Shown: positions 1-64,000 of the stretch, in pieces | How the letters are laid out: every line of letters starts with the position of its first letter | Numbering within the stretch: position 1 is the stretch's first letter | Assembly: GCA_030154085.1 (NCBI GenBank) | Contig: JASKKR010000002.1 | Location: forward strand, 1-64,000 | Length of the DNA: 64,000 nucleotides | Reading direction: 5' to 3' | Source of the DNA: Candidatus Cloacimonadota bacterium | GTDB lineage: Bacteria > Cloacimonadota > Cloacimonadia > Cloacimonadales > Cloacimonadaceae | The notes under the pieces: model-generated | Told to the model about the DNA's origin: nothing | Database searches by the model: none | What the model saw: only the letters and a program-made list of their open reading frames with translations | Translations under genes and position numbers: made by a program

Positions 1-540
1 GTTGAGTCCTAAATGTTGAGTAAATTCCAACTCATTGTTTCTCTGGTTGTTTGAGGGCATCTGATATCCCTCGTTACTCACAATCTATGTAAGGCCAAGT
101 GATCAATTGCATTATTTTCACCTCGTTAATCCATGTCAAGTTCTTTGCCATAAGCATCTACCTTGCTGCGACGGTCTGGAGCCCTGTGGAGGAGGTATAA
201 AGAGTCACCGAAAATTGCAAATCGGCTTTAGCGAGCGACGATCATGGGACCCATATCTGCCTATTAATAGCCTAAAAAATATCGTGGAAAGCACCGGGCG
301 ATATACCCACAACTCGGAGGGCATTCTATGTATGGTCTGTAGGCTGTATTTAATTTGAGATTTGGTTTGATTTCTGTTAGTAAAGATTCTTGCCTAATCT
401 TTATCATATGGTCAGAGATTTACACACGTGAATTCTACAGATGGAATGTTCAACAGTCTTTTTATACTCAGCGTGTGGGCTAAAGTTGCTTTTTCCTTGA
501 CAGAAAAAGGCTATCTCCGAACTTGGAGCGTACAGTGCGT
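1..540. other. Gene-free stretch upstream of tRNA-Leu
   Basis: No convincing gene is seen. A TTG-initiated open frame of 83 codons (107-358) is Cys/His-rich, has no clear ribosome-binding site and resembles no family I recognise, so I do not call it. An 8-bp perfect hairpin (381-388 pairing with 396-403, 7-nt loop) has no T-tract. The last 45 bases hold the promoter of the tRNA gene. Confidence 0.5.
497..526 (+). promoter_or_regulatory. Promoter of tRNA-Leu(CAG)
   Basis: A perfect TTGACA (497-502) lies 38 nt before the mature 5' end of the tRNA. At the usual 16-17 nt spacing there is no TATAAT; the bases are GAACTTGG, with the TG at 524-525. Because the tRNA downstream is certain, this is one of the two best anchors for the TTGAC...TG promoter layout seen elsewhere in the window. 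Confidence 0.6.
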
Positions 541-628
541 GCTGAAGTGGTGAAATCGGTATACACGCTAGTTTCAGGGACTAGTGAGCGATAAGCTCAT
601 GGGGGTTCGAGTCCCCCCTTCAGCACCA
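541..628 (+). tRNA. tRNA-Leu, anticodon CAG
   Basis: This is a full class II tRNA cloverleaf. The acceptor GCTGAAG (541-547) pairs with CTTCAGC (618-624), followed by discriminator A and an encoded CCA (626-628). The anticodon stem CTAGT/ACTAG encloses a 7-base loop with CAG at 575-577. A long variable arm follows, then a T-arm GGGGG-TTCGAGT-CCCCC. A73, the long variable arm and the anticodon agree on leucine (codon CUG). A T-run (629-635) follows directly. Confidence 0.97.
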
Positions 629-653
629 TTTTTTTATCCTCCATCAAAAAAGA

Positions 654-683
654 TTGACGCCTCCCCCGCATTAGCTTTTCCTG
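654..683 (+). promoter_or_regulatory. Possible promoter of the PIN-PhoH operon
   Basis: TTGACG at 654-659 is followed by TTTCCTG, with TG at 682-683, 28 nt from the first T of the -35 element. It lies between the tRNA and the small ORF at 710 and would drive that ORF, the PhoH gene and the racemase. It is called only by similarity of layout to the other promoters in the window. Confidence 0.3.
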
Positions 684-709
684 TACTCAGCATCAAAAAG
701 GAGATTGTC

Positions 710-829
710 ATGCATGCATATCAAGAGTCCATCCAGAATTTGATAACCATACCTCACCCAAAAGGAAGATATGATCGCGGACGGTGGCATAGCCCAAAGC
801 AAATGCAGAAACGATTTCCTCAGCATTAA
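710..829 (+). CDS. Possible 39-aa protein upstream of PIN-PhoH
   Basis: This ATG-started frame of 39 codons has a good AAAAAGGAG ribosome-binding site ending 6 nt before the start. The product is basic, with an Arg/Gly/Trp-containing middle (GRYDRGRWHSP), and matches no family I recognise. It ends 51 nt before the PIN-PhoH gene and probably shares its mRNA. Mycobacterial PIN-PhoH (PhoH2) genes are preceded by a small antitoxin-like gene, so a partner role is conceivable, but that is only an analogy of position. The alternative is a chance ORF in a leader. Confidence 0.4.
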   Translation: MHAYQESIQNLITIPHPKGRYDRGRWHSPKQMQKRFPQH

Positions 830-880
830 GACCTGATCTACCAAAACAAAAATATAGAAAAAACTATAAACGGAGAATAC

Positions 881-2221
881 ATGCAGAAAAAGATTTATGT
901 ATTGGACACAAATGTCCTCATTCACAATCCTCGCGCCCTATTTGCTTTTGAAGACAATCGGGTAGTTATCCCCATTGTTGTCATCGAAGAAATTGATCAA
1001 TTTAAAAAAGGTCTTGATGAAAAGAGCCGTAATGCACGTCAAATAGGTCGATACTTGGATGATCTCCGCCAAAACGGTAAGCTCCAAGAAGGAGTTCCTA
1101 CGGATCAAGGTGGAGTGATCCAGGTAACGGTAAACCCGGAAGTAGCCGACACCGCCGCCAAACTGATCTTTATGGATCGCAATGATAACCTCATCATTGG
1201 CACAGCGCTTTACTTTCAAGAAAAGTACCCCAAGAGCAAGGTCACGCTCGTGTCAAAAGACGTCAACGTACGCATCAAAGCCGACACCGTGGGAATTCAT
1301 GCTGAGAACTTCGAGAATGATACTGTCAATTTTGATGAATTCTTCACTGGCTGGACTCATGAAGAGATACCCCAAGAACTCTATGAGAAGCTGCAAAGCA
1401 GCTCTGGAATAGACAATCCCTTCGAAGGTCTATATCCCAATCAATTTGTGCGTATCACATCTGGCGGACACAGTGAAGCTATCCAAAATCTCAGATATAA
1501 TGCAGAACACAACAAACTCTATAAGCTTAGAAATTACACTGGGCAGGATGTATTTGGCATCACTGCCAGGAATTTTGAGCAAGAAATGGCATTGGATTTA
1601 CTCCTAGATGACAATATCCCTTTGGTTAGTCTTTCCGGCAAAGCTGGAACTGGGAAGACTCTCATGGCAATCGCTGCAGGGCTCACCAAAGTAGTAGATG
1701 AAGAGCGTTATAAACGGTTGGTGATCTCCCGTCCCATCTCTCCCTTGGGTAAAGATCTCGGATATCTACCTGGCTCAAAAGCAGATAAATTTAGCCCTTG
1801 GATGCAGCCAATTTATGACAATATGGATATCCTCCTCGCCTCTCATGATGAGAAGGAAAACCCAGATGGAAAAGCAAAACGTAAAACCAGTATAGATGAT
1901 CTGATAGACTATGGATTCCTTGAATTGGAGCCACTTACTTATATTCGAGGTCGCTCCCTACCTGATCAGTTTATCGTGATCGATGAAGCACAAAATCTTA
2001 GTCCACACGAAATGAAGACTATCATTACGCGAGCGGGTCAACACACCAAGATTGTTCTAACCGGAGATCCTTATCAGATCGATATCCCATATCTGGATGC
2101 TATTAGCAATGGTCTTTCCGTTGCTGTTGAAAAGCTTAAAGGTGAGCCCATGGTCGGGCATATGACTTTAGAAAAAGGAGAACGCTCAGCACTAGCTGAT
2201 CTTGCAGCAAAATATTTCTAA
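881..2221 (+). CDS. PIN domain-PhoH family ATPase (YlaK/PhoH2 type)
   Basis: This 446-aa cytoplasmic protein joins an N-terminal PIN nuclease-like domain to a C-terminal PhoH P-loop ATPase. PIN acidic residues are visible: D9 in VLDTNVLIHNP, E36/E37 in VIEEIDQF and the Asp of MDRNDN near residue 100. The ATPase has Walker A GKAGTGKT starting at about residue 253 and Walker B VIDEAQN with D368/E369. Length and order match YlaK/PhoH2 proteins, which in mycobacteria act as RNA-unwinding ribonucleases. Whether this one cleaves RNA is inferred. Its TAA overlaps the ATG of the racemase by one base, so the two are co-translated. Confidence 0.93.
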   Translation: MQKKIYVLDTNVLIHNPRALFAFEDNRVVIPIVVIEEIDQFKKGLDEKSRNARQIGRYLDDLRQNGKLQEGVPTDQGGVIQVTVNPEVADTAAKLIFMDRNDNLIIGTALYFQEKYPKSKVTLVSKDVNVRIKADTVGIHAENFENDTVNFDEFFTGWTHEEIPQELYEKLQSSSGIDNPFEGLYPNQFVRITSGGHSEAIQNLRYNAEHNKLYKLRNYTGQDVFGITARNFEQEMALDLLLDDNIPLVSLSGKAGTGKTLMAIAAGLTKVVDEERYKRLVISRPISPLGKDLGYLPGSKADKFSPWMQPIYDNMDILLASHDEKENPDGKAKRKTSIDDLIDYGFLELEPLTYIRGRSLPDQFIVIDEAQNLSPHEMKTIITRAGQHTKIVLTGDPYQIDIPYLDAISNGLSVAVEKLKGEPMVGHMTLEKGERSALADLAAKYF

Positions 2222-4107
2222 TGAAAGAAGCAATACATGAACGCAGCTGGGTCGAGATTGACTTGGCAGTCTTTAGACACAACCTAAACGTCCTAAAGGG
2301 CTATCTCCTTGCTGGACAGAGTTTCATGCAGATAGTCAAAGCGGATGCTTACGGGCATGGTGCCAAAGAAATCTCTGAGGCAGCCTTGGCATCTGGAGCA
2401 GTATATCTGGGGGTAGCAAATGCCGAAGAAGGGCGAGTCTTGCGACTCCAAAGCTGCAAAGCTCCGATTCTCATCCTGTCTCCTGCTCTGATATCTGAGA
2501 TCCCCAAAATTCTGGAATATGATCTGAGTCCTTCAATATCTGATCTCTCCTTCGCCTCCGCTCTCTCGACTGAAGCACGAAAAAGTAACAAAGAGATCAC
2601 GATCCATCTTAAGATAGACACGGGAATGCACCGCAGTGGAGTGGATGTAAGCCGGGCTCGAACTTTTTATGATGCGGTTGCCAAATTACCCAACCTAAAG
2701 ATAGAGGGCATCTTCAGCCATTTTGCCTCCGCTGAAAATGACTCCCAATTCACCAAGCGCCAAGAAAAGCTCTTTCAAGATTTAATCAGCAGCTTAGAAC
2801 AGCCACCCCGCTATGTACATATCTCAAATAGCGCTGGATTGATCGGCGGATATGGTAAGTTCTGCAACCTGGTTCGTCTCGGCATAGCAAGTTTTGGGAT
2901 ACGCCAAGATGGCAACAAGGACATCCCCCTAAAACCCGTCATGAGCTTCAAATCCTCCCTGATCCAGATCAAAGACATCAGAGCAGGTGAATCTGTAGGA
3001 TATCAACGTGAGTGGTTTGCCAAGAAAGATGGTCGCTATGGGATCATCCCGGTAGGCTATGCGGATGGCTATGATTTTCTGCTCTCAAACAAATCCGTTG
3101 TCCTCATCCGCGATCGGATCTGTCCTGTGATCGGACGGATATCTATGGATATGCTTACAGTTGACTTATCCCATCTTGATGAAGCCTCATTAGGCGATGA
3201 AGTAATCCTCCTGGGAGATGAGAACGAAAATCTCAGGGTAGAAAATATCAGTTCCATTTATCACGGTTCTGCTTATGAGCTATTGTGTCAGGTGGGACGC
3301 AGAGCAAAAAGATTTTACCGAATTGAAGACCACATTCTGCATAGTACTCCTCTGGCAAGAAGAGATTTTGTAGCAAAAGATTTCGATAACAGCAAGTTAA
3401 ACCATATCATCTCGGCTGCTTTGGCTGAGCGACTGGACGATCAAGAGATAGGCGAGATGATCTATCGCGAAATCCTCAGAAATTTTTTCTACAACAAAGA
3501 TCGAGACATTCACTATCGCAAAGACTTTCATCATGAAATTTCATTTGCAAAATCCGATTCGGAGGACTTCTACCTCGCAAGCACTCACCTTAGCTATAAA
3601 AAAGTTTTGAGTTCTGATTTTTTCATCATTGCTTGCGCCAGCTCCAATGAAAGCTTGCGAACATTTTTGATGGATCCCAGAGTAGAATACAGATGGCTTT
3701 TGGATGCCAAACTCAGCCTGCATCCTCATAATTTTATAGTCAATGCCGTGCGTGTAAACGGGCTTGATCTCCATACAACTCTTGAACAAGATTCAGGATC
3801 ATTGCTTATCCGCTGCAGCCACCCTAAATTAAGATCTTTAATCAATTCCGAATTAGATTTTGAAATCAATACTACAACCTTGTATCCAAAATCTTCTCAT
3901 CAATTTTCGGTCTTCATCTCCGAGCTTACTCAAGGAGTGCAGATTAGCTTTGAGTTTCCAGAAGATCTCAGCCATGTCGAGCCGGTGAGTATATTCTCCG
4001 GGCAAGAGAAAAATCCTCCAATCACCTTTGAAGATCACAGAATATCGATCAAAACTAAGCCTGATGAATGGATCTTCCCACTTTCAGGCGTTGTCTTTGC
4101 CTATTGA
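2221..4107 (+). CDS. alr: Alanine racemase with long novel C-terminal domain
   Basis: Residues 1 to about 370 are a complete PLP-dependent alanine racemase, which makes D-alanine for peptidoglycan. The PLP lysine is K40 in VKADAYGHGA, the second catalytic base Y261 is in ESVGYQREW, and YADGY and GRISMDM are present. Usual family length is 360-390 aa; this protein has 628. The extra 250 residues have a charged, partly helical stretch (about 375-440) and then a strand-rich region to the C-terminus; I do not recognise them. There is no frameshift or stop at the junction, so the fusion looks genuine. The only other D-Ala gene in the window is ddl at 32310-33254. The product is cytoplasmic; the role of the extension is unknown. 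Confidence 0.92.
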   Translation: MKEAIHERSWVEIDLAVFRHNLNVLKGYLLAGQSFMQIVKADAYGHGAKEISEAALASGAVYLGVANAEEGRVLRLQSCKAPILILSPALISEIPKILEYDLSPSISDLSFASALSTEARKSNKEITIHLKIDTGMHRSGVDVSRARTFYDAVAKLPNLKIEGIFSHFASAENDSQFTKRQEKLFQDLISSLEQPPRYVHISNSAGLIGGYGKFCNLVRLGIASFGIRQDGNKDIPLKPVMSFKSSLIQIKDIRAGESVGYQREWFAKKDGRYGIIPVGYADGYDFLLSNKSVVLIRDRICPVIGRISMDMLTVDLSHLDEASLGDEVILLGDENENLRVENISSIYHGSAYELLCQVGRRAKRFYRIEDHILHSTPLARRDFVAKDFDNSKLNHIISAALAERLDDQEIGEMIYREILRNFFYNKDRDIHYRKDFHHEISFAKSDSEDFYLASTHLSYKKVLSSDFFIIACASSNESLRTFLMDPRVEYRWLLDAKLSLHPHNFIVNAVRVNGLDLHTTLEQDSGSLLIRCSHPKLRSLINSELDFEINTTTLYPKSSHQFSVFISELTQGVQISFEFPEDLSHVEPVSIFSGQEKNPPITFEDHRISIKTKPDEWIFPLSGVVFAY

Positions 4108-4150
4108 GCCTCATTTTTGAGAAGAGCTGTCAAACTCTTTGATATGATGG

Positions 4151-4210
4151 CTCTCTCATTTGACGCTCATTGACCGAATGAGCAAGAAATGAGAAAATAA
4201 GGACTTAGCC
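4151..4210 (-). repeat. Degenerate copy of the 107-bp intergenic repeat
   Basis: Read on the minus strand, this stretch shares the TCCTTATTTTCTC...TTTCTTGCTC block with the three fuller copies at 19010, 36705 and 55750. It keeps a hairpin: CTCATTT (4155-4161) pairs with AAATGAG (4187-4193), and inside it GCTCATT pairs with AATGAGC. The loop region and outer arms differ, so this is a diverged or partial copy. It lies between convergent genes and may also help end transcription. Confidence 0.55.
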
Positions 4211-4304
4211 TTATCTTCCCAAAAGGTGTAAACCAAGCAAAAATAAAATATTGCTTCTGCCATGAAGTTTTATATTTATGATATACTCAGCAATTGGTCA
4301 AAGA

Positions 4305-6227
4305 TCAGCTGTGCAGGACGCCACCAGGATGTTTATAGTCCATTACCAAGATTGTGATATCGTCTACGTGGGATGAACCGCGAGCAAAGTCGTGAACTTC
4401 CTTGAGGATCTGGTGAGCAGTATCTTCAGGAGTAGTTGTACTCAGATTGTTGATAATTTCTTGCAAGCCCCTGATGCCAAGAAATTCATCGTTGATATTC
4501 ATTGCATCGGTGACTCCATCAGTAAAGAGGATCATTTCGTCCCCAATATCAAGCTTGATCACATCATGACCTATATCAATATTTTCAAAGACTCCTAGGG
4601 CAGTGGAATGGGTCTCATTGTATTTGTGCAAACTTTGGTCTATCTTCCGGATAAAGAAAGGGACATGACCACAATTGCTATACTCCATTTCCCCGCTTCG
4701 AAGATCTATTACTCCCAGAATAGCTGTCACGAAATTTGACTCCAAATTATTTCTGCATAGGAAGTTATTAAGCTCTTTCAACATGGTACTACTTCGTTTA
4801 TAGAATGGTGCAATCGAAGGCAAGAATGTGGAGACCATGGTCATTGCCATCGCGGCAATAATCCCTTTGCCCAAAACATCAGCCACCACAAAGCAAAAAT
4901 GATATTCGTCAATCAAAAAATAGTGGTAAAGGTCACCGCCTATATCTCCAGCAGGTTCTAAAATGCCATAGACTCTAAGATCACGAATTCCAAAGGGATG
5001 GATCGTGTTTTCCGGAACCAGTTTGGTCTGAATTTCACTGGCATAGATGACATCCCCGCGAATTTTGTTTTTCTCTTCTATAGTGACCCGCAGCTTATCA
5101 ATATATTCTTTAAGTGAAGCCTGCATAGTAGAAAATGACTGAGATAAAGCAGCGATTTCTTGGCTGCTGCGAGACTGCGGAATATGAAAATTAAAGTCTC
5201 CAGAGCCAATCCGATCTGCTGCTTCCACCAGAGCTTTGAGGGGACGCGATACGCTCTTGGTGCGAAAATAGATAACCATAGAGATAGTCAAAAACATTAA
5301 GATATAGGTCACGGTTTGAATGAAAAGAATTAGGTTTATATCTTTCATTAGATATTCTTCATCTAAGGCAATTCCGACCGACCAATGATTCCTGACTAGA
5401 GGTTGATAATATATCCAGGAATCTTTAAACGGCGAATTGGGTCCAATCTTGATGAATCCGTTTTTACCAGAGGTCATGGCAGTGCCTAGTTTGGCCAAAG
5501 AATCCTCGTTGAATTCCTGAGATAGGCTGAAAAGGCTCTGATTCATCACCAGTCTTTGATCGGGATGAGCTACCAATGTCCCCGTCGAAGATACAATGAA
5601 GTTATTTCCTATTTTAAAATTTATGTTATTAGTCATCAATCCTTGTATATATTTGAGTTCAATATCAAAGCGTAGAAGCCCGTTAAATTTACCAGTAGTA
5701 TAGAAAGGGATACTAAATGAGATTACCATCTCCCCTTTGCCTTCTTCATCAACCCAGGGTTCACTCCAGTAAGGTTCCCCTGTGAGATATGGAATCTGAA
5801 ACCAATCCTGATAGCGATAGTCTGTATTAATAATTTCTCGCGAGTGAAAACGTTGTCGGACGGTATACATGACCTGGGGGTTTGCACCAGAATCAAATCC
5901 ATCAGCCAAACAGATTGAGTGAATCTGATTATTCTCAGTGAGCAAAGTCTGTAAATAGCGTTCTATTTCTTCTGGGCTTAAATCATGATTAACTATGAGG
6001 TCTTGCGATGTTCTGGCTAAAGTTTCGACTTTATCCATGATGCCATCGATCAGATAAATGCGTTCATGAACCAAATGGCGCATATTGTTAAGTTGAGACT
6101 TAAACATCACTTTGGAATATATAGTTCTGGTGGCCAAAATGGAGCAGAAAAATATTACCAGCATCACGCTGAAGATAAAGGAGATAAGTTGATAAGTAAG
6201 ACTGTGCTCTTCTTTATTTTGCGGCAT
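4305..6227 (-). CDS. Membrane sensor PP2C-type (SpoIIE/RsbU) Ser/Thr phosphatase
   Basis: The N-terminus has a membrane segment, then an extracytoplasmic sensor region of about 270 residues with dCache character (the YRYQDWFQIPYLTGEPYWSEP stretch is typical), a second membrane segment, a HAMP linker and a SpoIIE-type PP2C phosphatase domain. Metal-binding Asp motifs are visible: GDIGGDLYHY, VADVLGKG and FTDGVTD. Such proteins dephosphorylate anti-anti-sigma factors in partner-switching cascades; no such partner is in the window. I chose the ATG at 6227. A TTG 18 nt upstream (6245) is the alternative and has a GAGAG-like site. Either start overlaps the binding-protein gene upstream, so the two are co-translated. 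Confidence 0.88.
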   Translation of the reverse strand: MPQNKEEHSLTYQLISFIFSVMLVIFFCSILATRTIYSKVMFKSQLNNMRHLVHERIYLIDGIMDKVETLARTSQDLIVNHDLSPEEIERYLQTLLTENNQIHSICLADGFDSGANPQVMYTVRQRFHSREIINTDYRYQDWFQIPYLTGEPYWSEPWVDEEGKGEMVISFSIPFYTTGKFNGLLRFDIELKYIQGLMTNNINFKIGNNFIVSSTGTLVAHPDQRLVMNQSLFSLSQEFNEDSLAKLGTAMTSGKNGFIKIGPNSPFKDSWIYYQPLVRNHWSVGIALDEEYLMKDINLILFIQTVTYILMFLTISMVIYFRTKSVSRPLKALVEAADRIGSGDFNFHIPQSRSSQEIAALSQSFSTMQASLKEYIDKLRVTIEEKNKIRGDVIYASEIQTKLVPENTIHPFGIRDLRVYGILEPAGDIGGDLYHYFLIDEYHFCFVVADVLGKGIIAAMAMTMVSTFLPSIAPFYKRSSTMLKELNNFLCRNNLESNFVTAILGVIDLRSGEMEYSNCGHVPFFIRKIDQSLHKYNETHSTALGVFENIDIGHDVIKLDIGDEMILFTDGVTDAMNINDEFLGIRGLQEIINNLSTTTPEDTAHQILKEVHDFARGSSHVDDITILVMDYKHPGGVLHS

Positions 6228-7236
6228 AGGGATAAAATTCTTCAAAACTTATCTCTCGTTTGAGATTAGAATATTTATGGCATATTTCAACCGTCTTTTC
6301 AAAATCCTTACGTTTCAAAATTCCGATCTCGGCAACAGACGGCATCACTATTTCTTTCATATTGTCCAGCATCCAGTTCTGATGGGCGCGGTTGGCACGT
6401 ATGTTTGCATCATGCATAATCTTTAAGACCAGATCGATCGTTTCCTCCTGGTGACTGAAGGCATAGAGCCATCCATCGATAGTAGCCTGCAAGAAAGCCC
6501 TACACTCTTCGGGATGTTCTTGAAAGAATTGAGGTGTAACATAGAATCCTTCATTCGGAATTTCCAATCCGTAGTCGGATAAATCTACAATAAAGAGATC
6601 CTCCTCCCTAAAACCTGCTTGTAACAATTGGTAGTATTCGTTGAATCTCATGACGTTGATAACATCAACTGCATCTTGGATAAAGACCTGTACACTCCAG
6701 TCAATTGGGATCATCTGAACGTTTAGTCCATTTTTTTTAATGAATGCTTCGGTCACGATATGAGAAGTCCTACGCCATATACCTAACTTTTTATTGTTGA
6801 AATCACTAATTGATGAAATGCCACGACTTCTTTTGCCAACAAGCAAAACTGAGTTTTTCTGCGAAATCTGTCCAATATTGACAATCCGGGTACTATCACA
6901 ATTTGTCATAACTGCCTGCGAAAGATCGAAATTAGCGATATCAATCTGCCCTGATTCGAGCAGAGATAGCGCAACTTCACCGCTAAGCGGATCCTTCAAA
7001 GAGACATCCAAGCCATATTGATCATAAATCCCTTTCTCGATCGCCATATAGATACCTGCAAACTGAGCTTGAGGATACCATTTGGGACTAAATCTGAGCT
7101 CAAATCTCTCGGTTTTCTGATCTGCACTGGGCAGATGACGCTCATATCCCTTAGTCTCCTGAGATTTACAGGTAGAAATCGAAATGAGAAATATGATCAT
7201 TCCAAGATATACAAGGATCGCTAAGAATCGTCTCAT
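6214..7236 (-). CDS. NMT1/THI5-like periplasmic substrate-binding protein
   Basis: This 340-aa protein has a hydrophobic N-terminal segment ending in STCKSQ, a plausible if imperfect lipobox, so it is probably a lipoprotein. The mature part has the NMT1/THI5-like fold pattern of ABC-transport binding proteins for small organic ligands: FSPKWYPQAQFAGIYMAIEK, GLDV, and EGFYVTPQFFQEHPEECRAF. AAGGA lies 6-7 nt before the ATG. No permease or ATPase gene adjoins it; instead its 3' end overlaps the sensor phosphatase gene. The simplest reading is that the ligand-bound protein signals to the phosphatase's outer domain rather than feeding a transporter. The ligand is unknown. Confidence 0.85.
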   Translation of the reverse strand: MRRFLAILVYLGMIIFLISISTCKSQETKGYERHLPSADQKTERFELRFSPKWYPQAQFAGIYMAIEKGIYDQYGLDVSLKDPLSGEVALSLLESGQIDIANFDLSQAVMTNCDSTRIVNIGQISQKNSVLLVGKRSRGISSISDFNNKKLGIWRRTSHIVTEAFIKKNGLNVQMIPIDWSVQVFIQDAVDVINVMRFNEYYQLLQAGFREEDLFIVDLSDYGLEIPNEGFYVTPQFFQEHPEECRAFLQATIDGWLYAFSHQEETIDLVLKIMHDANIRANRAHQNWMLDNMKEIVMPSVAEIGILKRKDFEKTVEICHKYSNLKREISFEEFYPYAAK

Positions 7237-7428
7237 ATTAATCCTTCAAATGTTAGCATAGGTTTCCATAGTTCGACTTAAGAGGGCAAAACTCGGTAGT
7301 CGAGAAAATACAAATTAAGAAGCTTAAGACAATCTAATCTCAAAATGATTTTTTGTGTGATAATGGCAATAAAAAATTTACGGTTTGTTCAGGATTACGT
7401 GTGGACAGTTGTCAACAAGGGAAGTAAA

Positions 7429-8508
7429 TCAATCAGATAGAAGCAGGGAAACTGCATATGCCACAGGAAGTTTCCCCTCTGCAACTTGTTTTCTAAGTTG
7501 AGGCAATTTTTCTCTGATCTCTGCTTTTTGATAAAATCTATTTAGAACTGCTTCTGATATCAGCTCATCAAACCAATTTGTAGTTTGCTGTAAGCGGCGT
7601 TTCTCGAATACCCCAGATGATTTGGTGATCTCACAAAATTTGGTGATCGTCTTCCAAATTTCAGGAATACCATCGCCTGTGAGAGATGAACAAGTGAGAG
7701 CATGAGTTTCCCAGCCTGGGGTAGCTTGACGGAGGAAATGTAAAGCGTTGTTATAGTCCCTCGCTGCGGCTTGAGCTCTCTGGACATTATCACCATCGGC
7801 TTTGTTGACAACGATCAAATCACAGAGTTCCATGATGCCTTTTTTAATACCTTGAAGCTCGTCCCCAGCTCCAGTGATCTGCATCAACAGGAAAAAATCT
7901 ACCATGGATCGTACCGTAGTTTCAGATTGACCCACGCCGACGGTCTCCACTAAGATGACATCAAAGCCAGCAGCCTCACAGAGCACGATGCTTTCACGCG
8001 TCTTGCGTGCAACTCCTCCCAAGACACCTGAAGAAGGAGAAGGACGGATGAAACTTTGAGGATGCCGAGATAACATTTCCATGCGAGTTTTATCGCCCAA
8101 AATGCTGCCTTTGGATATTGTGGAAGATGGATCTATGGCCAGCACGGCTACTTTCTTCCCCAGTTCAATCAGATGCATTCCAAACCGCTCGATAAAACTG
8201 CTTTTCCCTACTCCGGGAACACCAGTGACCCCAATCCTGATTGAATTCCCCGAAGCAGGCAGGAGCCTCGTTAGAAGCTCCTGAGCAAGTTCAAAGTGTT
8301 TTTCGGAATTGCTTTCGATCAAAGTGATCGCACGGGATAAGATGGTTCTATTGCCGGTCAATACCCCCTTTTCGAGAGTATCCAAATCCAGCGCTTTACT
8401 GCGTTTGACGGTTTTTGGGGTACCGTGCGACTCCGTCCGGCTTGTAATTCTACTGGCGAAAGCATCGCTTGCACCTTCTGGAGCCCACTCTGGTCGTCTA
8501 TTTTTCAT
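7429..8508 (-). CDS. meaB: MeaB/ArgK-type G-protein chaperone of methylmalonyl-CoA mutase
   Basis: This 359-aa GTPase of the MeaB/ArgK (MMAA) family has P-loop GVPGVGKSS at about residue 100, DPSS and a VNKAD base-recognition motif. MeaB protects methylmalonyl-CoA mutase and gates delivery of adenosylcobalamin. The first roughly 35 residues are a charged tail outside the usual core. The start overlaps the end of the mutase large subunit by 11 nt and this is the last gene of the mutase operon, which fits the role exactly. Confidence 0.94.
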
Positions 8509-10645
8509 CCCGCTCCATAAGCATCTTGATTATCTTTATGGCGGCTGAGGGCAGTTGCGTGCCTGGTCCAAATATTGCAGAAGCACCATGCTCATACAGA
8601 AAGTCATAATCCGCTTGAGGAATGACTCCGCCTACGATTATCATGATATCTTCGCGATCAAGCTTTTTCAGCTCCTCTACGAGTTGTGGCAAGAGAGTCT
8701 TGTGTCCTCCCGCCAAAGAGCTCATGCCGATGATGTGGACGTCGTTTTCCACAGCTTGTCGGGCAGTTTCTTCCGGAGTCTGGAAAAGAGGGCCTACATC
8801 CACATCAAATCCCATATCGGCATAGGCTGTGGCTACAACTTTGGCACCACGATCGTGACCATCCTGCCCCATTTTGGCGATTAAAATGCGAGGACGACGA
8901 CCTTCTTCCGCGGCAAATTGATCTGTGAGAGATCTTACCTTTTCTATCTCGTCCATATTTGCGTACTCACTGCTGTAGACATTATTAATGAGTTTGATCT
9001 CAGCTTGATGACGTCCAAAGACTTTTTCCATGGCATATGAGATCTCACCAAGAGTGGCTCTTTTACGAGCCGCATCGATTGCTAATTCCAAAAGGTTGCC
9101 TTCTTTGCTTGCTGCTGCCTTGGTCAAAGCGTCTAAAGACTTTTGTACTTCGACTTCATTGCGAGACTTGCGCAGCAATTCCAGGCGCGCTAATTGAGCT
9201 GCAAGCACAGCGGTGTTGTCTATTTCCAAGGTTTCCAGAGGTTCTTCCTTGTCCAATTTATATTTATTGATCCCGACAATGGTTTCGGTTCCACTATCAA
9301 TCTTGGCTTGGCGTCTGGCAGCAGCTTCTTCGATGCGCATCTTAGGCAGTCCAGTCTGTATAGCTTTCGCCATACCACCAAGTTCTTCCACTTCCATGAT
9401 GTGTGCCCATGCGCGGGTCATTAAATCATGAGTGAGACTTTCTACGTAATATGATCCTCCCCAAGGATCGATCACGTTGCACACTCCGGTTTCGTGAGAG
9501 AGGTAAAGTTGAGTATTGCGGGCGATACGTGCGGAGAAATCGGTTGGTAATGCTATGGCTTCATCTAATGAGTTTGTATGTAGGCTCTGAGTATGACCCA
9601 TGGTCGCAGCAAGTGCTTCGATGCAGGTACGCGCGACGTTGTTGTAAGGGTCTTGCGCAGTAAGACTCCATCCCGAAGTTTGGGAATGAGTTCTAAGAGC
9701 CATGGACTTGGGATTTTGGGGATTGAAATCTTTGACAATCTTTGCCCAAAGCATTCTGGCGCTACGCAGCTTGGCTACTTCCATGAAGTAATTCATCCCC
9801 TCAGCCCAGAAGAAAGACAGACGGGGAGCAAAGACATCTATATCTATCCCAGCCCCAATACCTGTGCGAATATATTCCAGCCCATCGGCAAGAGTGTATG
9901 CCATCTCTAGATCAGCGGTTGCTCCAGCTTCATGCATATGGTATCCGGAGATACTTATACTGTTGAATTTGGGCATCTTCCGCGATGTGTAACTAAAGAT
10001 ATCGGCAATGATGCGCATTGATGCTTCCGGAGGGTAGATATAGGTATTGCGGACCATATATTCTTTAAGGATGTCATTTTGGATGGTGCCTTTCAACTGT
10101 TCCGGTTTGACACCTTGTTCCTCTGCGGCAACAATATAAAAAGCCATGATCGGGATGACCGCACCATTCATGGTCATGGATACACTCATCTCATCCAAAG
10201 GAATCTTGTCGAATAGAATCTTCATATCCAAAATGCTATCAACAGCCACTCCAGCTTTGCCAACGTCACTAACCACACGAGGATGATCAGAATCGTAGCC
10301 ACGATGAGTAGCCAAATCAAAGGCGATTGATAGTCCTTTTTGGCCCATGGCAAGATTGCGGCGATAGAAGGCATTGGATTCTTCGGCTGTGGAAAATCCG
10401 GCATATTGGCGAATCGTCCAAGGACGCTGAATATACATGCTCGCATATGGTCCTCTTAGATATGGGGCAATGCCGCTAAGATAGTCCAGATGCTCAAGAT
10501 TTTCAATGTCTTCTTGGCGATATATTGGTTTTACTGGAATCTGTTCATTGGTGTGCCAAACTCCAGATATTTCGGTCTTTGGGGCGTCAGCAATAGAACT
10601 CGTTTCTCTAAAATTCGGGTTTAGTTTGCTAAAATCAGGATTCAT
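8498..10645 (-). CDS. mutB: Methylmalonyl-CoA mutase large (catalytic) subunit
   Basis: This 715-aa subunit interconverts methylmalonyl-CoA and succinyl-CoA with adenosylcobalamin. The N-terminal barrel has [13 protein letters not shown] and the substrate loop region; the C-terminal cobalamin domain has the base-off ligand motif GQDGHDRG (DxHxxG) and GGVIPQ. Length fits the family. GGAGG lies 8 nt before the ATG at 10645. It overlaps the upstream mutA stop by one base and the downstream meaB by 11 nt. Epimerase, carboxylase/decarboxylase and CoA-transferase genes needed for a propionate pathway are not in the window. Confidence 0.97.
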
Positions 10646-12540
10646 TAATACACCTCCAATTTTTCTGCCAGCGCTTTTAGAGTATCATAAGCATTTGCCC
10701 GAATATGAATAAAGAGATCTATGCCGGCTGCTTTGTATTCCTCAACCTTATCCTTGGGATATCCCGCTAGGATGAGAGTCTTAGACTTGATCTTGGAACA
10801 GATCTTGGGCACTAAGAAAACATAGTTCTCATCCGTGCTGCAAATGCAAAAAGCATCAGCATCAGCATCAGAAGCATTAACCGCAGCTATGGCTTCATCG
10901 GCATCAGCAAAAGCCTCATCACCAAGCACCGTGTATCCACCCACTTGGAAAAATCCAGAAGCAAAATCAGCACGTGCCTTATATTCTGGCACAGTCCCAA
11001 TATTTAACAACATAATCTTTGGTGATTTTGCCGAAATTCGACGTCTGAGATCTTCAAACGAGGCCACAATTCGCAGCTTGGGTAGAGCTCCATTGTCCAA
11101 ACTCACTTCAGCTTTGGATTGGTCTGGCGTTCTAGGTTTATATTCTGCTATCGCCACATCATCAGGATTTGCATACATATTTACACCCACGAAGACATCC
11201 CGACGTCTGTGCACTGCGTCAATGCGAGCTTGGGCAACCTGTTCGATCATTTTATGAATCTTCCCAGATCTCAAAGAGCGCACCATGCCACCGGCAGCCT
11301 CGATCTCTTGCATGATCTTCCATGCAATCTCTGCCAATTCTGCAGTGAGACTTTCGATGTAATAACAACCACCGGCGGGATCAACGACCTTAGAGAAATG
11401 GGCTTCTTCTCCCAATATCAGCTGCTGGTTGCGAGCGATGCGACGAGCGAATGGATTATCCTGTTTCACAACTCCATCAAACGAATCTGTTTCAAGACTA
11501 TCGACTCCGCCTATGACTCCGGAGAAGCTTTCTGTAGTTGTCCGCAGCATGTTTACATAGAGGTCATAAGTGCTTTTGTTTGAATATGCGGTCTTGCCAT
11601 GGATCCAGACCTTACACACTTCCGGACTAGCTCCAAAAGCTTTCATCATCTCTGCCCAGATCAATCTAAATGCCCGGATCTTGGCGATTTCCATAAAGAA
11701 ATTCGAGCCCAAAGAGAGTTTTACTGCAAAAAGTTTGGCTATGGTATCAATATCCATACCGCTATTTTGCAGACCCTGTATATAACCGATGGCTGTGCTT
11801 AGGACCATTGCCAATTCTTGAGCAGAAGAGGCTCCAGCAGCTTCATAGACAGTGCCATCGATGATAAAGCTGCGTAATCCCGGAGATCTATTTGCCCGAT
11901 CGATTACGGAATCTGATACTTTCTGCCAAACATCATGAAGCGGCATACTCAAGTATCCTTTGCGAGCAAATTCCCCGGTGGGATCGTAGCCCAAGCAGCC
12001 AATCAAATCACGTAGTGAGCCTCCTTGACGAGTGATATATTCGTCCAAAAAGCCTAATAAATCGGGATCATCAATATCCATTTGAATAAAAAGCGGAGCA
12101 GCTTTAAGATCAATCCCATCCAAGATAGTTTCCAGATCTTTGCTGCTTCTGATCCTGATTCCATCGGGATAGTCGTCATGCTTGAGGCGTAGATTCACCA
12201 TGTTCAGCCCCCGCATCAGCTCGTCTTTAAGATTCTCATTGAGCTCTTTCAAATTACTGATGGTCTGGGCTTGAGCCACATACCAACCTTCTTCGATGAG
12301 CTTTTGGGGATCATTGCCGCGCACATAAGGTAATTGCCCAGGTTCGCTCTCAGCGAACCGAAGGTCCTTGATATCTTCTTTCCGATATATCGGATTAAGA
12401 ATAATCCCCTCATATGTCGATTTCTTCATTACTTTGTCGTAATCTGCTCCTTTAAGTGAGTCGATCACGAGCTTTTTCCAATCTTCCCACTTTGGAGGCG
12501 GGAAGTATTCCTTTAAGTTCAACTGCTCTTTAGTTTTCAC
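10645..12540 (-). CDS. mutA: Methylmalonyl-CoA mutase small subunit
   Basis: This 631-aa paralogue of the large subunit has the same barrel-plus-Rossmann layout, but its C-terminal domain lacks DxHxxG, as expected for the non-catalytic partner of the heterodimer. The start is GTG at 12540, with AAAGGAG about 9 nt upstream, giving [20 protein letters not shown]. The gene sits 15 nt after the phosphoglycerate-kinase-like gene and overlaps mutB by one base, so pgk-mutA-mutB-meaB is very likely one transcript. Confidence 0.95.
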
Positions 12541-12555
12541 GCGTTTGAACTCCTT

Positions 12556-13845
12556 TTATGTTTCTTTTATTAAAGCTTGTACAGGTTCCATGCCATAGGG
12601 TGAGTGATTTTGAATAGCCGTGAGGATTGCACCTCCGCCTGTGAAAAAATAGTATAGATCATCGTTTTTGGCTTGAGCAAAGATTCCGGGAAGATATGTG
12701 CCAAAATCTTGGATTGTATCTCCGCCGCCATAGAGTTTTTGAGCCATGGTGTTTTTATGAATCAAGCGATACATAGCCATACTTCCTTCAGGAAAGAGAT
12801 CAGTATAGCCCATCACGGCATTAACAAAAATGCTCCCAGCCTGCATAAAGATCTTGATTATTTCCTCCTGTTCAAAGGACTCTGCAGCTACATCAAGGAT
12901 AAAACCTATTGGTTCTGATTGGTCCCATGCCTTGAGGTCATGAATGTGGTATATATCCCAGCTATCCTCTTCTCGTTTATCTGGGAAAGATGATAGCACC
13001 ACATAAGGAAGCTCCACGATCTTTGCCGCATGATCTTTGCTATCTGTAATAAATTTTTGCGCCGCAGCGACATCTTCCTCGGTTACTCCAGAGATATTGA
13101 TGCCATATTTTGCTGATAGATATGCATTGTATATCACTCCACCCAATACGAGATGATCAGCTATTTCGATCAATGCCGAAAGAGACCCAATCTTTGTTGT
13201 AAACTTATTTCCTCCCACTACCGCCACAAGGGGACGTTTAGGTGAAAATATTTTATCTAAATTACTCACTTCCTTTTGCATCAAGAGACCGGCATATGAA
13301 GGCAGATACTTGGTGACGTTATAGGTACTTGCATGAGGCTGCCAGCTTCCAAAAGCGTCATTCACATATATATCCGCATAGTTAGCCAGAGCTTGTGCCA
13401 ATTTATCTGTGTCTTCATCTTTGGTTTCTTCCCCTTTAAACCAACGTGTATTAGGCAGATAAAGATAATCAATTGCTCCAGCTTTGAGCTCTTTCACAGC
13501 CTTACCAAGGGGAGATAGGTCGGTAATTCCTAAGCCATCTTGTATCGAGAGAGCTGGAATCATCCCTTTAAGCATCAACTTCGAATCCAAATATTCCACG
13601 ATAGGATCCACCGCATCGTCCTTCGAAATATTGATCTTTCCAGTATGCTTGTCATATGGTCGTCCCACGTGGGTCATCAGGATGGGTAAACCACCCTTTT
13701 TGAAGATGTGAAACAAAGTAGGAATTGTGGCATCAATGCGCATTGTGTCTTTGATCTTGCCTTTCTTGACCACATTGTGATCCATTCGGACAAGCACAAC
13801 TTTGCCATTTAGATCCACATCTAAGATGCTCGGCAGTGTAATCAT
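12556..13845 (-). CDS. Divergent phosphoglycerate kinase homologue
   Basis: This 429-aa protein (normal PGK is about 395) keeps most of the PGK frame: VRMDHNV, THVGRP, PNTRWFKGEE, NDAFG, GGNKFTTKIG, GGGDT and TGGG. Several key places differ. The segment after DAFG reads SWQPHAS instead of the usual (A/T)AHRAHAS, so the conserved substrate-binding Arg is gone, and the GPMG motif reads AVMG. It may be a PGK that tolerates these changes, or a relative acting on another acyl phosphate. It heads the methylmalonyl-CoA mutase operon, which is unusual for a glycolytic gene. PGK-superfamily membership is secure; 3-phosphoglycerate specificity is not. Confidence 0.8.
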   Translation of the reverse strand: MITLPSILDVDLNGKVVLVRMDHNVVKKGKIKDTMRIDATIPTLFHIFKKGGLPILMTHVGRPYDKHTGKINISKDDAVDPIVEYLDSKLMLKGMIPALSIQDGLGITDLSPLGKAVKELKAGAIDYLYLPNTRWFKGEETKDEDTDKLAQALANYADIYVNDAFGSWQPHASTYNVTKYLPSYAGLLMQKEVSNLDKIFSPKRPLVAVVGGNKFTTKIGSLSALIEIADHLVLGGVIYNAYLSAKYGINISGVTEEDVAAAQKFITDSKDHAAKIVELPYVVLSSFPDKREEDSWDIYHIHDLKAWDQSEPIGFILDVAAESFEQEEIIKIFMQAGSIFVNAVMGYTDLFPEGSMAMYRLIHKNTMAQKLYGGGDTIQDFGTYLPGIFAQAKNDDLYYFFTGGGAILTAIQNHSPYGMEPVQALIKET

Positions 13846-13890
13846 ATTTATACTCCAACCAGTATTTTAGGTCTCAATGACCACAAAAAT

Positions 13891-13920
13891 ATAGCTTCGC
13901 ATAGAAGCTTAAAAAGTCAA
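13891..13920 (-). promoter_or_regulatory. Hairpin / possible -35 between trpS and the PGK-mutase operon
   Basis: On the minus strand TTGACT (13920-13915) precedes a 6-bp perfect inverted repeat AGCTTC-TATGC-GAAGCT (13909-13893) and then an ATATTTTTG tract. It could be a weak intrinsic terminator for trpS, or an operator within the promoter of the pgk-mutAB-meaB operon. The sequence does not decide between them. Confidence 0.35.
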
Positions 13921-13955
13921 GCATTTTCTTATATTATAATGCAAAATGAAATCGC

Positions 13956-14951
13956 TCATTCTATGCCGATAATTCTTCTGATTTGCGATATCTTGGCTGC
14001 AGCCAGCTCTCTGGCTTTTGCACTTCCTTCCCTTAGCACTTGCTGGATATATCCTGGATCATCCATAAGTTCTTCATACCTTTCTCGATAGGGAGTCAAT
14101 ACCGCATTCATCTGTTCAAAAAGTTTTTGTTTGGCATATCCCCAGCCCATCCCTCCAGCGATATACTTAGCGCGTAGCTCTTCCACCTGAGCGGGCTCCG
14201 CGAAGCACTTGTACAAAGCAAAAACGCTGCAGCTTTCGGGATCTTTAGGCTCTTCTACACTTTGTGAATTTGTGACAATCTTCATGACAAGCTTACGCAG
14301 CTTCTTTTCGGGTGCAAAAAGCGGTATGATATTGCCATAGCTCTTGCTCATTTTGCGCCCATCCAAGCCTACAACAGTCTTGACGGTGTCATGTGCCAGC
14401 GCTTGAGGCAGTTTAAAGGCTTGTTGCTGGTAAATATGATTAAAGCTTTGCGCGATGTCAGCCGCCATCTCAACATGCTGAAATTGATCGTTACCAACCG
14501 GTACAAGATCTGTATCAAAGAGTAAGATGTCAGCCGCCATCAAAACAGGATAGGTATAGAGCCCCATATTCACCCCATCATCCGGATCTTTGCCAGCTTC
14601 AGCATTTGACTTCAGCATTGCCTTATACGCATGAGCCCTGTTCATGAGCCCTTTGGGAGTAAAAGCCAAAAGAACAGTCAGCAGCTCAAATGTTTGAGGA
14701 ACATCACTTTGCCGATAAAAGAGTACTTGCTCCGGATCCAAACCGCAGGCTAACCAAGCAGCAGCGATCTCAAGGGTCATGGAGCGGATTTCGTCCGGAT
14801 CCTTACAACTATTTAGAGCATGATAATCTGCAATAAAATAGCGAGCTTCACATTTCTGGCTCAGCTCAAGAGCTGGCTTGATCGCTCCCAAATAATTCCC
14901 TATATGGGGGACACCTGTCGGTTTGATTCCTGTTAGTGCTATTTTCTTCAT
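13956..14951 (-). CDS. trpS: Tryptophanyl-tRNA synthetase
   Basis: This 331-aa class I aminoacyl-tRNA synthetase charges tRNA-Trp in the cytoplasm. The HIGH-type motif is PHIGNYLGA near residue 15 and the KMSKS motif is present unchanged in GRKMSKSYGN. GNDQFQHVEMAADIA is typical of TrpRS. Length is normal. Spacing to rimO upstream is 25 nt, so it is probably the end of the M18-DUF1015-rimO-trpS run. Confidence 0.97.
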   Translation of the reverse strand: MKKIALTGIKPTGVPHIGNYLGAIKPALELSQKCEARYFIADYHALNSCKDPDEIRSMTLEIAAAWLACGLDPEQVLFYRQSDVPQTFELLTVLLAFTPKGLMNRAHAYKAMLKSNAEAGKDPDDGVNMGLYTYPVLMAADILLFDTDLVPVGNDQFQHVEMAADIAQSFNHIYQQQAFKLPQALAHDTVKTVVGLDGRKMSKSYGNIIPLFAPEKKLRKLVMKIVTNSQSVEEPKDPESCSVFALYKCFAEPAQVEELRAKYIAGGMGWGYAKQKLFEQMNAVLTPYRERYEELMDDPGYIQQVLREGSAKARELAAAKISQIRRIIGIE

Positions 14952-14976
14952 TTGCTAACCTTTAATTTTGGAATAA

Positions 14977-16272
14977 CTATATCTTTTCACACCATAGTTC
15001 ATCCGTAAGTGCGTCCACTACTTCTACTTCCACCAAGATAGGATCTTGAGGTGATAGCCCTTGAACATATGCTATCCCATCAATCTCGGGAGCTTGAAAC
15101 CATAGTCTTCCCCAAAATGCTTCTAAACTATCGTCATAGCCTTCTATCAGCATTTGCTGATGAGTACCCACAAATGCTTGCATCTTATCTTCTTTAGCTT
15201 CAGCGATTTTGATGGCAAGCTCCGTCTCCAGATGCTCTCTTTTATCCCAGTCAAAATCCTCCGGATGATTGTAGCTAATTCCTTCTTTTTCAGGTGAATA
15301 GCCAAAGACTCCCGCATGAAGAATATCAACTTCCTCCAGGAACTTCCCGATGAGGGCTCGCTCATCAGCAGTCTCAGTCGGATAGCCCACCATAAATGTC
15401 GTGCGAAAGACAGCTTCCGGAAGTGCATGCTTGATATGATCAAATAGAGACTTCAGCTCGTTATAGCCCTTTTTACGATTCATGAGGTGAATGATCCTAT
15501 CGCATACATGCTGGATCGGAATATCAAAGTAAGGCAGTAGTTTGGGATACTTCTTCCAGAGCTCTGTCCACTCGAGTTCAAAATGATCTGGGTGCATATA
15601 CATGATGCGGATCCAGTCATAATCGGGCAAGTCATGGAGTGCTTCGATCAATTGAGGCAAAGCCTTTTCACCATATAGATCTGTCCCATACATACAACTA
15701 TCTTGGGCGATAAGCACCAGCTCCCGTCCGCGTCCGGAAAGTGCTTGTGCTTCTTCCACCAGCTTCTCTATCGGTTCTGAGGTCAGCTTCCCTCGGATGG
15801 AAGGAATCATACAATAGCTACAGTAATTTTCACAACCATCCGATATCCTAAGATATACATGCTGTCCACCCTGCAGAGCTTGCCTTTCGGCTGGAATCTT
15901 AAATCGGGGTTTTGCTCCCTTAGGTAAACAGGACTGCAAGAGATATGCTTCAAAAGCATCAAAATCTTTGAGTTCTATCCACTTATCGACTTCTGGAAAT
16001 TTCTCTTGAAACTCTTTAAGCCCGCGTTTAGTAACACATCCAGTCACAACCAATTTCGTGGTTTGGGAATTAATAGTCTTGCTGAGCTCAGAAAGCACAG
16101 CATCAAGCTCACTTAATGATGCGGCCAAAAAGGCACAACTATTCACAAGCACCAGATCAGCATCTTCTGGTTGAAGTGTTTCACGAAAGCCATATTTTTT
16201 GAGGATAGCAGTAAATCTCTCGCTATCTACCAGATTCTTAGCACATCCCAGACTTTCAACAAAGTATTTCAT
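14977..16272 (-). CDS. rimO: Ribosomal protein S12 methylthiotransferase RimO
   Basis: This 431-aa radical SAM methylthiotransferase adds a methylthio group to an Asp of ribosomal protein S12. The order is an N-terminal UPF0004 domain (MKYFVESLGCAKNLVDSE, with further cluster cysteines in NSCAF and VTGCVTKRG), a radical SAM core with CENYCSYC (CxxxCxxC), and a C-terminal TRAM domain. SLGCAKNLVDSE is characteristic of RimO rather than MiaB. Its ATG overlaps the DUF1015 gene stop by one base. Confidence 0.95.
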   Translation of the reverse strand: MKYFVESLGCAKNLVDSERFTAILKKYGFRETLQPEDADLVLVNSCAFLAASLSELDAVLSELSKTINSQTTKLVVTGCVTKRGLKEFQEKFPEVDKWIELKDFDAFEAYLLQSCLPKGAKPRFKIPAERQALQGGQHVYLRISDGCENYCSYCMIPSIRGKLTSEPIEKLVEEAQALSGRGRELVLIAQDSCMYGTDLYGEKALPQLIEALHDLPDYDWIRIMYMHPDHFELEWTELWKKYPKLLPYFDIPIQHVCDRIIHLMNRKKGYNELKSLFDHIKHALPEAVFRTTFMVGYPTETADERALIGKFLEEVDILHAGVFGYSPEKEGISYNHPEDFDWDKREHLETELAIKIAEAKEDKMQAFVGTHQQMLIEGYDDSLEAFWGRLWFQAPEIDGIAYVQGLSPQDPILVEVEVVDALTDELWCEKI

Positions 16273-17522
16273 TATTTTAGTAAATGAATAAAGAGTCCGC
16301 TGCGCAGTTTAGGCTCAAACCAGGTAGATTTTGGAGGCATGATCTGTCCGGCATCCGCAATCCCGATAAGCTCATCCATTGAAGTGGGATACATAGCGAA
16401 TGCCACTTTTTCTTTACCACTATCAACGCGTTTAGTCAACTCGCCCAAACCGCGAATACCGCCCACGAAATCTATGCGATCATCAGTGCGAGGATCTTCA
16501 ATTCCCAGAATTGGTTGCAGAAGATTCTTTTGCAAGATTGACACATCGAGGTTTTCAACCACATCATTTTCATCCCAAGTTCCGGATTTAGGACTCAAAA
16601 AATACCATTTCCCTGCCAGATACATACTGATCTGATGATGATGCAAAGGTGCATAATTTTCACCAGCAGGTACCTCCCTTACTTCCCATTTCTCTTTGAC
16701 CTTGGTGATGAATTCTGCTTCACTCATTCCGTGTAAATCCTTCACCACGCGGTTATAGTCAAAGATTTTCAGTTGATTGTCTGGAAAGATCACTGCCATA
16801 ATATAGTTAAATTCTTCTTCGCCTGTATAGCCGGGATGCTGTTCCCGTCGCATGAGTCCTACTTTAGCAGCGCTCGCTGTACGGTGATGACCATCTGCCA
16901 CATACAGATAAGGCAGATTGGCAAATGTCTTTTGAATGACTGCTTGATCCTGGAGATCATCAATCAACCAAAGTGTGTGTCCGATCCCATCATCAGATAC
17001 AAAGTCATATTCGGGCTTGGTATTTTTACATATTTTATCGACTATTTTGTCGATAGTCTCTTGGTGGCGATAAGTGAAAAATACTGGAGAAGACTGTGCA
17101 TCGCAAGTGTCCACGTGGTGGATGCGATCTGCTTCTTTAGCAGCACGGGTAAGTTCGTGCTTTTTGATCGTTCCATCCATATATTCGTCGACGGAACAGA
17201 GCCCGACCAGACCATATTGTTCGCGGGAATCCATGGTGAGCCGATAGATATAATACATCGGCTTATCATCCTGAAACATATACCCATCAGAGATATATTT
17301 ATAAAGGTTTTCTCTGGCTTTCGCATAGACCTTGGGATCATAAAGATTTGTCCCTTCGGGTAGATCAACCTCTGCTTTTTCCACATGTAAAAAGCTAAGA
17401 GGATTTTTCTTAACTTCCAGACGAGCCTCGTCCGAATCCATCACATCATAAGGCAGAGAGGCGATGTCCCGAGCTTTGTCCGGAACAGGACGCACTGCTT
17501 TGAAAGGTTTGAAAATTGCCAT
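16272..17522 (-). CDS. DUF1015 family protein
   Basis: This 416-aa soluble protein opens with FKPFKAVRPVPDKARDIASLPYDV, the signature start of the DUF1015 family, and contains YVADGHHRTASAAKVG, an H-rich motif near residue 205 conserved in that family. The biochemical role is not established as far as I know; family members often lie near serine or amino-acid metabolism genes. Here the neighbours are RimO and an aminopeptidase, which does not narrow the function. There is no signal peptide or membrane segment. Confidence 0.88.
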   Translation of the reverse strand: MAIFKPFKAVRPVPDKARDIASLPYDVMDSDEARLEVKKNPLSFLHVEKAEVDLPEGTNLYDPKVYAKARENLYKYISDGYMFQDDKPMYYIYRLTMDSREQYGLVGLCSVDEYMDGTIKKHELTRAAKEADRIHHVDTCDAQSSPVFFTYRHQETIDKIVDKICKNTKPEYDFVSDDGIGHTLWLIDDLQDQAVIQKTFANLPYLYVADGHHRTASAAKVGLMRREQHPGYTGEEEFNYIMAVIFPDNQLKIFDYNRVVKDLHGMSEAEFITKVKEKWEVREVPAGENYAPLHHHQISMYLAGKWYFLSPKSGTWDENDVVENLDVSILQKNLLQPILGIEDPRTDDRIDFVGGIRGLGELTKRVDSGKEKVAFAMYPTSMDELIGIADAGQIMPPKSTWFEPKLRSGLFIHLLK

Positions 17523-17547
17523 GTCTTACCTCGACTATTATCGTTTT

Positions 17548-18819
17548 TTATGAAAAATAGTTTTTAAGAACCTTGATCAAATCCAAATGGTCTTTGATCC
17601 CCGCTGTCTCGCGGATTGAGTGCATTGCCCACATGGGATTGCCAATATCCACTGTAAGAATGCCAAGTTTAGTTGCCACAATAGGACCAACTGTTGTGGA
17701 ACAGGGCATATCGCTGCGTACCAGAAATTCCTGATGCTGAACTTTCGCCTTTGTACAAAGCTCTATGAAGCGAATACTGCTCTCTGCGGAAGAAGCGTAG
17801 CTTAAGTTTACATTACGTTTAATTACGGGTCCATTGTTCATCTTGGGACTGTAGTTTGGCTCATACTTTTCGGCATAAGCTGGATGATAGGCATGTGCCA
17901 TATCAGCAGAGATCATATACGAATTTCTGAGAGCACGATAAAAATCTTCACGACTGCCGTCTTGTGCTAAATTAATGCGCTCCAAGATCTCAGAGAGAAG
18001 AGAGGAAGCAGCCCCCTCAGGACTTTGGCTGCCTATCTCTTCATTATCAAAAAACACTCCGATAGAAGTCTGTTTGGGAGCTTTGGCTTCTATCAATCCG
18101 GTAAGAATGGCATGAGTCATGGCAAGATTGTCCAATCTCCCACTCACGATCATTTCAGAATTTATCCCTGTCAGTCTTGCTCCAGTCGGGTCATATAAAT
18201 ATAGATCCATCTCCACGATGGAATCCTCTTTGGTGTCCAGAGCCTTAGCTATCAAGCTTTTTAAAGGATTCCCCTCAAAAGAATCTACACTGAGTATTGC
18301 CAACAGATGTGTCTGAGCATTATATTGAAAGCCTTTGTTTATCTCACGGTTCATATGTAATGCAGCATTGGGGATAATAGCAATCGGATCTTTGATGTCT
18401 ACAAAACGAGTCTCATAACTGCCCTGATTTTTAATAAGCACTTTCCCGCTGATGCTAAGCTCCCGATCTAACCACGTGTGGATAATAGGACTACCATAGA
18501 CTTCTACGCCGACACGACATACTGATTTATCCTGTTGCAAGCTTTCGGGCTTGATCTTGAAAGCTGGACTGTCAATATGGCTAGAAGCCATCGTAAAGCC
18601 GTGCTCAGCAAGATTATGACTACCTATCACAAAAGCTATGATAGCAGTATTCATGCGGCGAATATAATATTTCCCATTCTCTTTCAACACAAAAGGTTCA
18701 CTCTCGTTAAGCTCCACGAAACCAGCATTATCCAATCTCTCAGCGATCTGCATACTAGCCAAATAGCGGCTGTTGCTGCTATCCAGAAAGTTCATGAAGT
18801 CCATGATCTGTTTGTCCAT
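17548..18819 (-). CDS. apeB: M18 family aspartyl aminopeptidase
   Basis: This 423-aa cytoplasmic zinc aminopeptidase of the M18 family removes acidic N-terminal residues from peptides. Metal and active-site motifs are visible: ASSHIDSPAFKIKP (H, D), FFDNEEIGSQSPEGA (catalytic/metal E-E) and SADMAHAYHP (D, H). GGAGAG lies 9 nt before the ATG. It is the first gene of the minus-strand run ending in trpS. The peptide-catabolic role would fit an amino-acid-fermenting lifestyle; that is inference. Confidence 0.93.
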   Translation of the reverse strand: MDKQIMDFMNFLDSSNSRYLASMQIAERLDNAGFVELNESEPFVLKENGKYYIRRMNTAIIAFVIGSHNLAEHGFTMASSHIDSPAFKIKPESLQQDKSVCRVGVEVYGSPIIHTWLDRELSISGKVLIKNQGSYETRFVDIKDPIAIIPNAALHMNREINKGFQYNAQTHLLAILSVDSFEGNPLKSLIAKALDTKEDSIVEMDLYLYDPTGARLTGINSEMIVSGRLDNLAMTHAILTGLIEAKAPKQTSIGVFFDNEEIGSQSPEGAASSLLSEILERINLAQDGSREDFYRALRNSYMISADMAHAYHPAYAEKYEPNYSPKMNNGPVIKRNVNLSYASSAESSIRFIELCTKAKVQHQEFLVRSDMPCSTTVGPIVATKLGILTVDIGNPMWAMHSIRETAGIKDHLDLIKVLKNYFS

Positions 18820-18853
18820 AATATCATCTCTCCAAGCTGTTAGTCTATAATGT

Positions 18854-18883
18854 CAAATATTTTAAACCTGCAGTTTATGTCAA
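18854..18883 (-). promoter_or_regulatory. Promoter candidate for apeB
   Basis: Minus-strand TTGACA (18883-18878), a 17-nt spacer, then ATATTTG (18860-18854). The T of TG is 28 nt from the first base of TTGACA. It lies about 60 nt before the apeB start. Confidence 0.5.
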
Positions 18884-19009
18884 GATGATCCCGTCAATAT
18901 AATGGATGACATGCCTAAAATAATTCGAGGCTAACACGAAATCGGAGATTCTGGTTTTATGCCAACTACCCAGCATTGTTTTTGAGGATCTCCTTTTGGG
19001 TGGCGGTGC

Positions 19010-19116
19010 AATGCACTTCACATCGCTGTAACTCCTTATTTTCCCGTTTCTTGCTCACTTCCCAAATGAGCGAGAAACGGGGAAGGCATGAAGTGTGCTA
19101 CTTTTCCAAGCACTTA
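19010..19116 (+). repeat. 107-bp dispersed intergenic repeat, copy A
   Basis: It aligns without gaps to the copy at 36705-36811 and, in reverse, to 55750-55856. The core is a long hairpin: CCCGTTTCTTGCTCA pairs with TGAGCGAGAAACGGG (14 of 15 Watson-Crick plus one wobble). A second small stem follows around CTACTTTT. No coding capacity is seen. It lies in the apeB-gcvPA intergenic region. Confidence 0.85.
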
Positions 19117-19305
19117 CGGCTCTTATTTAGAGCCCAATTGCAAGGGAAGTCAACTATCTGATACTTCCTTTAATATGTCTGATCTCTTAAAGTTGAATTG
19201 CATCACCCTTGGAGATGAAGCTGATCAATTTTACATAGACCAGGTCTTGGCGGGATTGAGCAAATATTCTCGCTATTTGTTCTCACGCTACAAACTAAAA
19301 TTGTA

Positions 19306-19335
19306 TTGACATAAACTGAGCATTGGAAAGCATGG
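19306..19335 (+). promoter_or_regulatory. Promoter candidate for the gcvPA operon
   Basis: TTGACA (19306-19311), a 17-nt spacer, then AGCATGG (19329-19335). It has the same layout as the tRNA-Leu promoter and lies about 70 nt upstream of the gcvPA ATG. Confidence 0.5.
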
Positions 19336-19375
19336 AAAAAATATTATCTTATGAAGCACACTAAAAGGAGCAAAA

Positions 19376-20710
19376 ATGCCGTATATTTCTAATACAGATA
19401 GAGATAGACGGGAGATGTTTGCCAAGATCGGGATTGAGAATTTTGACGAACTAATCCAGACTATTCCTAAAAAATTACGCATCAAAGACGGTCTAAAAAT
19501 GGACAAAGCCCTTTCGGAGCTGGAAATTACAGAGAAGATCAAGGGTAAGACTTGTCAAAACCTATGCGTTCAGAATGTAAATTCCTTCCTAGGCGCTGGT
19601 GTGTATGACCACTTTATCCCGGCTGCAGTGGATTATATCATATCCCGACCAGAGTTTTTTACAGCCTATACTCCCTATCAGGCAGAAGTCAGCCAAGGCA
19701 CTCTTCAATTTATCTATGAATATCAAAGCATGATCTGCGAACTTACCGGCATGGAAATTGCTAATGCCTCTATGTATGACGGAGCCAGCGCTGTAGCGGA
19801 AGCCATTTTGATGGCTGTGCGCAAGAATCACCTTCTCAAAGCACTGATCCCAGAAAGCCTACACCCCGAATATTACCGAGTGATCAAAGCATATACTGAA
19901 GGTATCGGAGTAGAGTTGGTTCGCGTTCCTTGCAGTAATGGTTTGATCGATCTTGACAAATTAGCAGAAATGTTAGATGAAACCGTAGGTTCAGTAGTCT
20001 TGCAGAGTCCGAACTATTTTGGCAATATCGAAGATGCCCACAAAGTCTCGGAGCTTGTCCACAAAGAAGCTAAGTGCCTCCTAATTGCTTGTGTGGATCC
20101 AATCTCATTAGCAATCTTAAATGCTCCCTCAGAGTATGAAGCAGACATCGTAGTAGGAGAAGGTCAAGCTCTGGGAAATAGTATGTATATGGGTGGACCG
20201 CTGTTTGGTTTTTTTGCTACCAAACTTAATATGAGCCGTCTGATGCCGGGACGCATCGTAGGTGGGACCATCGATAAGACCGGAGCACGAGCTTATGCCC
20301 TGACTTTACAAACCCGTGAGCAGCATATTCGCCGTGGCAAAGCTACCTCAAATATCTGTTCAAATCAATCACTTTGCACCTTGGCCGCAACAGTCTATAT
20401 GAGCCTTATGGGACGCCAAGGGCTTCGCGAAGTGGCAATTATGAGTACTCAGAATGCCCATTATCTTGCTCGCGAGCTCACCAAGATCAAAGGCATTGAA
20501 ATGAGATATCCTGATGCCTACTTCTTCAAAGAATTTGTGATCAAGACCCCCTTACCCGCCCAAAAAATCATTGAAATGATGCTGTCTCACGGTATCTATG
20601 CCGGAGTGGCAGTAGCAGAAAATGAGCTCATGATAGCTGTCACAGAAAAGAAGACAAAGGCAGCTATGGATGAATATGTATCAGCAATGCAGGAGGTGAG
20701 CAATGCCTAA
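19376..20710 (+). CDS. gcvPA: Glycine dehydrogenase (decarboxylating) subunit 1
   Basis: This 444-aa N-terminal half of the split P-protein of the glycine cleavage system opens with MPYISNTDRDRREMFAKIGI, typical of GcvPA. With GcvPB it decarboxylates glycine and passes the aminomethyl group to GcvH. AAAGGAG precedes the ATG, and the end overlaps gcvPB by 8 nt. GcvT, GcvH and the lipoamide dehydrogenase are not in the window. A two-subunit P-protein is common in anaerobes and thermophiles. Confidence 0.96.
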   Translation: MPYISNTDRDRREMFAKIGIENFDELIQTIPKKLRIKDGLKMDKALSELEITEKIKGKTCQNLCVQNVNSFLGAGVYDHFIPAAVDYIISRPEFFTAYTPYQAEVSQGTLQFIYEYQSMICELTGMEIANASMYDGASAVAEAILMAVRKNHLLKALIPESLHPEYYRVIKAYTEGIGVELVRVPCSNGLIDLDKLAEMLDETVGSVVLQSPNYFGNIEDAHKVSELVHKEAKCLLIACVDPISLAILNAPSEYEADIVVGEGQALGNSMYMGGPLFGFFATKLNMSRLMPGRIVGGTIDKTGARAYALTLQTREQHIRRGKATSNICSNQSLCTLAATVYMSLMGRQGLREVAIMSTQNAHYLARELTKIKGIEMRYPDAYFFKEFVIKTPLPAQKIIEMMLSHGIYAGVAVAENELMIAVTEKKTKAAMDEYVSAMQEVSNA

Positions 20711-22157
20711 GACGATCTTCGAACACTCTTCCCCAGGACGCCGTGGTGTGCGTTTACCAGCTTGTGAATTTGACACACCTTTAGAAGACTTAATTCCAAA
20801 GAAATATCACAGAAAATCTATTGCTCGCTTACCAGAACTTAGCGAACTGGATGTAATGCGACATTATATAAAGCTTTCACACATGAACCATTTCATCGAA
20901 AAAGGGCTCTACCCTCTGGGAAGCTGCACGATGAAATATAATCCCAAGATCAATGAGCAACTCGTGCGACACAGTTGTTTTGCCGATTTACACCCATATC
21001 AGCCCGAAAGTACTCTGCAAGGAGCACTGGAGCTTCTATATGAATTGCAAAATGATCTTGCCGAGATATCTGGAATGGCAAAAGTATCCCTGCAACCAGT
21101 AGCAGGAGCACAAGGCGAATTTACTGGAATTAAGATTATTGATGCCTATCACAAAGCCAAAGGCAATACCCACAAGACAAAGATCATCATCCCCGATAGC
21201 GCGCATGGCACAAATCCTGCCTCATGCAGTTTGGTGGGATATGATGTGGTGGAAATAAAATCCAATTCTGAAGGCCGTTGTGACATCGATCGTCTCAGAG
21301 AACTTGTCGATGAAAACACAGCCGGATTTATGCTTACAAATCCCAACACTTTGGGGTTATTTGAGTCCCAAATCGAGGAAATCGCCGAAATCATGCACAG
21401 TGTCGATGCTCTGATCTATATGGATGGAGCAAATCTCAATGCACTTTTGGGAATTGTTCAGCCCGGCAAAATCGGTTTTGATATCATCCATTTCAATCTA
21501 CACAAGACCTTTGCTACTCCTCATGGTGGAGGCGGACCCGGAGCCGGTCCTGTGGGAGTGGTGGAAAAATTGGTTCCCTATCTTCCCGTACCCTTGATTG
21601 AAAAAAGCGATAACGGCTATCACCTGGACTATTCTCATGAAACCACTTCAATCGGGAAAGTCCATACTTTCTATGGCAATTTCGCCGTACTTGTTCGAGC
21701 ATATATCTATATCAAGATGTTGGGAGCTGAAGGATTGCGTCGCATCAGTGAAAATGCTATCATAAATGCAAACTATCTGATGGCAATCCTCAAGGATTAC
21801 TATCATATTCAGCATCAGGAATACTGCATGCATGAATTTGTAGCGGATGGGACAAAACAGAAGAAAGAGAACAATGTGAGCACGATGGATATAGCCAAGC
21901 GACTTTTGGACAAAGGGTTCCATGCTCCCACAGTCTATTTCCCTTTGATTATACCAGAAGCCATGATGATCGAGCCAACCGAGACCGAAAGCTTGGAATC
22001 TCTCAATGCCTTTGCTCAGGCTATGATAGAAATTGCGCAGGAATGCGCACAAAATCCTGAATTGCTGCATGAAGCACCTCTCTCGACTCCTGTAAGACGA
22101 GTAGATGATGCCCGTGCAGTAAAAGAGCTTGATCCCATCTTCAAGATCCAAGAATAA
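20703..22157 (+). CDS. gcvPB: Glycine dehydrogenase (decarboxylating) subunit 2
   Basis: This 484-aa C-terminal half of the split P-protein carries the PLP lysine K268 in FNLHKTFATPHGGGGPG. SHMNHFIEKGLYPLGSCTMK near residue 60 is a clear family signature. An AGGAG site lies just before the start, inside the 3' end of gcvPA. It is followed 21 nt later by skp, so glycine metabolism and outer-membrane biogenesis genes may share a transcript, with no obvious functional link. Confidence 0.96.
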   Translation: MPKTIFEHSSPGRRGVRLPACEFDTPLEDLIPKKYHRKSIARLPELSELDVMRHYIKLSHMNHFIEKGLYPLGSCTMKYNPKINEQLVRHSCFADLHPYQPESTLQGALELLYELQNDLAEISGMAKVSLQPVAGAQGEFTGIKIIDAYHKAKGNTHKTKIIIPDSAHGTNPASCSLVGYDVVEIKSNSEGRCDIDRLRELVDENTAGFMLTNPNTLGLFESQIEEIAEIMHSVDALIYMDGANLNALLGIVQPGKIGFDIIHFNLHKTFATPHGGGGPGAGPVGVVEKLVPYLPVPLIEKSDNGYHLDYSHETTSIGKVHTFYGNFAVLVRAYIYIKMLGAEGLRRISENAIINANYLMAILKDYYHIQHQEYCMHEFVADGTKQKKENNVSTMDIAKRLLDKGFHAPTVYFPLIIPEAMMIEPTETESLESLNAFAQAMIEIAQECAQNPELLHEAPLSTPVRRVDDARAVKELDPIFKIQE

Positions 22158-22178
22158 GATTTTTACTAAGGAGATTAC

Positions 22179-22817
22179 ATGAAAAAACTATTTATATTGG
22201 TCGTTGCACTAATAAGCTTAGCTGGGCTTTTTGCGCAAAACGTGAAGCTTGGCTATGTAAATACAGATCGCATTCTCACTGATAGCAACGAAGCAGCCGA
22301 GATTGCCCGACTTTTTCAGCTTGACAGACAAAATTGGACAAATCAAATTCGCCAGCTGGACTCCGAAATTCAGCAAATGGAACGCGATTTTGAGATCCGT
22401 AAACTCTCTATAAGCGAAGCAACTAAGCAAGATCTACAAAACCAGATAGATGCCAAAAAACAAGAAGCCGGAAGACTATTGGAAGAGTATTTTGGCGAAA
22501 ATGGTAGAGCAGAACAACGCTATCGTGAATTAATAAGTCCTCTCACCCAAAAGATCCAAGAAATCATTACTCAGATAGCTGAAGATGAAAACTATACCAT
22601 GATCTTTGATGTCAGTATGGGTGTGGTGCTTTATGCCACAGCTTCTGCAGATATCACGGATCAAGTCCTGCAAGAACTAAATAAAGACACAATAGCCCCG
22701 ACACCGACTTCTCCGGAAGGCTCCTTTGATAAACCTGAAGGAGGGAAAGAGCCCATTGACAATCCTTTTGGTGAGCCATTTGGAGAGGACTTGAAAAACC
22801 CGGAATTTAAACCCTGA
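22179..22817 (+). CDS. skp: Skp/OmpH-family periplasmic chaperone
   Basis: This 212-aa protein has a signal peptide ([20 protein letters not shown], cleavage after about residue 20). The mature part starts [12 protein letters not shown], the classic OmpH opening, then has a long Gln/Glu-rich coiled coil (about residues 45-125). The last 40 residues are Pro/Gly/Asp-rich, an unusual tail. It carries unfolded outer-membrane proteins across the periplasm. The skp-lpxD-lpxA order is the classic arrangement, but bamA, usually upstream, is replaced by gcvPB. An AAGGAG site lies 7 nt before the ATG; the stop overlaps lpxD. Confidence 0.9.
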
Positions 22818-23857
22818 TGAAAGTTTTCAAACAAAAACTAAGCAGTGCGGAGATTTCGGCAATCATCGGTGGTGAGAAGCAAGAACCTTCTGATATTTTG
22901 CTCAACAATGTCTCTGAAGCACAAGAAGCAAATGAATCCTCTATCATCTTTTGCGAACAAGAGCGTCTCTTGGAAGAGGTTCAGGCATCTCGCGCAGGAT
23001 TGATTATCACAAATCAAACATTTGCAAAGAGGCTGGCAAATCGACCTATAATAATCGTTGACAAGCCATATTTTAGCTTTATGAGTTTGGTTTCTTATTG
23101 GCTAAAACTAGACGCTGATGAACAGGAATACACAATCGATCCCTCTGCCAAGATCCACCCATCTGTAAGTTTTGCGGGGAAGGTGTCAATCGGCGCAAAC
23201 GTAATCATCAAAGCAAATTGCCAGATAGGCGATAATGTTGTGATAGGAGAAAACTGTTACATTGATAAAGAAGTTAGTATCGGTGCTAATTCCCGCCTAT
23301 ATCCAAATGTGACGATCTATGAAAGAGTGCACATTGGCAAAGAATGCATAATCCACAGTGGAGTAGTCATCGGAGCAGATGGCTTTGGCTTTGTTCTCAT
23401 GGATAACCGCCAACAGAAGATACCACAAGTGGGGACAGTTGAGATTCACGACTACGTTGAGATCGGGGCAAATAGCACTATCGATCGAGCTACATTGGGC
23501 GCTACTGTCATCGGCGAAGGCTGCAAGCTAGACAATCTTGTGCAGATTGGTCACAATTGCGTAATCGGCAAACACAGCATCCTCTGCGCTCAAGTCGGTC
23601 TTGCTGGCAGCACGATCGTGGGAGACTATGTGTATTTAGCAGGACAAGTGGGAGCTGCTGGGCATATCACAATCGGATCACGTGCCATGGTGGGAGCTCA
23701 AAGTGGCATTGCAGCTAGCCTTCCAGAAGGCGGTAAATATTTTGGGACCCCTGCTATAGATGCAAACCAGATGAAGCGTCAGATCATAGCCCAGAAAAGC
23801 CTACCTGATATGTACCGGATTTATCGCAAGAAATTGAAGGGAGAAAAATGTGACTGA
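22817..23857 (+). CDS. lpxD: UDP-3-O-acylglucosamine N-acyltransferase
   Basis: This 346-aa acyltransferase catalyses the third step of lipid A synthesis. A small N-terminal domain is followed by a left-handed beta helix of hexapeptide repeats from about residue 110 to 300, with the catalytic His in [11 protein letters not shown] short helical tail closes the protein. The ATG overlaps the skp stop by one base, and the end overlaps lpxC-fabZ by 8 nt. Confidence 0.96.
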
Positions 23858-25250
23858 ATATAAACAAACTATTGGCAGTGAAGTTTCCTACACTGGGATT
23901 GGTCTGCATAGTGGTGAGATTACTACCATTCGATTCAAACCCGCAAGTTGTGACGAAGGGATAGTTTTCATCCGCGTTGATTTACCCAATAGACCAGAGA
24001 TTCCCGCTGATATCGACCATGTAGTAGATATTTCTCGCGGCACCACCATCGGATTGGGAGGAGCAACAGTTGGCACGATCGAGCATGTGCTCTCTGCCAT
24101 CAAAGGGCTAAATTTGGACAACATTCGCATCGAGATCGATGGACCGGAAGCTCCTGTAGCAGACGGCTCAGCGATCGTCTTTCTGAACCTTTTAAAACAA
24201 GCCGGGAAGGTTAAGCAAGATAGTGAAAGGGTCTACTTTGAAATTGACGACCCCATTAGTTTCTCTGCACCAAGAGAGAATGTAGATGTAGTCATTGTCC
24301 CCTCAAATGAATTAAAAATAACCTTTATGATAGATTACAAACATCCCTATCTTGGCACTCAATATACCTGGATGCCAAATCTGGATGTATATGAAAAGGA
24401 TTTTGCCGGAGCTCGCACCTTTTGTTTCATCAAAGAAATCCTCCAGCTAAAAGAAATGGGACTGATCAAAGGGGGATCTCTCGATAATGCTCTGGTGATA
24501 GCTGAACCCGATATAACGGAAGAAGAGCTTAAGCATTTGCAAGATGTGTTTGGTTACCACGAAAAAGTCACCGTATCTGAGGAAGGAATTCTCAATAACC
24601 ACAAACTGCGTTATTATAATGAATTTGTGCGCCACAAAGTAGTAGATCTCATTGGGGACATCGCCCTTTTAGGTATGCCAATCAAGGGACATATCCTGGC
24701 AGCTCGTTCTGGGCACAAGACAAATGTGGAATTAGTAAAAAAACTCAGACAAATACAAAAGAAGCAAGAACTTCAAAAAATCTATCAAAAAAGCAAGGTT
24801 AAAGAAGTAGTCTTTGACATAAATGCCATCATGCGCATTATTCCTCATCGCTATCCTTTCCTTTTAGTGGACAGGATTCTGGACTTTGTCCCCGGAGAAT
24901 CCCTAACGGGAATGAAAAACGTGACCATCAACGAACCATTTTTCCAAGGTCACTTTCCAGGACATCCGATCATGCCAGGAATACTTATCATCGAAGGGAT
25001 GGCTCAAGCGGGTGGTATCATGCTGCTCAATCAATTGGATAATCCACAAGATTATGTAGCATATTTTGCCTCAATCGATAATGTTAAATTCCGTAAACCT
25101 GTATTGCCTGGAGATACTCTACGATATGAGCTCACCGTGATCTCACTCAAGCCCTCTCTGGCAAAGATGCACGGTGATACCTATGTTAACGATGTGAAAG
25201 TAGCAGAAGGTGACTTTATGGCTATGATTACTAAGAGGAATTATGAGTAA
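23850..25250 (+). CDS. lpxC/fabZ: LpxC-FabZ fusion: UDP-3-O-acyl-GlcNAc deacetylase / hydroxyacyl-ACP dehydratase
   Basis: This bifunctional 466-aa protein has LpxC, the committed zinc deacetylase of lipid A synthesis, at residues 1 to about 300 ([27 protein letters not shown] with zinc His/Asp). FabZ, the hotdog-fold dehydratase of fatty acid elongation, spans about 325-466 ([23 protein letters not shown]). The linker is a short Lys/Gln-rich helix. The same fusion is known in Bacteroidetes. The start is GTG at 23850, with GGGAG 7 nt upstream, inside the end of lpxD. It overlaps lpxA by 8 nt. Confidence 0.96.
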
Positions 25251-26013
25251 AATACATCCCACTGCCATCATTAAAGAAGGGGCCAAGATCGGCGAAAATT
25301 GCCAAATTGGACCATACTGCGTGATCGGAGAAAATGTCGTGTTGGGGGACAACAATATCCTGCACAACAATGTAGTCCTGGATGGACATACGACTATAGG
25401 AAATAATAATAAGATCTTCGCCTACGCTGTATTGGGAACAGATCCTCAGGATCTTAAGTTCACCGGAGAACCCACGCATCTTAGGATAGGCTCTGAAAAT
25501 ACAATCCGTGAATTTTGCACCATAAACTGTAGTAACCAAATGGGTGAAGACACCGTCGTTGGTGACCGGAACTTACTCATGGAATATGTCCATGTTGCCC
25601 ATAATTGCCAAATCGGTTCTGGATGTGTGATATCAAACGTAGTGCAACTGGCAGGACACGTCCATGTTTATGACAATGCCACCATCGGAGGTTTAACAGC
25701 TGTGCACCAATTTGTTCATATCGGGACTTACGCTTTCGTGGGTGGAGCTTCTGCCATCAAAAAAGATATCGTTCCGTTTTCCCGCGGACAAGGAAACCCC
25801 TATCGGACAGTCGGACTCAATAGCATCGGTCTCGCGCGCAAAGGTTTTTCAAACGATGATATCGCCAGTATCAAGGAAATCTACAACCTCTTTTACAGAA
25901 AAAAACTAAATACAAACCAAGCTCTTCAACAAACTGAAAACATGGAACTAAAGGAATATCAAAAAATCTTTGTGGATTTCGTAAGAAACGCTGAGCGAGG
26001 AATATCAAACTAA
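25243..26013 (+). CDS. lpxA: UDP-N-acetylglucosamine acyltransferase
   Basis: This 256-aa hexapeptide-repeat acyltransferase catalyses the first step of lipid A synthesis. It starts [17 protein letters not shown], has the catalytic His in HVAHNCQIGSG, and ends with the helical C-terminal domain (KEIYNLFYRKKLN). AAGAGGAA lies just before the ATG. It is the last gene of the lpx operon. No lpxB, lpxK or kdtA is seen in the window. Confidence 0.97.
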   Translation: MSKIHPTAIIKEGAKIGENCQIGPYCVIGENVVLGDNNILHNNVVLDGHTTIGNNNKIFAYAVLGTDPQDLKFTGEPTHLRIGSENTIREFCTINCSNQMGEDTVVGDRNLLMEYVHVAHNCQIGSGCVISNVVQLAGHVHVYDNATIGGLTAVHQFVHIGTYAFVGGASAIKKDIVPFSRGQGNPYRTVGLNSIGLARKGFSNDDIASIKEIYNLFYRKKLNTNQALQQTENMELKEYQKIFVDFVRNAERGISN

Positions 26014-26036
26014 CCTTACATAAATTATATTGAGTA

Positions 26037-26074
26037 GGGATGATGTTTGGCAAGCTATCTGTAAACATCATCCC
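26037..26074. terminator. Strong 12-bp hairpin between convergent lpxA and cyclase genes
   Basis: GGGATGATGTTT (26037-26048) pairs perfectly with AAACATCATCCC (26063-26074) around a 14-nt loop, 24 nt after lpxA. No T-run follows on either strand, so it may be a transcript-end stabiliser or a bidirectional barrier rather than a textbook intrinsic terminator. Confidence 0.5.
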
Positions 26075-26184
26075 ACAAAATTTAATAGAGGAAAATAGGC
26101 ATTAATATAACAAACCGCTCTGATCTCTGGGATTGAGGTGAATTATCATATGAAATCTCACAGGTGCCTAACAGGAGATAAAGC

Positions 26185-28056
26185 TCAATTCTGCACCACT
26201 TCCTTGAGCGAGATAAGCTCGTAGATTTTAACTGCTTTGTTTTTCCCTTTTACCTTAACCTCATCCAGATAGCGAACCTCAACCTGATCCTTAACCTGCG
26301 CCAAAGTATATTCACTGATTATAATATGCTTTGCTGTGTCATATTCTTTGTTGATACTTTCCAACCGAGCTCCCAGATTGATCATATCCCCAATCGCAGT
26401 ATAGTCAAAGATTTGTTCACTTCCCAAGTTTCCGACAACGGCATTCCCTGTATTTATTCCGATGCCAATCTCAAATCCTTCAAGACCAGCTTCTGCCCAA
26501 GCATTTTGCAACGCCGTCATCTTGTCTCGCATCTTCAGAGCTGCCCTACACGCTGAGAGCGCATGGTTTGGCAGCGGTAGAGGAGTCCCAAAAAGTGCCA
26601 TAATCTCATCACCTACAAATTTATCCAATATACCTTGGTTATCAATGATGATTCGCACCATCTCAGTGAGATATTCCTTGAGAGTATTCACAGTTTCTTC
26701 AGGGTTATGATTCTCGGAATAGGTAGTGAAAGAACGAATATCCGAGAAAAGGACGGTAATCTCTTGCATAGAACCACCATAGCTGAGGCTATCTGGATGC
26801 TTCAAAAGCTCATTCACCAATTCCGGCGCCATATATTGCTGAAATGCTTGGCGAATAAAGCGCTTTTCCTTCATTGTATCCATATAGTGGCACACTAAGC
26901 TTGCCAAATAGATCAGAACCAGCAACAGCGATGTCTCCACTACCGGTAAGAGGAGTTCCATCCTCACAAAGATTTGGTATGCGAGAGCATATTGCAAAAC
27001 GACAAATATGACCAATATAATCGCTGAATACTGGGGCTTCATTCTGCTAAAGATTGCCCATACCAAAAGTAGTATGAAGATCTCCAAGATGAAGAATATC
27101 CAAGGATTAATCTGACTTAGATAGTGACCTGATAGCGCCATCTCTATAAAGTTTGCGTGAATTTCCACTCCTGATGTCCATTCTCCACCAAATGGGGTGG
27201 GAAACTTGTCATGCAGTTCATCGACCGTGGCTCCAACGAGCACAATCTTATCTTGGAATATACCAGAATCTAACAGATCATAATACTCATTTAGCTCGAT
27301 CCCCATATATCCTGGCATATCGACCGTCTCATCATCGAGCACACTGGCATATGAAACCGTGGGAAAGGTGGCATCTGGACCATAGTAGTTGATCAGAGCA
27401 CGGTTTTGCGAGATAGTCGGGATCTTCCTCTCCCCTATCAATAGGCTGGCTTTATCTCGGATAATGTTGCTGCTCCAACCCACCTTGAAACTATCCACAT
27501 TCGCCAAAGCAGCCACACCGATGCTATAATATGGGACACCATCATGAAGCTCATAAAGAGTGTATTTACGGATAACATTGTCCGTATCGCCGCCCATATT
27601 GACAATTCCCCAAGGGATAGAATATTCATTGATTTCACGAATAGGCGTCACCAACTGATCCGACATACCCATTCCCGAGCCCTTCAGAACTTTGCCGGCA
27701 AAGATCACATTGTCAGAGTATGCAGCTGTATCGGCCAGAAGAGCATCTGCCTCTGGACGTGAGTTTTCAGTGAATTCAATATCAAAAACTACCAAACGTG
27801 CACCAGCTAAGCGTAAATTTTCAATCAATTTAGCATGATACTCACGAGGAAATGGCCAGGAGATATTCAGAGCGCTAAAGCTGGCATCATCAATGCCTAT
27901 TATCACCACTTCTTCACTTATAGAGCGCACTCCCCGCCTGCGGAAAAATCTGTCTTGAGCTTTGTTCTCCAAAGAGCTAAAATCAGGGAACATGAAGATA
28001 AGCTTAACTAATATAAGAATTAAGAATGAGAGCAAGATAGATCGATAGCGGTGCAT
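26185..28056 (-). CDS. CHASE2-domain class III adenylate/guanylate cyclase
   Basis: This 623-aa membrane enzyme has an N-terminal membrane segment, an extracytoplasmic CHASE2 sensor (about 30-310; VVIIGIDDASF, WPFPREYHAKLI, KIVLVGAT), a cluster of three membrane segments (about 320-395) and a class III cyclase domain (about 430-600). Catalytic features are intact: FSDIRSF and VGDEIMALFG (metal Asp), DKFVGDE (substrate Lys) and TAIGDMINLGARLE (Asp of the adenine pocket, Asn/Arg of the transition state). cAMP is the likely product. AAGGAG precedes the ATG. It is the last gene of a seven-gene operon containing a FecR protein, a pairing seen in other bacteria. Confidence 0.93.
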   Translation of the reverse strand: MHRYRSILLSFLILILVKLIFMFPDFSSLENKAQDRFFRRRGVRSISEEVVIIGIDDASFSALNISWPFPREYHAKLIENLRLAGARLVVFDIEFTENSRPEADALLADTAAYSDNVIFAGKVLKGSGMGMSDQLVTPIREINEYSIPWGIVNMGGDTDNVIRKYTLYELHDGVPYYSIGVAALANVDSFKVGWSSNIIRDKASLLIGERKIPTISQNRALINYYGPDATFPTVSYASVLDDETVDMPGYMGIELNEYYDLLDSGIFQDKIVLVGATVDELHDKFPTPFGGEWTSGVEIHANFIEMALSGHYLSQINPWIFFILEIFILLLVWAIFSRMKPQYSAIILVIFVVLQYALAYQIFVRMELLLPVVETSLLLVLIYLASLVCHYMDTMKEKRFIRQAFQQYMAPELVNELLKHPDSLSYGGSMQEITVLFSDIRSFTTYSENHNPEETVNTLKEYLTEMVRIIIDNQGILDKFVGDEIMALFGTPLPLPNHALSACRAALKMRDKMTALQNAWAEAGLEGFEIGIGINTGNAVVGNLGSEQIFDYTAIGDMINLGARLESINKEYDTAKHIIISEYTLAQVKDQVEVRYLDEVKVKGKNKAVKIYELISLKEVVQN

Positions 28057-28115
28057 GCAGGCTCCTTAAAAAGATAAGGGAGCGCGGACTAGACCGTACT
28101 CCCTAATTTGCATAC

Positions 28116-30509
28116 TTAGAAACGTTGAGAGATCATCAAACGTAGGGTGGTGACTTTATTATCCAAGGAGCTATCAGCATCGTTGCTATATTGCCTTAGC
28201 CCAATATCAGCCGAAATACTCATATTTGTTACAGGATATGCTTCCATCCCGAGATTGTAATAATTGAATGACTGAGGATCATGATCCCCTTTGAGACTAG
28301 TGTTGCGATATGAGAAGTAGGGTTGGAGCATATTCTCTAAAAAGCTGTAATCAGTTCTAAAAGAGAAACTCTGATTTTTATAATTCTGATCCAAAAGGAT
28401 ATTCTCATTGCTAGCAGTGCTAAAAGATAGGAGTGTGCGCAACGGGATCATATTGAAGCGATTAATCATTGTGAAGCTCAAGCCATTGTTTTTATTATCA
28501 CTGAGTTTTTGCAGTCCAGTTATAGCACCCTGATCAATCTCACTAGCATTGTTACCAAAGCGATAGCTAATATCCACTTGAGTTGGCACATATGGTATCT
28601 GGTAGATATTGTAACCAACCCCAAAGCTCATGTTTTGTGAATCTTGATTGTGAGGAGTAAAATCGCTGATGATTTCCTCATTCGCTTTGTTTTCTCCCCG
28701 ATTGTCAGCAAAGGATGCTTTCAGATATGGCATCCGAGGTATTCTAAGGATGGCCTGAGCTGCTATGTTCTGATAGTTATTAGTCTCACTTTTATGTCCC
28801 ATAATATTATCTTCGCTAATGCTATAGCTACCGGTGAGCGTCAGCAATCTACCCACTGTGATTTGATCGGACACTGTTATCAATTTGGAGTCATTCATCT
28901 GATAGCTTGCCCCCAAGGCATGGAAAGCTGAGCCTGTCTCACTATATTGGACATTAAGAAAATTATGCCAAACATACATTCTTAAATATGCCGTCCAAGC
29001 TAAATTTGCCTTGCTTGGTTTGAATGGCTCCATATTCTTATTTACCACAAAAAGATCAGCAAAATCAGTAGGATCGAGAGTGTAGTTACCGATTTCAAGC
29101 TCCAAACCATATTCTTCAAGATCATCTCCGGTGAGAGGACCGGGAATGGTGTTTCGATTGAGCAAACTTCCCGCAACCTCGACTCCCATGATCACGTTTT
29201 GGTCAGGGACATTGAGACGGGCATCCAAGCTGAGCACTGCATTGTCTTGAGCTCGAACAGTGTAGATAGTATCACCCACAGCATCAATATAGCGATAATA
29301 CTCTTCATCCAGGGAGCTAACGATGTCTCTATGCCGAGAGCCGCTGATACCAACCATAAATCCATTTTCACTACCAATTCTCAATCTTGCTCCTAAAGCT
29401 TCTTGCTTGAAACTACCACTTTTTTCACCTGTACTATCGGATTCATAGGTAGTTTTACGCACTGATTCACCATGGGTCAGGATGAACTCTATATTTTTGA
29501 AATGCAGGCTGCCATAAATTCCACGCAAGTTTTTACCAGAAAGAGTGAAGTTCGAGAGATAGGGTGAATTGTCTCCTAAATATACATCTAAAAAAGGTAA
29601 ATTAATACCAAATGTATAACGATTTACGGGTTGTTTATTTGAGCTTTCCAAGCTGGATACCAAGAGATTGGCTTGCATACCCAAGTTACCGTAATTGGCA
29701 TATAGATCAACCCAACTACGATATTCATTGTCTATAGCTCCAAACGCGTGATCCCTATTTGATTTGTCATAGACATTTGCGGCAAAGTTGACTGTCCCAC
29801 GATAGCTGATGGGATATCCAAATCTTCGCCGATGGGTTCCCGGTGTAATCTCTGTAACCCAAGTGTCAGAATAGACTTCTTTGCCCTGATACTGAGCTAC
29901 GACCATCGCCCGTTGAATTCCGGGGCGAGGATGCTCATCACGATACAAGAGCACTGCCCCGTCGATATGAGTATCCTTGCTTACATCTTTGCCACTTACA
30001 AACACTTTGATGCTTTTGGGGTCGATGTCGTCCTGCAGAGCCAAAAAGCTCACCGCCAAGATATAACCATCATCCTGACTGATACTTGGCTCGTCTGAAA
30101 GCAGGACAAAGCCATCCGTCTTTGTGCCTTGTGGAGCTTGGGGATGAAGGACATACAGCGGGCTCATGCCATCATCCGGAGGCAGATAGAGAGTACTACC
30201 CGTGTGAAGCCGAAGCTCAAAACGATATTCCACGTCATCGCTTTCCAGGGCGGAAGAGGGAATTTTGCCATGGAACATATTAGATTCAGGACTATCCTGC
30301 TGCATGGGTTCACTTTGGAATGCTGTTTCTCCAATTTTACGATAGTTGATGTCGACGCTCGCAACATCTTCGACTCCGGTAGTGATCTCGAGTAACAGTT
30401 CAACCTCGGAACCGCGGCTAAAATCCTGGGGACTCACATGGAGCACGCTTACTGCCCAAATATATGTTGCCAAATAAAAGAAAAGGACAATCAGAATGTT
30501 CTTTTTCAC
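28116..30509 (-). CDS. Large outer-membrane beta-barrel protein, unknown function
   Basis: This 797-aa protein has a signal peptide (VKKNILIVLFFYLATYIWA). Residues about 20-220 look like Ig-like beta domains (VDINYRKIGETAFQSEP, DDVEYRFELRL). The rest is a long series of alternating hydrophobic/polar strands and it ends LRLMISQRF, a C-terminal Phe as in outer-membrane barrels. The start is GTG with GAGGAG about 9 nt upstream. I do not recognise a named family. Its position between a FecR protein and a CHASE2 cyclase suggests an envelope sensing or export complex. Confidence 0.75.
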   Translation of the reverse strand: MKKNILIVLFFYLATYIWAVSVLHVSPQDFSRGSEVELLLEITTGVEDVASVDINYRKIGETAFQSEPMQQDSPESNMFHGKIPSSALESDDVEYRFELRLHTGSTLYLPPDDGMSPLYVLHPQAPQGTKTDGFVLLSDEPSISQDDGYILAVSFLALQDDIDPKSIKVFVSGKDVSKDTHIDGAVLLYRDEHPRPGIQRAMVVAQYQGKEVYSDTWVTEITPGTHRRRFGYPISYRGTVNFAANVYDKSNRDHAFGAIDNEYRSWVDLYANYGNLGMQANLLVSSLESSNKQPVNRYTFGINLPFLDVYLGDNSPYLSNFTLSGKNLRGIYGSLHFKNIEFILTHGESVRKTTYESDSTGEKSGSFKQEALGARLRIGSENGFMVGISGSRHRDIVSSLDEEYYRYIDAVGDTIYTVRAQDNAVLSLDARLNVPDQNVIMGVEVAGSLLNRNTIPGPLTGDDLEEYGLELEIGNYTLDPTDFADLFVVNKNMEPFKPSKANLAWTAYLRMYVWHNFLNVQYSETGSAFHALGASYQMNDSKLITVSDQITVGRLLTLTGSYSISEDNIMGHKSETNNYQNIAAQAILRIPRMPYLKASFADNRGENKANEEIISDFTPHNQDSQNMSFGVGYNIYQIPYVPTQVDISYRFGNNASEIDQGAITGLQKLSDNKNNGLSFTMINRFNMIPLRTLLSFSTASNENILLDQNYKNQSFSFRTDYSFLENMLQPYFSYRNTSLKGDHDPQSFNYYNLGMEAYPVTNMSISADIGLRQYSNDADSSLDNKVTTLRLMISQRF

Positions 30510-30524
30510 GGGGGTTACTCCTCT

Positions 30525-31199
30525 TTAGAAAGTGATCTCAATATGCTTAATGTTCCCTGCTTCATCCAATACCGGGATGATCAGTCTGTTCTTTTGGCTA
30601 TTTTGGGAAGATTCCAGTTCTGCAGACTCGATTGCATTGATATCATCCTCAGTGCTTTCCCGCAGATTACTGTTGTTATCCGGATCAATGATGGCTGTAT
30701 TGCCTTGGCTGACCATGAGCCTTTCGTCTGTAGCCAGCACGCGTAGTTCCACTTCTCCTTCTGTGACGATGAAGATGCTATTCCCCACATCATCTACACG
30801 TGTCATAAATTCTGTACCTTTGACTGATGCCACGGTTGTTGGGGTTTGTACAGTAAATGCGCCACTGCCGCTTTTGACAGTAGAGAGCACACTGCCTTGG
30901 CTAACCTTTACCCTTTTCGAGAGTTTGCCTTCAGCTTGTTCCGCGTGGATAGTGACGACAGAGTTTGAGAAGAGTTTGATGAGCGAAGATGCGTCGACGT
31001 ATTTATAAGCAGCAAAGCTCTCTGGTCCGGTTCGAATTATATCCTTGTTTTCCAGCAATTCACCCTTTTTAAAGTTTATATTTTTACTATCGCGCTCGAG
31101 TTTGACATCTCCCTTACTGGCAGATAACATTGCAACCGTATCAGCGACCAAGAAGCCGGTCAGGCAGAGTATAAGACACATAGTACTAATCTTTTTCAT
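30525..31199 (-). CDS. FecR-domain secreted protein
   Basis: This 224-aa protein has a signal peptide (MKKISTMCLILCLTGFLVAD) followed by a FecR domain: DVKLERDSKNINFKKGELLE, then VSQGSVLSTVKSGSGAFTVQTPTTVASVKGTEF, the usual FecR core. The C-terminus is acidic. Here it is not a sigma regulator of FecI type, since no sigma factor is near. GGGAG lies 7 nt before the ATG, with 10 nt to the upstream gene and 15 nt to the downstream barrel gene. Confidence 0.85.
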   Translation of the reverse strand: MKKISTMCLILCLTGFLVADTVAMLSASKGDVKLERDSKNINFKKGELLENKDIIRTGPESFAAYKYVDASSLIKLFSNSVVTIHAEQAEGKLSKRVKVSQGSVLSTVKSGSGAFTVQTPTTVASVKGTEFMTRVDDVGNSIFIVTEGEVELRVLATDERLMVSQGNTAIIDPDNNSNLRESTEDDINAIESAELESSQNSQKNRLIIPVLDEAGNIKHIEITF

Positions 31200-31209
31200 G
31201 ATAGCTCCC

Positions 31210-32301
31210 TCAGTCCATGATTCTAACTTCGATCTCTTTACCCAAAAGATTAGAGATCAGATCGATAGCATCTTGTCCGCGATAGACTTTCCCTTCAAAG
31301 ATCACTTCGCCTGTTGGAGTAAAGCCCAAATTCTGCAGGTTCAAGAGATCTTCGTTTTCCAGTTGATTGAGCAACGCTTGAATGTCGCTTCCATCTCGAT
31401 CAGAGGGCATATCCTCGACAAACCGAAATACAAACCATCTGCTTTTGAGGCTGTTACCAGCACTCGATCTTTGGTTTAAGGGATTGTTTTCATCATACAG
31501 CGGCACATATACTTGCCAAGCATAATAATATCCGTCATTGAAGGGAATATAGTCTGAAAATCCACTCATTACCCCGGTTTCACTATGATACACTTCAGTT
31601 CCGCTACGCTCGACAGTTGAGAGTTGTGGGGGGAGATATGGGGCAAATTCTCGGATTACTAATTGTTCATCATTGAAGCCTGTATTAACTGCATTCCAGA
31701 AAAAACTAAGCGGCAAGGCACTTACATTGGGGGGAGTCTGCCCTATGGGACGCCCAGGAGAAATCAATTGAATGGATCCAGCATTCCGGATACGAATTCG
31801 AAAGCTCCCTGTGCTTTCCCAATTTGGAGAGTTTTCACCCTTTACAGATAATTCAAGCTCCAAGACTCCATCAGGGAAATATCCTGATATAGCCGCCTCT
31901 TCAAGAGTAGGATAGTTCTCTATGGAATCCATGATGTCAATCTCGGTATACCCATCAGGCTCAAAATAGATATTTTCATGTTCAGTGATCAGATCCCGAT
32001 TACTAAGAATCACACTCTGATGAGGGCTCAAAACTTCCTTGCTGATGGACACCAATTCTTGTGGTCCAATGATGGTCTGATTGTTCCATTTTAGCACCAC
32101 CTGCATCTTGATGCGCTGCGCCTCGCTACCATTGGTAACCGTTGCATTAGTCAGGATAGGCTGGCTTTCCGGACGTATGGGATCAAAACTAAGAGTGCTA
32201 AGCCTATTGAGCTGGATCTCTTGTGGACTAAAGCTGACATTAGTCGCACCCAAGCTTAAGATGCTTATACAAAAAGCAACAATTATCAATCTACGTTTCA
32301 T
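31210..32301 (-). CDS. Secreted protein of unknown function in the FecR-cyclase operon
   Basis: This 363-aa protein has a signal peptide ending near LSLGATNVSF. The mature part is rich in beta-strand patterns and Asn/Pro; a stretch LSFFWNAVNTGFNDEQLVIREF with WQVYVPLYDENN resembles fibronectin-like modules that describe properties of a surface molecule. The last 60 residues are acidic and end GKEIEVRIMD. I recognise no named domain. GGAGAAATC directly precedes the ATG. It probably acts outside the inner membrane with the FecR and barrel proteins. Confidence 0.7.
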   Translation of the reverse strand: MKRRLIIVAFCISILSLGATNVSFSPQEIQLNRLSTLSFDPIRPESQPILTNATVTNGSEAQRIKMQVVLKWNNQTIIGPQELVSISKEVLSPHQSVILSNRDLITEHENIYFEPDGYTEIDIMDSIENYPTLEEAAISGYFPDGVLELELSVKGENSPNWESTGSFRIRIRNAGSIQLISPGRPIGQTPPNVSALPLSFFWNAVNTGFNDEQLVIREFAPYLPPQLSTVERSGTEVYHSETGVMSGFSDYIPFNDGYYYAWQVYVPLYDENNPLNQRSSAGNSLKSRWFVFRFVEDMPSDRDGSDIQALLNQLENEDLLNLQNLGFTPTGEVIFEGKVYRGQDAIDLISNLLGKEIEVRIMD

Positions 32302-32309
32302 GATTTCTC

Positions 32310-33254
32310 CTATCTAAAAGATGATTTGCTGAGATCTAAAATATGCTCCAAAAGATCTTCAAAGCTCATGCCTGCCGCCTTTGCCGCCATCGGGGTGAGA
32401 CTGAGAGGAGTCATCCCTGGCAATGTGTTGAGCTCCAAGAAATACAATTTATCTTGATTTAGACGAAAATCTACTCGGGCATAGACCGAGCAGGACATGG
32501 CAAAAAATATACGCTCAGCGTAAAGAGACACAAGCTGTGAAATAGATTCTGCCAAAGGAGCTGGAGCCAAATACTCGGTGCTGCCCTTGGTGTATTTGTT
32601 GTGATAGTCATACCATCCGTTTTTAGGGCGGATTTCAACCACCGGCAACGCTTTGCCCCCAAGAATACTCACCGTGATCTCGCGCCCGGGAATATACTCT
32701 TCCAATAGCACTGTATCGCACTGGCGAAAAGCCGCTTCAACTGCTTCTTTTAGCTGATCTAATTTATGCACAATACTGATTCCGACCGAACTGCCGGAGT
32801 CATTGGGTTTGACTATCATGGGCAAACCGAGTTTTTCAGCAAATCCACTATAGTCTTCGGGATCATTATAGTCCTGAATCAGGTTACCTCGCATGAGAAT
32901 GTCCTTTGGACAAGTTATACCCTCTGCTTTAGCAATTAGTTTTGAGATATATTTATCCATCGCCAAACACGATGCTTTGTATCCTGACCCTGTAAATGGT
33001 ATTCCTGACATCTGCAAAGCTGCTGCCAATTTCCCATTTTCACCATCGCCGCCGTGGAGAGCATTGAAGACCATATCTGCTTGATAATCTTTGATTTCTG
33101 CTACAAGTTCTATGAGAGTGGGATATGTCGCTGGATCCAGCTCGCAAACTTTGTATCCCATGTGCTTTAAAGCTTTACTGATCTCCGCCCCAGAGATCAG
33201 TGAAATTTCACGTTCCAAGGAAGTTCCACCTTGCAATACTACAATTCTTCTCAT
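32310..33254 (-). CDS. ddl: D-alanine-D-alanine ligase
   Basis: This 314-aa ATP-grasp enzyme joins two D-Ala for peptidoglycan. Motifs include LQGGTSLEREISLISG, FNALHGGDGENG, MIVKPNDSGSSVGIS, LLEEYIPGREITVSILGG and LELNTLPGMTPLSL. Length is normal. The operon position between an acetyltransferase and a secreted protein links it to an envelope function; alr is far away at 2221. Confidence 0.96.
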   Translation of the reverse strand: MRRIVVLQGGTSLEREISLISGAEISKALKHMGYKVCELDPATYPTLIELVAEIKDYQADMVFNALHGGDGENGKLAAALQMSGIPFTGSGYKASCLAMDKYISKLIAKAEGITCPKDILMRGNLIQDYNDPEDYSGFAEKLGLPMIVKPNDSGSSVGISIVHKLDQLKEAVEAAFRQCDTVLLEEYIPGREITVSILGGKALPVVEIRPKNGWYDYHNKYTKGSTEYLAPAPLAESISQLVSLYAERIFFAMSCSVYARVDFRLNQDKLYFLELNTLPGMTPLSLTPMAAKAAGMSFEDLLEHILDLSKSSFR

Positions 33255-33261
33255 ACTTTTC

Positions 33262-34176
33262 TCATAATTTGATGTGATAATAAACTCTGAGTTCCAATCC
33301 TAAAGCTGCCTTAAATCTTGCCACTTCCCGAATGTTGGCGCCACAAAAATCCAATATCTTCGTCTTGAGTGGCAAGTGCTGGGATATCTCGACGCTGTGC
33401 AAAGTCGCTGCGCCTTTTTTCATTGCATCTTTCTGGGTCGCCAGTATGATCGTATATGCCAGCTTCCCTCCATCCGAAAGAATGATATTAGCGCTCACTA
33501 TTTCATTTTTATAATAGACGTTAAATTGTCTCAATAACCCTTGCTTATGCAATTCCACATAAAAATCTGCCAATGCTGGATAGGAAACCCCTTTGTTAAA
33601 ACTTTTTCGGGTTTCAAGATCTCTCTCCAGGCGTATAAAGCTCTCAACATCAAACTTTTCTTCCAAATACATACCCTCATTTCTTGCCATCCGAAGCTTC
33701 TTGCGCTCATCAGCCATAAGGCAGAGATCTTTACCCAGATACTGCCAAAATGTGTATAGGGGTTTTGCACTATAACCCCTCCAGCTAAAACCTCGCACAT
33801 CGTAGTTTTCGGGACTCAGTTTCAGATTGATACGACGATAGCGAGTCGACAAAAATTTGGCAATATCACTCGTGACCGCCACTGTGTCCAAGACTTTCCG
33901 CGCAGGATTGATATTATCTTCAAAGTCAAATGATATGCCTTGATAGTAGCTTGCAGTGGGTGTAATCAAGGCTTTGAGACCAAACTTGCGCCGTTCATAA
34001 ACTGGTAGAATGGCAATGAGCTCTTCTCCTTTATAGACTTGCACCTGATAAGCGTCGACTTTGTGTAGTTTTGCTACGGATGACATGAAGAGGGGATTGT
34101 GCCAAAAGCCATAACTATCTGCTATCTTGGCAGCTAGAGGAGACTGAGCATCTACAAGTTGCACTCTATACTTCAT
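33262..34176 (-). CDS. FemAB-like/GNAT-fold acyltransferase
   Basis: This 304-aa soluble protein looks like the FemAB-like GNAT group (Acetyltransf_6): FWHNPLFMSSVAKLHK near the start, ILPVYERRKFGLKALITP, and NVYYKNEIVSANIILSDGGKLAY in the second half. Such proteins modify peptidoglycan stems or transfer acyl/aminoacyl groups to surface polymers, and a location next to ddl would fit. The substrate cannot be read from the sequence. The start overlaps the response regulator by 4 nt. Confidence 0.7.
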   Translation of the reverse strand: MKYRVQLVDAQSPLAAKIADSYGFWHNPLFMSSVAKLHKVDAYQVQVYKGEELIAILPVYERRKFGLKALITPTASYYQGISFDFEDNINPARKVLDTVAVTSDIAKFLSTRYRRINLKLSPENYDVRGFSWRGYSAKPLYTFWQYLGKDLCLMADERKKLRMARNEGMYLEEKFDVESFIRLERDLETRKSFNKGVSYPALADFYVELHKQGLLRQFNVYYKNEIVSANIILSDGGKLAYTIILATQKDAMKKGAATLHSVEISQHLPLKTKILDFCGANIREVARFKAALGLELRVYYHIKL

Positions 34177-34535
34177 TGATCCATATTCTGTTTGATAGCA
34201 GCCAATAATTCACTTAGTTGAAATGGTTTAATAATATAGTCAGATGCTCCTTGGATCATGGATTTGTAGGCACTATCTATAGTGGGATAGCCCGTCATAA
34301 TAAGACAAAATAGATGAGGATCTTGAGCCATGAGCTCTCTCATCAGCTCCAGCCCATTCATCCCGGGCATAACAGCATCGATCAATGCAATGTCATAACT
34401 TCCAGGACTAAATTTTTTCAAAGCATGTTCCGCATTTTCAGCCATATCAACCGCATAATCATTAAGAACTAAAAAGTCACCAATTACTTCGCGCAAAAGA
34501 CGATCGTCATCCACGAGCAATATTCTGGCTTTCAT
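34173..34535 (-). CDS. Single-domain response regulator (CheY-like)
   Basis: This 120-aa receiver domain has no output domain: D9-D10-D11 (LLVDDDR), phospho-acceptor D53 in IALIDAVMPGMNG and the conserved Lys in YIIKPF. I start it at the ATG at 34535, preceded by GAGGT at 6-7 nt; a GTG 12 nt upstream is a poorer start. It is the first gene of the seven-gene operon ending in the CHASE2 cyclase. No histidine kinase is linked. It likely acts by protein-protein contact. Confidence 0.92.
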   Translation of the reverse strand: MKARILLVDDDRLLREVIGDFLVLNDYAVDMAENAEHALKKFSPGSYDIALIDAVMPGMNGLELMRELMAQDPHLFCLIMTGYPTIDSAYKSMIQGASDYIIKPFQLSELLAAIKQNMDQ

Positions 34536-34568
34536 GCGTAACCTCACTTAAGCTTTCTTCATTTGGTT

Positions 34569-34597
34569 CAGTATTTATGTATGATCATAATAGTCAA
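34569..34597 (-). promoter_or_regulatory. Promoter candidate of the seven-gene cyclase operon
   Basis: Minus-strand TTGACT (34597-34592) is followed by ATACTGA, with TG at 34570-34569, about 35 nt before the response-regulator ATG. It follows the TTGAC...TG layout. Confidence 0.4.
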
Positions 34598-34689
34598 GGA
34601 AAAAGGGAGAAAAATCGAGGATTTCTCACAGTTATACTGAGCAGTAATTTCCACAAATGCATGATTTCGTAGATTCTGCAAAATATAGG

Positions 34690-34720
34690 TTGACGTAATT
34701 GCACTGTATTACATAATTGG
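34690..34720 (+). promoter_or_regulatory. Promoter candidate of the cold-shock gene
   Basis: TTGACG (34690-34695), a 17-nt spacer, then ATAATTGG (34713-34720). This is the closest of the set to a standard -10, yet it still ends in TTG. It lies 26 nt before the csp ATG. Confidence 0.5.
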
Positions 34721-34745
34721 TACATCCTATATTAAAGAGGTTCTT

Positions 34746-34958
34746 ATGCAAGGAAAAGTTAAGTGGTTTAATAAAAATAAAGGTTATGGCTTTATTATTA
34801 CCGAAGACAACAAAGAGTACTTTGTGCATTGGAAGTCAATTGTGACCAATTCTCCCCGAGAGCTTAAAGTCCTCGAACAGGATGAGATTGTCACATTTGA
34901 CCTTATGGAAACCGAAAAAGGTGTTCAGGCAATTAATATCATGAGGATTAACTCCTGA
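34746..34958 (+). CDS. Cold-shock domain protein
   Basis: This 70-aa OB-fold nucleic-acid-binding protein starts MQGKVKWFNKNKGYGFI, with RNP1 as KGYGFI. RNP2, usually VFVHF, reads YFVHWKSI, so one aromatic position is Trp. It ends EKGVQAINIMRI. AAGAGG lies a few nt before the ATG. It acts as an RNA chaperone in the cytoplasm. A clear intrinsic terminator follows 20 nt after the stop. Confidence 0.94.
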   Translation: MQGKVKWFNKNKGYGFIITEDNKEYFVHWKSIVTNSPRELKVLEQDEIVTFDLMETEKGVQAINIMRINS

Positions 34959-34978
34959 ACTTATCTTGTTCCGATTTC

Positions 34979-35007
34979 GGGCGCTAGATAATAGCGCCCA
35001 TTATTTT
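34979..35007 (+). terminator. Intrinsic terminator after the cold-shock gene
   Basis: Perfect 8-bp GC-rich stem GGGCGCTA (34979-34986) / TAGCGCCC (34992-34999), loop GATAA, then ATTATTTT. It ends only 8 nt before the GTG start of the YgiQ-type gene, so it could also act as an attenuator for that gene. Confidence 0.85.
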
Positions 35008-35015
35008 GCAATAAA

Positions 35016-36680
35016 GTGTCTTTCTTCCCAATCAACAAAAAAGACCTTGCGGCAAGAGGCTGGGATGAAGTCGATATAATTTTCATCTCAGGTGATGCAT
35101 ACATCGATCATCCTTCTTTTGGTACTGCGCTTTTGGCTCGTATCCTGGAGCATAGCGGTTTCAAAGTTGGAATCATTGCACAGCCGGATTGGAAACACGA
35201 CGATGATTTTCTGGCTTTAGGGCGTCCTCGCCTATTTTTCGGGATCAGTAGCGGCAATATGGATTCGATGGTCAACCACTATACTGCGCAACGTAAACGA
35301 CGCAATGACGATGCTTATTCACCTGATGCCAAAAGCGGACTGCGTCCCGACCGTGCTGTGATAATCTATACCAATATTGTGCGACGCCTTTTTAAAGGCA
35401 GCCCCGTGATCATCGGAGGCATCGAAGCTTCATTAAGACGAATAGCTCACTACGATTATTGGCAAAACAAAATCCGCAATAGTATCCTAGCAGATAGCAA
35501 GGCGAATTTACTCATCTACGGTATGGCAGAAAAATCAATCTTGGAAGTCGCAAAAAAACTGCACGAAGGATTCGACATATCTGACCTGGATAATATCCCC
35601 GGCACTGTTTGTTTTACCTCAAAACCTACTGGTGTCCGCTTACCGGATGCTGATAAATGCTCGGATAAATATACTTTTTGGCAAATGAACAAAGTTTTTA
35701 TTGCCAAACATCAAACGCACACTATTTCCCAATTAAATGGTGGCAGATTCATCCTGCACAATCCTCCCTCCCCTGCTTTGAGTAGCTCTGAAATGGACGG
35801 AATCTACGCCCTCCCCTTTATGAGAGCTCCACACCCTATCTATAATGGCAAGAGAATCCCAGCCTGGGAACAGATCAAAAGCAGTATCACTTCACATCGC
35901 GGCTGTTATGGTGGCTGTAATTTCTGCGCTATAGCAGTGCATCAAGGCAGAAAGATCCAATCCCGCAATCCGGAATCCATCATATCTGAAGCCAAATCAA
36001 TGCAAGGCGTCATCAGTGATGTGGGAGGACCAAGTGCAAATATGTATATGAGCTATTGCAAGCGTTGTTTCCCGGATACATGTTCTCGGCGCAGTTGCAT
36101 CTATCCTGAGATCTGTTCCAATCTGGTGTTAGATTACAATGTCCAGATCTCGCTTTTGGAAAATATTTCTGCCCTCCCAAACATTAAGCATGTCTTCATC
36201 GCCAGTGGGATCCGACACGACATCGCTCTAAATGCAAAGCGCTATATTGCATTGTTAGCTAAAAAATACACCGGTGGCAGACTCAAGCTGGCCCCGGAAC
36301 ACAGCTCTCCAAATGTCCTCCGTCTGATGGGCAAACCAGATATCAGCCGCTTTGAAGCCTTTTCCAAAGAGTATTTTGCCGAAGTCAAAAAAGCTGGACT
36401 CAAGCGCCAGATCATCCCCTATCTCATTATCGGGCATCCCGGGACCTCCATGGAAGATGCCAGAAACCTCAAAAACTGGCTGATCCATAATCACATCAAA
36501 GTCGAACAAATACAAGAATTTACTCCCACTCCCATGACAATTAGCACTTGTATGTACTATACTGGTCTGGATTTTGAGACGGGGGAACCCATCCACATTC
36601 CCTCTCCTTCTGAGATCCGCCGACAAAAAGAAATGATCCTTCCGAAATCAAACAACAAAATCCGTTATAAGCAAAACTAA
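35016..36680 (+). CDS. YgiQ/UPF0313-family radical SAM protein
   Basis: This 554-aa protein has an N-terminal region typical of YgiQ (DLAARGWDEVDIIFISGDAYIDHPSFG), then a radical SAM core with CYGGCNFC (CxxxCxxC) near residue 300, and a second Cys-rich region CKRCFPDTCSRRSC about 45 residues later. The substrate of the family is not known to me. The start is GTG at 35016, fixed by match to the family's N-terminus. There is no clear ribosome-binding site and the start sits right behind the cold-shock terminator, which is odd. Length is slightly shorter than proteobacterial members. Confidence 0.9.
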   Translation: MSFFPINKKDLAARGWDEVDIIFISGDAYIDHPSFGTALLARILEHSGFKVGIIAQPDWKHDDDFLALGRPRLFFGISSGNMDSMVNHYTAQRKRRNDDAYSPDAKSGLRPDRAVIIYTNIVRRLFKGSPVIIGGIEASLRRIAHYDYWQNKIRNSILADSKANLLIYGMAEKSILEVAKKLHEGFDISDLDNIPGTVCFTSKPTGVRLPDADKCSDKYTFWQMNKVFIAKHQTHTISQLNGGRFILHNPPSPALSSSEMDGIYALPFMRAPHPIYNGKRIPAWEQIKSSITSHRGCYGGCNFCAIAVHQGRKIQSRNPESIISEAKSMQGVISDVGGPSANMYMSYCKRCFPDTCSRRSCIYPEICSNLVLDYNVQISLLENISALPNIKHVFIASGIRHDIALNAKRYIALLAKKYTGGRLKLAPEHSSPNVLRLMGKPDISRFEAFSKEYFAEVKKAGLKRQIIPYLIIGHPGTSMEDARNLKNWLIHNHIKVEQIQEFTPTPMTISTCMYYTGLDFETGEPIHIPSPSEIRRQKEMILPKSNNKIRYKQN

Positions 36681-36704
36681 GATCCAGTCAAAATAGATAC
36701 ATAG

Positions 36705-36811
36705 AATGCCCTTCACAAAGCTGTAACTCCTTATTTTCCCGTTTCTTGCTCACTTCTCAAATGGGAGAGAAACGGGGGAGGCGGCAACTGCCCTACTTTT
36801 GCAGGCATTTA
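36705..36811 (+). repeat. 107-bp dispersed intergenic repeat, copy B
   Basis: It aligns base for base with copy A at 19010-19116. CCCGTTTCT pairs with AGAAACGGG, with partial pairing further in, and a second stem TGCC...GGCA encloses CTACTTTT. Ends are short inverted repeats (AATGCC at 36705, GGCATT near 36804-36809). Confidence 0.85.
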
Positions 36812-37125
36812 GCCAGGCTAAAATTCAGCTGATAATAGCATCTGCTGAGCATGATCTTGGATTAATATAAATCGCGCTTGGCTGTGTAAAGACCTTTGCA
36901 CAGAGACTCTCATTCGACAGTCTGTCTTTGGCATACAGCGATCTAAAAATAAAGTTTTTAGATTTGCAATTAGTTCTTGATTAATAATATAGCTATACTA
37001 TTTATCACTCTATCACGTGAATGGAGTTTACCATTAGAACAGGCAAAATGACCCGGACCGATTTGCGAAGATGGCTTGTTTCTACTATGCAAAGGTCTTT
37101 TATATATAGATGCAGCAGCTTTTGC

Positions 37126-37155
37126 TTGACAATAGTTTTAATTACTACAATCTTG
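37126..37155 (+). promoter_or_regulatory. Promoter candidate of the acyl-CoA synthetase operon
   Basis: TTGACA (37126-37131), a 17-nt spacer, then AATCTTG (37149-37155), about 70 nt before the gene. Confidence 0.45.
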
Positions 37156-37224
37156 TTATACAAGCGGAATCTGGCTTGAGTAAGAATCACAATTGGAAAA
37201 ATATATGTTGCAAGAGGAGTAGTT

Positions 37225-38862
37225 ATGATTAGTGAAAAGTTAATTCCTTATTTGGTAGATTCAATTCGTGAATATTGGGATTTACCTGCCTTTACTGATT
37301 ACCCCGGAAATGCAATAAACTATTCAGGGGTAGGACGGCGATTAATTTGGATGCACGACCTTTTCCATAAGTTAGGACTAAAAAAAGGCGATAAGGTGGC
37401 ATTGGTTGGCAAAAATAGCAGCAATTGGGCATTAGTCTGGCTCTCAACTGTAACATACGGCTGCACGATCGTTCCCATATTACCAAACTTCTCTGAAGAA
37501 GACACACAACACATAATCAATCATAGTGATTCAGTCCTACTTTTCATTTCCGAAGACAAGCTTGAAAGTATTGATACCGATCAATTACGTAAAGTTAAAC
37601 ACATCTTTTCTTTGGATGAACTCAAACCAATGGGTGATATTGCAGGATATGAGAAATTAGGTTATACATCTTTTGAGAATTCAGTATTTGTAGATTTGGG
37701 CAAAGATGACATCAAGATTGAAGATGTATGTGACAATGAAGATATAGCCTCTATTTTGTATACCAGCGGTACTACCGGATTTTCCAGGGGCGTAATGCTT
37801 CCTCATCGTAGCTTTTTAGCAAATATCATTGTTGCTCGCGAGCAATTACTATTCAGCGTTGGGGCTAAAGTCTTAGCTTTTTTACCTCTGGCTCACGCTT
37901 ATGGCTGCAGCTTTGATTTCCTCTATCCCTTTACGCGCGGAAATCACATCAATTTCTTGGACAAGATTCCCGCTCCCAAAATACTGCTCTCGGCAATGCA
38001 AGACCTCAAGCCGGAAGTAGTCTTGACTGTTCCTCTCCTAATCGAGAAAATCTACAAAAAGCAGCTACAGCCAACTGTCGAGAGTTCCAGGATGCGTATG
38101 ATGCTCAAAGTACCTGGGCTGGATAAAGTGATCTATAAAAAGATTAGAGATAAACTGATGCAAGCCTTTGGCGGCAACATCCGCGAGCTGGTTACTGGTG
38201 GTGCTCCGATGAATGGAGAAGTGGAAAGTTTTTTGAAAAAGATACAATTCCCTTTTACTATTGGCTATGGCATGACCGAGTGTGGACCATTGCTCTCTTA
38301 CGCAAATTGGCATCAACACAAATTTGCATCCAGTGGAAGACCAGTGAAATTTCTGACCATCAAGATAGATTCTCCTGATCCTGAGAATGTACCGGGTGAG
38401 ATTTTGGCAAAAGGCGAACAAGTCTTTAAAGGTTATTATAAATATGAAGAAGGGACCCGAGAAGTACTTCAGGATGGCTGGTTACACACAGGAGACATTG
38501 GCACGATTGACAAGGACGGATTCGTCTTTATCCGTGGGCGTAGTAAAAACATCATCTTGGGTCCAAGTGGTGAAAACATCTATCCCGAACTGATCGAACA
38601 AAAGCTAAACAATCTGCCCTATGTGAGCGAGAGCCTAGTGATCGAACGAGATAATCAGCTGCAAGCCCTGGTATATCCAGATTTTGAGAATTTGGACAAA
38701 GATCGCATCCCGGAATCAAAAGTACCACAGCTAATGGAAGAAAACAGACAAGAGTTAAACAAACGGCTTTCCAGCTTCAGCAAAATCATCAAGATCCATA
38801 TAGTGAGCGAGCCATTTCAAAAAACTCCAACTCAGAAAATCAAACGCTATCTATATAGCTAA
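37225..38862 (+). CDS. AMP-forming long-chain acyl-CoA synthetase
   Basis: This 545-aa adenylate-forming enzyme activates a carboxylic acid (probably a fatty acid) to its CoA thioester. Motifs are the P-loop ILYTSGTTGFSRGVML, GYGMTECGPLLSY, GWLHTGDIGTIDKDGFVFIRGR and the C-terminal catalytic Lys in TPTQKIKRYL. There is no signal or membrane segment. AGAGGAG lies 6-7 nt before the ATG. It is shorter than typical FadD, close to the length of medium- to long-chain ligases. It is followed by the THUMP methyltransferase after 12 nt. Confidence 0.9.
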   Translation: MISEKLIPYLVDSIREYWDLPAFTDYPGNAINYSGVGRRLIWMHDLFHKLGLKKGDKVALVGKNSSNWALVWLSTVTYGCTIVPILPNFSEEDTQHIINHSDSVLLFISEDKLESIDTDQLRKVKHIFSLDELKPMGDIAGYEKLGYTSFENSVFVDLGKDDIKIEDVCDNEDIASILYTSGTTGFSRGVMLPHRSFLANIIVAREQLLFSVGAKVLAFLPLAHAYGCSFDFLYPFTRGNHINFLDKIPAPKILLSAMQDLKPEVVLTVPLLIEKIYKKQLQPTVESSRMRMMLKVPGLDKVIYKKIRDKLMQAFGGNIRELVTGGAPMNGEVESFLKKIQFPFTIGYGMTECGPLLSYANWHQHKFASSGRPVKFLTIKIDSPDPENVPGEILAKGEQVFKGYYKYEEGTREVLQDGWLHTGDIGTIDKDGFVFIRGRSKNIILGPSGENIYPELIEQKLNNLPYVSESLVIERDNQLQALVYPDFENLDKDRIPESKVPQLMEENRQELNKRLSSFSKIIKIHIVSEPFQKTPTQKIKRYLYS

Positions 38863-38874
38863 ACTAAAACATAG

Positions 38875-40026
38875 ATGCAGAGATATTTTGCCGTAGTAGC
38901 CGGAAGTTTGGAAAGGCATGCCAGTCAAGAGCTGGAATCTCTGGGCGCAGAGGTATTAAAAGTACATTCTCGCGGCTTGGATTTTATGGCTGAACTTCCA
39001 GTTCTTTACCGGATTCTCTATTGCGCACGCCTTATCCAAAGGGTTTTACAACCAATCCTGAGCTTTAACTGTCATAGCTATAAATACCTCTACAATCAGG
39101 CTCGAAAGAACATCGATTGGTCAGAGATCTTTGAGCTTACAAATTCCTTTGGGATCAATTGCAATGTGAGCAATTCCTTTACCCGTCACTCACTGTATAG
39201 CAGCCAGATCCTCAAAGACGCGATTTGTGATAGTTTTCGAGATAAATATGGTGCGCGCCCTAATTACTCAAACCGAGAACCGGATATTCTCTTTAACTTG
39301 CATATACATGAAAATCGTGCGACTATATCGCTGGACATTTTGGGACTCAGTATGCACAAGCGGGGATATCGCCAACACAGCGTGGAAGCTCCTCTGCAGG
39401 AGACTCTTGCCGCAGCTATGGTAAAACTGTCCGGTTGGGAAGGAGATGAACCCTTGTATGACCCCATGTGTGGAAGCGGAACAATCTTGGCGGAAGCACA
39501 TATGCACTATTGCCGGATCCCAGCAGGTTATTTGAGAGATAATTCTCGCGTCAGCTTTCACCCGGGATTCGACTCAGCCTTGTGGGAACGAACAGTAAAA
39601 GAAGAAAATTCTAACATCCGCCGACCCCATAAAACTATGATCTTTGGCTCTGATATTAATCCAGCAGCAATATCAGCAGCCCGAAAGAATTTGCAAACAT
39701 TGCCTCATGCCCAATTCATAGACTTACAGACGAAAGCTTTTGAAAACATAAATACACCTTTTAGTGGAACAATCATCACCAATCCTCCCTATGGAGTGAG
39801 ACTCGGGGAAAAAGATTCCATCAGTAAACTATATAATGAGTTAGGTGATTTTTTGAAACAAAAATGTGCTGGAAGCACTGCATATATCCTTTGTGGGAGC
39901 AAAGATTTGGTCAAGGAGTTGCGGTTGCGGGCTCATTTTGTTAAAGCCCTAAAAAACGGCGATCTTGATACTAGATTTGCCAAAATTGTTATTCGTCCTA
40001 AAACGAATATCACATACACTACATAA
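38875..40026 (+). CDS. THUMP-domain RNA (guanine-N2) methyltransferase, RlmL N-terminal type
   Basis: This 383-aa protein has an N-terminal THUMP RNA-binding domain (about 1-165) followed by a Rossmann methyltransferase with DPMCGSGTILAEA (SAM site), FGSDINPAAISAARKN and the catalytic TNPPYGVRLGE. This matches the YcbY/RlmL family that methylates 23S rRNA G2445, or archaeal-type Trm14. The second methyltransferase domain of E. coli RlmL is absent, as in most bacteria. Confidence 0.92.
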   Translation: MQRYFAVVAGSLERHASQELESLGAEVLKVHSRGLDFMAELPVLYRILYCARLIQRVLQPILSFNCHSYKYLYNQARKNIDWSEIFELTNSFGINCNVSNSFTRHSLYSSQILKDAICDSFRDKYGARPNYSNREPDILFNLHIHENRATISLDILGLSMHKRGYRQHSVEAPLQETLAAAMVKLSGWEGDEPLYDPMCGSGTILAEAHMHYCRIPAGYLRDNSRVSFHPGFDSALWERTVKEENSNIRRPHKTMIFGSDINPAAISAARKNLQTLPHAQFIDLQTKAFENINTPFSGTIITNPPYGVRLGEKDSISKLYNELGDFLKQKCAGSTAYILCGSKDLVKELRLRAHFVKALKNGDLDTRFAKIVIRPKTNITYTT

Positions 40027-40088
40027 TAGCTGATGGCAATCTGTATGAACTTAACGCCAAGTAGCTTAATACTCAAACATAAATCGCC

Positions 40089-40985
40089 ATGAAATCTTCA
40101 TTGCTACTTCTGCTCACAGCAGCGCTGTGGGGTTTTGCCTTTGTCGCACAGCGTCAAGGAATGGAGAGCCTCGATGCCTTTAGTTTCAATGCACTTCGTT
40201 TTGCTTTAGGAGCACTTTTTGTACGTTTTGCCCTGTATCGAAGCATCCGCAAACGTACCGGGATCATTCTTCTGCCTGGGATTGTGCTTTTTCTGGCATC
40301 ATCATTTCAGCAGATTGGCATCATCTTTACCACAGCCGGAAGCGCAGGCTTCATCACCGGGCTATATGTACTCTTTGTCCCGTTGATTGGTATTTGGCGA
40401 GGGCAGAGACTTCAGAAAAGGATCATTCTGGCAATAGTTGTAGCTGTAATTGGACTATATGCAATCAATCAATTTGGAGACCTGCAAATCACCATGGGAA
40501 ATCTGTTGGTTCTCATATCTGCGCTATTTTTTGCCTGGCATGTGCAAATCGTGGATAAATATAGTAAGCTTTATTCTACTGGTCTTTTAGCATTTGATCA
40601 GTTTGCCGTCTGCGCCTTGTTATCGGGAATAGCGGCTTTTCTCTGGCGCAGCATTTCCTATCCTGGAATAGGACTTTCAAAGGATTTCTTACATGGAATA
40701 TCAACGGCAACAGGTCCTATCCTCTACGGAGGGTTAATCAGTGTCGGCATCGCTTACACACTGCAGATCAAAGCTCAACAAAAAGCAGAGCCCGCACAGG
40801 CAGCCGTGATCATGTGTTTAGAAGGAGCATTTGCCCTCTTGGGGGGATATTTAATCCTATCAGAGGAGCTAAGTTTGCGAAAGCTTGTAGGCGGGGCAAT
40901 GCTGCTTATGGCGACAATATTGGTGAGTGTTCCCAAAAAAGTTGTTGACAGAAAAAGCGCTATAGATATGAATGCACAAACATAA
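40089..40985 (+). CDS. EamA/DMT-family transporter
   Basis: This 298-aa inner-membrane protein has about ten hydrophobic helices arranged as two EamA repeats. It starts MKSSLLLLLTAALWGFAFVAQRQGM and the second repeat has GPILYGGLISVGIAYTLQIKAQ and a closing AVIMCLEGAFALLGGYLILSE. It is a drug/metabolite exporter superfamily member; the substrate is unknown. No strong ribosome-binding site is seen. It lies between the methyltransferase and secG, with 29 nt to secG. Confidence 0.9.
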   Translation: MKSSLLLLLTAALWGFAFVAQRQGMESLDAFSFNALRFALGALFVRFALYRSIRKRTGIILLPGIVLFLASSFQQIGIIFTTAGSAGFITGLYVLFVPLIGIWRGQRLQKRIILAIVVAVIGLYAINQFGDLQITMGNLLVLISALFFAWHVQIVDKYSKLYSTGLLAFDQFAVCALLSGIAAFLWRSISYPGIGLSKDFLHGISTATGPILYGGLISVGIAYTLQIKAQQKAEPAQAAVIMCLEGAFALLGGYLILSEELSLRKLVGGAMLLMATILVSVPKKVVDRKSAIDMNAQT

Positions 40986-41014
40986 TTTTGAACTCACAGA
41001 TTAAGGATATATAA

Positions 41015-41368
41015 ATGCTTTATACAGTAGCCCTGATAATTCATGTAATCATCTGCATCGTGTTGGTGCTGGTTATACTCGCTCAAACTTCTAAAGGCGG
41101 TCTGGATACAAACCTTGGTGGAGCTGCCATGAACGTATTTGGAGGTAGTGGGGCATCCAAACTTCTGAAGAAATGGACTCAGATCCTAGCCATCGCATTT
41201 GCTTTGTCTTGCATCTTGATGTCATTTTTGGTTAGAGACATGCGCAATGGACCTACCCTGACAGATGTGCAACAGCGCCAAAGCCAACTTCCAGATCCCG
41301 AAACTCAATCTGCTCCAACCGAAGCAGCTCCTATCGAGCTTCCTGTTGAAACTCCTCAGGGTGAATAA
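41015..41368 (+). CDS. secG: Preprotein translocase subunit SecG
   Basis: This 117-aa protein has two membrane helices joined by the conserved loop LAQTSKGGLDTNLGGAAMNVFGG. The C-terminal 40 residues are Gln/Pro/Glu-rich and extend past the normal length of about 75-110. It stabilises SecYE during protein export. A tRNA-Leu gene follows 16 nt after the stop, the classic secG-leu tRNA neighbourhood. Confidence 0.95.
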   Translation: MLYTVALIIHVIICIVLVLVILAQTSKGGLDTNLGGAAMNVFGGSGASKLLKKWTQILAIAFALSCILMSFLVRDMRNGPTLTDVQQRQSQLPDPETQSAPTEAAPIELPVETPQGE

Positions 41369-41384
41369 ATAAATGTTAAGTAAC

Positions 41385-41472
41385 GCAGAAGTGGTGGAAC
41401 TGGCAGACACGCAAGACTAAGGATCTTGTGCCTGTAATGGGTGTGCGGGTTCGAGTCCCGCCTTCTGCACCA
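41385..41472 (+). tRNA. tRNA-Leu with anticodon AAG
   Basis: This is a complete class II tRNA: acceptor GCAGAAG (41385-41391) / CTTCTGC (41462-41468), discriminator A, encoded CCA. The anticodon stem CAAGA (41412-41416) pairs with TCTTG (41424-41428) around the 7-base loop CTAAGGA. With T at position 33 (41418), the anticodon is AAG (41419-41421), reading CUU/CUC. Bacteria normally use GAG here; A34 is rare and would need deamination to inosine. The long variable arm and T-arm GCGGG-TTCGAGT-CCCGC are normal. It is probably transcribed with secG. Confidence 0.93.
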
Positions 41473-41478
41473 TCGTAT

Positions 41479-41502
41479 GCCTCCTGGATAGGAGGCTTTT
41501 TT
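41479..41502 (+). terminator. Intrinsic terminator after secG-tRNA-Leu
   Basis: GCCTCC (41479-41484) pairs with GGAGGC (41491-41496) around TGGATA, followed by six T. It ends the transcript 7 nt after the tRNA CCA. Confidence 0.92.
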
Positions 41503-41654
41503 ATTATAGCAAATTGTCCTTGACATCTATTGTGCATTATTGGCTTTATCGCTTATAATATAAATATAAGAATAACAAAACATCGTTTGCTCTGCGTTAG
41601 CTGAGACAAGTCGAATATGACAACAAGAATTTTATCCAAATTGAGGGGAAGACC

Positions 41655-43655
41655 ATGAATGCTAAGATAAAAATAATTTTAATGTCAATCCTGGTTCTGG
41701 GGGCTTTTTCTATGCTTTTTTCAGAGCCTTTCACCAGAGAGGAGATCACCGTCGGCTCGGGCACAAATCTTGCTCGCATCCCAGTGGATATGTATTATAA
41801 GACCAGTTATTTTCAGATGCTGATCTACCCTTCAGAATTGGACAATTTTACTGGATTGATCACAGGGTTGAAGTTCTATAACAACTTTGAAAGTGATCTA
41901 CCAAATAAGGATACAAAGATTTGGATTCAGAGTACGGCTATGCCTACGCTTAATGCCGGATGGGTGCCCTTAAGCGATGAATCACACTTGGTGTTTGACG
42001 CTCCCATGTATTATCCATCCGGGGAAAATGAGATCACTTTCACTTTTACAGAAGATTTTCTCTATTTTGACGGTCGTAACCTCCTCATCACAGTTCAAAG
42101 ACCACTTGATGAAGACTATTACAGTACTAATGACAGATTTAAAAGCCAAACCATTGGCTCTAATCGAGCCCGAATCTATCAAAGCGATTATACTGAAATG
42201 GATCCCTATGACCCAACAAATACTGGTTCACTTTCGGGAACTTTCCCCATGACAACCTTGATCACCATTCCTATCACTCCAGCACAAATCTCAGGAATTG
42301 TCACCGCAAATGGTGAGCCCTTAAGCGGAGTCTTGGTAGAATTGGATGGTACTGATTACTCTGCTATGACAAATGCCGAAGGCGAATATGAATTGACTCT
42401 GTTGCCTCCCGGAAACTACGACTTGGTCTTTTCCAAACATGGTTATCAAACGATCACTGAGGAGATAGTTTTAAACGAAGGCGATGATCTCTCGATTAAC
42501 CAGAGTATGGAACCACTTCCTCTGATCAGCATTTATGGAAATATCATTGGCTCGGACACCTTGGCAGGCTTGGAAGGCGCGTATCTGGCATTTTCTGGTT
42601 ACGCTTCATATGCCGCCAGCACCGACCCCGAAGGCAATTTTATAATTCATAATGTCTTTGGCGGGCAAACCTATGAATACACTATCGTTGCATCTGGATA
42701 CAGTAATCTAACTGGTGAGATTCAGGTCGGAGAAACGGATTATGACATGGGAACTTTAACTATGAATGAAGTTACATATCCTCCGCATGGTGTCTCAGCC
42801 ATCCTGGATGAAAGTGATACCTGGGTCACTATCACCTGGTTAGCCCCGGATAACATTGGTTTGGATGCCGGATATCATGGTCAAGATTATCGAGCATTTG
42901 AGGGCTATCACGTATATCGTTTACATGTGGGAGAAGAAGATAATCCTGAAAGCTGGCTGCTTTTAACTGATGACATAATCACTACGACCTACTTTGAAGA
43001 CCACGATTGGCCTGAGCTTCCTGGCGGAAACTATCGATGGGCAGTGAACTGCGTCTATACAAATGGTGTTAGTTCCCTTGCAGCTATCTCAAATTCCATC
43101 ATCAAAGAAAATGGAATCGGCATGATCACAGGGATCGTAATCAATGCAGATGCTGAAGGAATCAGCGGTGCTACAATCAATGCCGGCGAATTTAGCACGG
43201 TAACCGATGAGCAAGGATCCTATAGTTTGGCAGTGGTAGCAGGGACTTATACTGTGACCATTTCAGCTCCGAGCTATCATCCCATCGAGTTTACCGATAT
43301 CGTAGTTGAAGCCGAAGAGACAGTCATCCTCAACGTCATCTTGCAGCCTACATCAAATGGCGATCTTACAAGTCCTGGGTATACAAACTCAATCACCAGC
43401 ATTAGCCCAAACCCATTTAATCCCCAGACAACTATCTCAATAGACCTAACAGAAGCGGGGGAAGTAAGCCTGGATGTGCTAAATATCAGAGGGCAAAAAG
43501 TGAAAACCATCTTTAAAGGTCAAAAAGATGCAGGAACGCACAGGTTTGTCTTTGATGCCAATGATGCAAGGTCCCCTTTGAGCAGTGGAATCTATTTTCT
43601 ACGGCTGCATAGCCGAAATTCAACAGATGTCCGCAAGATGATACTTAGCAAATAG
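41655..43655 (+). CDS. Secreted multidomain protein with carboxypeptidase-like repeats and sorting tail
   Basis: This 666-aa secreted protein has a signal peptide (to about residue 24), an N-terminal beta domain (about 25-210), and three carboxypeptidase regulatory-like repeats (VTANGEPLSGVLVELDG; YGNIIGSDTLAGLEGAYLAF; GIVINADAEGISGATINAG). A fibronectin-like segment lies between them (GYHVYRLHVGEE), followed by a C-terminal sorting domain (SISPNPFNPQTTISIDL ... GIYFLRL ... RKMILSK). The tail is of the FlgD-Ig/type-IX-like kind, so the protein is likely exported and surface-attached. GAGGGGAAG precedes the ATG. Function beyond the cell surface is unknown. It shares the tail with the carboxypeptidase at 51170. 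Confidence 0.85.
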   Translation: MNAKIKIILMSILVLGAFSMLFSEPFTREEITVGSGTNLARIPVDMYYKTSYFQMLIYPSELDNFTGLITGLKFYNNFESDLPNKDTKIWIQSTAMPTLNAGWVPLSDESHLVFDAPMYYPSGENEITFTFTEDFLYFDGRNLLITVQRPLDEDYYSTNDRFKSQTIGSNRARIYQSDYTEMDPYDPTNTGSLSGTFPMTTLITIPITPAQISGIVTANGEPLSGVLVELDGTDYSAMTNAEGEYELTLLPPGNYDLVFSKHGYQTITEEIVLNEGDDLSINQSMEPLPLISIYGNIIGSDTLAGLEGAYLAFSGYASYAASTDPEGNFIIHNVFGGQTYEYTIVASGYSNLTGEIQVGETDYDMGTLTMNEVTYPPHGVSAILDESDTWVTITWLAPDNIGLDAGYHGQDYRAFEGYHVYRLHVGEEDNPESWLLLTDDIITTTYFEDHDWPELPGGNYRWAVNCVYTNGVSSLAAISNSIIKENGIGMITGIVINADAEGISGATINAGEFSTVTDEQGSYSLAVVAGTYTVTISAPSYHPIEFTDIVVEAEETVILNVILQPTSNGDLTSPGYTNSITSISPNPFNPQTTISIDLTEAGEVSLDVLNIRGQKVKTIFKGQKDAGTHRFVFDANDARSPLSSGIYFLRLHSRNSTDVRKMILSK

Positions 43656-43724
43656 ATAGATTAATATTACTCGCTGAATCTTCGCTGTGAACTACTCGGA
43701 AGAGATACTGTCGCGAAATTATCA

Positions 43725-43755
43725 TTGACAGAATCCATCGCCGCAGATGGGATTG
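43725..43755 (+). promoter_or_regulatory. Promoter candidate of the nqr operon
   Basis: TTGACA (43725-43730), a 17-nt spacer, then TGGGATTG (43748-43755), 29-nt spacing to the TG. It lies directly before nqrB. Confidence 0.4.
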
Positions 43756-43783
43756 CTACAAAAGAAAACTAGGAATGTTTTGT

Positions 43784-44707
43784 ATGTTTGAGAAAATTCT
43801 GAAGCAGCAGATGATGAATCGGATCCTATATGCCTTGATTCCGATCACTCTCTTCTCAGTTTATTTATTTGGCTGGAGAGTTTTGGCAGTGGTGTTAGTA
43901 GCAAATATCGCTGCCTATATCACGGAATGGCTGTTTGTACGGAACAAAAAAGCGGGCAAGATCACCATGGCAGCCTTTGTGACCGGTTCTCTGGTGGCAC
44001 TCACACTCCCTCCGACAATTCCTCTATGGATCTCAGCTTTGGCGGCAGTCGTATCCATTGCCTTTGGCAAGATGGTGTTCGGTGGATTTGGGACGAACAT
44101 ATTTAACCCTGCAATTTTGGGTCGTACCTTTGTGTATATCTCCTTCCCAAATCAGATGACTATCTCTTGGGTAAAGCCGTTCCTACCGGTAGATTTCCCG
44201 GGAGGATTTGCACATTGGCACGCAGGACCTTCCATGGTTACAAGTGCAACTATCCTAAATCACTATCGTGCAACAGGTGAAGCTTTGCATAGTATGACAG
44301 AAGCTTTTACCGGGTTCATCCCAGGGTCCATCGGCGAAGGTTCGGCTCTCTTGATAATCTTGGCAGGAATTTATTTGATTATCACTAAGACGGCAAAATG
44401 GCAGCCCATGGTGGCTACGTTACTTTCTCTATTTGTCTTTAGCTTGATCTTTTACCCTCAAATGAATCCACTTTATTTGCTTATCAGCGGCGGAGCTATT
44501 TTTGGTCTCGTCTTCATGGTCACGGATCCAGTATCATGTCCCAAAGGTAAATGGGCTATCTGGATCTACGGCATCATGATCGGTTTTTTGACAGTCTTTA
44601 TCCGTCGCTTTTCTCTCTTTGCAGAAGGTTTTATGTTTGCGCTGCTGCTCACTAATGCTTTTATGCCACTCATAGAATATGGACTGGAGAAAGTGGGTGT
44701 AAAATGA
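43784..44707 (+). CDS. nqrB: NqrB/RnfD-family membrane subunit
   Basis: This 307-aa polytopic subunit belongs to a Na+-pumping redox complex. FGGFGTNIFNPAILGRTF is the family signature, and T156 in MVTSATILNH is the expected covalent FMN attachment site. It is shorter than typical NqrB (about 410), nearer RnfD. I start it at the second ATG (43784), because AGGA lies 9 nt upstream; the first ATG (43775) touches that site. It overlaps nqrC by 4 nt. Downstream NqrF, not RnfB/C, marks the complex as Nqr type. Confidence 0.88.
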   Translation: MFEKILKQQMMNRILYALIPITLFSVYLFGWRVLAVVLVANIAAYITEWLFVRNKKAGKITMAAFVTGSLVALTLPPTIPLWISALAAVVSIAFGKMVFGGFGTNIFNPAILGRTFVYISFPNQMTISWVKPFLPVDFPGGFAHWHAGPSMVTSATILNHYRATGEALHSMTEAFTGFIPGSIGEGSALLIILAGIYLIITKTAKWQPMVATLLSLFVFSLIFYPQMNPLYLLISGGAIFGLVFMVTDPVSCPKGKWAIWIYGIMIGFLTVFIRRFSLFAEGFMFALLLTNAFMPLIEYGLEKVGVK

Positions 44708-45369
44708 AAGACAGCTTCTGGTATCCAATCGTTTTTATGCTCATCATGGTGGTGATCTTCACCAGTATCTTGAGTGTGATGTATCGCTTTAATCAGGACA
44801 AGATTATGAGACAAGAGAGAGATAGCTATCAAAGAGCTGTTTTGAGCACCCTCGCTTCTGCGATTGCTGAATATACAGGCGAGAGCAGAGAATCCATCAT
44901 GGCTGCCTATCCTGAGTCCTACGATACCTATGTTGTGAGTCAAAACTACCCTGGCTTTGAACGTGAATGTTTCCAAGCCAAAGTAGATGATGAGATCTTG
45001 GCTTATTGTTTTGAGATCCGGGGGAAAGGGCTCTGGGGCAGCATGCAAGCTCTGGTGTCTACTTCCGTAGATTTACGTACGATCTTGGATTTCGCCATTG
45101 TCAGCCAGCAAGAGACTCCTGGTTTGGGAGCTCGCATCGAAGAAGATTGGTTTTTGTCTCAATTTCGTGACCGACTCTTTGTAGTTAATCCCGACGCCGA
45201 AGGAGACGTGAGTCAGTCCTATGAATTCATAGCTGAGACTCAAGTTCCTGAAAACGACAGACAATTACGCCGGGTAACTGGTGCAACAATCACTTCAGAT
45301 TCAGTTGTCAAAATGCTACATGATGAGTTCAATTATATATACAAGTACTTTCGGGAAAATGTATTATGA
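44704..45369 (+). CDS. nqrC: NqrC/RnfG-family flavoprotein subunit
   Basis: This 221-aa protein has one N-terminal membrane anchor and a periplasmic FMN-binding domain. The flavinylation motif is RRVTGATITSDSV, with FMN expected on T195, and QETPGLGARIEEDWF precedes it as in the family. Attachment requires ApbE, which is not in the window. It overlaps nqrB and nqrD by 4 nt each. Confidence 0.9.
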   Translation: MKDSFWYPIVFMLIMVVIFTSILSVMYRFNQDKIMRQERDSYQRAVLSTLASAIAEYTGESRESIMAAYPESYDTYVVSQNYPGFERECFQAKVDDEILAYCFEIRGKGLWGSMQALVSTSVDLRTILDFAIVSQQETPGLGARIEEDWFLSQFRDRLFVVNPDAEGDVSQSYEFIAETQVPENDRQLRRVTGATITSDSVVKMLHDEFNYIYKYFRENVL

Positions 45370-45962
45370 CTAAGAAAGATATATTTGTAAATGCTGCATT
45401 CAAAGAAAACTCCGTGTGGAGACAGATTTTAGGTATCTGCTCGGCATTGGCTGTGACCAATCTTATGCTAAACAGCTTGATCTTGGGTTTGGGAGTGATC
45501 TTTACCCTCGCTTTAGCAAACTTTACTATCTCTCTAATCCGAAATTGGACTCCTCGAAGTATCAGGATGATGGTTCAGACTCTTATCATCGCTTCCTATG
45601 TGATAATCGTGGACATCTTTTTAAAAGCAAATATCCCTGAGATCAGTAAACAATTGGGTCCCTATGTCGGGTTAATTATTACAAACTGCATATTGATGGG
45701 ACGGGCAGAGGCCTTTGCCTCACAAAACAAGCCCTTGGATTCCATGATAGATGGCATCGGAGCCGGTTTGGGATATACACTCGTGTTGCTTGTTATATCC
45801 TTCATCCGAGAACTCTTTGGCTTTGGTTCCATCTTTGGTTTTAAAGTCTTGGGAGATTGGTGGATTTCTTGGAACATCATGGTGATGGCACCAAGTGCGT
45901 TCTTCCTACTTGCTATGCTTATTTGGGCAATCAACACATATTATTACAAGGCGAAAGCATAA
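45366..45962 (+). CDS. nqrD: NqrD membrane subunit
   Basis: This 198-aa six-helix protein has NSVWRQILGICSALAVTN and TNCILMGRAEAFA, both conserved in NqrD/RnfE. With NqrE it forms the membrane pair that carries iron and the ion path. The TAA overlaps the nqrE ATG by one base. Confidence 0.92.
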   Translation: MTKKDIFVNAAFKENSVWRQILGICSALAVTNLMLNSLILGLGVIFTLALANFTISLIRNWTPRSIRMMVQTLIIASYVIIVDIFLKANIPEISKQLGPYVGLIITNCILMGRAEAFASQNKPLDSMIDGIGAGLGYTLVLLVISFIRELFGFGSIFGFKVLGDWWISWNIMVMAPSAFFLLAMLIWAINTYYYKAKA

Positions 45963-46549
45963 TGGATATCAGTGCATTTGTTCTATTTTGGGCTGCCATC
46001 TTCACCAGTAATATACTGCTGACAAATTTCTTGGGAATGTGCTCCTACCTCTCTGTATCACGCGAAATAGAATCTGCCATGGGCTTGGGACTTGCCGTGA
46101 CCTTTGTACTCACTGTCACATCCGCTCTAAACTGGGTCGTCTACCACTATCTATTGGTTCCTTTTGGGATAGTGTACTTGCAATACATTATCTTCATTGT
46201 GGTGATTGCAGCTTTTGTACAATTTTTAGAACTCTTGATTGAGCGATATACCCCGGCTTTGTACTATTCATTGGGCATTTTCCTGCCGCTTATCACGGTT
46301 AATTGTGCTATTCTGGGTGTGAGCCTATTCATGATAATCCGCAACTACAGCTTCATCCAGTCGGTGGCATTTGGTGCGGGCAGTGGTATCGGTTGGCTGC
46401 TAGCTATTTTGATGCTGGCGGGAGTGCGACGCAAACTTAAAGAAAAGCTAATACCAGTTGGTCTGCGCGGAGCTGGAATCAGCCTCATAATCACCGGAAT
46501 CATGGCTTTAGGTTTCATTGGTTTTTCTGGCATTGTGCAGGTTCAATAA
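45962..46549 (+). CDS. nqrE: NqrE membrane subunit
   Basis: This 195-aa six-helix partner of NqrD has TSNILLTNFLGMCSYLSVSRE near the start and LGIFLPLITVNCAILGVSLF, the NqrE form of the motif. The ATG at 45962 gives MDISAFVLFWA; the open frame extends upstream through nqrD but that part is out-of-frame nqrD sequence. Confidence 0.93.
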   Translation: MDISAFVLFWAAIFTSNILLTNFLGMCSYLSVSREIESAMGLGLAVTFVLTVTSALNWVVYHYLLVPFGIVYLQYIIFIVVIAAFVQFLELLIERYTPALYYSLGIFLPLITVNCAILGVSLFMIIRNYSFIQSVAFGAGSGIGWLLAILMLAGVRRKLKEKLIPVGLRGAGISLIITGIMALGFIGFSGIVQVQ

Positions 46550-46555
46550 GGGGCT

Positions 46556-47665
46556 ATGATGTTTTTAAGAATAATCCAAGATATAGCCCTGATGAGCGGA
46601 ATAGGAATATTGCTGGCATTAGTGATGGTTATCGCACAAAGGTGGCTCAGCAATTATGGCGAACTCAATATCAACATCAATTCCAAAAAAGATCTCACAG
46701 TAACCGGTGGGAACAGCTTGCTAAGTAGTTTGAGTGAGAAGCAAATCTTCATTCCTTCTGCGTGTGGTGGTCGCGGTACATGCGGAGCATGCAAATGCAA
46801 AGTCATTGAAGGCGGAGGACCACTTCTACCAACTGAGAAACCATTATTAAGCAAGGCCGAGATCGAAGACCATATCCGCTTAGCCTGTCAGGTAAAAATA
46901 AAGAGCGATATCAAGATTGAGATTCCAGAAAGCATTTTTAATATTAAGCGCTTTCATTCTGAGATTGAGGAGATTATCGATTATACCTATGATATCAAAG
47001 GTATTACTTTCAAATTGCTTAATGGCGAAACCATAGATTTCAAAGCCGGACAATATATTCAGTTGGAGACCCAACCTTATGGCAAAGTAAAACAAAGTGT
47101 TGTGCGCGCATACTCTATATCTTCTAAACCTGAGTTAAAAGATCGCATTCAGCTCATCATCCGCTTGGTACCCGAAGGCATCTGCACCACATGGGTGCAC
47201 AATTATCTCAAAGTAGGAGACAAGGTTAATTTCACCGGTCCTTACGGTGACTTTTATATTCGCGATACCAATGCCGATATCATCTTTGTGGCTGGAGGCT
47301 CTGGTCAAGCTCCCATCAAATCCATGCTTGAGCACCTCAAAGAGGTAGGCACCGATCGCAAGATGAGTTTTTTCTTTGGTGCCAGAACTACTAAAGATCT
47401 ATATCTGACTGAAGAAATGCTCGCCTTTGAAAAGCATTTTAATGATTTCCACTATATCCCGGTGCTATCACATCCCGAACCTGATGAAAATTGGCAAGGG
47501 CGCATCGGATTTGTAATGCCATATTTCAAGGAAGCGATCAGAGACCCCAAAAATACGGAGGCCTACCTTTGCGGGAGTCCGGGAATGATCGCTGGAGTAA
47601 CTAAATCTCTTGTCGAGGAATATAGCCTGGACAAAGATAAAATCTATTACGATAGTTTTGGATAA
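46556..47665 (+). CDS. nqrF: NqrF: NADH-oxidising subunit with 2Fe-2S ferredoxin domain
   Basis: This 369-aa protein has an N-terminal membrane anchor, a plant-type ferredoxin domain with SACGGRGTCGACKC and a later LACQV Cys (four cluster Cys), an FAD domain (VRAYSISSKPE) and an NAD domain (VAGGSGQAPIKSML), ending YYDSFG. It oxidises NADH and feeds electrons to the flavin subunits, which makes the complex Nqr-like despite the short RnfD-like first subunit. AAGGGG lies just before the ATG. nqrA is absent from the operon. Confidence 0.93.
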   Translation: MMFLRIIQDIALMSGIGILLALVMVIAQRWLSNYGELNININSKKDLTVTGGNSLLSSLSEKQIFIPSACGGRGTCGACKCKVIEGGGPLLPTEKPLLSKAEIEDHIRLACQVKIKSDIKIEIPESIFNIKRFHSEIEEIIDYTYDIKGITFKLLNGETIDFKAGQYIQLETQPYGKVKQSVVRAYSISSKPELKDRIQLIIRLVPEGICTTWVHNYLKVGDKVNFTGPYGDFYIRDTNADIIFVAGGSGQAPIKSMLEHLKEVGTDRKMSFFFGARTTKDLYLTEEMLAFEKHFNDFHYIPVLSHPEPDENWQGRIGFVMPYFKEAIRDPKNTEAYLCGSPGMIAGVTKSLVEEYSLDKDKIYYDSFG

Positions 47666-47669
47666 TAAC

Positions 47670-48122
47670 ATGAAGCAAACACCAATAGATAAACGAATCA
47701 CAGCTCGTATGCAGCCAGGGAACCTTACTTATAACGGTTTTTTGGGTACTGATAGAAGAGATTTTCGACAGATCATCGCCGATGATGAAATGGCTTTGGA
47801 TAAATTAGGCAAGACCGCTGAAGAGATAGCTGACAGATTGGAATATTTTCAGAACCAAAGCTATGACTCTTTCCAAGGTCCTGCTATAGTCGACAAAATA
47901 TATGAAGTAGAAACTGAGGTAGTGCGTGGATTTCTGCCTTGTCCGTTTGGGCATAATGGCATATACCGCAAAAGCTTCACGACTGTGAAGAACACCATCA
48001 CGGGGAAGAGTTTTACTTTTACTGCCCTGAATATACACTTGATCAGAGAGCATCATTTCTTTGAAGGTAAAGACTCTCACTTCCGCTTGGAACCTCATGA
48101 AATAGTAGCAGAACTTTTCTGA
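47670..48122 (+). CDS. Conserved-looking protein of unknown function after nqrF
   Basis: This 150-aa soluble protein starts at the ATG at 47670, 4 nt after the nqrF stop; the frame is open further upstream but overlaps nqrF. The N-terminus is basic (MKQTPIDKRITARMQPG), the middle is helical and acidic (KLGKTAEEIADRLEYFQNQ), and the C-terminal part has PCPFGHNGIYRKSFT and HLIREHHFFEGKDSHFRL, a Cys/His-rich pattern that could bind a metal. I do not recognise the family. Operon position suggests, but does not prove, a link with the Nqr complex. Confidence 0.75.
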   Translation: MKQTPIDKRITARMQPGNLTYNGFLGTDRRDFRQIIADDEMALDKLGKTAEEIADRLEYFQNQSYDSFQGPAIVDKIYEVETEVVRGFLPCPFGHNGIYRKSFTTVKNTITGKSFTFTALNIHLIREHHFFEGKDSHFRLEPHEIVAELF

Positions 48123-48134
48123 AGAAAATATATA

Positions 48135-48164
48135 TTGACGAAGACAGTATCTCGCCAAACTTGG
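48135..48164 (+). promoter_or_regulatory. Promoter candidate of the zinc-ribbon gene
   Basis: TTGACG (48135-48140) with AACTTGG at 48158-48164, the same string as in the tRNA-Leu promoter at the same distance. A second TTGACG at 48176 has no matching downstream element. Confidence 0.45.
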
Positions 48165-48214
48165 TATTCTGCCTATTGACGTTTGTAAATTAATGATAAT
48201 ATAAGGAGTTCCAA

Positions 48215-48391
48215 ATGGCAAAAAATCATCGTGGCAAAGAAGTCAAAAAATTGCCGAACCAGGGACGTGGAGAATGCCCAGCGTGCCACCGTACCGGCGT
48301 AAAATTGCTCTATGATGTAAAAGTAGAAGACCAGACCATTAAAGTCTGTAAAAACTGCAAAAACTTACCCCCTGAAAAGATAGTAGCCTAA
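48215..48391 (+). CDS. 58-aa zinc-ribbon protein
   Basis: This short gene has an excellent ribosome-binding site (ATAAGGAG, 6-7 nt before ATG). The product starts MAKNHRGKEVKKLPNQGRGE, a basic ribosomal-protein-like tail, followed by CPACHRTGVKLLYDV and KVCKNCKNLP, two CxxC pairs forming a rubredoxin-type zinc ribbon. It is probably a small RNA- or ribosome-associated protein; the family is not one I can name. It has its own promoter candidate and a terminator just downstream. Confidence 0.88.
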   Translation: MAKNHRGKEVKKLPNQGRGECPACHRTGVKLLYDVKVEDQTIKVCKNCKNLPPEKIVA

Positions 48392-48407
48392 GTCGCTACA
48401 TTTGTTT

Positions 48408-48435
48408 GGGAGGGCTATGCTCTCCCTTTCTTTTA
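48408..48435 (+). terminator. Intrinsic terminator after the zinc-ribbon gene
   Basis: GGGAG (48408-48412) and following GGC pair with GCT-CTCCC around a TAT loop, then TTTCTTTT. It separates the zinc-ribbon gene from rsmA, and argues that rsmA starts at 48441 rather than at the TTG or ATG lying inside the hairpin. Confidence 0.65.
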
Positions 48436-48440
48436 TCAGC

Positions 48441-49223
48441 ATGAAAGCTATCAAAGGACTGGGGCAACATTTTCTTAATGATTCTTCTATCGCATCCAAA
48501 ATCGCCGATCTAGGCAAGATTCAGCCCGACGAAAGAGTCTGGGAGATAGGTCCCGGACCCGGCATCTTAACTCATGAATTGCTCAAGCAGGGTGCCAAAC
48601 TGGAAGCTTTTGAGCTGGATAGACGCATGGCTCGAGTCCTTACAGATCGTTTTGGGGATAGCATAGATCTTTCGTTAATCGACATTCTAAAACTTGATTG
48701 GCAAAAGCAACTTTTGAAGGATGCAATCCCCCTCAAATTGATCGCAAACATACCATATCAGATCACCTCTCCTCTTCTTTATAGGATCGAAGCACATGCC
48801 AAAAGCTTCAGTCGCATTGTGCTTATGATCCAGCAGGAAGTAGCTGAGCGGTTATCAGCAGTTCCCGGAAGTAAAAATTTCGGTCCCCTCACCCTTCGTT
48901 TAGGATTGCTTTTTGACATCCACACTGCGTTCAAGGTTGGCAAAGAATCTTTCAATCCCATGCCCAAGGTAGATTCTGCAGTGATAGTGATGACCCCCAG
49001 ACAAGATCCTTTAGGGATATCTTCACCGACCATATTTTATGAATTGATAACGGCTGCTTTTGCTCATCGCCGCAAAACTCTTAGAAATAACCTCATCCCT
49101 ATGATCGGCAAAGAGAAATTGGGCAAATTGGAGCAAAATTGCCAAATAGATTTTAGCCGAAGAGCGGAGACTCTTAGTGAAAAGGATTATATTCTTCTTA
49201 GTGATCTTATCGCTGAGTTGTAG
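48441..49223 (+). CDS. rsmA: 16S rRNA (adenine1518/1519-N6) dimethyltransferase RsmA/KsgA
   Basis: This 260-aa methyltransferase dimethylates two adjacent adenines in the 3' hairpin of 16S rRNA. KGLGQHFLNDSSIASKI opens the protein as in the family; the SAM motif is EIGPGPGILTHEL and the catalytic motif NIPYQITSPLLY. The start at 48441 gives MKAIKGLGQHFLN; upstream in-frame TTG (48402) and ATG (48417) fall within the preceding terminator hairpin. No strong ribosome-binding site is seen. Its last 47 nt overlap the next gene in another frame. Confidence 0.93.
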   Translation: MKAIKGLGQHFLNDSSIASKIADLGKIQPDERVWEIGPGPGILTHELLKQGAKLEAFELDRRMARVLTDRFGDSIDLSLIDILKLDWQKQLLKDAIPLKLIANIPYQITSPLLYRIEAHAKSFSRIVLMIQQEVAERLSAVPGSKNFGPLTLRLGLLFDIHTAFKVGKESFNPMPKVDSAVIVMTPRQDPLGISSPTIFYELITAAFAHRRKTLRNNLIPMIGKEKLGKLEQNCQIDFSRRAETLSEKDYILLSDLIAEL

Positions 49224-50961
49224 CCTTTTCGCTCAAAATCGAGGAATAGAGTTTTATCTCTACAACAGCGACAACATCCGCTTGCTCGAATCCAGCTTAG
49301 GATATCAAATCAATCCCATCAAATACGGAAGCATGGAGATCATCGGACAAAGCTCTTGGGAAGAACGGCTAAACTTCAATCAACAGACGCGCATTTCCCG
49401 CTTGAGCAGCAGCTTTAGCTACTACAAGTACAGCCTCATCCATGGCATTTCCATGGGCTATGAATCTCTATATGATGCCAGCGATCTTGATCCCAATGCA
49501 TATGTCAACAAGAACGGAAACATAGGTTATCAGCTCTGGTGGAATCCTATAGACAGTTTATCCATGGGTATTCAGACCAATGCTTGGATCCGCAATGAAC
49601 AAGATCGCTATCTGGTGGGGAACCTTCTTAAAAGTGATGGACTGCAGATTAGCTCTCATACCTCCTATCGTTTAGATAGGGATAAAGTCACTGCCAAACT
49701 TTCCACCCAAACCGATCATAAAAAAATGGATTGGGAAGCATATCAGGATCTGGCAGCAAATGCCCAAATGACTTGGTATTTCCCAAACATATACTGGGAT
49801 TCTCGGATTAGCGTCAGCCATAGACAGGATGATATTTACAATCTCTATCCTGGTCAAACCAAAGAGATTAGCAGCTACTACAAACAGGACACTCAGAGAA
49901 GAAATTCGTTGAGCATAATCAGCAGCTTGGACTACAACCCCAATGAACAGTTTGTAATAAGCCTAAATGAACACTATTCCGAAAAGCGGACAAAGCTCAA
50001 AGAAAATATCGTACGTAACAACGGCGAATTCTTCAATGAACTAAACCTTGTGCTGGATTATGCCGTTCATCCCAATCTCACCCTCAGTAGCGAAGTAGGA
50101 CACCAACTTGCAATCAAAGACTTTAGCTACGCCGAAAACACTCGCCACGTGGAAAATCGTAAACTCTCCAGCAGCGCCGCCTGGGAATATAGCGATCAGG
50201 ATTCTCTCATCGCTTCCGTCGGTATCAATCTGCAAAGGACATTCTTCCCGCGCAACGACAATCGCTGGGATAATGACCTAAGGAGCAGAAACCTACGCTT
50301 AGGTTGGAAGCATTACTTGTGGGATATTATCCGCCTCAGTAACTGGTTCTTATACACAATCAGGGAAGACGTATATCTGGATTCCTTGCTCTCAGCAAAC
50401 AACCATGACCTCAAAAGCATCAGCTACCTCCCCAAGATCGATATCCTGCTTGGAGATCGTATTGTTTTTACCCAAAACTATCAGCTCCGAACTGATTATA
50501 CTGACTATCACTTTGAAACTGAGCGAACCGGAAAGCTATATCGACAATTAGGCTATCGATACAACTTGATTTTTGATAGCTACCCTTACATCGCTAGATC
50601 GATGGACAACAAATGGTTGAGCCTCCCCTACAGAAGAAATCGAGGCTCTGCATTTATGATAGACGTGGGCTTTTCATATGAAGAAAATCAATATGCTTCC
50701 AAAGTAACCAACTTCTACCAGATTGAGACCAAGAACCGCAAATACCAGGCCAGCCTGATGCTAAAGCATGATATTGGTGATTTTTATTATAGCATTAATC
50801 ACCTATATTCTTGGGGAACTTGGACAGAATATGGTCTGGATTTTGCCGCTAACTGGAACTTTGACAATGGTTCTTGGCTGGAATTGTCCCTTAGCCCAAT
50901 ATCTGAAGACCTCAAAGACATTGACTGGCGCAGTTCAGTTACTCTGAATCTAAGGTTTTGA
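49177..50961 (+). CDS. Outer-membrane beta-barrel-type protein, unknown function
   Basis: This 594-aa protein has a GTG start and a signal peptide (VKRIIFFLVILSLSCSLFAQ). The mature chain is full of alternating Tyr/Trp/Asn-rich strands separated by turns and ends SSVTLNLRF, a C-terminal Phe expected of barrels assembled by BAM. GGAG lies 9 nt before the GTG. It starts inside rsmA (47-nt overlap), which is long for unrelated products; the good signal peptide and binding site support the start. I cannot name a family. Confidence 0.75.
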   Translation: MKRIIFFLVILSLSCSLFAQNRGIEFYLYNSDNIRLLESSLGYQINPIKYGSMEIIGQSSWEERLNFNQQTRISRLSSSFSYYKYSLIHGISMGYESLYDASDLDPNAYVNKNGNIGYQLWWNPIDSLSMGIQTNAWIRNEQDRYLVGNLLKSDGLQISSHTSYRLDRDKVTAKLSTQTDHKKMDWEAYQDLAANAQMTWYFPNIYWDSRISVSHRQDDIYNLYPGQTKEISSYYKQDTQRRNSLSIISSLDYNPNEQFVISLNEHYSEKRTKLKENIVRNNGEFFNELNLVLDYAVHPNLTLSSEVGHQLAIKDFSYAENTRHVENRKLSSSAAWEYSDQDSLIASVGINLQRTFFPRNDNRWDNDLRSRNLRLGWKHYLWDIIRLSNWFLYTIREDVYLDSLLSANNHDLKSISYLPKIDILLGDRIVFTQNYQLRTDYTDYHFETERTGKLYRQLGYRYNLIFDSYPYIARSMDNKWLSLPYRRNRGSAFMIDVGFSYEENQYASKVTNFYQIETKNRKYQASLMLKHDIGDFYYSINHLYSWGTWTEYGLDFAANWNFDNGSWLELSLSPISEDLKDIDWRSSVTLNLRF

Positions 50962-50991
50962 TTGACAAAATTAGCCTCATGGAATCTTATG
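50962..50991 (+). promoter_or_regulatory. Promoter of the SRP RNA gene
   Basis: TTGACA (50962-50967), a 17-nt spacer, then TCTTATGG (50985-50992). Transcription would begin about 50997, exactly the first base of the RNA's closing stem, so this promoter is well anchored. The -35 overlaps the end of the preceding gene. Confidence 0.7.
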
Positions 50992-50996
50992 GCTTA

Positions 50997-51087
50997 GCCA
51001 GGTACAGCCAATGTCTGAATGTGAACCATGTCAGGTCGGGAACGAAGCAGCATTAAGCAATCTCGGACATGTGCGCTGCCACCTGGC
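50997..51087 (+). ncRNA. ffs: Signal recognition particle RNA (4.5S, small bacterial type)
   Basis: This 91-nt RNA has a closing stem GCCAGGT (50997-51003) / ACCTGGC (51081-51087). The apical domain has ATGTC...GACAT, the symmetric-loop strand GTCAGGT, a GGAA tetraloop (within CGGGAACG) and the AAGCAGC strand that binds Ffh. It targets nascent membrane and secreted proteins together with Ffh and FtsY. Confidence 0.94.
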
Positions 51088-51169
51088 ATTATTGTAGCCT
51101 CGGCTTCTAAATTGTATCATCTTTTTTGATGAGCTAATACCCAACCAATGCGGGTTTTGAAGGATTCAT

Positions 51170-54034
51170 ATGAAGAAAATATATTTTTGCTTGCTTTTTG
51201 TGTTAAGCTTCATCTTAGCACATGCCTACCCGGTTCGCATCCAAAGCTGGAATCTCGCGCAAGATATCAAAGTTATCAATTCTATGGGCATCAGCATCGA
51301 AAATGTAAATCCTAAAGATGGCGTTATCATAGCTCAACTGCGTGGAGAAGCCGAACATGATCTGCTTCTTGCCCAAGGTTTTGACGCCATCATGATTCCT
51401 GATCTAGCCCGCGATTACTATGAGTATCTAGTGGAAAGCACCAAAAATTCGCGCAACCCTATGGATGCTTATTATAGCATTGATGAATATTATAGTTTCA
51501 TGCAAAATACTGCCTCGGAATATCCCAATATCTGCGAACTTTTACAATATGGATCTTCCCTCCAGGGTCGTCCTTTATATGCCATGAAGATCTCAGATAA
51601 TGTTCAAATTAACGAACCAGAACCGGAAGTTAAGCTCATCGCTAGCATACATGGGGACGAGACTGTGGGCTATGACATGATGATCCGCTTGATTAATTTG
51701 CTCACCTCAGAATACTTGACCAACACCCGAATCACACAAATCGTTGATAATACCGAGCTGTGGATCTCACCACTGATGAATCCAGATGGTTATGTAAATG
51801 GAGTCAGATTCAACGCTATCGGAGTGGATCTCAATCGCAATTTCCCCATGCCTAATGGTGTAACTAATCCAGATGGAAACCCTACCGCTGCCGAAAACCT
51901 TGCTATGATTGATTTCAGCTATGACCATAATTTCTTACTGGGGATCAATTTCCACGGTGGAGCAATGGTGGTCAACTATCCTTGGGATTATACCTACAAT
52001 CTGACTCCTGATGATGCCCTCATCCAAGATATGGCTCTTACCTATTCCTCTCACAACCTGCCCATGTACAATAGCAATGAATTTGACCAGGGTATCACAA
52101 ATGGTGCTCAATGGTATGTCATCACTGGCTCAATGCAGGATTGGAACTATGGCTATACAAACAATATAGAGCTCACTGCGGAAATCAGCAATGTTAAGTG
52201 GCCTCCAGCTTCTACTTTAGACAGCTATTGGTCTGACAATCAGGAATCTATCCTCAGCTATATCGAATACGCTCAAAATGGGGTCAAAGGAATCGTGACC
52301 AATTCCGCCGGCGAAGCCATTCCCGCTACCATCCAGATCATTGGCAATAGCAAGATCACCCGTAACGACCCAAATCTAGGAGATTATCACAGACTGCTTC
52401 TGCCTGGAGAATATGAAATCTGTATCTCAGCACCAGGCTACCTTCCTCAAACTGCTGCAATCACGGTGCCCGATCTCGGATACGTTGTCCATGACGTGAT
52501 CCTTAATAACGCTACCACGATGGGTCTGTATGGATGTGTGAGAAATAAAGATGGCTTTGGTATCCCCAATCTTACTATTACGTTTTTACAAGATGAACCT
52601 ATTACTGTCAGCACTGCTAATGATGGAAGCTTCTTTATATCAGACTTTCAGGAAGGTGATTACCACGTATCATTTTCTTCTGGAGATACCATAATTGCTA
52701 ATCAGTTTGTAGCAATCCGTACTAATAGATTATACGAGCATATCGTTTTCGTGATTGATGATCCCATCTTTTTTGAAGATTTTGAAAATGATCTTTCGGC
52801 ATGGACTGCTGCCTCCCCTTGGGCAATTACTACTGATGGTGATCTTAGTGTCCTGACCGATTCTCCCTCTGGGAACTATGGGAACAATACAAACCGCACC
52901 ATCACCCTTACAGAGCCTATATCTCTGGCAAATATCGAAAGTCCATATTTGAGCTTTAAGGCTCGTTGGGATCTCGAAACTGGCTACGACTATGTCTATG
53001 TAGAAGGTTCACCAAACGGCAGCTCATGGTCTCAATTGGCTAGCTTCACCGGAAATCAACCCACATACGTGCAGCAGGACATTGATTTGGATAATTTCGC
53101 TGGAACTAATTTCTACCTCAGGTTTCATATCGTAACAGATCTATCTCAGACTGCAGATGGCATCTATATTGATAATATTCTGATTTCTGGCAGAGGTTTG
53201 AATGATCGGCTCCTTGGCGACGTCAATCTCGATGGAATGATCGACAGCAGCGATGTCACCACCCTTTTAAACTACACAGTGGGAGCCGAACTTAATGCAA
53301 ATCAGCTTATCAATGCTGATGTGGATCTCATTGATGGGGTCAAAACAGTCGACGCTCAGCAGATTCTACATTTTATGCACAATTCCGCTTTCAGGTTCCC
53401 CGCTCAAAGTTCCGAGCAATATATGCTTCCCGAGATAGAGATAGAAGCCATACTCGATGGAACAAACCTAAAGCTGAGCTTGGACCCAAACCTAAGAAGT
53501 CTGCATCTAAATATCCCCTATCCTATTGCCGAAATGATTTCATCCTTTGAGGGGGGTGATCTTCCTCCCTATTATTCGTTAGATTCTGGTAATGGCATTG
53601 TTAGCGCTGTTCACGAACTTCCTTTCTCCGAGGATTTTCTTATCCTCAAACTTATTGAACCTGAGAAGAACTTTGTAATAGACGCTGAAGTCAATGGTCG
53701 TCCAGTTCTGATCAGTGTAGAACAAGGTAGCTCTAGCCCGTCTGAAAGTCCGGCACTACCGATTACTCTGGGACAAAACTATCCAAATCCTTTTAATCCA
53801 ACCACGACTATCTCATTCTACCTCCCTCAAGCTCAAGAAGTGAGTCTCAAAATCTATAATGTCCGCGGACAATTGATTCGCGTGCTTTACAAGGGCAAGC
53901 TGAACGCTGGCGAGCATAGCTTTGTCTTCGACGCCAAGGACGACCGTAGCAATCCTCTTAGCACAGGAATTTACGTCTATGTTCTGGAGGCACAAGGGGA
54001 AAACCTTAGCAAAAAAATGGTACTAAACAAATGA
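51170..54034 (+). CDS. Secreted M14 zinc carboxypeptidase with dockerin and sorting tail
   Basis: This 954-aa protein has a signal peptide (to about residue 19). The M14 domain (about 115-365) has zinc ligands in SIHGDETVG and INFHGGA, LNRNFP, and catalytic Glu in NIELTAEIS. Next come carboxypeptidase regulatory-like domains (to about 520), a jelly-roll (about 530-680), and a type I dockerin-like pair (DVNLDGMIDSSDV ... NADVDLIDGVKTVDA). A type-IX-like tail (NYPNPFNPTTTISFYLP ... GIYVYVLEAQG ... KKMVLNK) closes it. Probably a surface or released peptidase that trims peptides for uptake. GAAGGA precedes the ATG. The ATGA overlap with the DUF192 gene links translation. Confidence 0.9.
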   Translation: MKKIYFCLLFVLSFILAHAYPVRIQSWNLAQDIKVINSMGISIENVNPKDGVIIAQLRGEAEHDLLLAQGFDAIMIPDLARDYYEYLVESTKNSRNPMDAYYSIDEYYSFMQNTASEYPNICELLQYGSSLQGRPLYAMKISDNVQINEPEPEVKLIASIHGDETVGYDMMIRLINLLTSEYLTNTRITQIVDNTELWISPLMNPDGYVNGVRFNAIGVDLNRNFPMPNGVTNPDGNPTAAENLAMIDFSYDHNFLLGINFHGGAMVVNYPWDYTYNLTPDDALIQDMALTYSSHNLPMYNSNEFDQGITNGAQWYVITGSMQDWNYGYTNNIELTAEISNVKWPPASTLDSYWSDNQESILSYIEYAQNGVKGIVTNSAGEAIPATIQIIGNSKITRNDPNLGDYHRLLLPGEYEICISAPGYLPQTAAITVPDLGYVVHDVILNNATTMGLYGCVRNKDGFGIPNLTITFLQDEPITVSTANDGSFFISDFQEGDYHVSFSSGDTIIANQFVAIRTNRLYEHIVFVIDDPIFFEDFENDLSAWTAASPWAITTDGDLSVLTDSPSGNYGNNTNRTITLTEPISLANIESPYLSFKARWDLETGYDYVYVEGSPNGSSWSQLASFTGNQPTYVQQDIDLDNFAGTNFYLRFHIVTDLSQTADGIYIDNILISGRGLNDRLLGDVNLDGMIDSSDVTTLLNYTVGAELNANQLINADVDLIDGVKTVDAQQILHFMHNSAFRFPAQSSEQYMLPEIEIEAILDGTNLKLSLDPNLRSLHLNIPYPIAEMISSFEGGDLPPYYSLDSGNGIVSAVHELPFSEDFLILKLIEPEKNFVIDAEVNGRPVLISVEQGSSSPSESPALPITLGQNYPNPFNPTTTISFYLPQAQEVSLKIYNVRGQLIRVLYKGKLNAGEHSFVFDAKDDRSNPLSTGIYVYVLEAQGENLSKKMVLNK

Positions 54035-54525
54035 GAAAGTTTTTCTTTGTCATCCTACTAGAATTTATCATTCTCAGCCTTTTTTCGTGTGCAAAAGAGT
54101 CAAAACAAAATGCAGAAAGCTTTCAGAAACCGCAATTCCGTCACGATGCTAATCTTACCATCACAGACCCTGATGGTAATCTCAAAGCAGAATTTAAAGT
54201 AGAAATAGCCCAATCTGAAAACGAGGTGATCCGCGGTCTCAAACACCGAGATCATATGAGCGAAGATCAAGGTATGCTCTTTATCTTTGAACAACTGGAT
54301 TACCAAACATTTTGGATGCAAGATACATATCTGAGCTTGGACATGATCTTCATCGCTCCTGATGGTTCTATCGTATATATAGAAGAAAATACCACACCTT
54401 TTAGCGAGGAAATCATCGTTCCTTCCCGACCAAATCTCTACGTATTGGAAGTTTTGGCTGGTACAGCCGAAAAATTTAATATAAAGGAAGCGGATATAGT
54501 AAAATGGCAAAAGCTACAAAATTAA
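54031..54525 (+). CDS. DUF192 family lipoprotein
   Basis: This 164-aa lipoprotein has lipobox LFSCAKES near residue 20. The mature part is a DUF192 domain (FKVEIAQSENEVIRGLKHRDHMSEDQGMLF, QTFWMQDTYLSLDMIFI), a small beta-barrel fold whose function I do not know. It overlaps the peptidase gene by 4 nt and the deacetylase gene by 22 nt. Confidence 0.9.
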   Translation: MRKFFFVILLEFIILSLFSCAKESKQNAESFQKPQFRHDANLTITDPDGNLKAEFKVEIAQSENEVIRGLKHRDHMSEDQGMLFIFEQLDYQTFWMQDTYLSLDMIFIAPDGSIVYIEENTTPFSEEIIVPSRPNLYVLEVLAGTAEKFNIKEADIVKWQKLQN

Positions 54526-55379
54526 TAATCCCGATCATTATTCTCCTAACTCTGTTTGCTTGTAAGAGCAAACCAAAAGCGGAAAATACTGCAGATCTTG
54601 GTACAGATACAAAGCAACCTTCATATGAAGAGCCCCAAGCAGAAAGCAAACCTAGCGTACTACAAAGCTTCAAATATAGCTGGACTGCAAGTGACGAAAT
54701 GCCAAATATTGTGATCATCATAGACGATTTTGGCAATAGTGCTGGTCAGCTCTTAGAAGACTTTGCCGATCTTCCCTCTGAGATCGTCTTTGCTATTTTA
54801 CCGGATCTCCCCCACTCCAAAACTGCTGCGAATATTGGTTCTCAAAAAGGTCATGAAATCATCATCCATATCCCGATGGAAGCAGAAAACAGCAACATTA
54901 GCCCTGGGCAAAGATTCATTTCCAAAAATGCTGCAGAAGGTGAAATCGAAGATCTCATTGAAGACTTCTATAACCAAATCCCCATGGCTATCGCGGCAAA
55001 TAACCATATGGGAAGTGCCACTACTGCAAATCTGGATACTATGAATAGAATCCTCAAAGTGCTCAAAAATAATGGTCTCTTTTTCATTGATAGTGCCACC
55101 ACTGCCCAAAGTGCCGTGTATACTGCCGGAATCGAGCAAGGTATCTTAACTGCCAGGCGCGACATCTTCTTAGATGTTCCCGATGTTAGCGATGAGACCT
55201 TAGCAGAAAAAATCAACTCCTTAGGCAAATACAAAGGAAGGAAAGAACCGATTATCATCATTTCCCATTGCCACAATCGAGATAAGCTTGTAGCAATGCA
55301 GAAATTTATTACTCAAATAGAGGGTATGGGACTCAGGATCGTCTCTCTTCGCGATGCCTTCCCTAATGTAGTACTTTAG
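54504..55379 (+). CDS. Divergent polysaccharide deacetylase lipoprotein (YibQ family)
   Basis: This 291-aa protein has lipobox LFACKSK near residue 20, a polar linker (about 25-65), then a divergent polysaccharide deacetylase domain: NIVIIIDDFGNSAG, FAILPDLPHSK, IIIHIPMEA, NNHMGSATTAN and FIDSATTAQS. These are the marks of the YibQ/PF04748 group, whose substrates are poorly known. It probably acts in the periplasm or outer membrane on envelope glycans. The ATG lies within the DUF192 gene. Confidence 0.9.
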   Translation: MAKATKLIIPIIILLTLFACKSKPKAENTADLGTDTKQPSYEEPQAESKPSVLQSFKYSWTASDEMPNIVIIIDDFGNSAGQLLEDFADLPSEIVFAILPDLPHSKTAANIGSQKGHEIIIHIPMEAENSNISPGQRFISKNAAEGEIEDLIEDFYNQIPMAIAANNHMGSATTANLDTMNRILKVLKNNGLFFIDSATTAQSAVYTAGIEQGILTARRDIFLDVPDVSDETLAEKINSLGKYKGRKEPIIIISHCHNRDKLVAMQKFITQIEGMGLRIVSLRDAFPNVVL

Positions 55380-55749
55380 AGCATTATTATAGAACAAACT
55401 GCTTAATATATCTTTTTAAAAGTACGAAGATTCGCTATTCCCCCTTTCATAACCTGGATAATGTCCCTGGTTGGATTGAACATCCTTTTGCATAGATTTT
55501 TCATGGCTTAAAACAACTACAGCAGGGCAAGTCTTGGACGCACGGCAGCGCAGACTGGTCAACCTGACGTGTTTTTCTTTTATGCAGCAAGCTGCTGCAT
55601 CTACCTTCATACTCATAACAGCCTACAAAGATGTAAACTCCACCTTCTATTTTGATGATTATAATTTCTACAAGTATGCCCTGAATACCTATAAAAAGCT
55701 ATTTTTTGACACATGTGCGAAATATTTCAGCAGGGCGAATCATCATTTG

Positions 55750-55856
55750 TAACTACCTGCAAAAGAAGCTCACTTCACGCCTCCCCCGTTTCTCTCCCAT
55801 TTGAGAAGTGAGCAAGAAACGAGAAAATAAGGAGTTACGGCGTGATGGGCTATGTC
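55750..55856 (-). repeat. 107-bp dispersed intergenic repeat, copy C
   Basis: On the minus strand it aligns with copies A and B: the block from GTAACTCCTTATTTTC through the hairpin to GCAGGTA is nearly identical to copy B. The outer 20 bases on the 55836-55856 side have diverged. Confidence 0.8.
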
Positions 55857-56009
55857 TGCAGACGCCATATCCCATGTGACCCAATCTTGGGAACAAGAAG
55901 ATAGGCGGCATACTTTAGCCATCGCCTATCATCTTATCTTCTTATCATGTTTCCATGGTTGACTCTCAAAGGGCGGGGTAAAAATGGGGATATTCCAAAA
56001 AACATTAGC

Positions 56010-56039
56010 TTGACAGATTGCTAAGTGCCTATATCAATG
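56010..56039 (+). promoter_or_regulatory. Promoter candidate of nrdDG
   Basis: TTGACA (56010-56015), a 17-nt spacer, then ATCAATG (56033-56039), about 100 nt before the nrdD ATG. No clear NrdR box is seen. Confidence 0.4.
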
Positions 56040-56139
56040 TACATCGAGTTCTGATTTGCATTTTGAGAAAAATGCAGGCAAGATTCTAATTAATTATAAC
56101 ATATAAGTTTAGGAATATAATGTTTTCCAGGGAGTTGCC

Positions 56140-58260
56140 ATGTTTACTAAGATACGGAAACGTAATGGACAGATTGTCGATTTTGATCAATCTAAAATAA
56201 GGATAGCCATCTACAAAGCTGCCCAAGCTACGGGGGAATTTGACGAAGATATGGCACGCAAGCTCTGCTTGAGGGTCATCAATCTAGCTATGCAAACTAT
56301 CAAGGGCGATACACCTGAAGTTGAAAATATCCAAGACATTGTGGAAGAAGTTCTACTCGCTTCCCCCTACAAAAAGACAGCTAAGGCATATATCATCTAT
56401 CGCGACCAGCATGCCCGCATTCGGGAAATGGTTTCTACTGCCGGGGTTAAATTGATCGACCAATATTTGCACAAGCTGGATTGGCAGGTCAACGAGAATT
56501 CCAATATGGCATATTCACTACAAGGATTAAATAACTATATAGCCTCAGAGGTTAGCAAGACCTATTGGCTCAACAATATCTACCCCCCGGAGATCCGCGA
56601 AGCACATAATTCTGGAGATATGCATATCCATGACCTCGGGCAACTTTCTGTCTATTGCGTGGGTTGGGATCTGATGGATCTTTTGACTATTGGTTTTAAA
56701 GGGGTTGAGGGCAAGGTCGAGAGCTCTCCAGCCCGGCATTTCCGCAGTGCCTTGGGTCAGATTGTTAATTTCTTTTATACTCTTCAAGGCGAAGCGGCAG
56801 GGGCTCAGGCGTTTTCCAGTTTTGACACTCTTTTGGCTCCATTCATCTACTATGATAAGCTCTCCTATAGTGAAGTAAAACAAGCTTTACAGGAATTTGT
56901 CTTTAATCTTAATGTCCCTACCCGAGTAGGATTTCAAACTCCATTCACCAATATTACTCTAGACCTCCTACCCCCTGATCTCTATAAAAATCAACCTGCC
57001 ATCATCGGGGGTAAACCCATGGATAAGAGCTATGCCGACTTCCAGGCTGAGATGGACATGCTGAATAAGGCATTTTTAGAGGTAATGGTGGAAGGAGATG
57101 CCAAAGGTCGTGTGTTTACCTTCCCCATCCCTACTTATAATATCACCAAAGATTTTAATTGGGATAATCCTGCTATAGAATACCTTTGGGAAGCTACTGC
57201 TAAATATGGCATTCCCTATTTCTCCAATTTTGTCAATAGCGACATGAATCCCAACGATGCCCGCAGTATGTGTTGCCGCCTTAGATTGGATACACGCAAA
57301 CTAGCAGCTCGCGGAGGCGGTCTCTTTGGGGCAAATCCCTTAACCGGCTCGATTGGAGTCGTGACCCTAAACCTCCCCAGAGTGGGATATTTGGCAGAAG
57401 ACGAAGCGGACTTTTTCCAACGTCTAGAACGAGTGGTAAATCTGGCTATGTCTTCCCTTGAGATTAAGCGTAAAGTTCTAGAATCATATACAAACAATGG
57501 ACTCTATCCCTATACTCGCTATTATCTGAAAAGTATCCATGATCGCTATCAACAGTATTGGAAAAACCACTTTTCAACCATCGGAATCATCGGCATGAAC
57601 GAGGCTTGTGAAAACTTCCTTGGCAGCGGAGTAGGAACATCTAAAGGGCATGATTTTGCACTCAAAGTGATGGACTATCTGCGTGATAAACTCATAGAAT
57701 TCCAAGAATTGACTGGTAATAACTACAATCTCGAAGCGACCCCCGCTGAGGGAACTAGTTATCGCTTAGCACTCTTGGACAAGCAGAATTACCCCGGCAT
57801 TAAAAATGCCAACATTGAAGGCGATGTTCCCTTTTATACCAATAGTACTCAATTGCCAGTAAACTTTTCTGATGATGTCTTCGAAGTCCTTGATCTACAA
57901 GATCAACTGCAAACTAAATATACCGGAGGCACCGTACTGCACATCTTTGGCGGAGAACGCATTGAACATCCTGGCAGCGTCAAAACCTTAGTTAGGACCA
58001 TCTGTTCCAACTACCATTTGCCCTATTTCACCTTCTCCCCAACCTTTAGCATCTGTCCAAATCACGGCTATCAGGTTGGAGAACAAACCAATTGCCCATT
58101 ATGTGGTGAACCATGCGAAGTCTTTTCCCGGATTGTAGGCTACCTACGTCCAGTTTCACAATGGAACGAAGGAAAAAAGGCAGAATTTAAGCTGCGCACA
58201 ACATTCGATACAAATAAAAAACACTCTGATCACAAAATTGGAGACGTGAATCTGGCATGA
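56140..58260 (+). CDS. nrdD: Anaerobic ribonucleoside-triphosphate reductase
   Basis: This 706-aa class III ribonucleotide reductase makes dNTPs without oxygen. It has an N-terminal ATP-cone (about 1-95; IRKRNGQIVDFDQSKI), a barrel core, a C-terminal zinc site (CPNHGYQVGEQTNCPLCGEPC) and the glycyl-radical motif RIVGYLRPVSQWN. AGGGAG precedes the ATG. Length matches the family. The stop overlaps nrdG by 4 nt (ATGA). Confidence 0.97.
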   Translation: MFTKIRKRNGQIVDFDQSKIRIAIYKAAQATGEFDEDMARKLCLRVINLAMQTIKGDTPEVENIQDIVEEVLLASPYKKTAKAYIIYRDQHARIREMVSTAGVKLIDQYLHKLDWQVNENSNMAYSLQGLNNYIASEVSKTYWLNNIYPPEIREAHNSGDMHIHDLGQLSVYCVGWDLMDLLTIGFKGVEGKVESSPARHFRSALGQIVNFFYTLQGEAAGAQAFSSFDTLLAPFIYYDKLSYSEVKQALQEFVFNLNVPTRVGFQTPFTNITLDLLPPDLYKNQPAIIGGKPMDKSYADFQAEMDMLNKAFLEVMVEGDAKGRVFTFPIPTYNITKDFNWDNPAIEYLWEATAKYGIPYFSNFVNSDMNPNDARSMCCRLRLDTRKLAARGGGLFGANPLTGSIGVVTLNLPRVGYLAEDEADFFQRLERVVNLAMSSLEIKRKVLESYTNNGLYPYTRYYLKSIHDRYQQYWKNHFSTIGIIGMNEACENFLGSGVGTSKGHDFALKVMDYLRDKLIEFQELTGNNYNLEATPAEGTSYRLALLDKQNYPGIKNANIEGDVPFYTNSTQLPVNFSDDVFEVLDLQDQLQTKYTGGTVLHIFGGERIEHPGSVKTLVRTICSNYHLPYFTFSPTFSICPNHGYQVGEQTNCPLCGEPCEVFSRIVGYLRPVSQWNEGKKAEFKLRTTFDTNKKHSDHKIGDVNLA

Positions 58261-58964
58261 AAATCGGTGGATTTCAGAAGTTCTCTTTGCTAGATTATCC
58301 AGGCGAGCTAAGTGCTATCGTCTTTACTCAAGGCTGCAATTTCCGCTGCCCATATTGCCACAATCCTGAACTGGTCTTACCGCAAATCTATCGACCACTG
58401 CTCAGCACTGAGCAGATCTTACGCTTTCTTTATCGCCGCAGGAGAAAAATTACAGCCGTAGTAGTTACAGGGGGAGAACCAACTCTGCAGGAAGATTTGG
58501 TTAAGTTTTTAAGGATTCTCAAAGCTATGAGATTTAAGGTAAAGCTGGATACGAATGGATCAAATCCGGAGATGCTGAGCCGCGCCTTGTACTATCAGGC
58601 AGTGGATTATATCGCTATGGATATTAAGGCACCAAGCGACCTATATCAAAAAATTACCCGCAGCAAAGTGAAGATGGATGATGTAACTCGTAGCATGGAA
58701 ATCATCCGACTCAGCGGTCTGCCCTATGAGTTCCGCACAACAGTTGCGGAAGAGATACTCTTCGGAGATGATTTATTGAAGATTCGTGAACTTCTGAAGG
58801 AAGGCGATTGCTACTACCTACAACCTTGCAACTATAGTACTACTCTCGATGATCTTGCCCCACAGCATCTACACTCCCCAGATCTTTCTGTGGACGAAAA
58901 CTTCAAAAAGCTCAAACTTTGGGCTGAACAGCACCGCGTAATCTTGAAAGTACGCGGAAAATAA
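58257..58964 (+). CDS. nrdG: Anaerobic RNR activating radical SAM protein
   Basis: This 235-aa activase installs the glycyl radical on NrdD using SAM and a 4Fe-4S cluster. The CxxxCxxC motif is CNFRCPYC, after FSLLDYPGELSAIVFTQG, and TGGEPTL is present. This is the longer NrdG2-type (about 230 aa) rather than the short E. coli form. Translation is coupled to nrdD. Confidence 0.95.
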   Translation: MKIGGFQKFSLLDYPGELSAIVFTQGCNFRCPYCHNPELVLPQIYRPLLSTEQILRFLYRRRRKITAVVVTGGEPTLQEDLVKFLRILKAMRFKVKLDTNGSNPEMLSRALYYQAVDYIAMDIKAPSDLYQKITRSKVKMDDVTRSMEIIRLSGLPYEFRTTVAEEILFGDDLLKIRELLKEGDCYYLQPCNYSTTLDDLAPQHLHSPDLSVDENFKKLKLWAEQHRVILKVRGK

Positions 58965-59193
58965 CCAGCCTGTATTTCCAGTCTCTGCATCATTGGATCT
59001 TGACCCCAGCGAGAGAGCAGTGCGAAACTTTCTTCATGCTTCTCCTACCATGATTAAAAGTAAGTTGCAAGGTCAAGCTCAGACTTCAGCAGGGTACTCT
59101 TAGAAAAATCCAGTTTGTGACCAAAATGTGAAGCTATAGAATAGTAGAGGCTCGTGCACATACCTAGAATGAGATGATACTAGCGAATAATTC

Positions 59194-59224
59194 TTGACTG
59201 CTCTCAGACTTTGGGCAAGTATGG
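59194..59224 (+). promoter_or_regulatory. Promoter candidate of the radical SAM/DUF2344 gene
   Basis: TTGACT (59194-59199), a 17-nt spacer, then AAGTATGG (59217-59224). It lies about 30 nt before the gene. Confidence 0.4.
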
Positions 59225-59251
59225 GCATAGAAAACAACAAAAGGTAATTAT

Positions 59252-61705
59252 ATGATAAATTTTGAACATCTTCTCCCGTTGGTAGAAAAGCCTTCTCGCT
59301 ATATTGATCACGAGATAAACGCCTGTCGTAAGAGCTTTGATGATCATCCGGTACGAATGCTTTTCGCTTTCCCGGATCTTTATGAATTAGGAATCTCACA
59401 CTTGGGACTTAAGATCTTATATTCCATAGTAAATCAGCTACCCTATGCTATGGCAGATCGCCTGTATCTGCCATGGGTGGATATGTTGGAATTATTGGCA
59501 GAACATCAGCTCCCACTTTTTGGACTTGAAAGTCGTAGAGCTGTGCGAGATTTTGACTTATTGGGTATTACCTTGCAGAGCGAACTCACCTTCACAAATA
59601 CCTTGGAAACCATCTCAGCTTCAGGTATTCCGGTGCTTTCCCTGGATCGGACAGAGACAGATCCCATCGTGATGGTAGGAGGTCCCTGCGCCACCAATCC
59701 TCTGCCGCTTGCACCCTTTATTGACGTATTCTTTTTTGGAGAAGCAGAAGAAGGAATTGTGGAAATCGCCTCCATTCTGCGCGACTATTCCGACCGGGAA
59801 CAACGGCTTACGCAACTTGCCAAGCTCAAAAGCGTGTGGTGTCCCAAGACTAACGGCAATGATCCCTGGCAGATATTGCTCCCTTCAGAGACAATTAAAA
59901 GCCGAAAGTATAACCAGTTCCACACCATGGACAATCTGCATTCTCCGCAACTATTGAGTTGGCAGTTAGCAACGCACAACCGCTATGTCTCCGAAATCAT
60001 GAGAGGTTGCTCCAGGGGATGCCGCTTTTGCCACGCTGGATATTTTTATCGCCCCGTGCGCGAGCGAGACCCCAAGATGATCATGGACGAATTGCTGAAA
60101 GAAGTCAGGCTCAGCGGTTGGGACGAAGCAGGCTTGATCTCTCTTTCCAGCAGTGACTATGGATGCATCCGCGAATTGATGTATGCCCTGCTGGCAGCAC
60201 TGGATACGGATAAAACACATATCTCTCTTCCATCTTTGCGAGTGGACAGCTTGGATGATTCGTTGGTCGGACTTATGCAAAACCTGGGTAGAGAAGGACT
60301 CACTATCGCTCCGGAAGCAGGTTCGCAACGCCTCCGAAATGTCATCAACAAAAACCTGGATGAAACTGAGATTCTGCGCGGAGTCGAAATAGCCAAAGAA
60401 CTCGGCTGGCAAAAGATCAAGCTCTACTTTATGATCGGGCTTCCTACCGAGACAGAAGAGGATATCGATGCTATCATTGAACTCATCCAAAAGATCAATA
60501 TCCTCTGCAATAAACGTATGAATATCAGTGTGACTATTTCCCCCTTTACACCCAAACCTTTCACTCCATTCCAATGGAGCTCAATGCTCGCTGCCGATAA
60601 GTTGCTTGCCCGCGCAAAACGCATCAAAAGCAGTCTCTTCCGAGCCAAGAATATCCGCGTGAAATATCATACCATCGAGAACTCAGTCTTGGAAGCTTGC
60701 ATCACTCGAGGCGATACCGACATGGCGCGTGTGATCTATCGCGCTTGGCAAGACGGAGCTCGCTTCGATGCCTGGAATGAGCATTGGGACTATGGCATCT
60801 GGGAAAAAGCTTTTGCTGCTACTGGAATATCCCCCCAGCGATATCTGGCAGAAAGAGATCCGCAAGAAAAACTACCTTGGGACTTCATCGATATCGGAGT
60901 CTGCAAAAGCTTCCTGATGAACGAATATGAGAAATCTCAACGAGCTGAAAGCACTGCAGATTGCCGAGAAATTTGCACCCTCTGTGGAGCTTGCGACGAA
61001 GAAGTCTCAACTACAGATGCCCCCAAAGATAGCCTTTGCCAAAGCGATTTGCAGCGCAATCTGCTACACAAAGAATACAATCCGCAAAACCAATATCGCT
61101 ATCGTATCAGCTACTCCAAAACTGGACTTTTACGCTTCATCTCGCATCTGGATTGGATGCGCATGCTATTTCGCCGCATCAGCGTGCTGGACCTACCCAC
61201 AGTATTCACAATGGGCTTCTCTCCACACCCGAAAGTTAGCCTCTCTCCTCCCCTGCCAGTAGGGGTAGAAAGCTCTTCTGAATATTTTGATATCTCATTT
61301 TATGAAAAACTAAAGTCAGATGATATCTTGGCAGAATTTCGCCATACTCGCATCCCGGATTTTCAGATCATTGCTTGTAAACCAATTGATAAAAAAACTC
61401 CAAATCCTTCAAGTGAAAGCCTGGTTATCGAGCTGGAAGAAAATATGCTGCCAAAAGTCAAACAGAGCATTCAAGACTTCACAAACAAAGATTCCTTCGT
61501 GATCGAAAAACAAACTGAAAAGCGGCAAAAAATCTATGATTTAAAAAACATAATTAGCTCCATCACTTTGCATGGGACCCAGCTTGTTCTGCGTAAATCT
61601 TTGGCGAGTCCATCGCTGTATGATGTACTCTCGGCATTGCTAAACCTGCCCAAGGAAGATCTCTATCGCTGCCGCATCATCCGCCGTGGTTTGCATTCGG
61701 AGTGA
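59252..61705 (+). CDS. B12-binding-like radical SAM protein fused to DUF2344
   Basis: This 817-aa protein joins two modules that are often separate genes: a TIGR03960-type radical SAM protein (about 1-600) with CSRGCRFCHAGYFYRPVRER (CxxxCxxC near residue 252) and a DUF2344/TIGR03936 domain (about 610-817; YRISYSKTGLLRFISHLDWMRMLFRR, MGFSPHPKVSLSPPLPVGVES). A CTLCGACDEE zinc-like linker joins them. It is often found next to RNase E/G and ribosomal protein genes; here the neighbour is a glycerate kinase. It probably modifies RNA or the ribosome, but the target is not known. AAAGG lies before the ATG. Confidence 0.9.
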   Translation: MINFEHLLPLVEKPSRYIDHEINACRKSFDDHPVRMLFAFPDLYELGISHLGLKILYSIVNQLPYAMADRLYLPWVDMLELLAEHQLPLFGLESRRAVRDFDLLGITLQSELTFTNTLETISASGIPVLSLDRTETDPIVMVGGPCATNPLPLAPFIDVFFFGEAEEGIVEIASILRDYSDREQRLTQLAKLKSVWCPKTNGNDPWQILLPSETIKSRKYNQFHTMDNLHSPQLLSWQLATHNRYVSEIMRGCSRGCRFCHAGYFYRPVRERDPKMIMDELLKEVRLSGWDEAGLISLSSSDYGCIRELMYALLAALDTDKTHISLPSLRVDSLDDSLVGLMQNLGREGLTIAPEAGSQRLRNVINKNLDETEILRGVEIAKELGWQKIKLYFMIGLPTETEEDIDAIIELIQKINILCNKRMNISVTISPFTPKPFTPFQWSSMLAADKLLARAKRIKSSLFRAKNIRVKYHTIENSVLEACITRGDTDMARVIYRAWQDGARFDAWNEHWDYGIWEKAFAATGISPQRYLAERDPQEKLPWDFIDIGVCKSFLMNEYEKSQRAESTADCREICTLCGACDEEVSTTDAPKDSLCQSDLQRNLLHKEYNPQNQYRYRISYSKTGLLRFISHLDWMRMLFRRISVLDLPTVFTMGFSPHPKVSLSPPLPVGVESSSEYFDISFYEKLKSDDILAEFRHTRIPDFQIIACKPIDKKTPNPSSESLVIELEENMLPKVKQSIQDFTNKDSFVIEKQTEKRQKIYDLKNIISSITLHGTQLVLRKSLASPSLYDVLSALLNLPKEDLYRCRIIRRGLHSE

Positions 61706-62838
61706 TCTTGCCAGATAACATTCTACCTATAGTTCAAAAAGCTATCTCCGAGTTTACTCGCTATCCCAAGCTCCAGCGAGAACTGCGCAATCTGGAAGAG
61801 CCAGTACATATCCTCGCTATCGGAAAAGCGGCATATCAGATGGCACTCGTGGCATATCGGACGCTTGACCCGAATCAGATGCAATCATGCATCATACTTA
61901 CTAAATATGGTTTTTATCCTCCTCAGATCCAACCTGATTTTAAACCAGTGATACTCGAAGCAGGACACCCTATCCCAGATGAGAATTCGATTCTCCATAG
62001 CTGTTACATCCTGGATTGGCTGAAAACCATCCCAACTGACGAATCCTTGGTCGTATTACTTTCTGGCGGTTGCTCTGCCCTCTTTGAGATCCCACGCGAG
62101 CCACACACTCTGAAAGAAATCATTGCGCTAAATCGCGTCCTGCTCAAAAGTGGATTAGATATTCATCAGATCAATCAACAGCGCAAAATCTATTCCTTGG
62201 TAAAAGCCGGAGCTGCGATCGAATATTTCAACGGTAAGCAAATAAAGGTCTTTGTCCTTAGCGATGTGAAAGGAGACGATCCCGCTATCATCGGAAGCGG
62301 ACCCTTCTACCAAAAGCATATCTCCCACTGTGTGATTGGCAACAATCAAGCTCTTCTCCGACAAATAGCAAGCCTTCTTCATAGACACCGTGACTTTGCG
62401 GATCTGCCCATCAAAGTTGCCCACCACTTTGTGGATGATGATGTCCGAAGGTTTGCACATGCCTTGGCGCACTATTCTCAAACCGCCCCCAAGGGAATTT
62501 ATATCTTTGGTGGAGAATGCAGCATTCGTCCCCGCGGTACTGGCTCTGGTGGCAGACTCAGTCAGCTCGCTTTGGAATTTGCCTTAAAGATTTCGGGAAT
62601 GAGAAAGATCCAACTCATTGCATTGGCTTCAGATGGCAACGATAATGTCCCCGAAAGCGCGGGAGCTATAGTAAATCAAGACAGCAAACAGAAAATCTTG
62701 GATGCTGGAATCGATCCCGAAAAAGCATGCCAAGAATATAATTCCTTTCCCGCCTTAGTAAAGGCTGGGCTTATCATTGACAGATACTATACAGGCTGCA
62801 ATGTAAACGATATCATGCTTCTTTTTATAGAAGAATAA
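61702..62838 (+). CDS. Glycerate 2-kinase (GckA/DUF4147-MOFRL family)
   Basis: This 378-aa type II glycerate kinase makes 2-phosphoglycerate. It shows an N-terminal DUF4147 domain (AIGKAAYQMA, EAGHPIPDENS, LLSGGCSALFEIP) and a C-terminal MOFRL domain (GTGSGGRLSQLALEFAL, ASDGNDNVPESAGAIV). It is shorter than the usual 420-450. The GTG at 61702 overlaps the previous stop (GTGA); a TTG at 61708, six bases on, is better placed after CGGAG and may be the true start. With a PGK homologue in the window, it may serve serine/glycerate breakdown. Confidence 0.9.
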   Translation: MILPDNILPIVQKAISEFTRYPKLQRELRNLEEPVHILAIGKAAYQMALVAYRTLDPNQMQSCIILTKYGFYPPQIQPDFKPVILEAGHPIPDENSILHSCYILDWLKTIPTDESLVVLLSGGCSALFEIPREPHTLKEIIALNRVLLKSGLDIHQINQQRKIYSLVKAGAAIEYFNGKQIKVFVLSDVKGDDPAIIGSGPFYQKHISHCVIGNNQALLRQIASLLHRHRDFADLPIKVAHHFVDDDVRRFAHALAHYSQTAPKGIYIFGGECSIRPRGTGSGGRLSQLALEFALKISGMRKIQLIALASDGNDNVPESAGAIVNQDSKQKILDAGIDPEKACQEYNSFPALVKAGLIIDRYYTGCNVNDIMLLFIEE

Positions 62839-63494
62839 ACACTCCGCTATCAATTTTTCTTTAAACTAATGATTAACTCCGCCCCCCTTAATACAATAGC
62901 TTCATAAGCAATTTGTGTATTTTTTTCCACAACTGACTGCAATTATAGCCAATTTGTATTTGACAATCTTACAACACTAAAGCAAATTGTCATTATATGA
63001 GAAGGGGAATCGCTTGATGATTTCTTATTGCTAAATTCTTAGTATATTATGTCGATAAGGTGGAATCTCGCTGGTTCCAGCCGGACAAGGAGTAAACTTA
63101 AGATCAAAATTAATTAGTCAGCACACACTGGGGAGTGACCATGATTTTTGGGAAGCACATGGTGCTAGCAGTTCAAACTGCAATATTTAAGCATGGCAGA
63201 TATATAGCGCCCTGCCAAATCTGCCGAAGTACACCATTGCACCCAAATTCACTCACAATATCAAGTATTACCAATCTCATCCCGAAACCTCTTGAGCAAA
63301 AGATACGCACTCTTGTACAAATAATCATCGCACATTATCACCAGGTAAGCGCTATCTGCTTTGTCCACAAGGTTTCGCACAAACTCTTAACTTTCGAAAC
63401 TATCCGGAGTCGGTATATGTGATAATTTTTATACTGTACTTCACTATATAATCAAACCTTTCTTCAACTATCCAAAAAACATGGAGAAGAAATT
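62839..63494. other. Long leader/intergenic region before the last gene
   Basis: The region contains a promoter candidate (62960-62989) and, about 65 nt after its expected start site, a hairpin with one bulged base (63059-63065 GGTGGAA pairing with 63075-63082) followed by GACAAGGAG. That leaves a leader of about 500 nt before the ATG at 63495. A 94-codon frame (from 63141) has an acceptable GGGGAG site but its product is His/Ile-rich and unlike a protein, so it is not called. Confidence 0.5.
62960..62989 (+). promoter_or_regulatory. Promoter candidate upstream of the last gene
   Basis: TTGACA (62960-62965), a 17-nt spacer, then CAAATTG (62983-62989). It has the same layout as the others and would give a long 5' leader. 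Confidence 0.4.
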
Positions 63495-64000
63495 ATGAAG
63501 AAATATACTTTACTATTTCTGCTTATAATGCTAACCGGCATTATAGCAGCAGATGTTTACACTATAGGTGATGGCACGGCCACCCAAGGTTTTATTCCGG
63601 CTTACGGATTTTATGACTACGGCTGGAGTAGGATGATATACACGGCCGCTGAGATGAGCGCAACCGGCTTTAGCGCCGCAGACAGCTGGCTTGGGGTTGG
63701 TTTTCAGGTAGGGAATAATCCTACAGACTATACCTTTTACTCTCAGACCATGTATATGCGCCACACCACCGCCTCCTCTTTCACTACCTCCGAATATCCC
63801 AATAACGCAGAATATACCCAGGTATTTACCGGAGATCTTCTCTTTGCCGGCCCCGGCTGGTACTATGTGATCTTTGATACCCCCTTTGCCTGGGATGGAA
63901 GTAGCAATATTGAAATCTTATGGGAAAACCACGATGGTGTCTATGCCAGTGGTTATCCAACGTGGTGCTACACACCCACTACCGAAAACATGGCCATCTA
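63495..64000 (+). CDS. Secreted surface protein, N-terminal part (runs off the window)
   Basis: The ATG at 63495 has GGAG 8 nt upstream. The product has a signal peptide (MKKYTLLFLLIMLTGIIAAD) and a Gly/Tyr/Thr-rich beta domain: TIGDGTATQGFIPAYGFYD, WSRMIYTAAEM, and later YSQTMYMRHTTASSF and YYVIFDTPFAWDG. The pattern resembles the N-terminal domain of the secreted protein at 41655 and of large cell-surface proteins. At least 168 codons lie in the window with no stop. The G+C content, especially from about 63600, is higher than in neighbouring genes. The rest, including any sorting tail, is not visible. Confidence 0.8.
   Translation, partial: MKKYTLLFLLIMLTGIIAADVYTIGDGTATQGFIPAYGFYDYGWSRMIYTAAEMSATGFSAADSWLGVGFQVGNNPTDYTFYSQTMYMRHTTASSFTTSEYPNNAEYTQVFTGDLLFAGPGWYYVIFDTPFAWDGSSNIEILWENHDGVYASGYPTWCYTPTTENMAI

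Follow-up and report, generated by a model that had tools for sequence, protein, structure and literature searches.

How are the leucine codons CUU and CUC decoded in a bacterium whose tRNA-Leu for this pair has an adenosine at the wobble position (A34) instead of the guanosine of the usual tRNA-Leu(GAG)? The question is raised by a locus in a window of 64,000 nucleotides from a Candidatus Cloacimonadota bacterium. This window is contig 35 of a draft genome of 42 contigs (1.95 Mb, estimated to be 99.75% complete). The relevant features are:

541..628, + strand: tRNA-Leu(CAG), another leucine isoacceptor in the window (ARAGORN)
41015..41368, + strand: secG, directly upstream of tRNA-Leu(AAG) with a gap of 16 bp (NCBIfam TIGR00810, 60.8 bits)
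41385..41472, + strand: tRNA-Leu(AAG), complete class II tRNA with encoded CCA (ARAGORN; Rfam RF00005)
41412..41428, + strand: anticodon arm CAAGA-CTAAGGA-TCTTG (read from the sequence)
41419..41421, + strand: anticodon AAG, wobble A34 at 41419 (ARAGORN, anticodon at gene position 35)
41479..41496, + strand: intrinsic terminator-like hairpin followed by T6 (terminator scan)

ARAGORN, Rfam and the sequence itself identify a tRNA of class II fold that has the anticodon AAG and, as expected for leucine, a long variable arm and A73. The match to RF00005 spans positions 41385-41469 (54.4 bits, E 6e-9). By eye, the cloverleaf is intact, with acceptor stem GCAGAAG/CTTCTGC, anticodon stem CAAGA/TCTTG, T stem GCGGG/CCCGC, loop CTAAGGA and discriminator A73. 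The gene is probably cotranscribed with secG, and the terminator scan of the region found three sites where 0.6 were expected. The preliminary description had placed A34 of a tRNA-Leu at 41419, in an otherwise canonical gene between secG and a terminator. The A34 is genuine, given the ARAGORN anticodon, the Rfam match and the conservation across the phylum described below, and the cloverleaf, the TIGR00810 match and the hairpin with its T6 bear out the rest. The next gene (window 41655-43655) encodes a secreted protein with a C-terminal type IX secretion sorting domain (TIGR04183), and a small bacterial SRP RNA gene lies further on (window 50995-51092; RF00169, 65 bits).

We then read every tRNA match of the genome with ARAGORN. 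The leucine anticodons are CAA, TAA, TAG, CAG and AAG, and the only other A34 tRNA is tRNA-Arg(ACG). The preliminary description had left room for a tRNA-Leu(GAG) elsewhere in the genome; none is present among the tRNAs read by ARAGORN in this 99.75% complete draft. The same reading lacks tRNA-Ile(GAT) and tRNA-Ala(TGC), which shows that the genome is not wholly complete. These two genes often lie within rRNA operons, which draft assemblies tend to lose. Hence, for this genome alone, there is a slight chance that a GAG gene was missed. Among the 19,027 codons counted in the 64 kb window, in mechanically called open reading frames, CUU and CUC account for 362 and 344 of the 1875 leucine codons. 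In other words, CUC is in regular use (18% of the leucine codons) and about as common as CUU. With no GAG tRNA and both codons in use, tRNA-Leu(AAG) must read CUU and CUC.

Could the A34 be a sequencing or assembly error, or belong to a surplus, non-functional gene in a genome whose tRNA-Leu(GAG) went undetected? The draft state of the genome, with its 42 contigs and its two missing tRNAs, leaves some room for this, but the intact tRNA structure and the other genomes of the phylum make the chance close to negligible. Of 125 Cloacimonadota genomes, at least 93 carry an A34 tRNA-Leu by a pattern search, distant families included, and so do 65 of the 71 high-quality ones. A stricter A34 pattern had additionally matched two genomes (G056 and G062). 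The A34 is present in 41 of the 50 genera of the phylum, in genomes that were assembled separately, and we therefore rejected a sequencing error at 41419. The 14 high-quality genomes lacking a strict match were considered as losses of A34, and this was also rejected: nine of them carry AAG in a tRNA that the pattern had overlooked, with one more base in the D loop or a small change in the D arm. The other five have only CAG, TAG or CAA, and we read them as assembly gaps. Genera g5 and g7 share a D loop of tRNA-Leu(AAG) that is longer by one base (GGAATTTGGCAG); this base marks the lineage and makes patterns of fixed length miss the gene. The anticodon arm (GCAAGACTAAGGATCTTGTG) is identical in 30 of the 31 readable loci of the phylum, the remaining one differing by one compensated pair. 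Two contigs (G050:C26 and G058:C132) carry a tandem pair of close tRNA-Leu(AAG) copies.

The converse search, for a G34 tRNA-Leu, was done with a loose pattern that fits Escherichia coli leuU, run in place of a first pattern that was biased to the AAG arm. It matched one of the 125 genomes (G104). The GAG copy of this genome (L074, 1-1745, from G104:C42) is in a contig of 4.6 kb and has no encoded CCA, and a normal AAG copy is found elsewhere in the same genome; the GAG copy may be a contaminant. Hence, AAG stands in place of GAG both in the tRNA set of our genome and, by the loose G34 pattern, in the phylum, and tRNA-Leu(AAG) is fixed across Cloacimonadota.

The position of the gene gives an indication of its origin. 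In E. coli K-12, leuU encodes tRNA-Leu(GAG) 14 bp after secG. In Cloacimonadota, secG is just upstream of tRNA-Leu(AAG) in all 30 loci with a readable flank, the distant family f13 included. The two tRNAs thus occupy the same place, read the same codons and are 72% identical, but leuU has G34 in the loop TTGAGGT where Cloacimonadota have A34 in the loop CTAAGGA. Since E. coli keeps the GAG gene at this place, A34 probably replaced G34 in an ancestral secG-linked tRNA-Leu(GAG) gene; bacteria usually have GAG, which suggests this direction of change. The A34 gene might instead have come by horizontal transfer or recombination, for instance from Firmicutes with the same arm, an alternative that concerns the origin only and is compatible with decoding by inosine. 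An identical stretch of 26 bases covering the arm is found in Lachnospiraceae and Lactobacillales, and the identity of the whole tRNA to two of these (75-78%) is slightly above that to leuU. We nevertheless consider a horizontal origin unlikely, as the gene follows secG at the very site of tRNA-Leu(GAG) in E. coli. Moreover, among the 120 stretches listed for the exact arm in public genomes, SecG was seen next to the tRNA in members of Cloacimonadota only; this comparison is weak, as SecG is a divergent protein and many flanks are short. The linkage would still be compatible with a recombination inside the tRNA gene.

The replacement of G34 by A34 changes what the tRNA can read, since unmodified A34 reads mainly U, while inosine reads U, C and A (PMC8072771). 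A reader of U only would leave 18% of the leucine codons poorly read; the need to read CUC thus points to inosine at position 34. The enzyme expected to make it is present. Family matches identify one TadA in the genome (G000:C42:1474-1914), with the HAE and PCxxC motifs, 143 bits to Staphylococcus aureus TadA and clear homology to that of E. coli; the other two family matches resemble a dCMP-type deaminase and RibD. The canonical substrate of TadA in bacteria, tRNA-Arg(ACG), is a class I arginine tRNA reading CGN, unlike the class II tRNA-Leu(AAG), but the two share A34, the closing pairs and the loop except base 35. In our genome, GA-CTACGGA-TC of the former and GA-CTAAGGA-TC of the latter differ at base 35 alone over the loop and two closing pairs, bases 32, 33 and 36-38 being those of the Arg substrate.

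This single difference may be tolerated. An orthogonal tRNA altered to AAG at base 35 alone is partly edited by E. coli TadA, and further changes at 32, 37 or 38 block the editing (PMC11066159). The structure of S. aureus TadA shows base 35 splayed out, with a single hydrogen bond (PMC11472039). Finally, inosine at position 34 is proven in the tRNA-Leu(AAG) of Streptococcus pyogenes (PMC11472039) and Streptococcus mutans (PMC13249217). From the near-Arg loop, the editing of the 35-only variant in E. coli, the splayed base and the edited streptococcal tRNAs, it is very likely that tRNA-Leu(AAG) of Cloacimonadota carries inosine. Yet A34 does not guarantee I34: E. coli TadA failed in vitro on the tRNA-Leu(AAG) of S. 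pyogenes (PMC11472039), and two of the four A34 tRNAs of Oenococcus oeni are unedited (PMC8072771). Hence the alternative of an A34 that stays unmodified, and reads CUU and also CUC by weak A:C pairing, perhaps with tRNA-Leu(UAG) superwobbling over the box. Unedited A34 tRNAs do occur in O. oeni (PMC8072771), codons ending in C are read by some orthogonal tRNAs whose A34 is unmodified (PMC11066159), and tRNA-Leu(UAG) is present in our genome. However, CUC matches CUU in frequency, the loop suits TadA ideally except at base 35, and tRNAs of this type are edited in Streptococcus, so that an unmodified A34 seems very improbable to us.

The preliminary description had seen a choice between an expanded TadA and an unmodified A. 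It was right that either TadA acts or the A stays as it is, and the evidence favors TadA; an unusual TadA may, on the other hand, be unneeded, since the loop differs from that of the Arg substrate at base 35 alone. It had also pointed to the substrate-binding region of TadA as worth comparing. TadAs of Cloacimonadota read P[LFM]AHAEK around the catalytic AHAE, where PTAHAE is found in E. coli and S. aureus, and I replaces the T in S. pyogenes. The bulky L, F or M might widen the range of substrates, but the TadA of PDB 7cph also has I at this position, which makes the comparison a lead only. The C-terminal extension of S. pyogenes TadA is absent, with 0-7 residues past the core in 19 TadAs of the phylum and none in that of our genome.

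We consider it highly probable that the whole explanation is as follows. The gene would encode a working tRNA-Leu derived from the secG-linked tRNA-Leu(GAG) through substitution of A34 for G34. An ordinary TadA, with tRNA-Arg(ACG) as its standard substrate, would also deaminate the A34 of this tRNA to inosine. The resulting tRNA-Leu(IAG) would be the only tRNA that normally reads CUU and CUC; it could read CUA beside tRNA-Leu(UAG).

A tRNA-Leu(AAG) edited by TadA was already known from Oenococcus and Streptococcus (PMC11472039, PMC13249217). As in Cloacimonadota, in these Lactobacillales (S. pyogenes, S. mutans, O. oeni) the A34 tRNA-Leu replaces GAG, tadA is present and CUU and CUC are well used; the anticodon arm is identical in Streptococcus macacae. 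Cloacimonadota differ in belonging to another phylum, in the body of the tRNA and in the linkage to secG, and their editing is predicted where that of Lactobacillales is proven. Furthermore, their TadA has no counterpart of the C-terminal extension that is reported from S. pyogenes and suggested to aid recognition, and their Arg and Leu loops differ at 35 only, against 35 and 37 in S. pyogenes.

Almost all bacterial tRNA-Leu(AAG) genes have been placed in Bacilli, based on GtRNAdb (PMC13249217). Our scan of public genomes for the exact arm retrieved at least 120 stretches, and ARAGORN confirmed tRNA-Leu(AAG) in 116 of the 120 listed. These 116 are mostly from Lachnospiraceae and other Clostridia, but also from Lactobacillales, Synergistota, Planctomycetota, Sumerlaeota and Cloacimonadota. 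As the search pattern itself contained the arm, its sharing between phyla is no measured rate of convergence. Hence, tRNA-Leu(AAG) is more widely spread than stated in PMC13249217, extending to Lachnospiraceae, Synergistota, Planctomycetota and Sumerlaeota. The view of the preliminary description that A34 in bacteria is largely confined to tRNA-Arg was thus overstated, given these confirmed genes in several phyla and the edited tRNAs of Oenococcus and Streptococcus. In the literature searched, whose coverage was partial, we found no report of tRNA-Leu(AAG) in Cloacimonadota. What is new is the fixation across a phylum, together with the probable origin at the secG locus and the wider spread, whereas the edited tRNA of Lactobacillales was known.

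A broader reading is tentative, and we hold it to be somewhat less probable than its opposite: a whole phylum would have fixed a second inosine tRNA when G34 gave way to A34 at the conserved secG locus, its TadA (L, F or M for the T of PTAHAE) would have adapted to it independently of Lactobacillales, and several phyla sharing this arm would each have made the same switch on their own. If true, these separate switches would be convergent steps toward the inosine system of eukaryotes. The tRNA-Leu(IAG) has been tied to genome-wide leucine recoding (PMC13249217). Its gene's fixation in Cloacimonadota, commonness in Lachnospiraceae and matches in other phyla provide more lineages in which to study the second substrate of TadA and the response of codon use.
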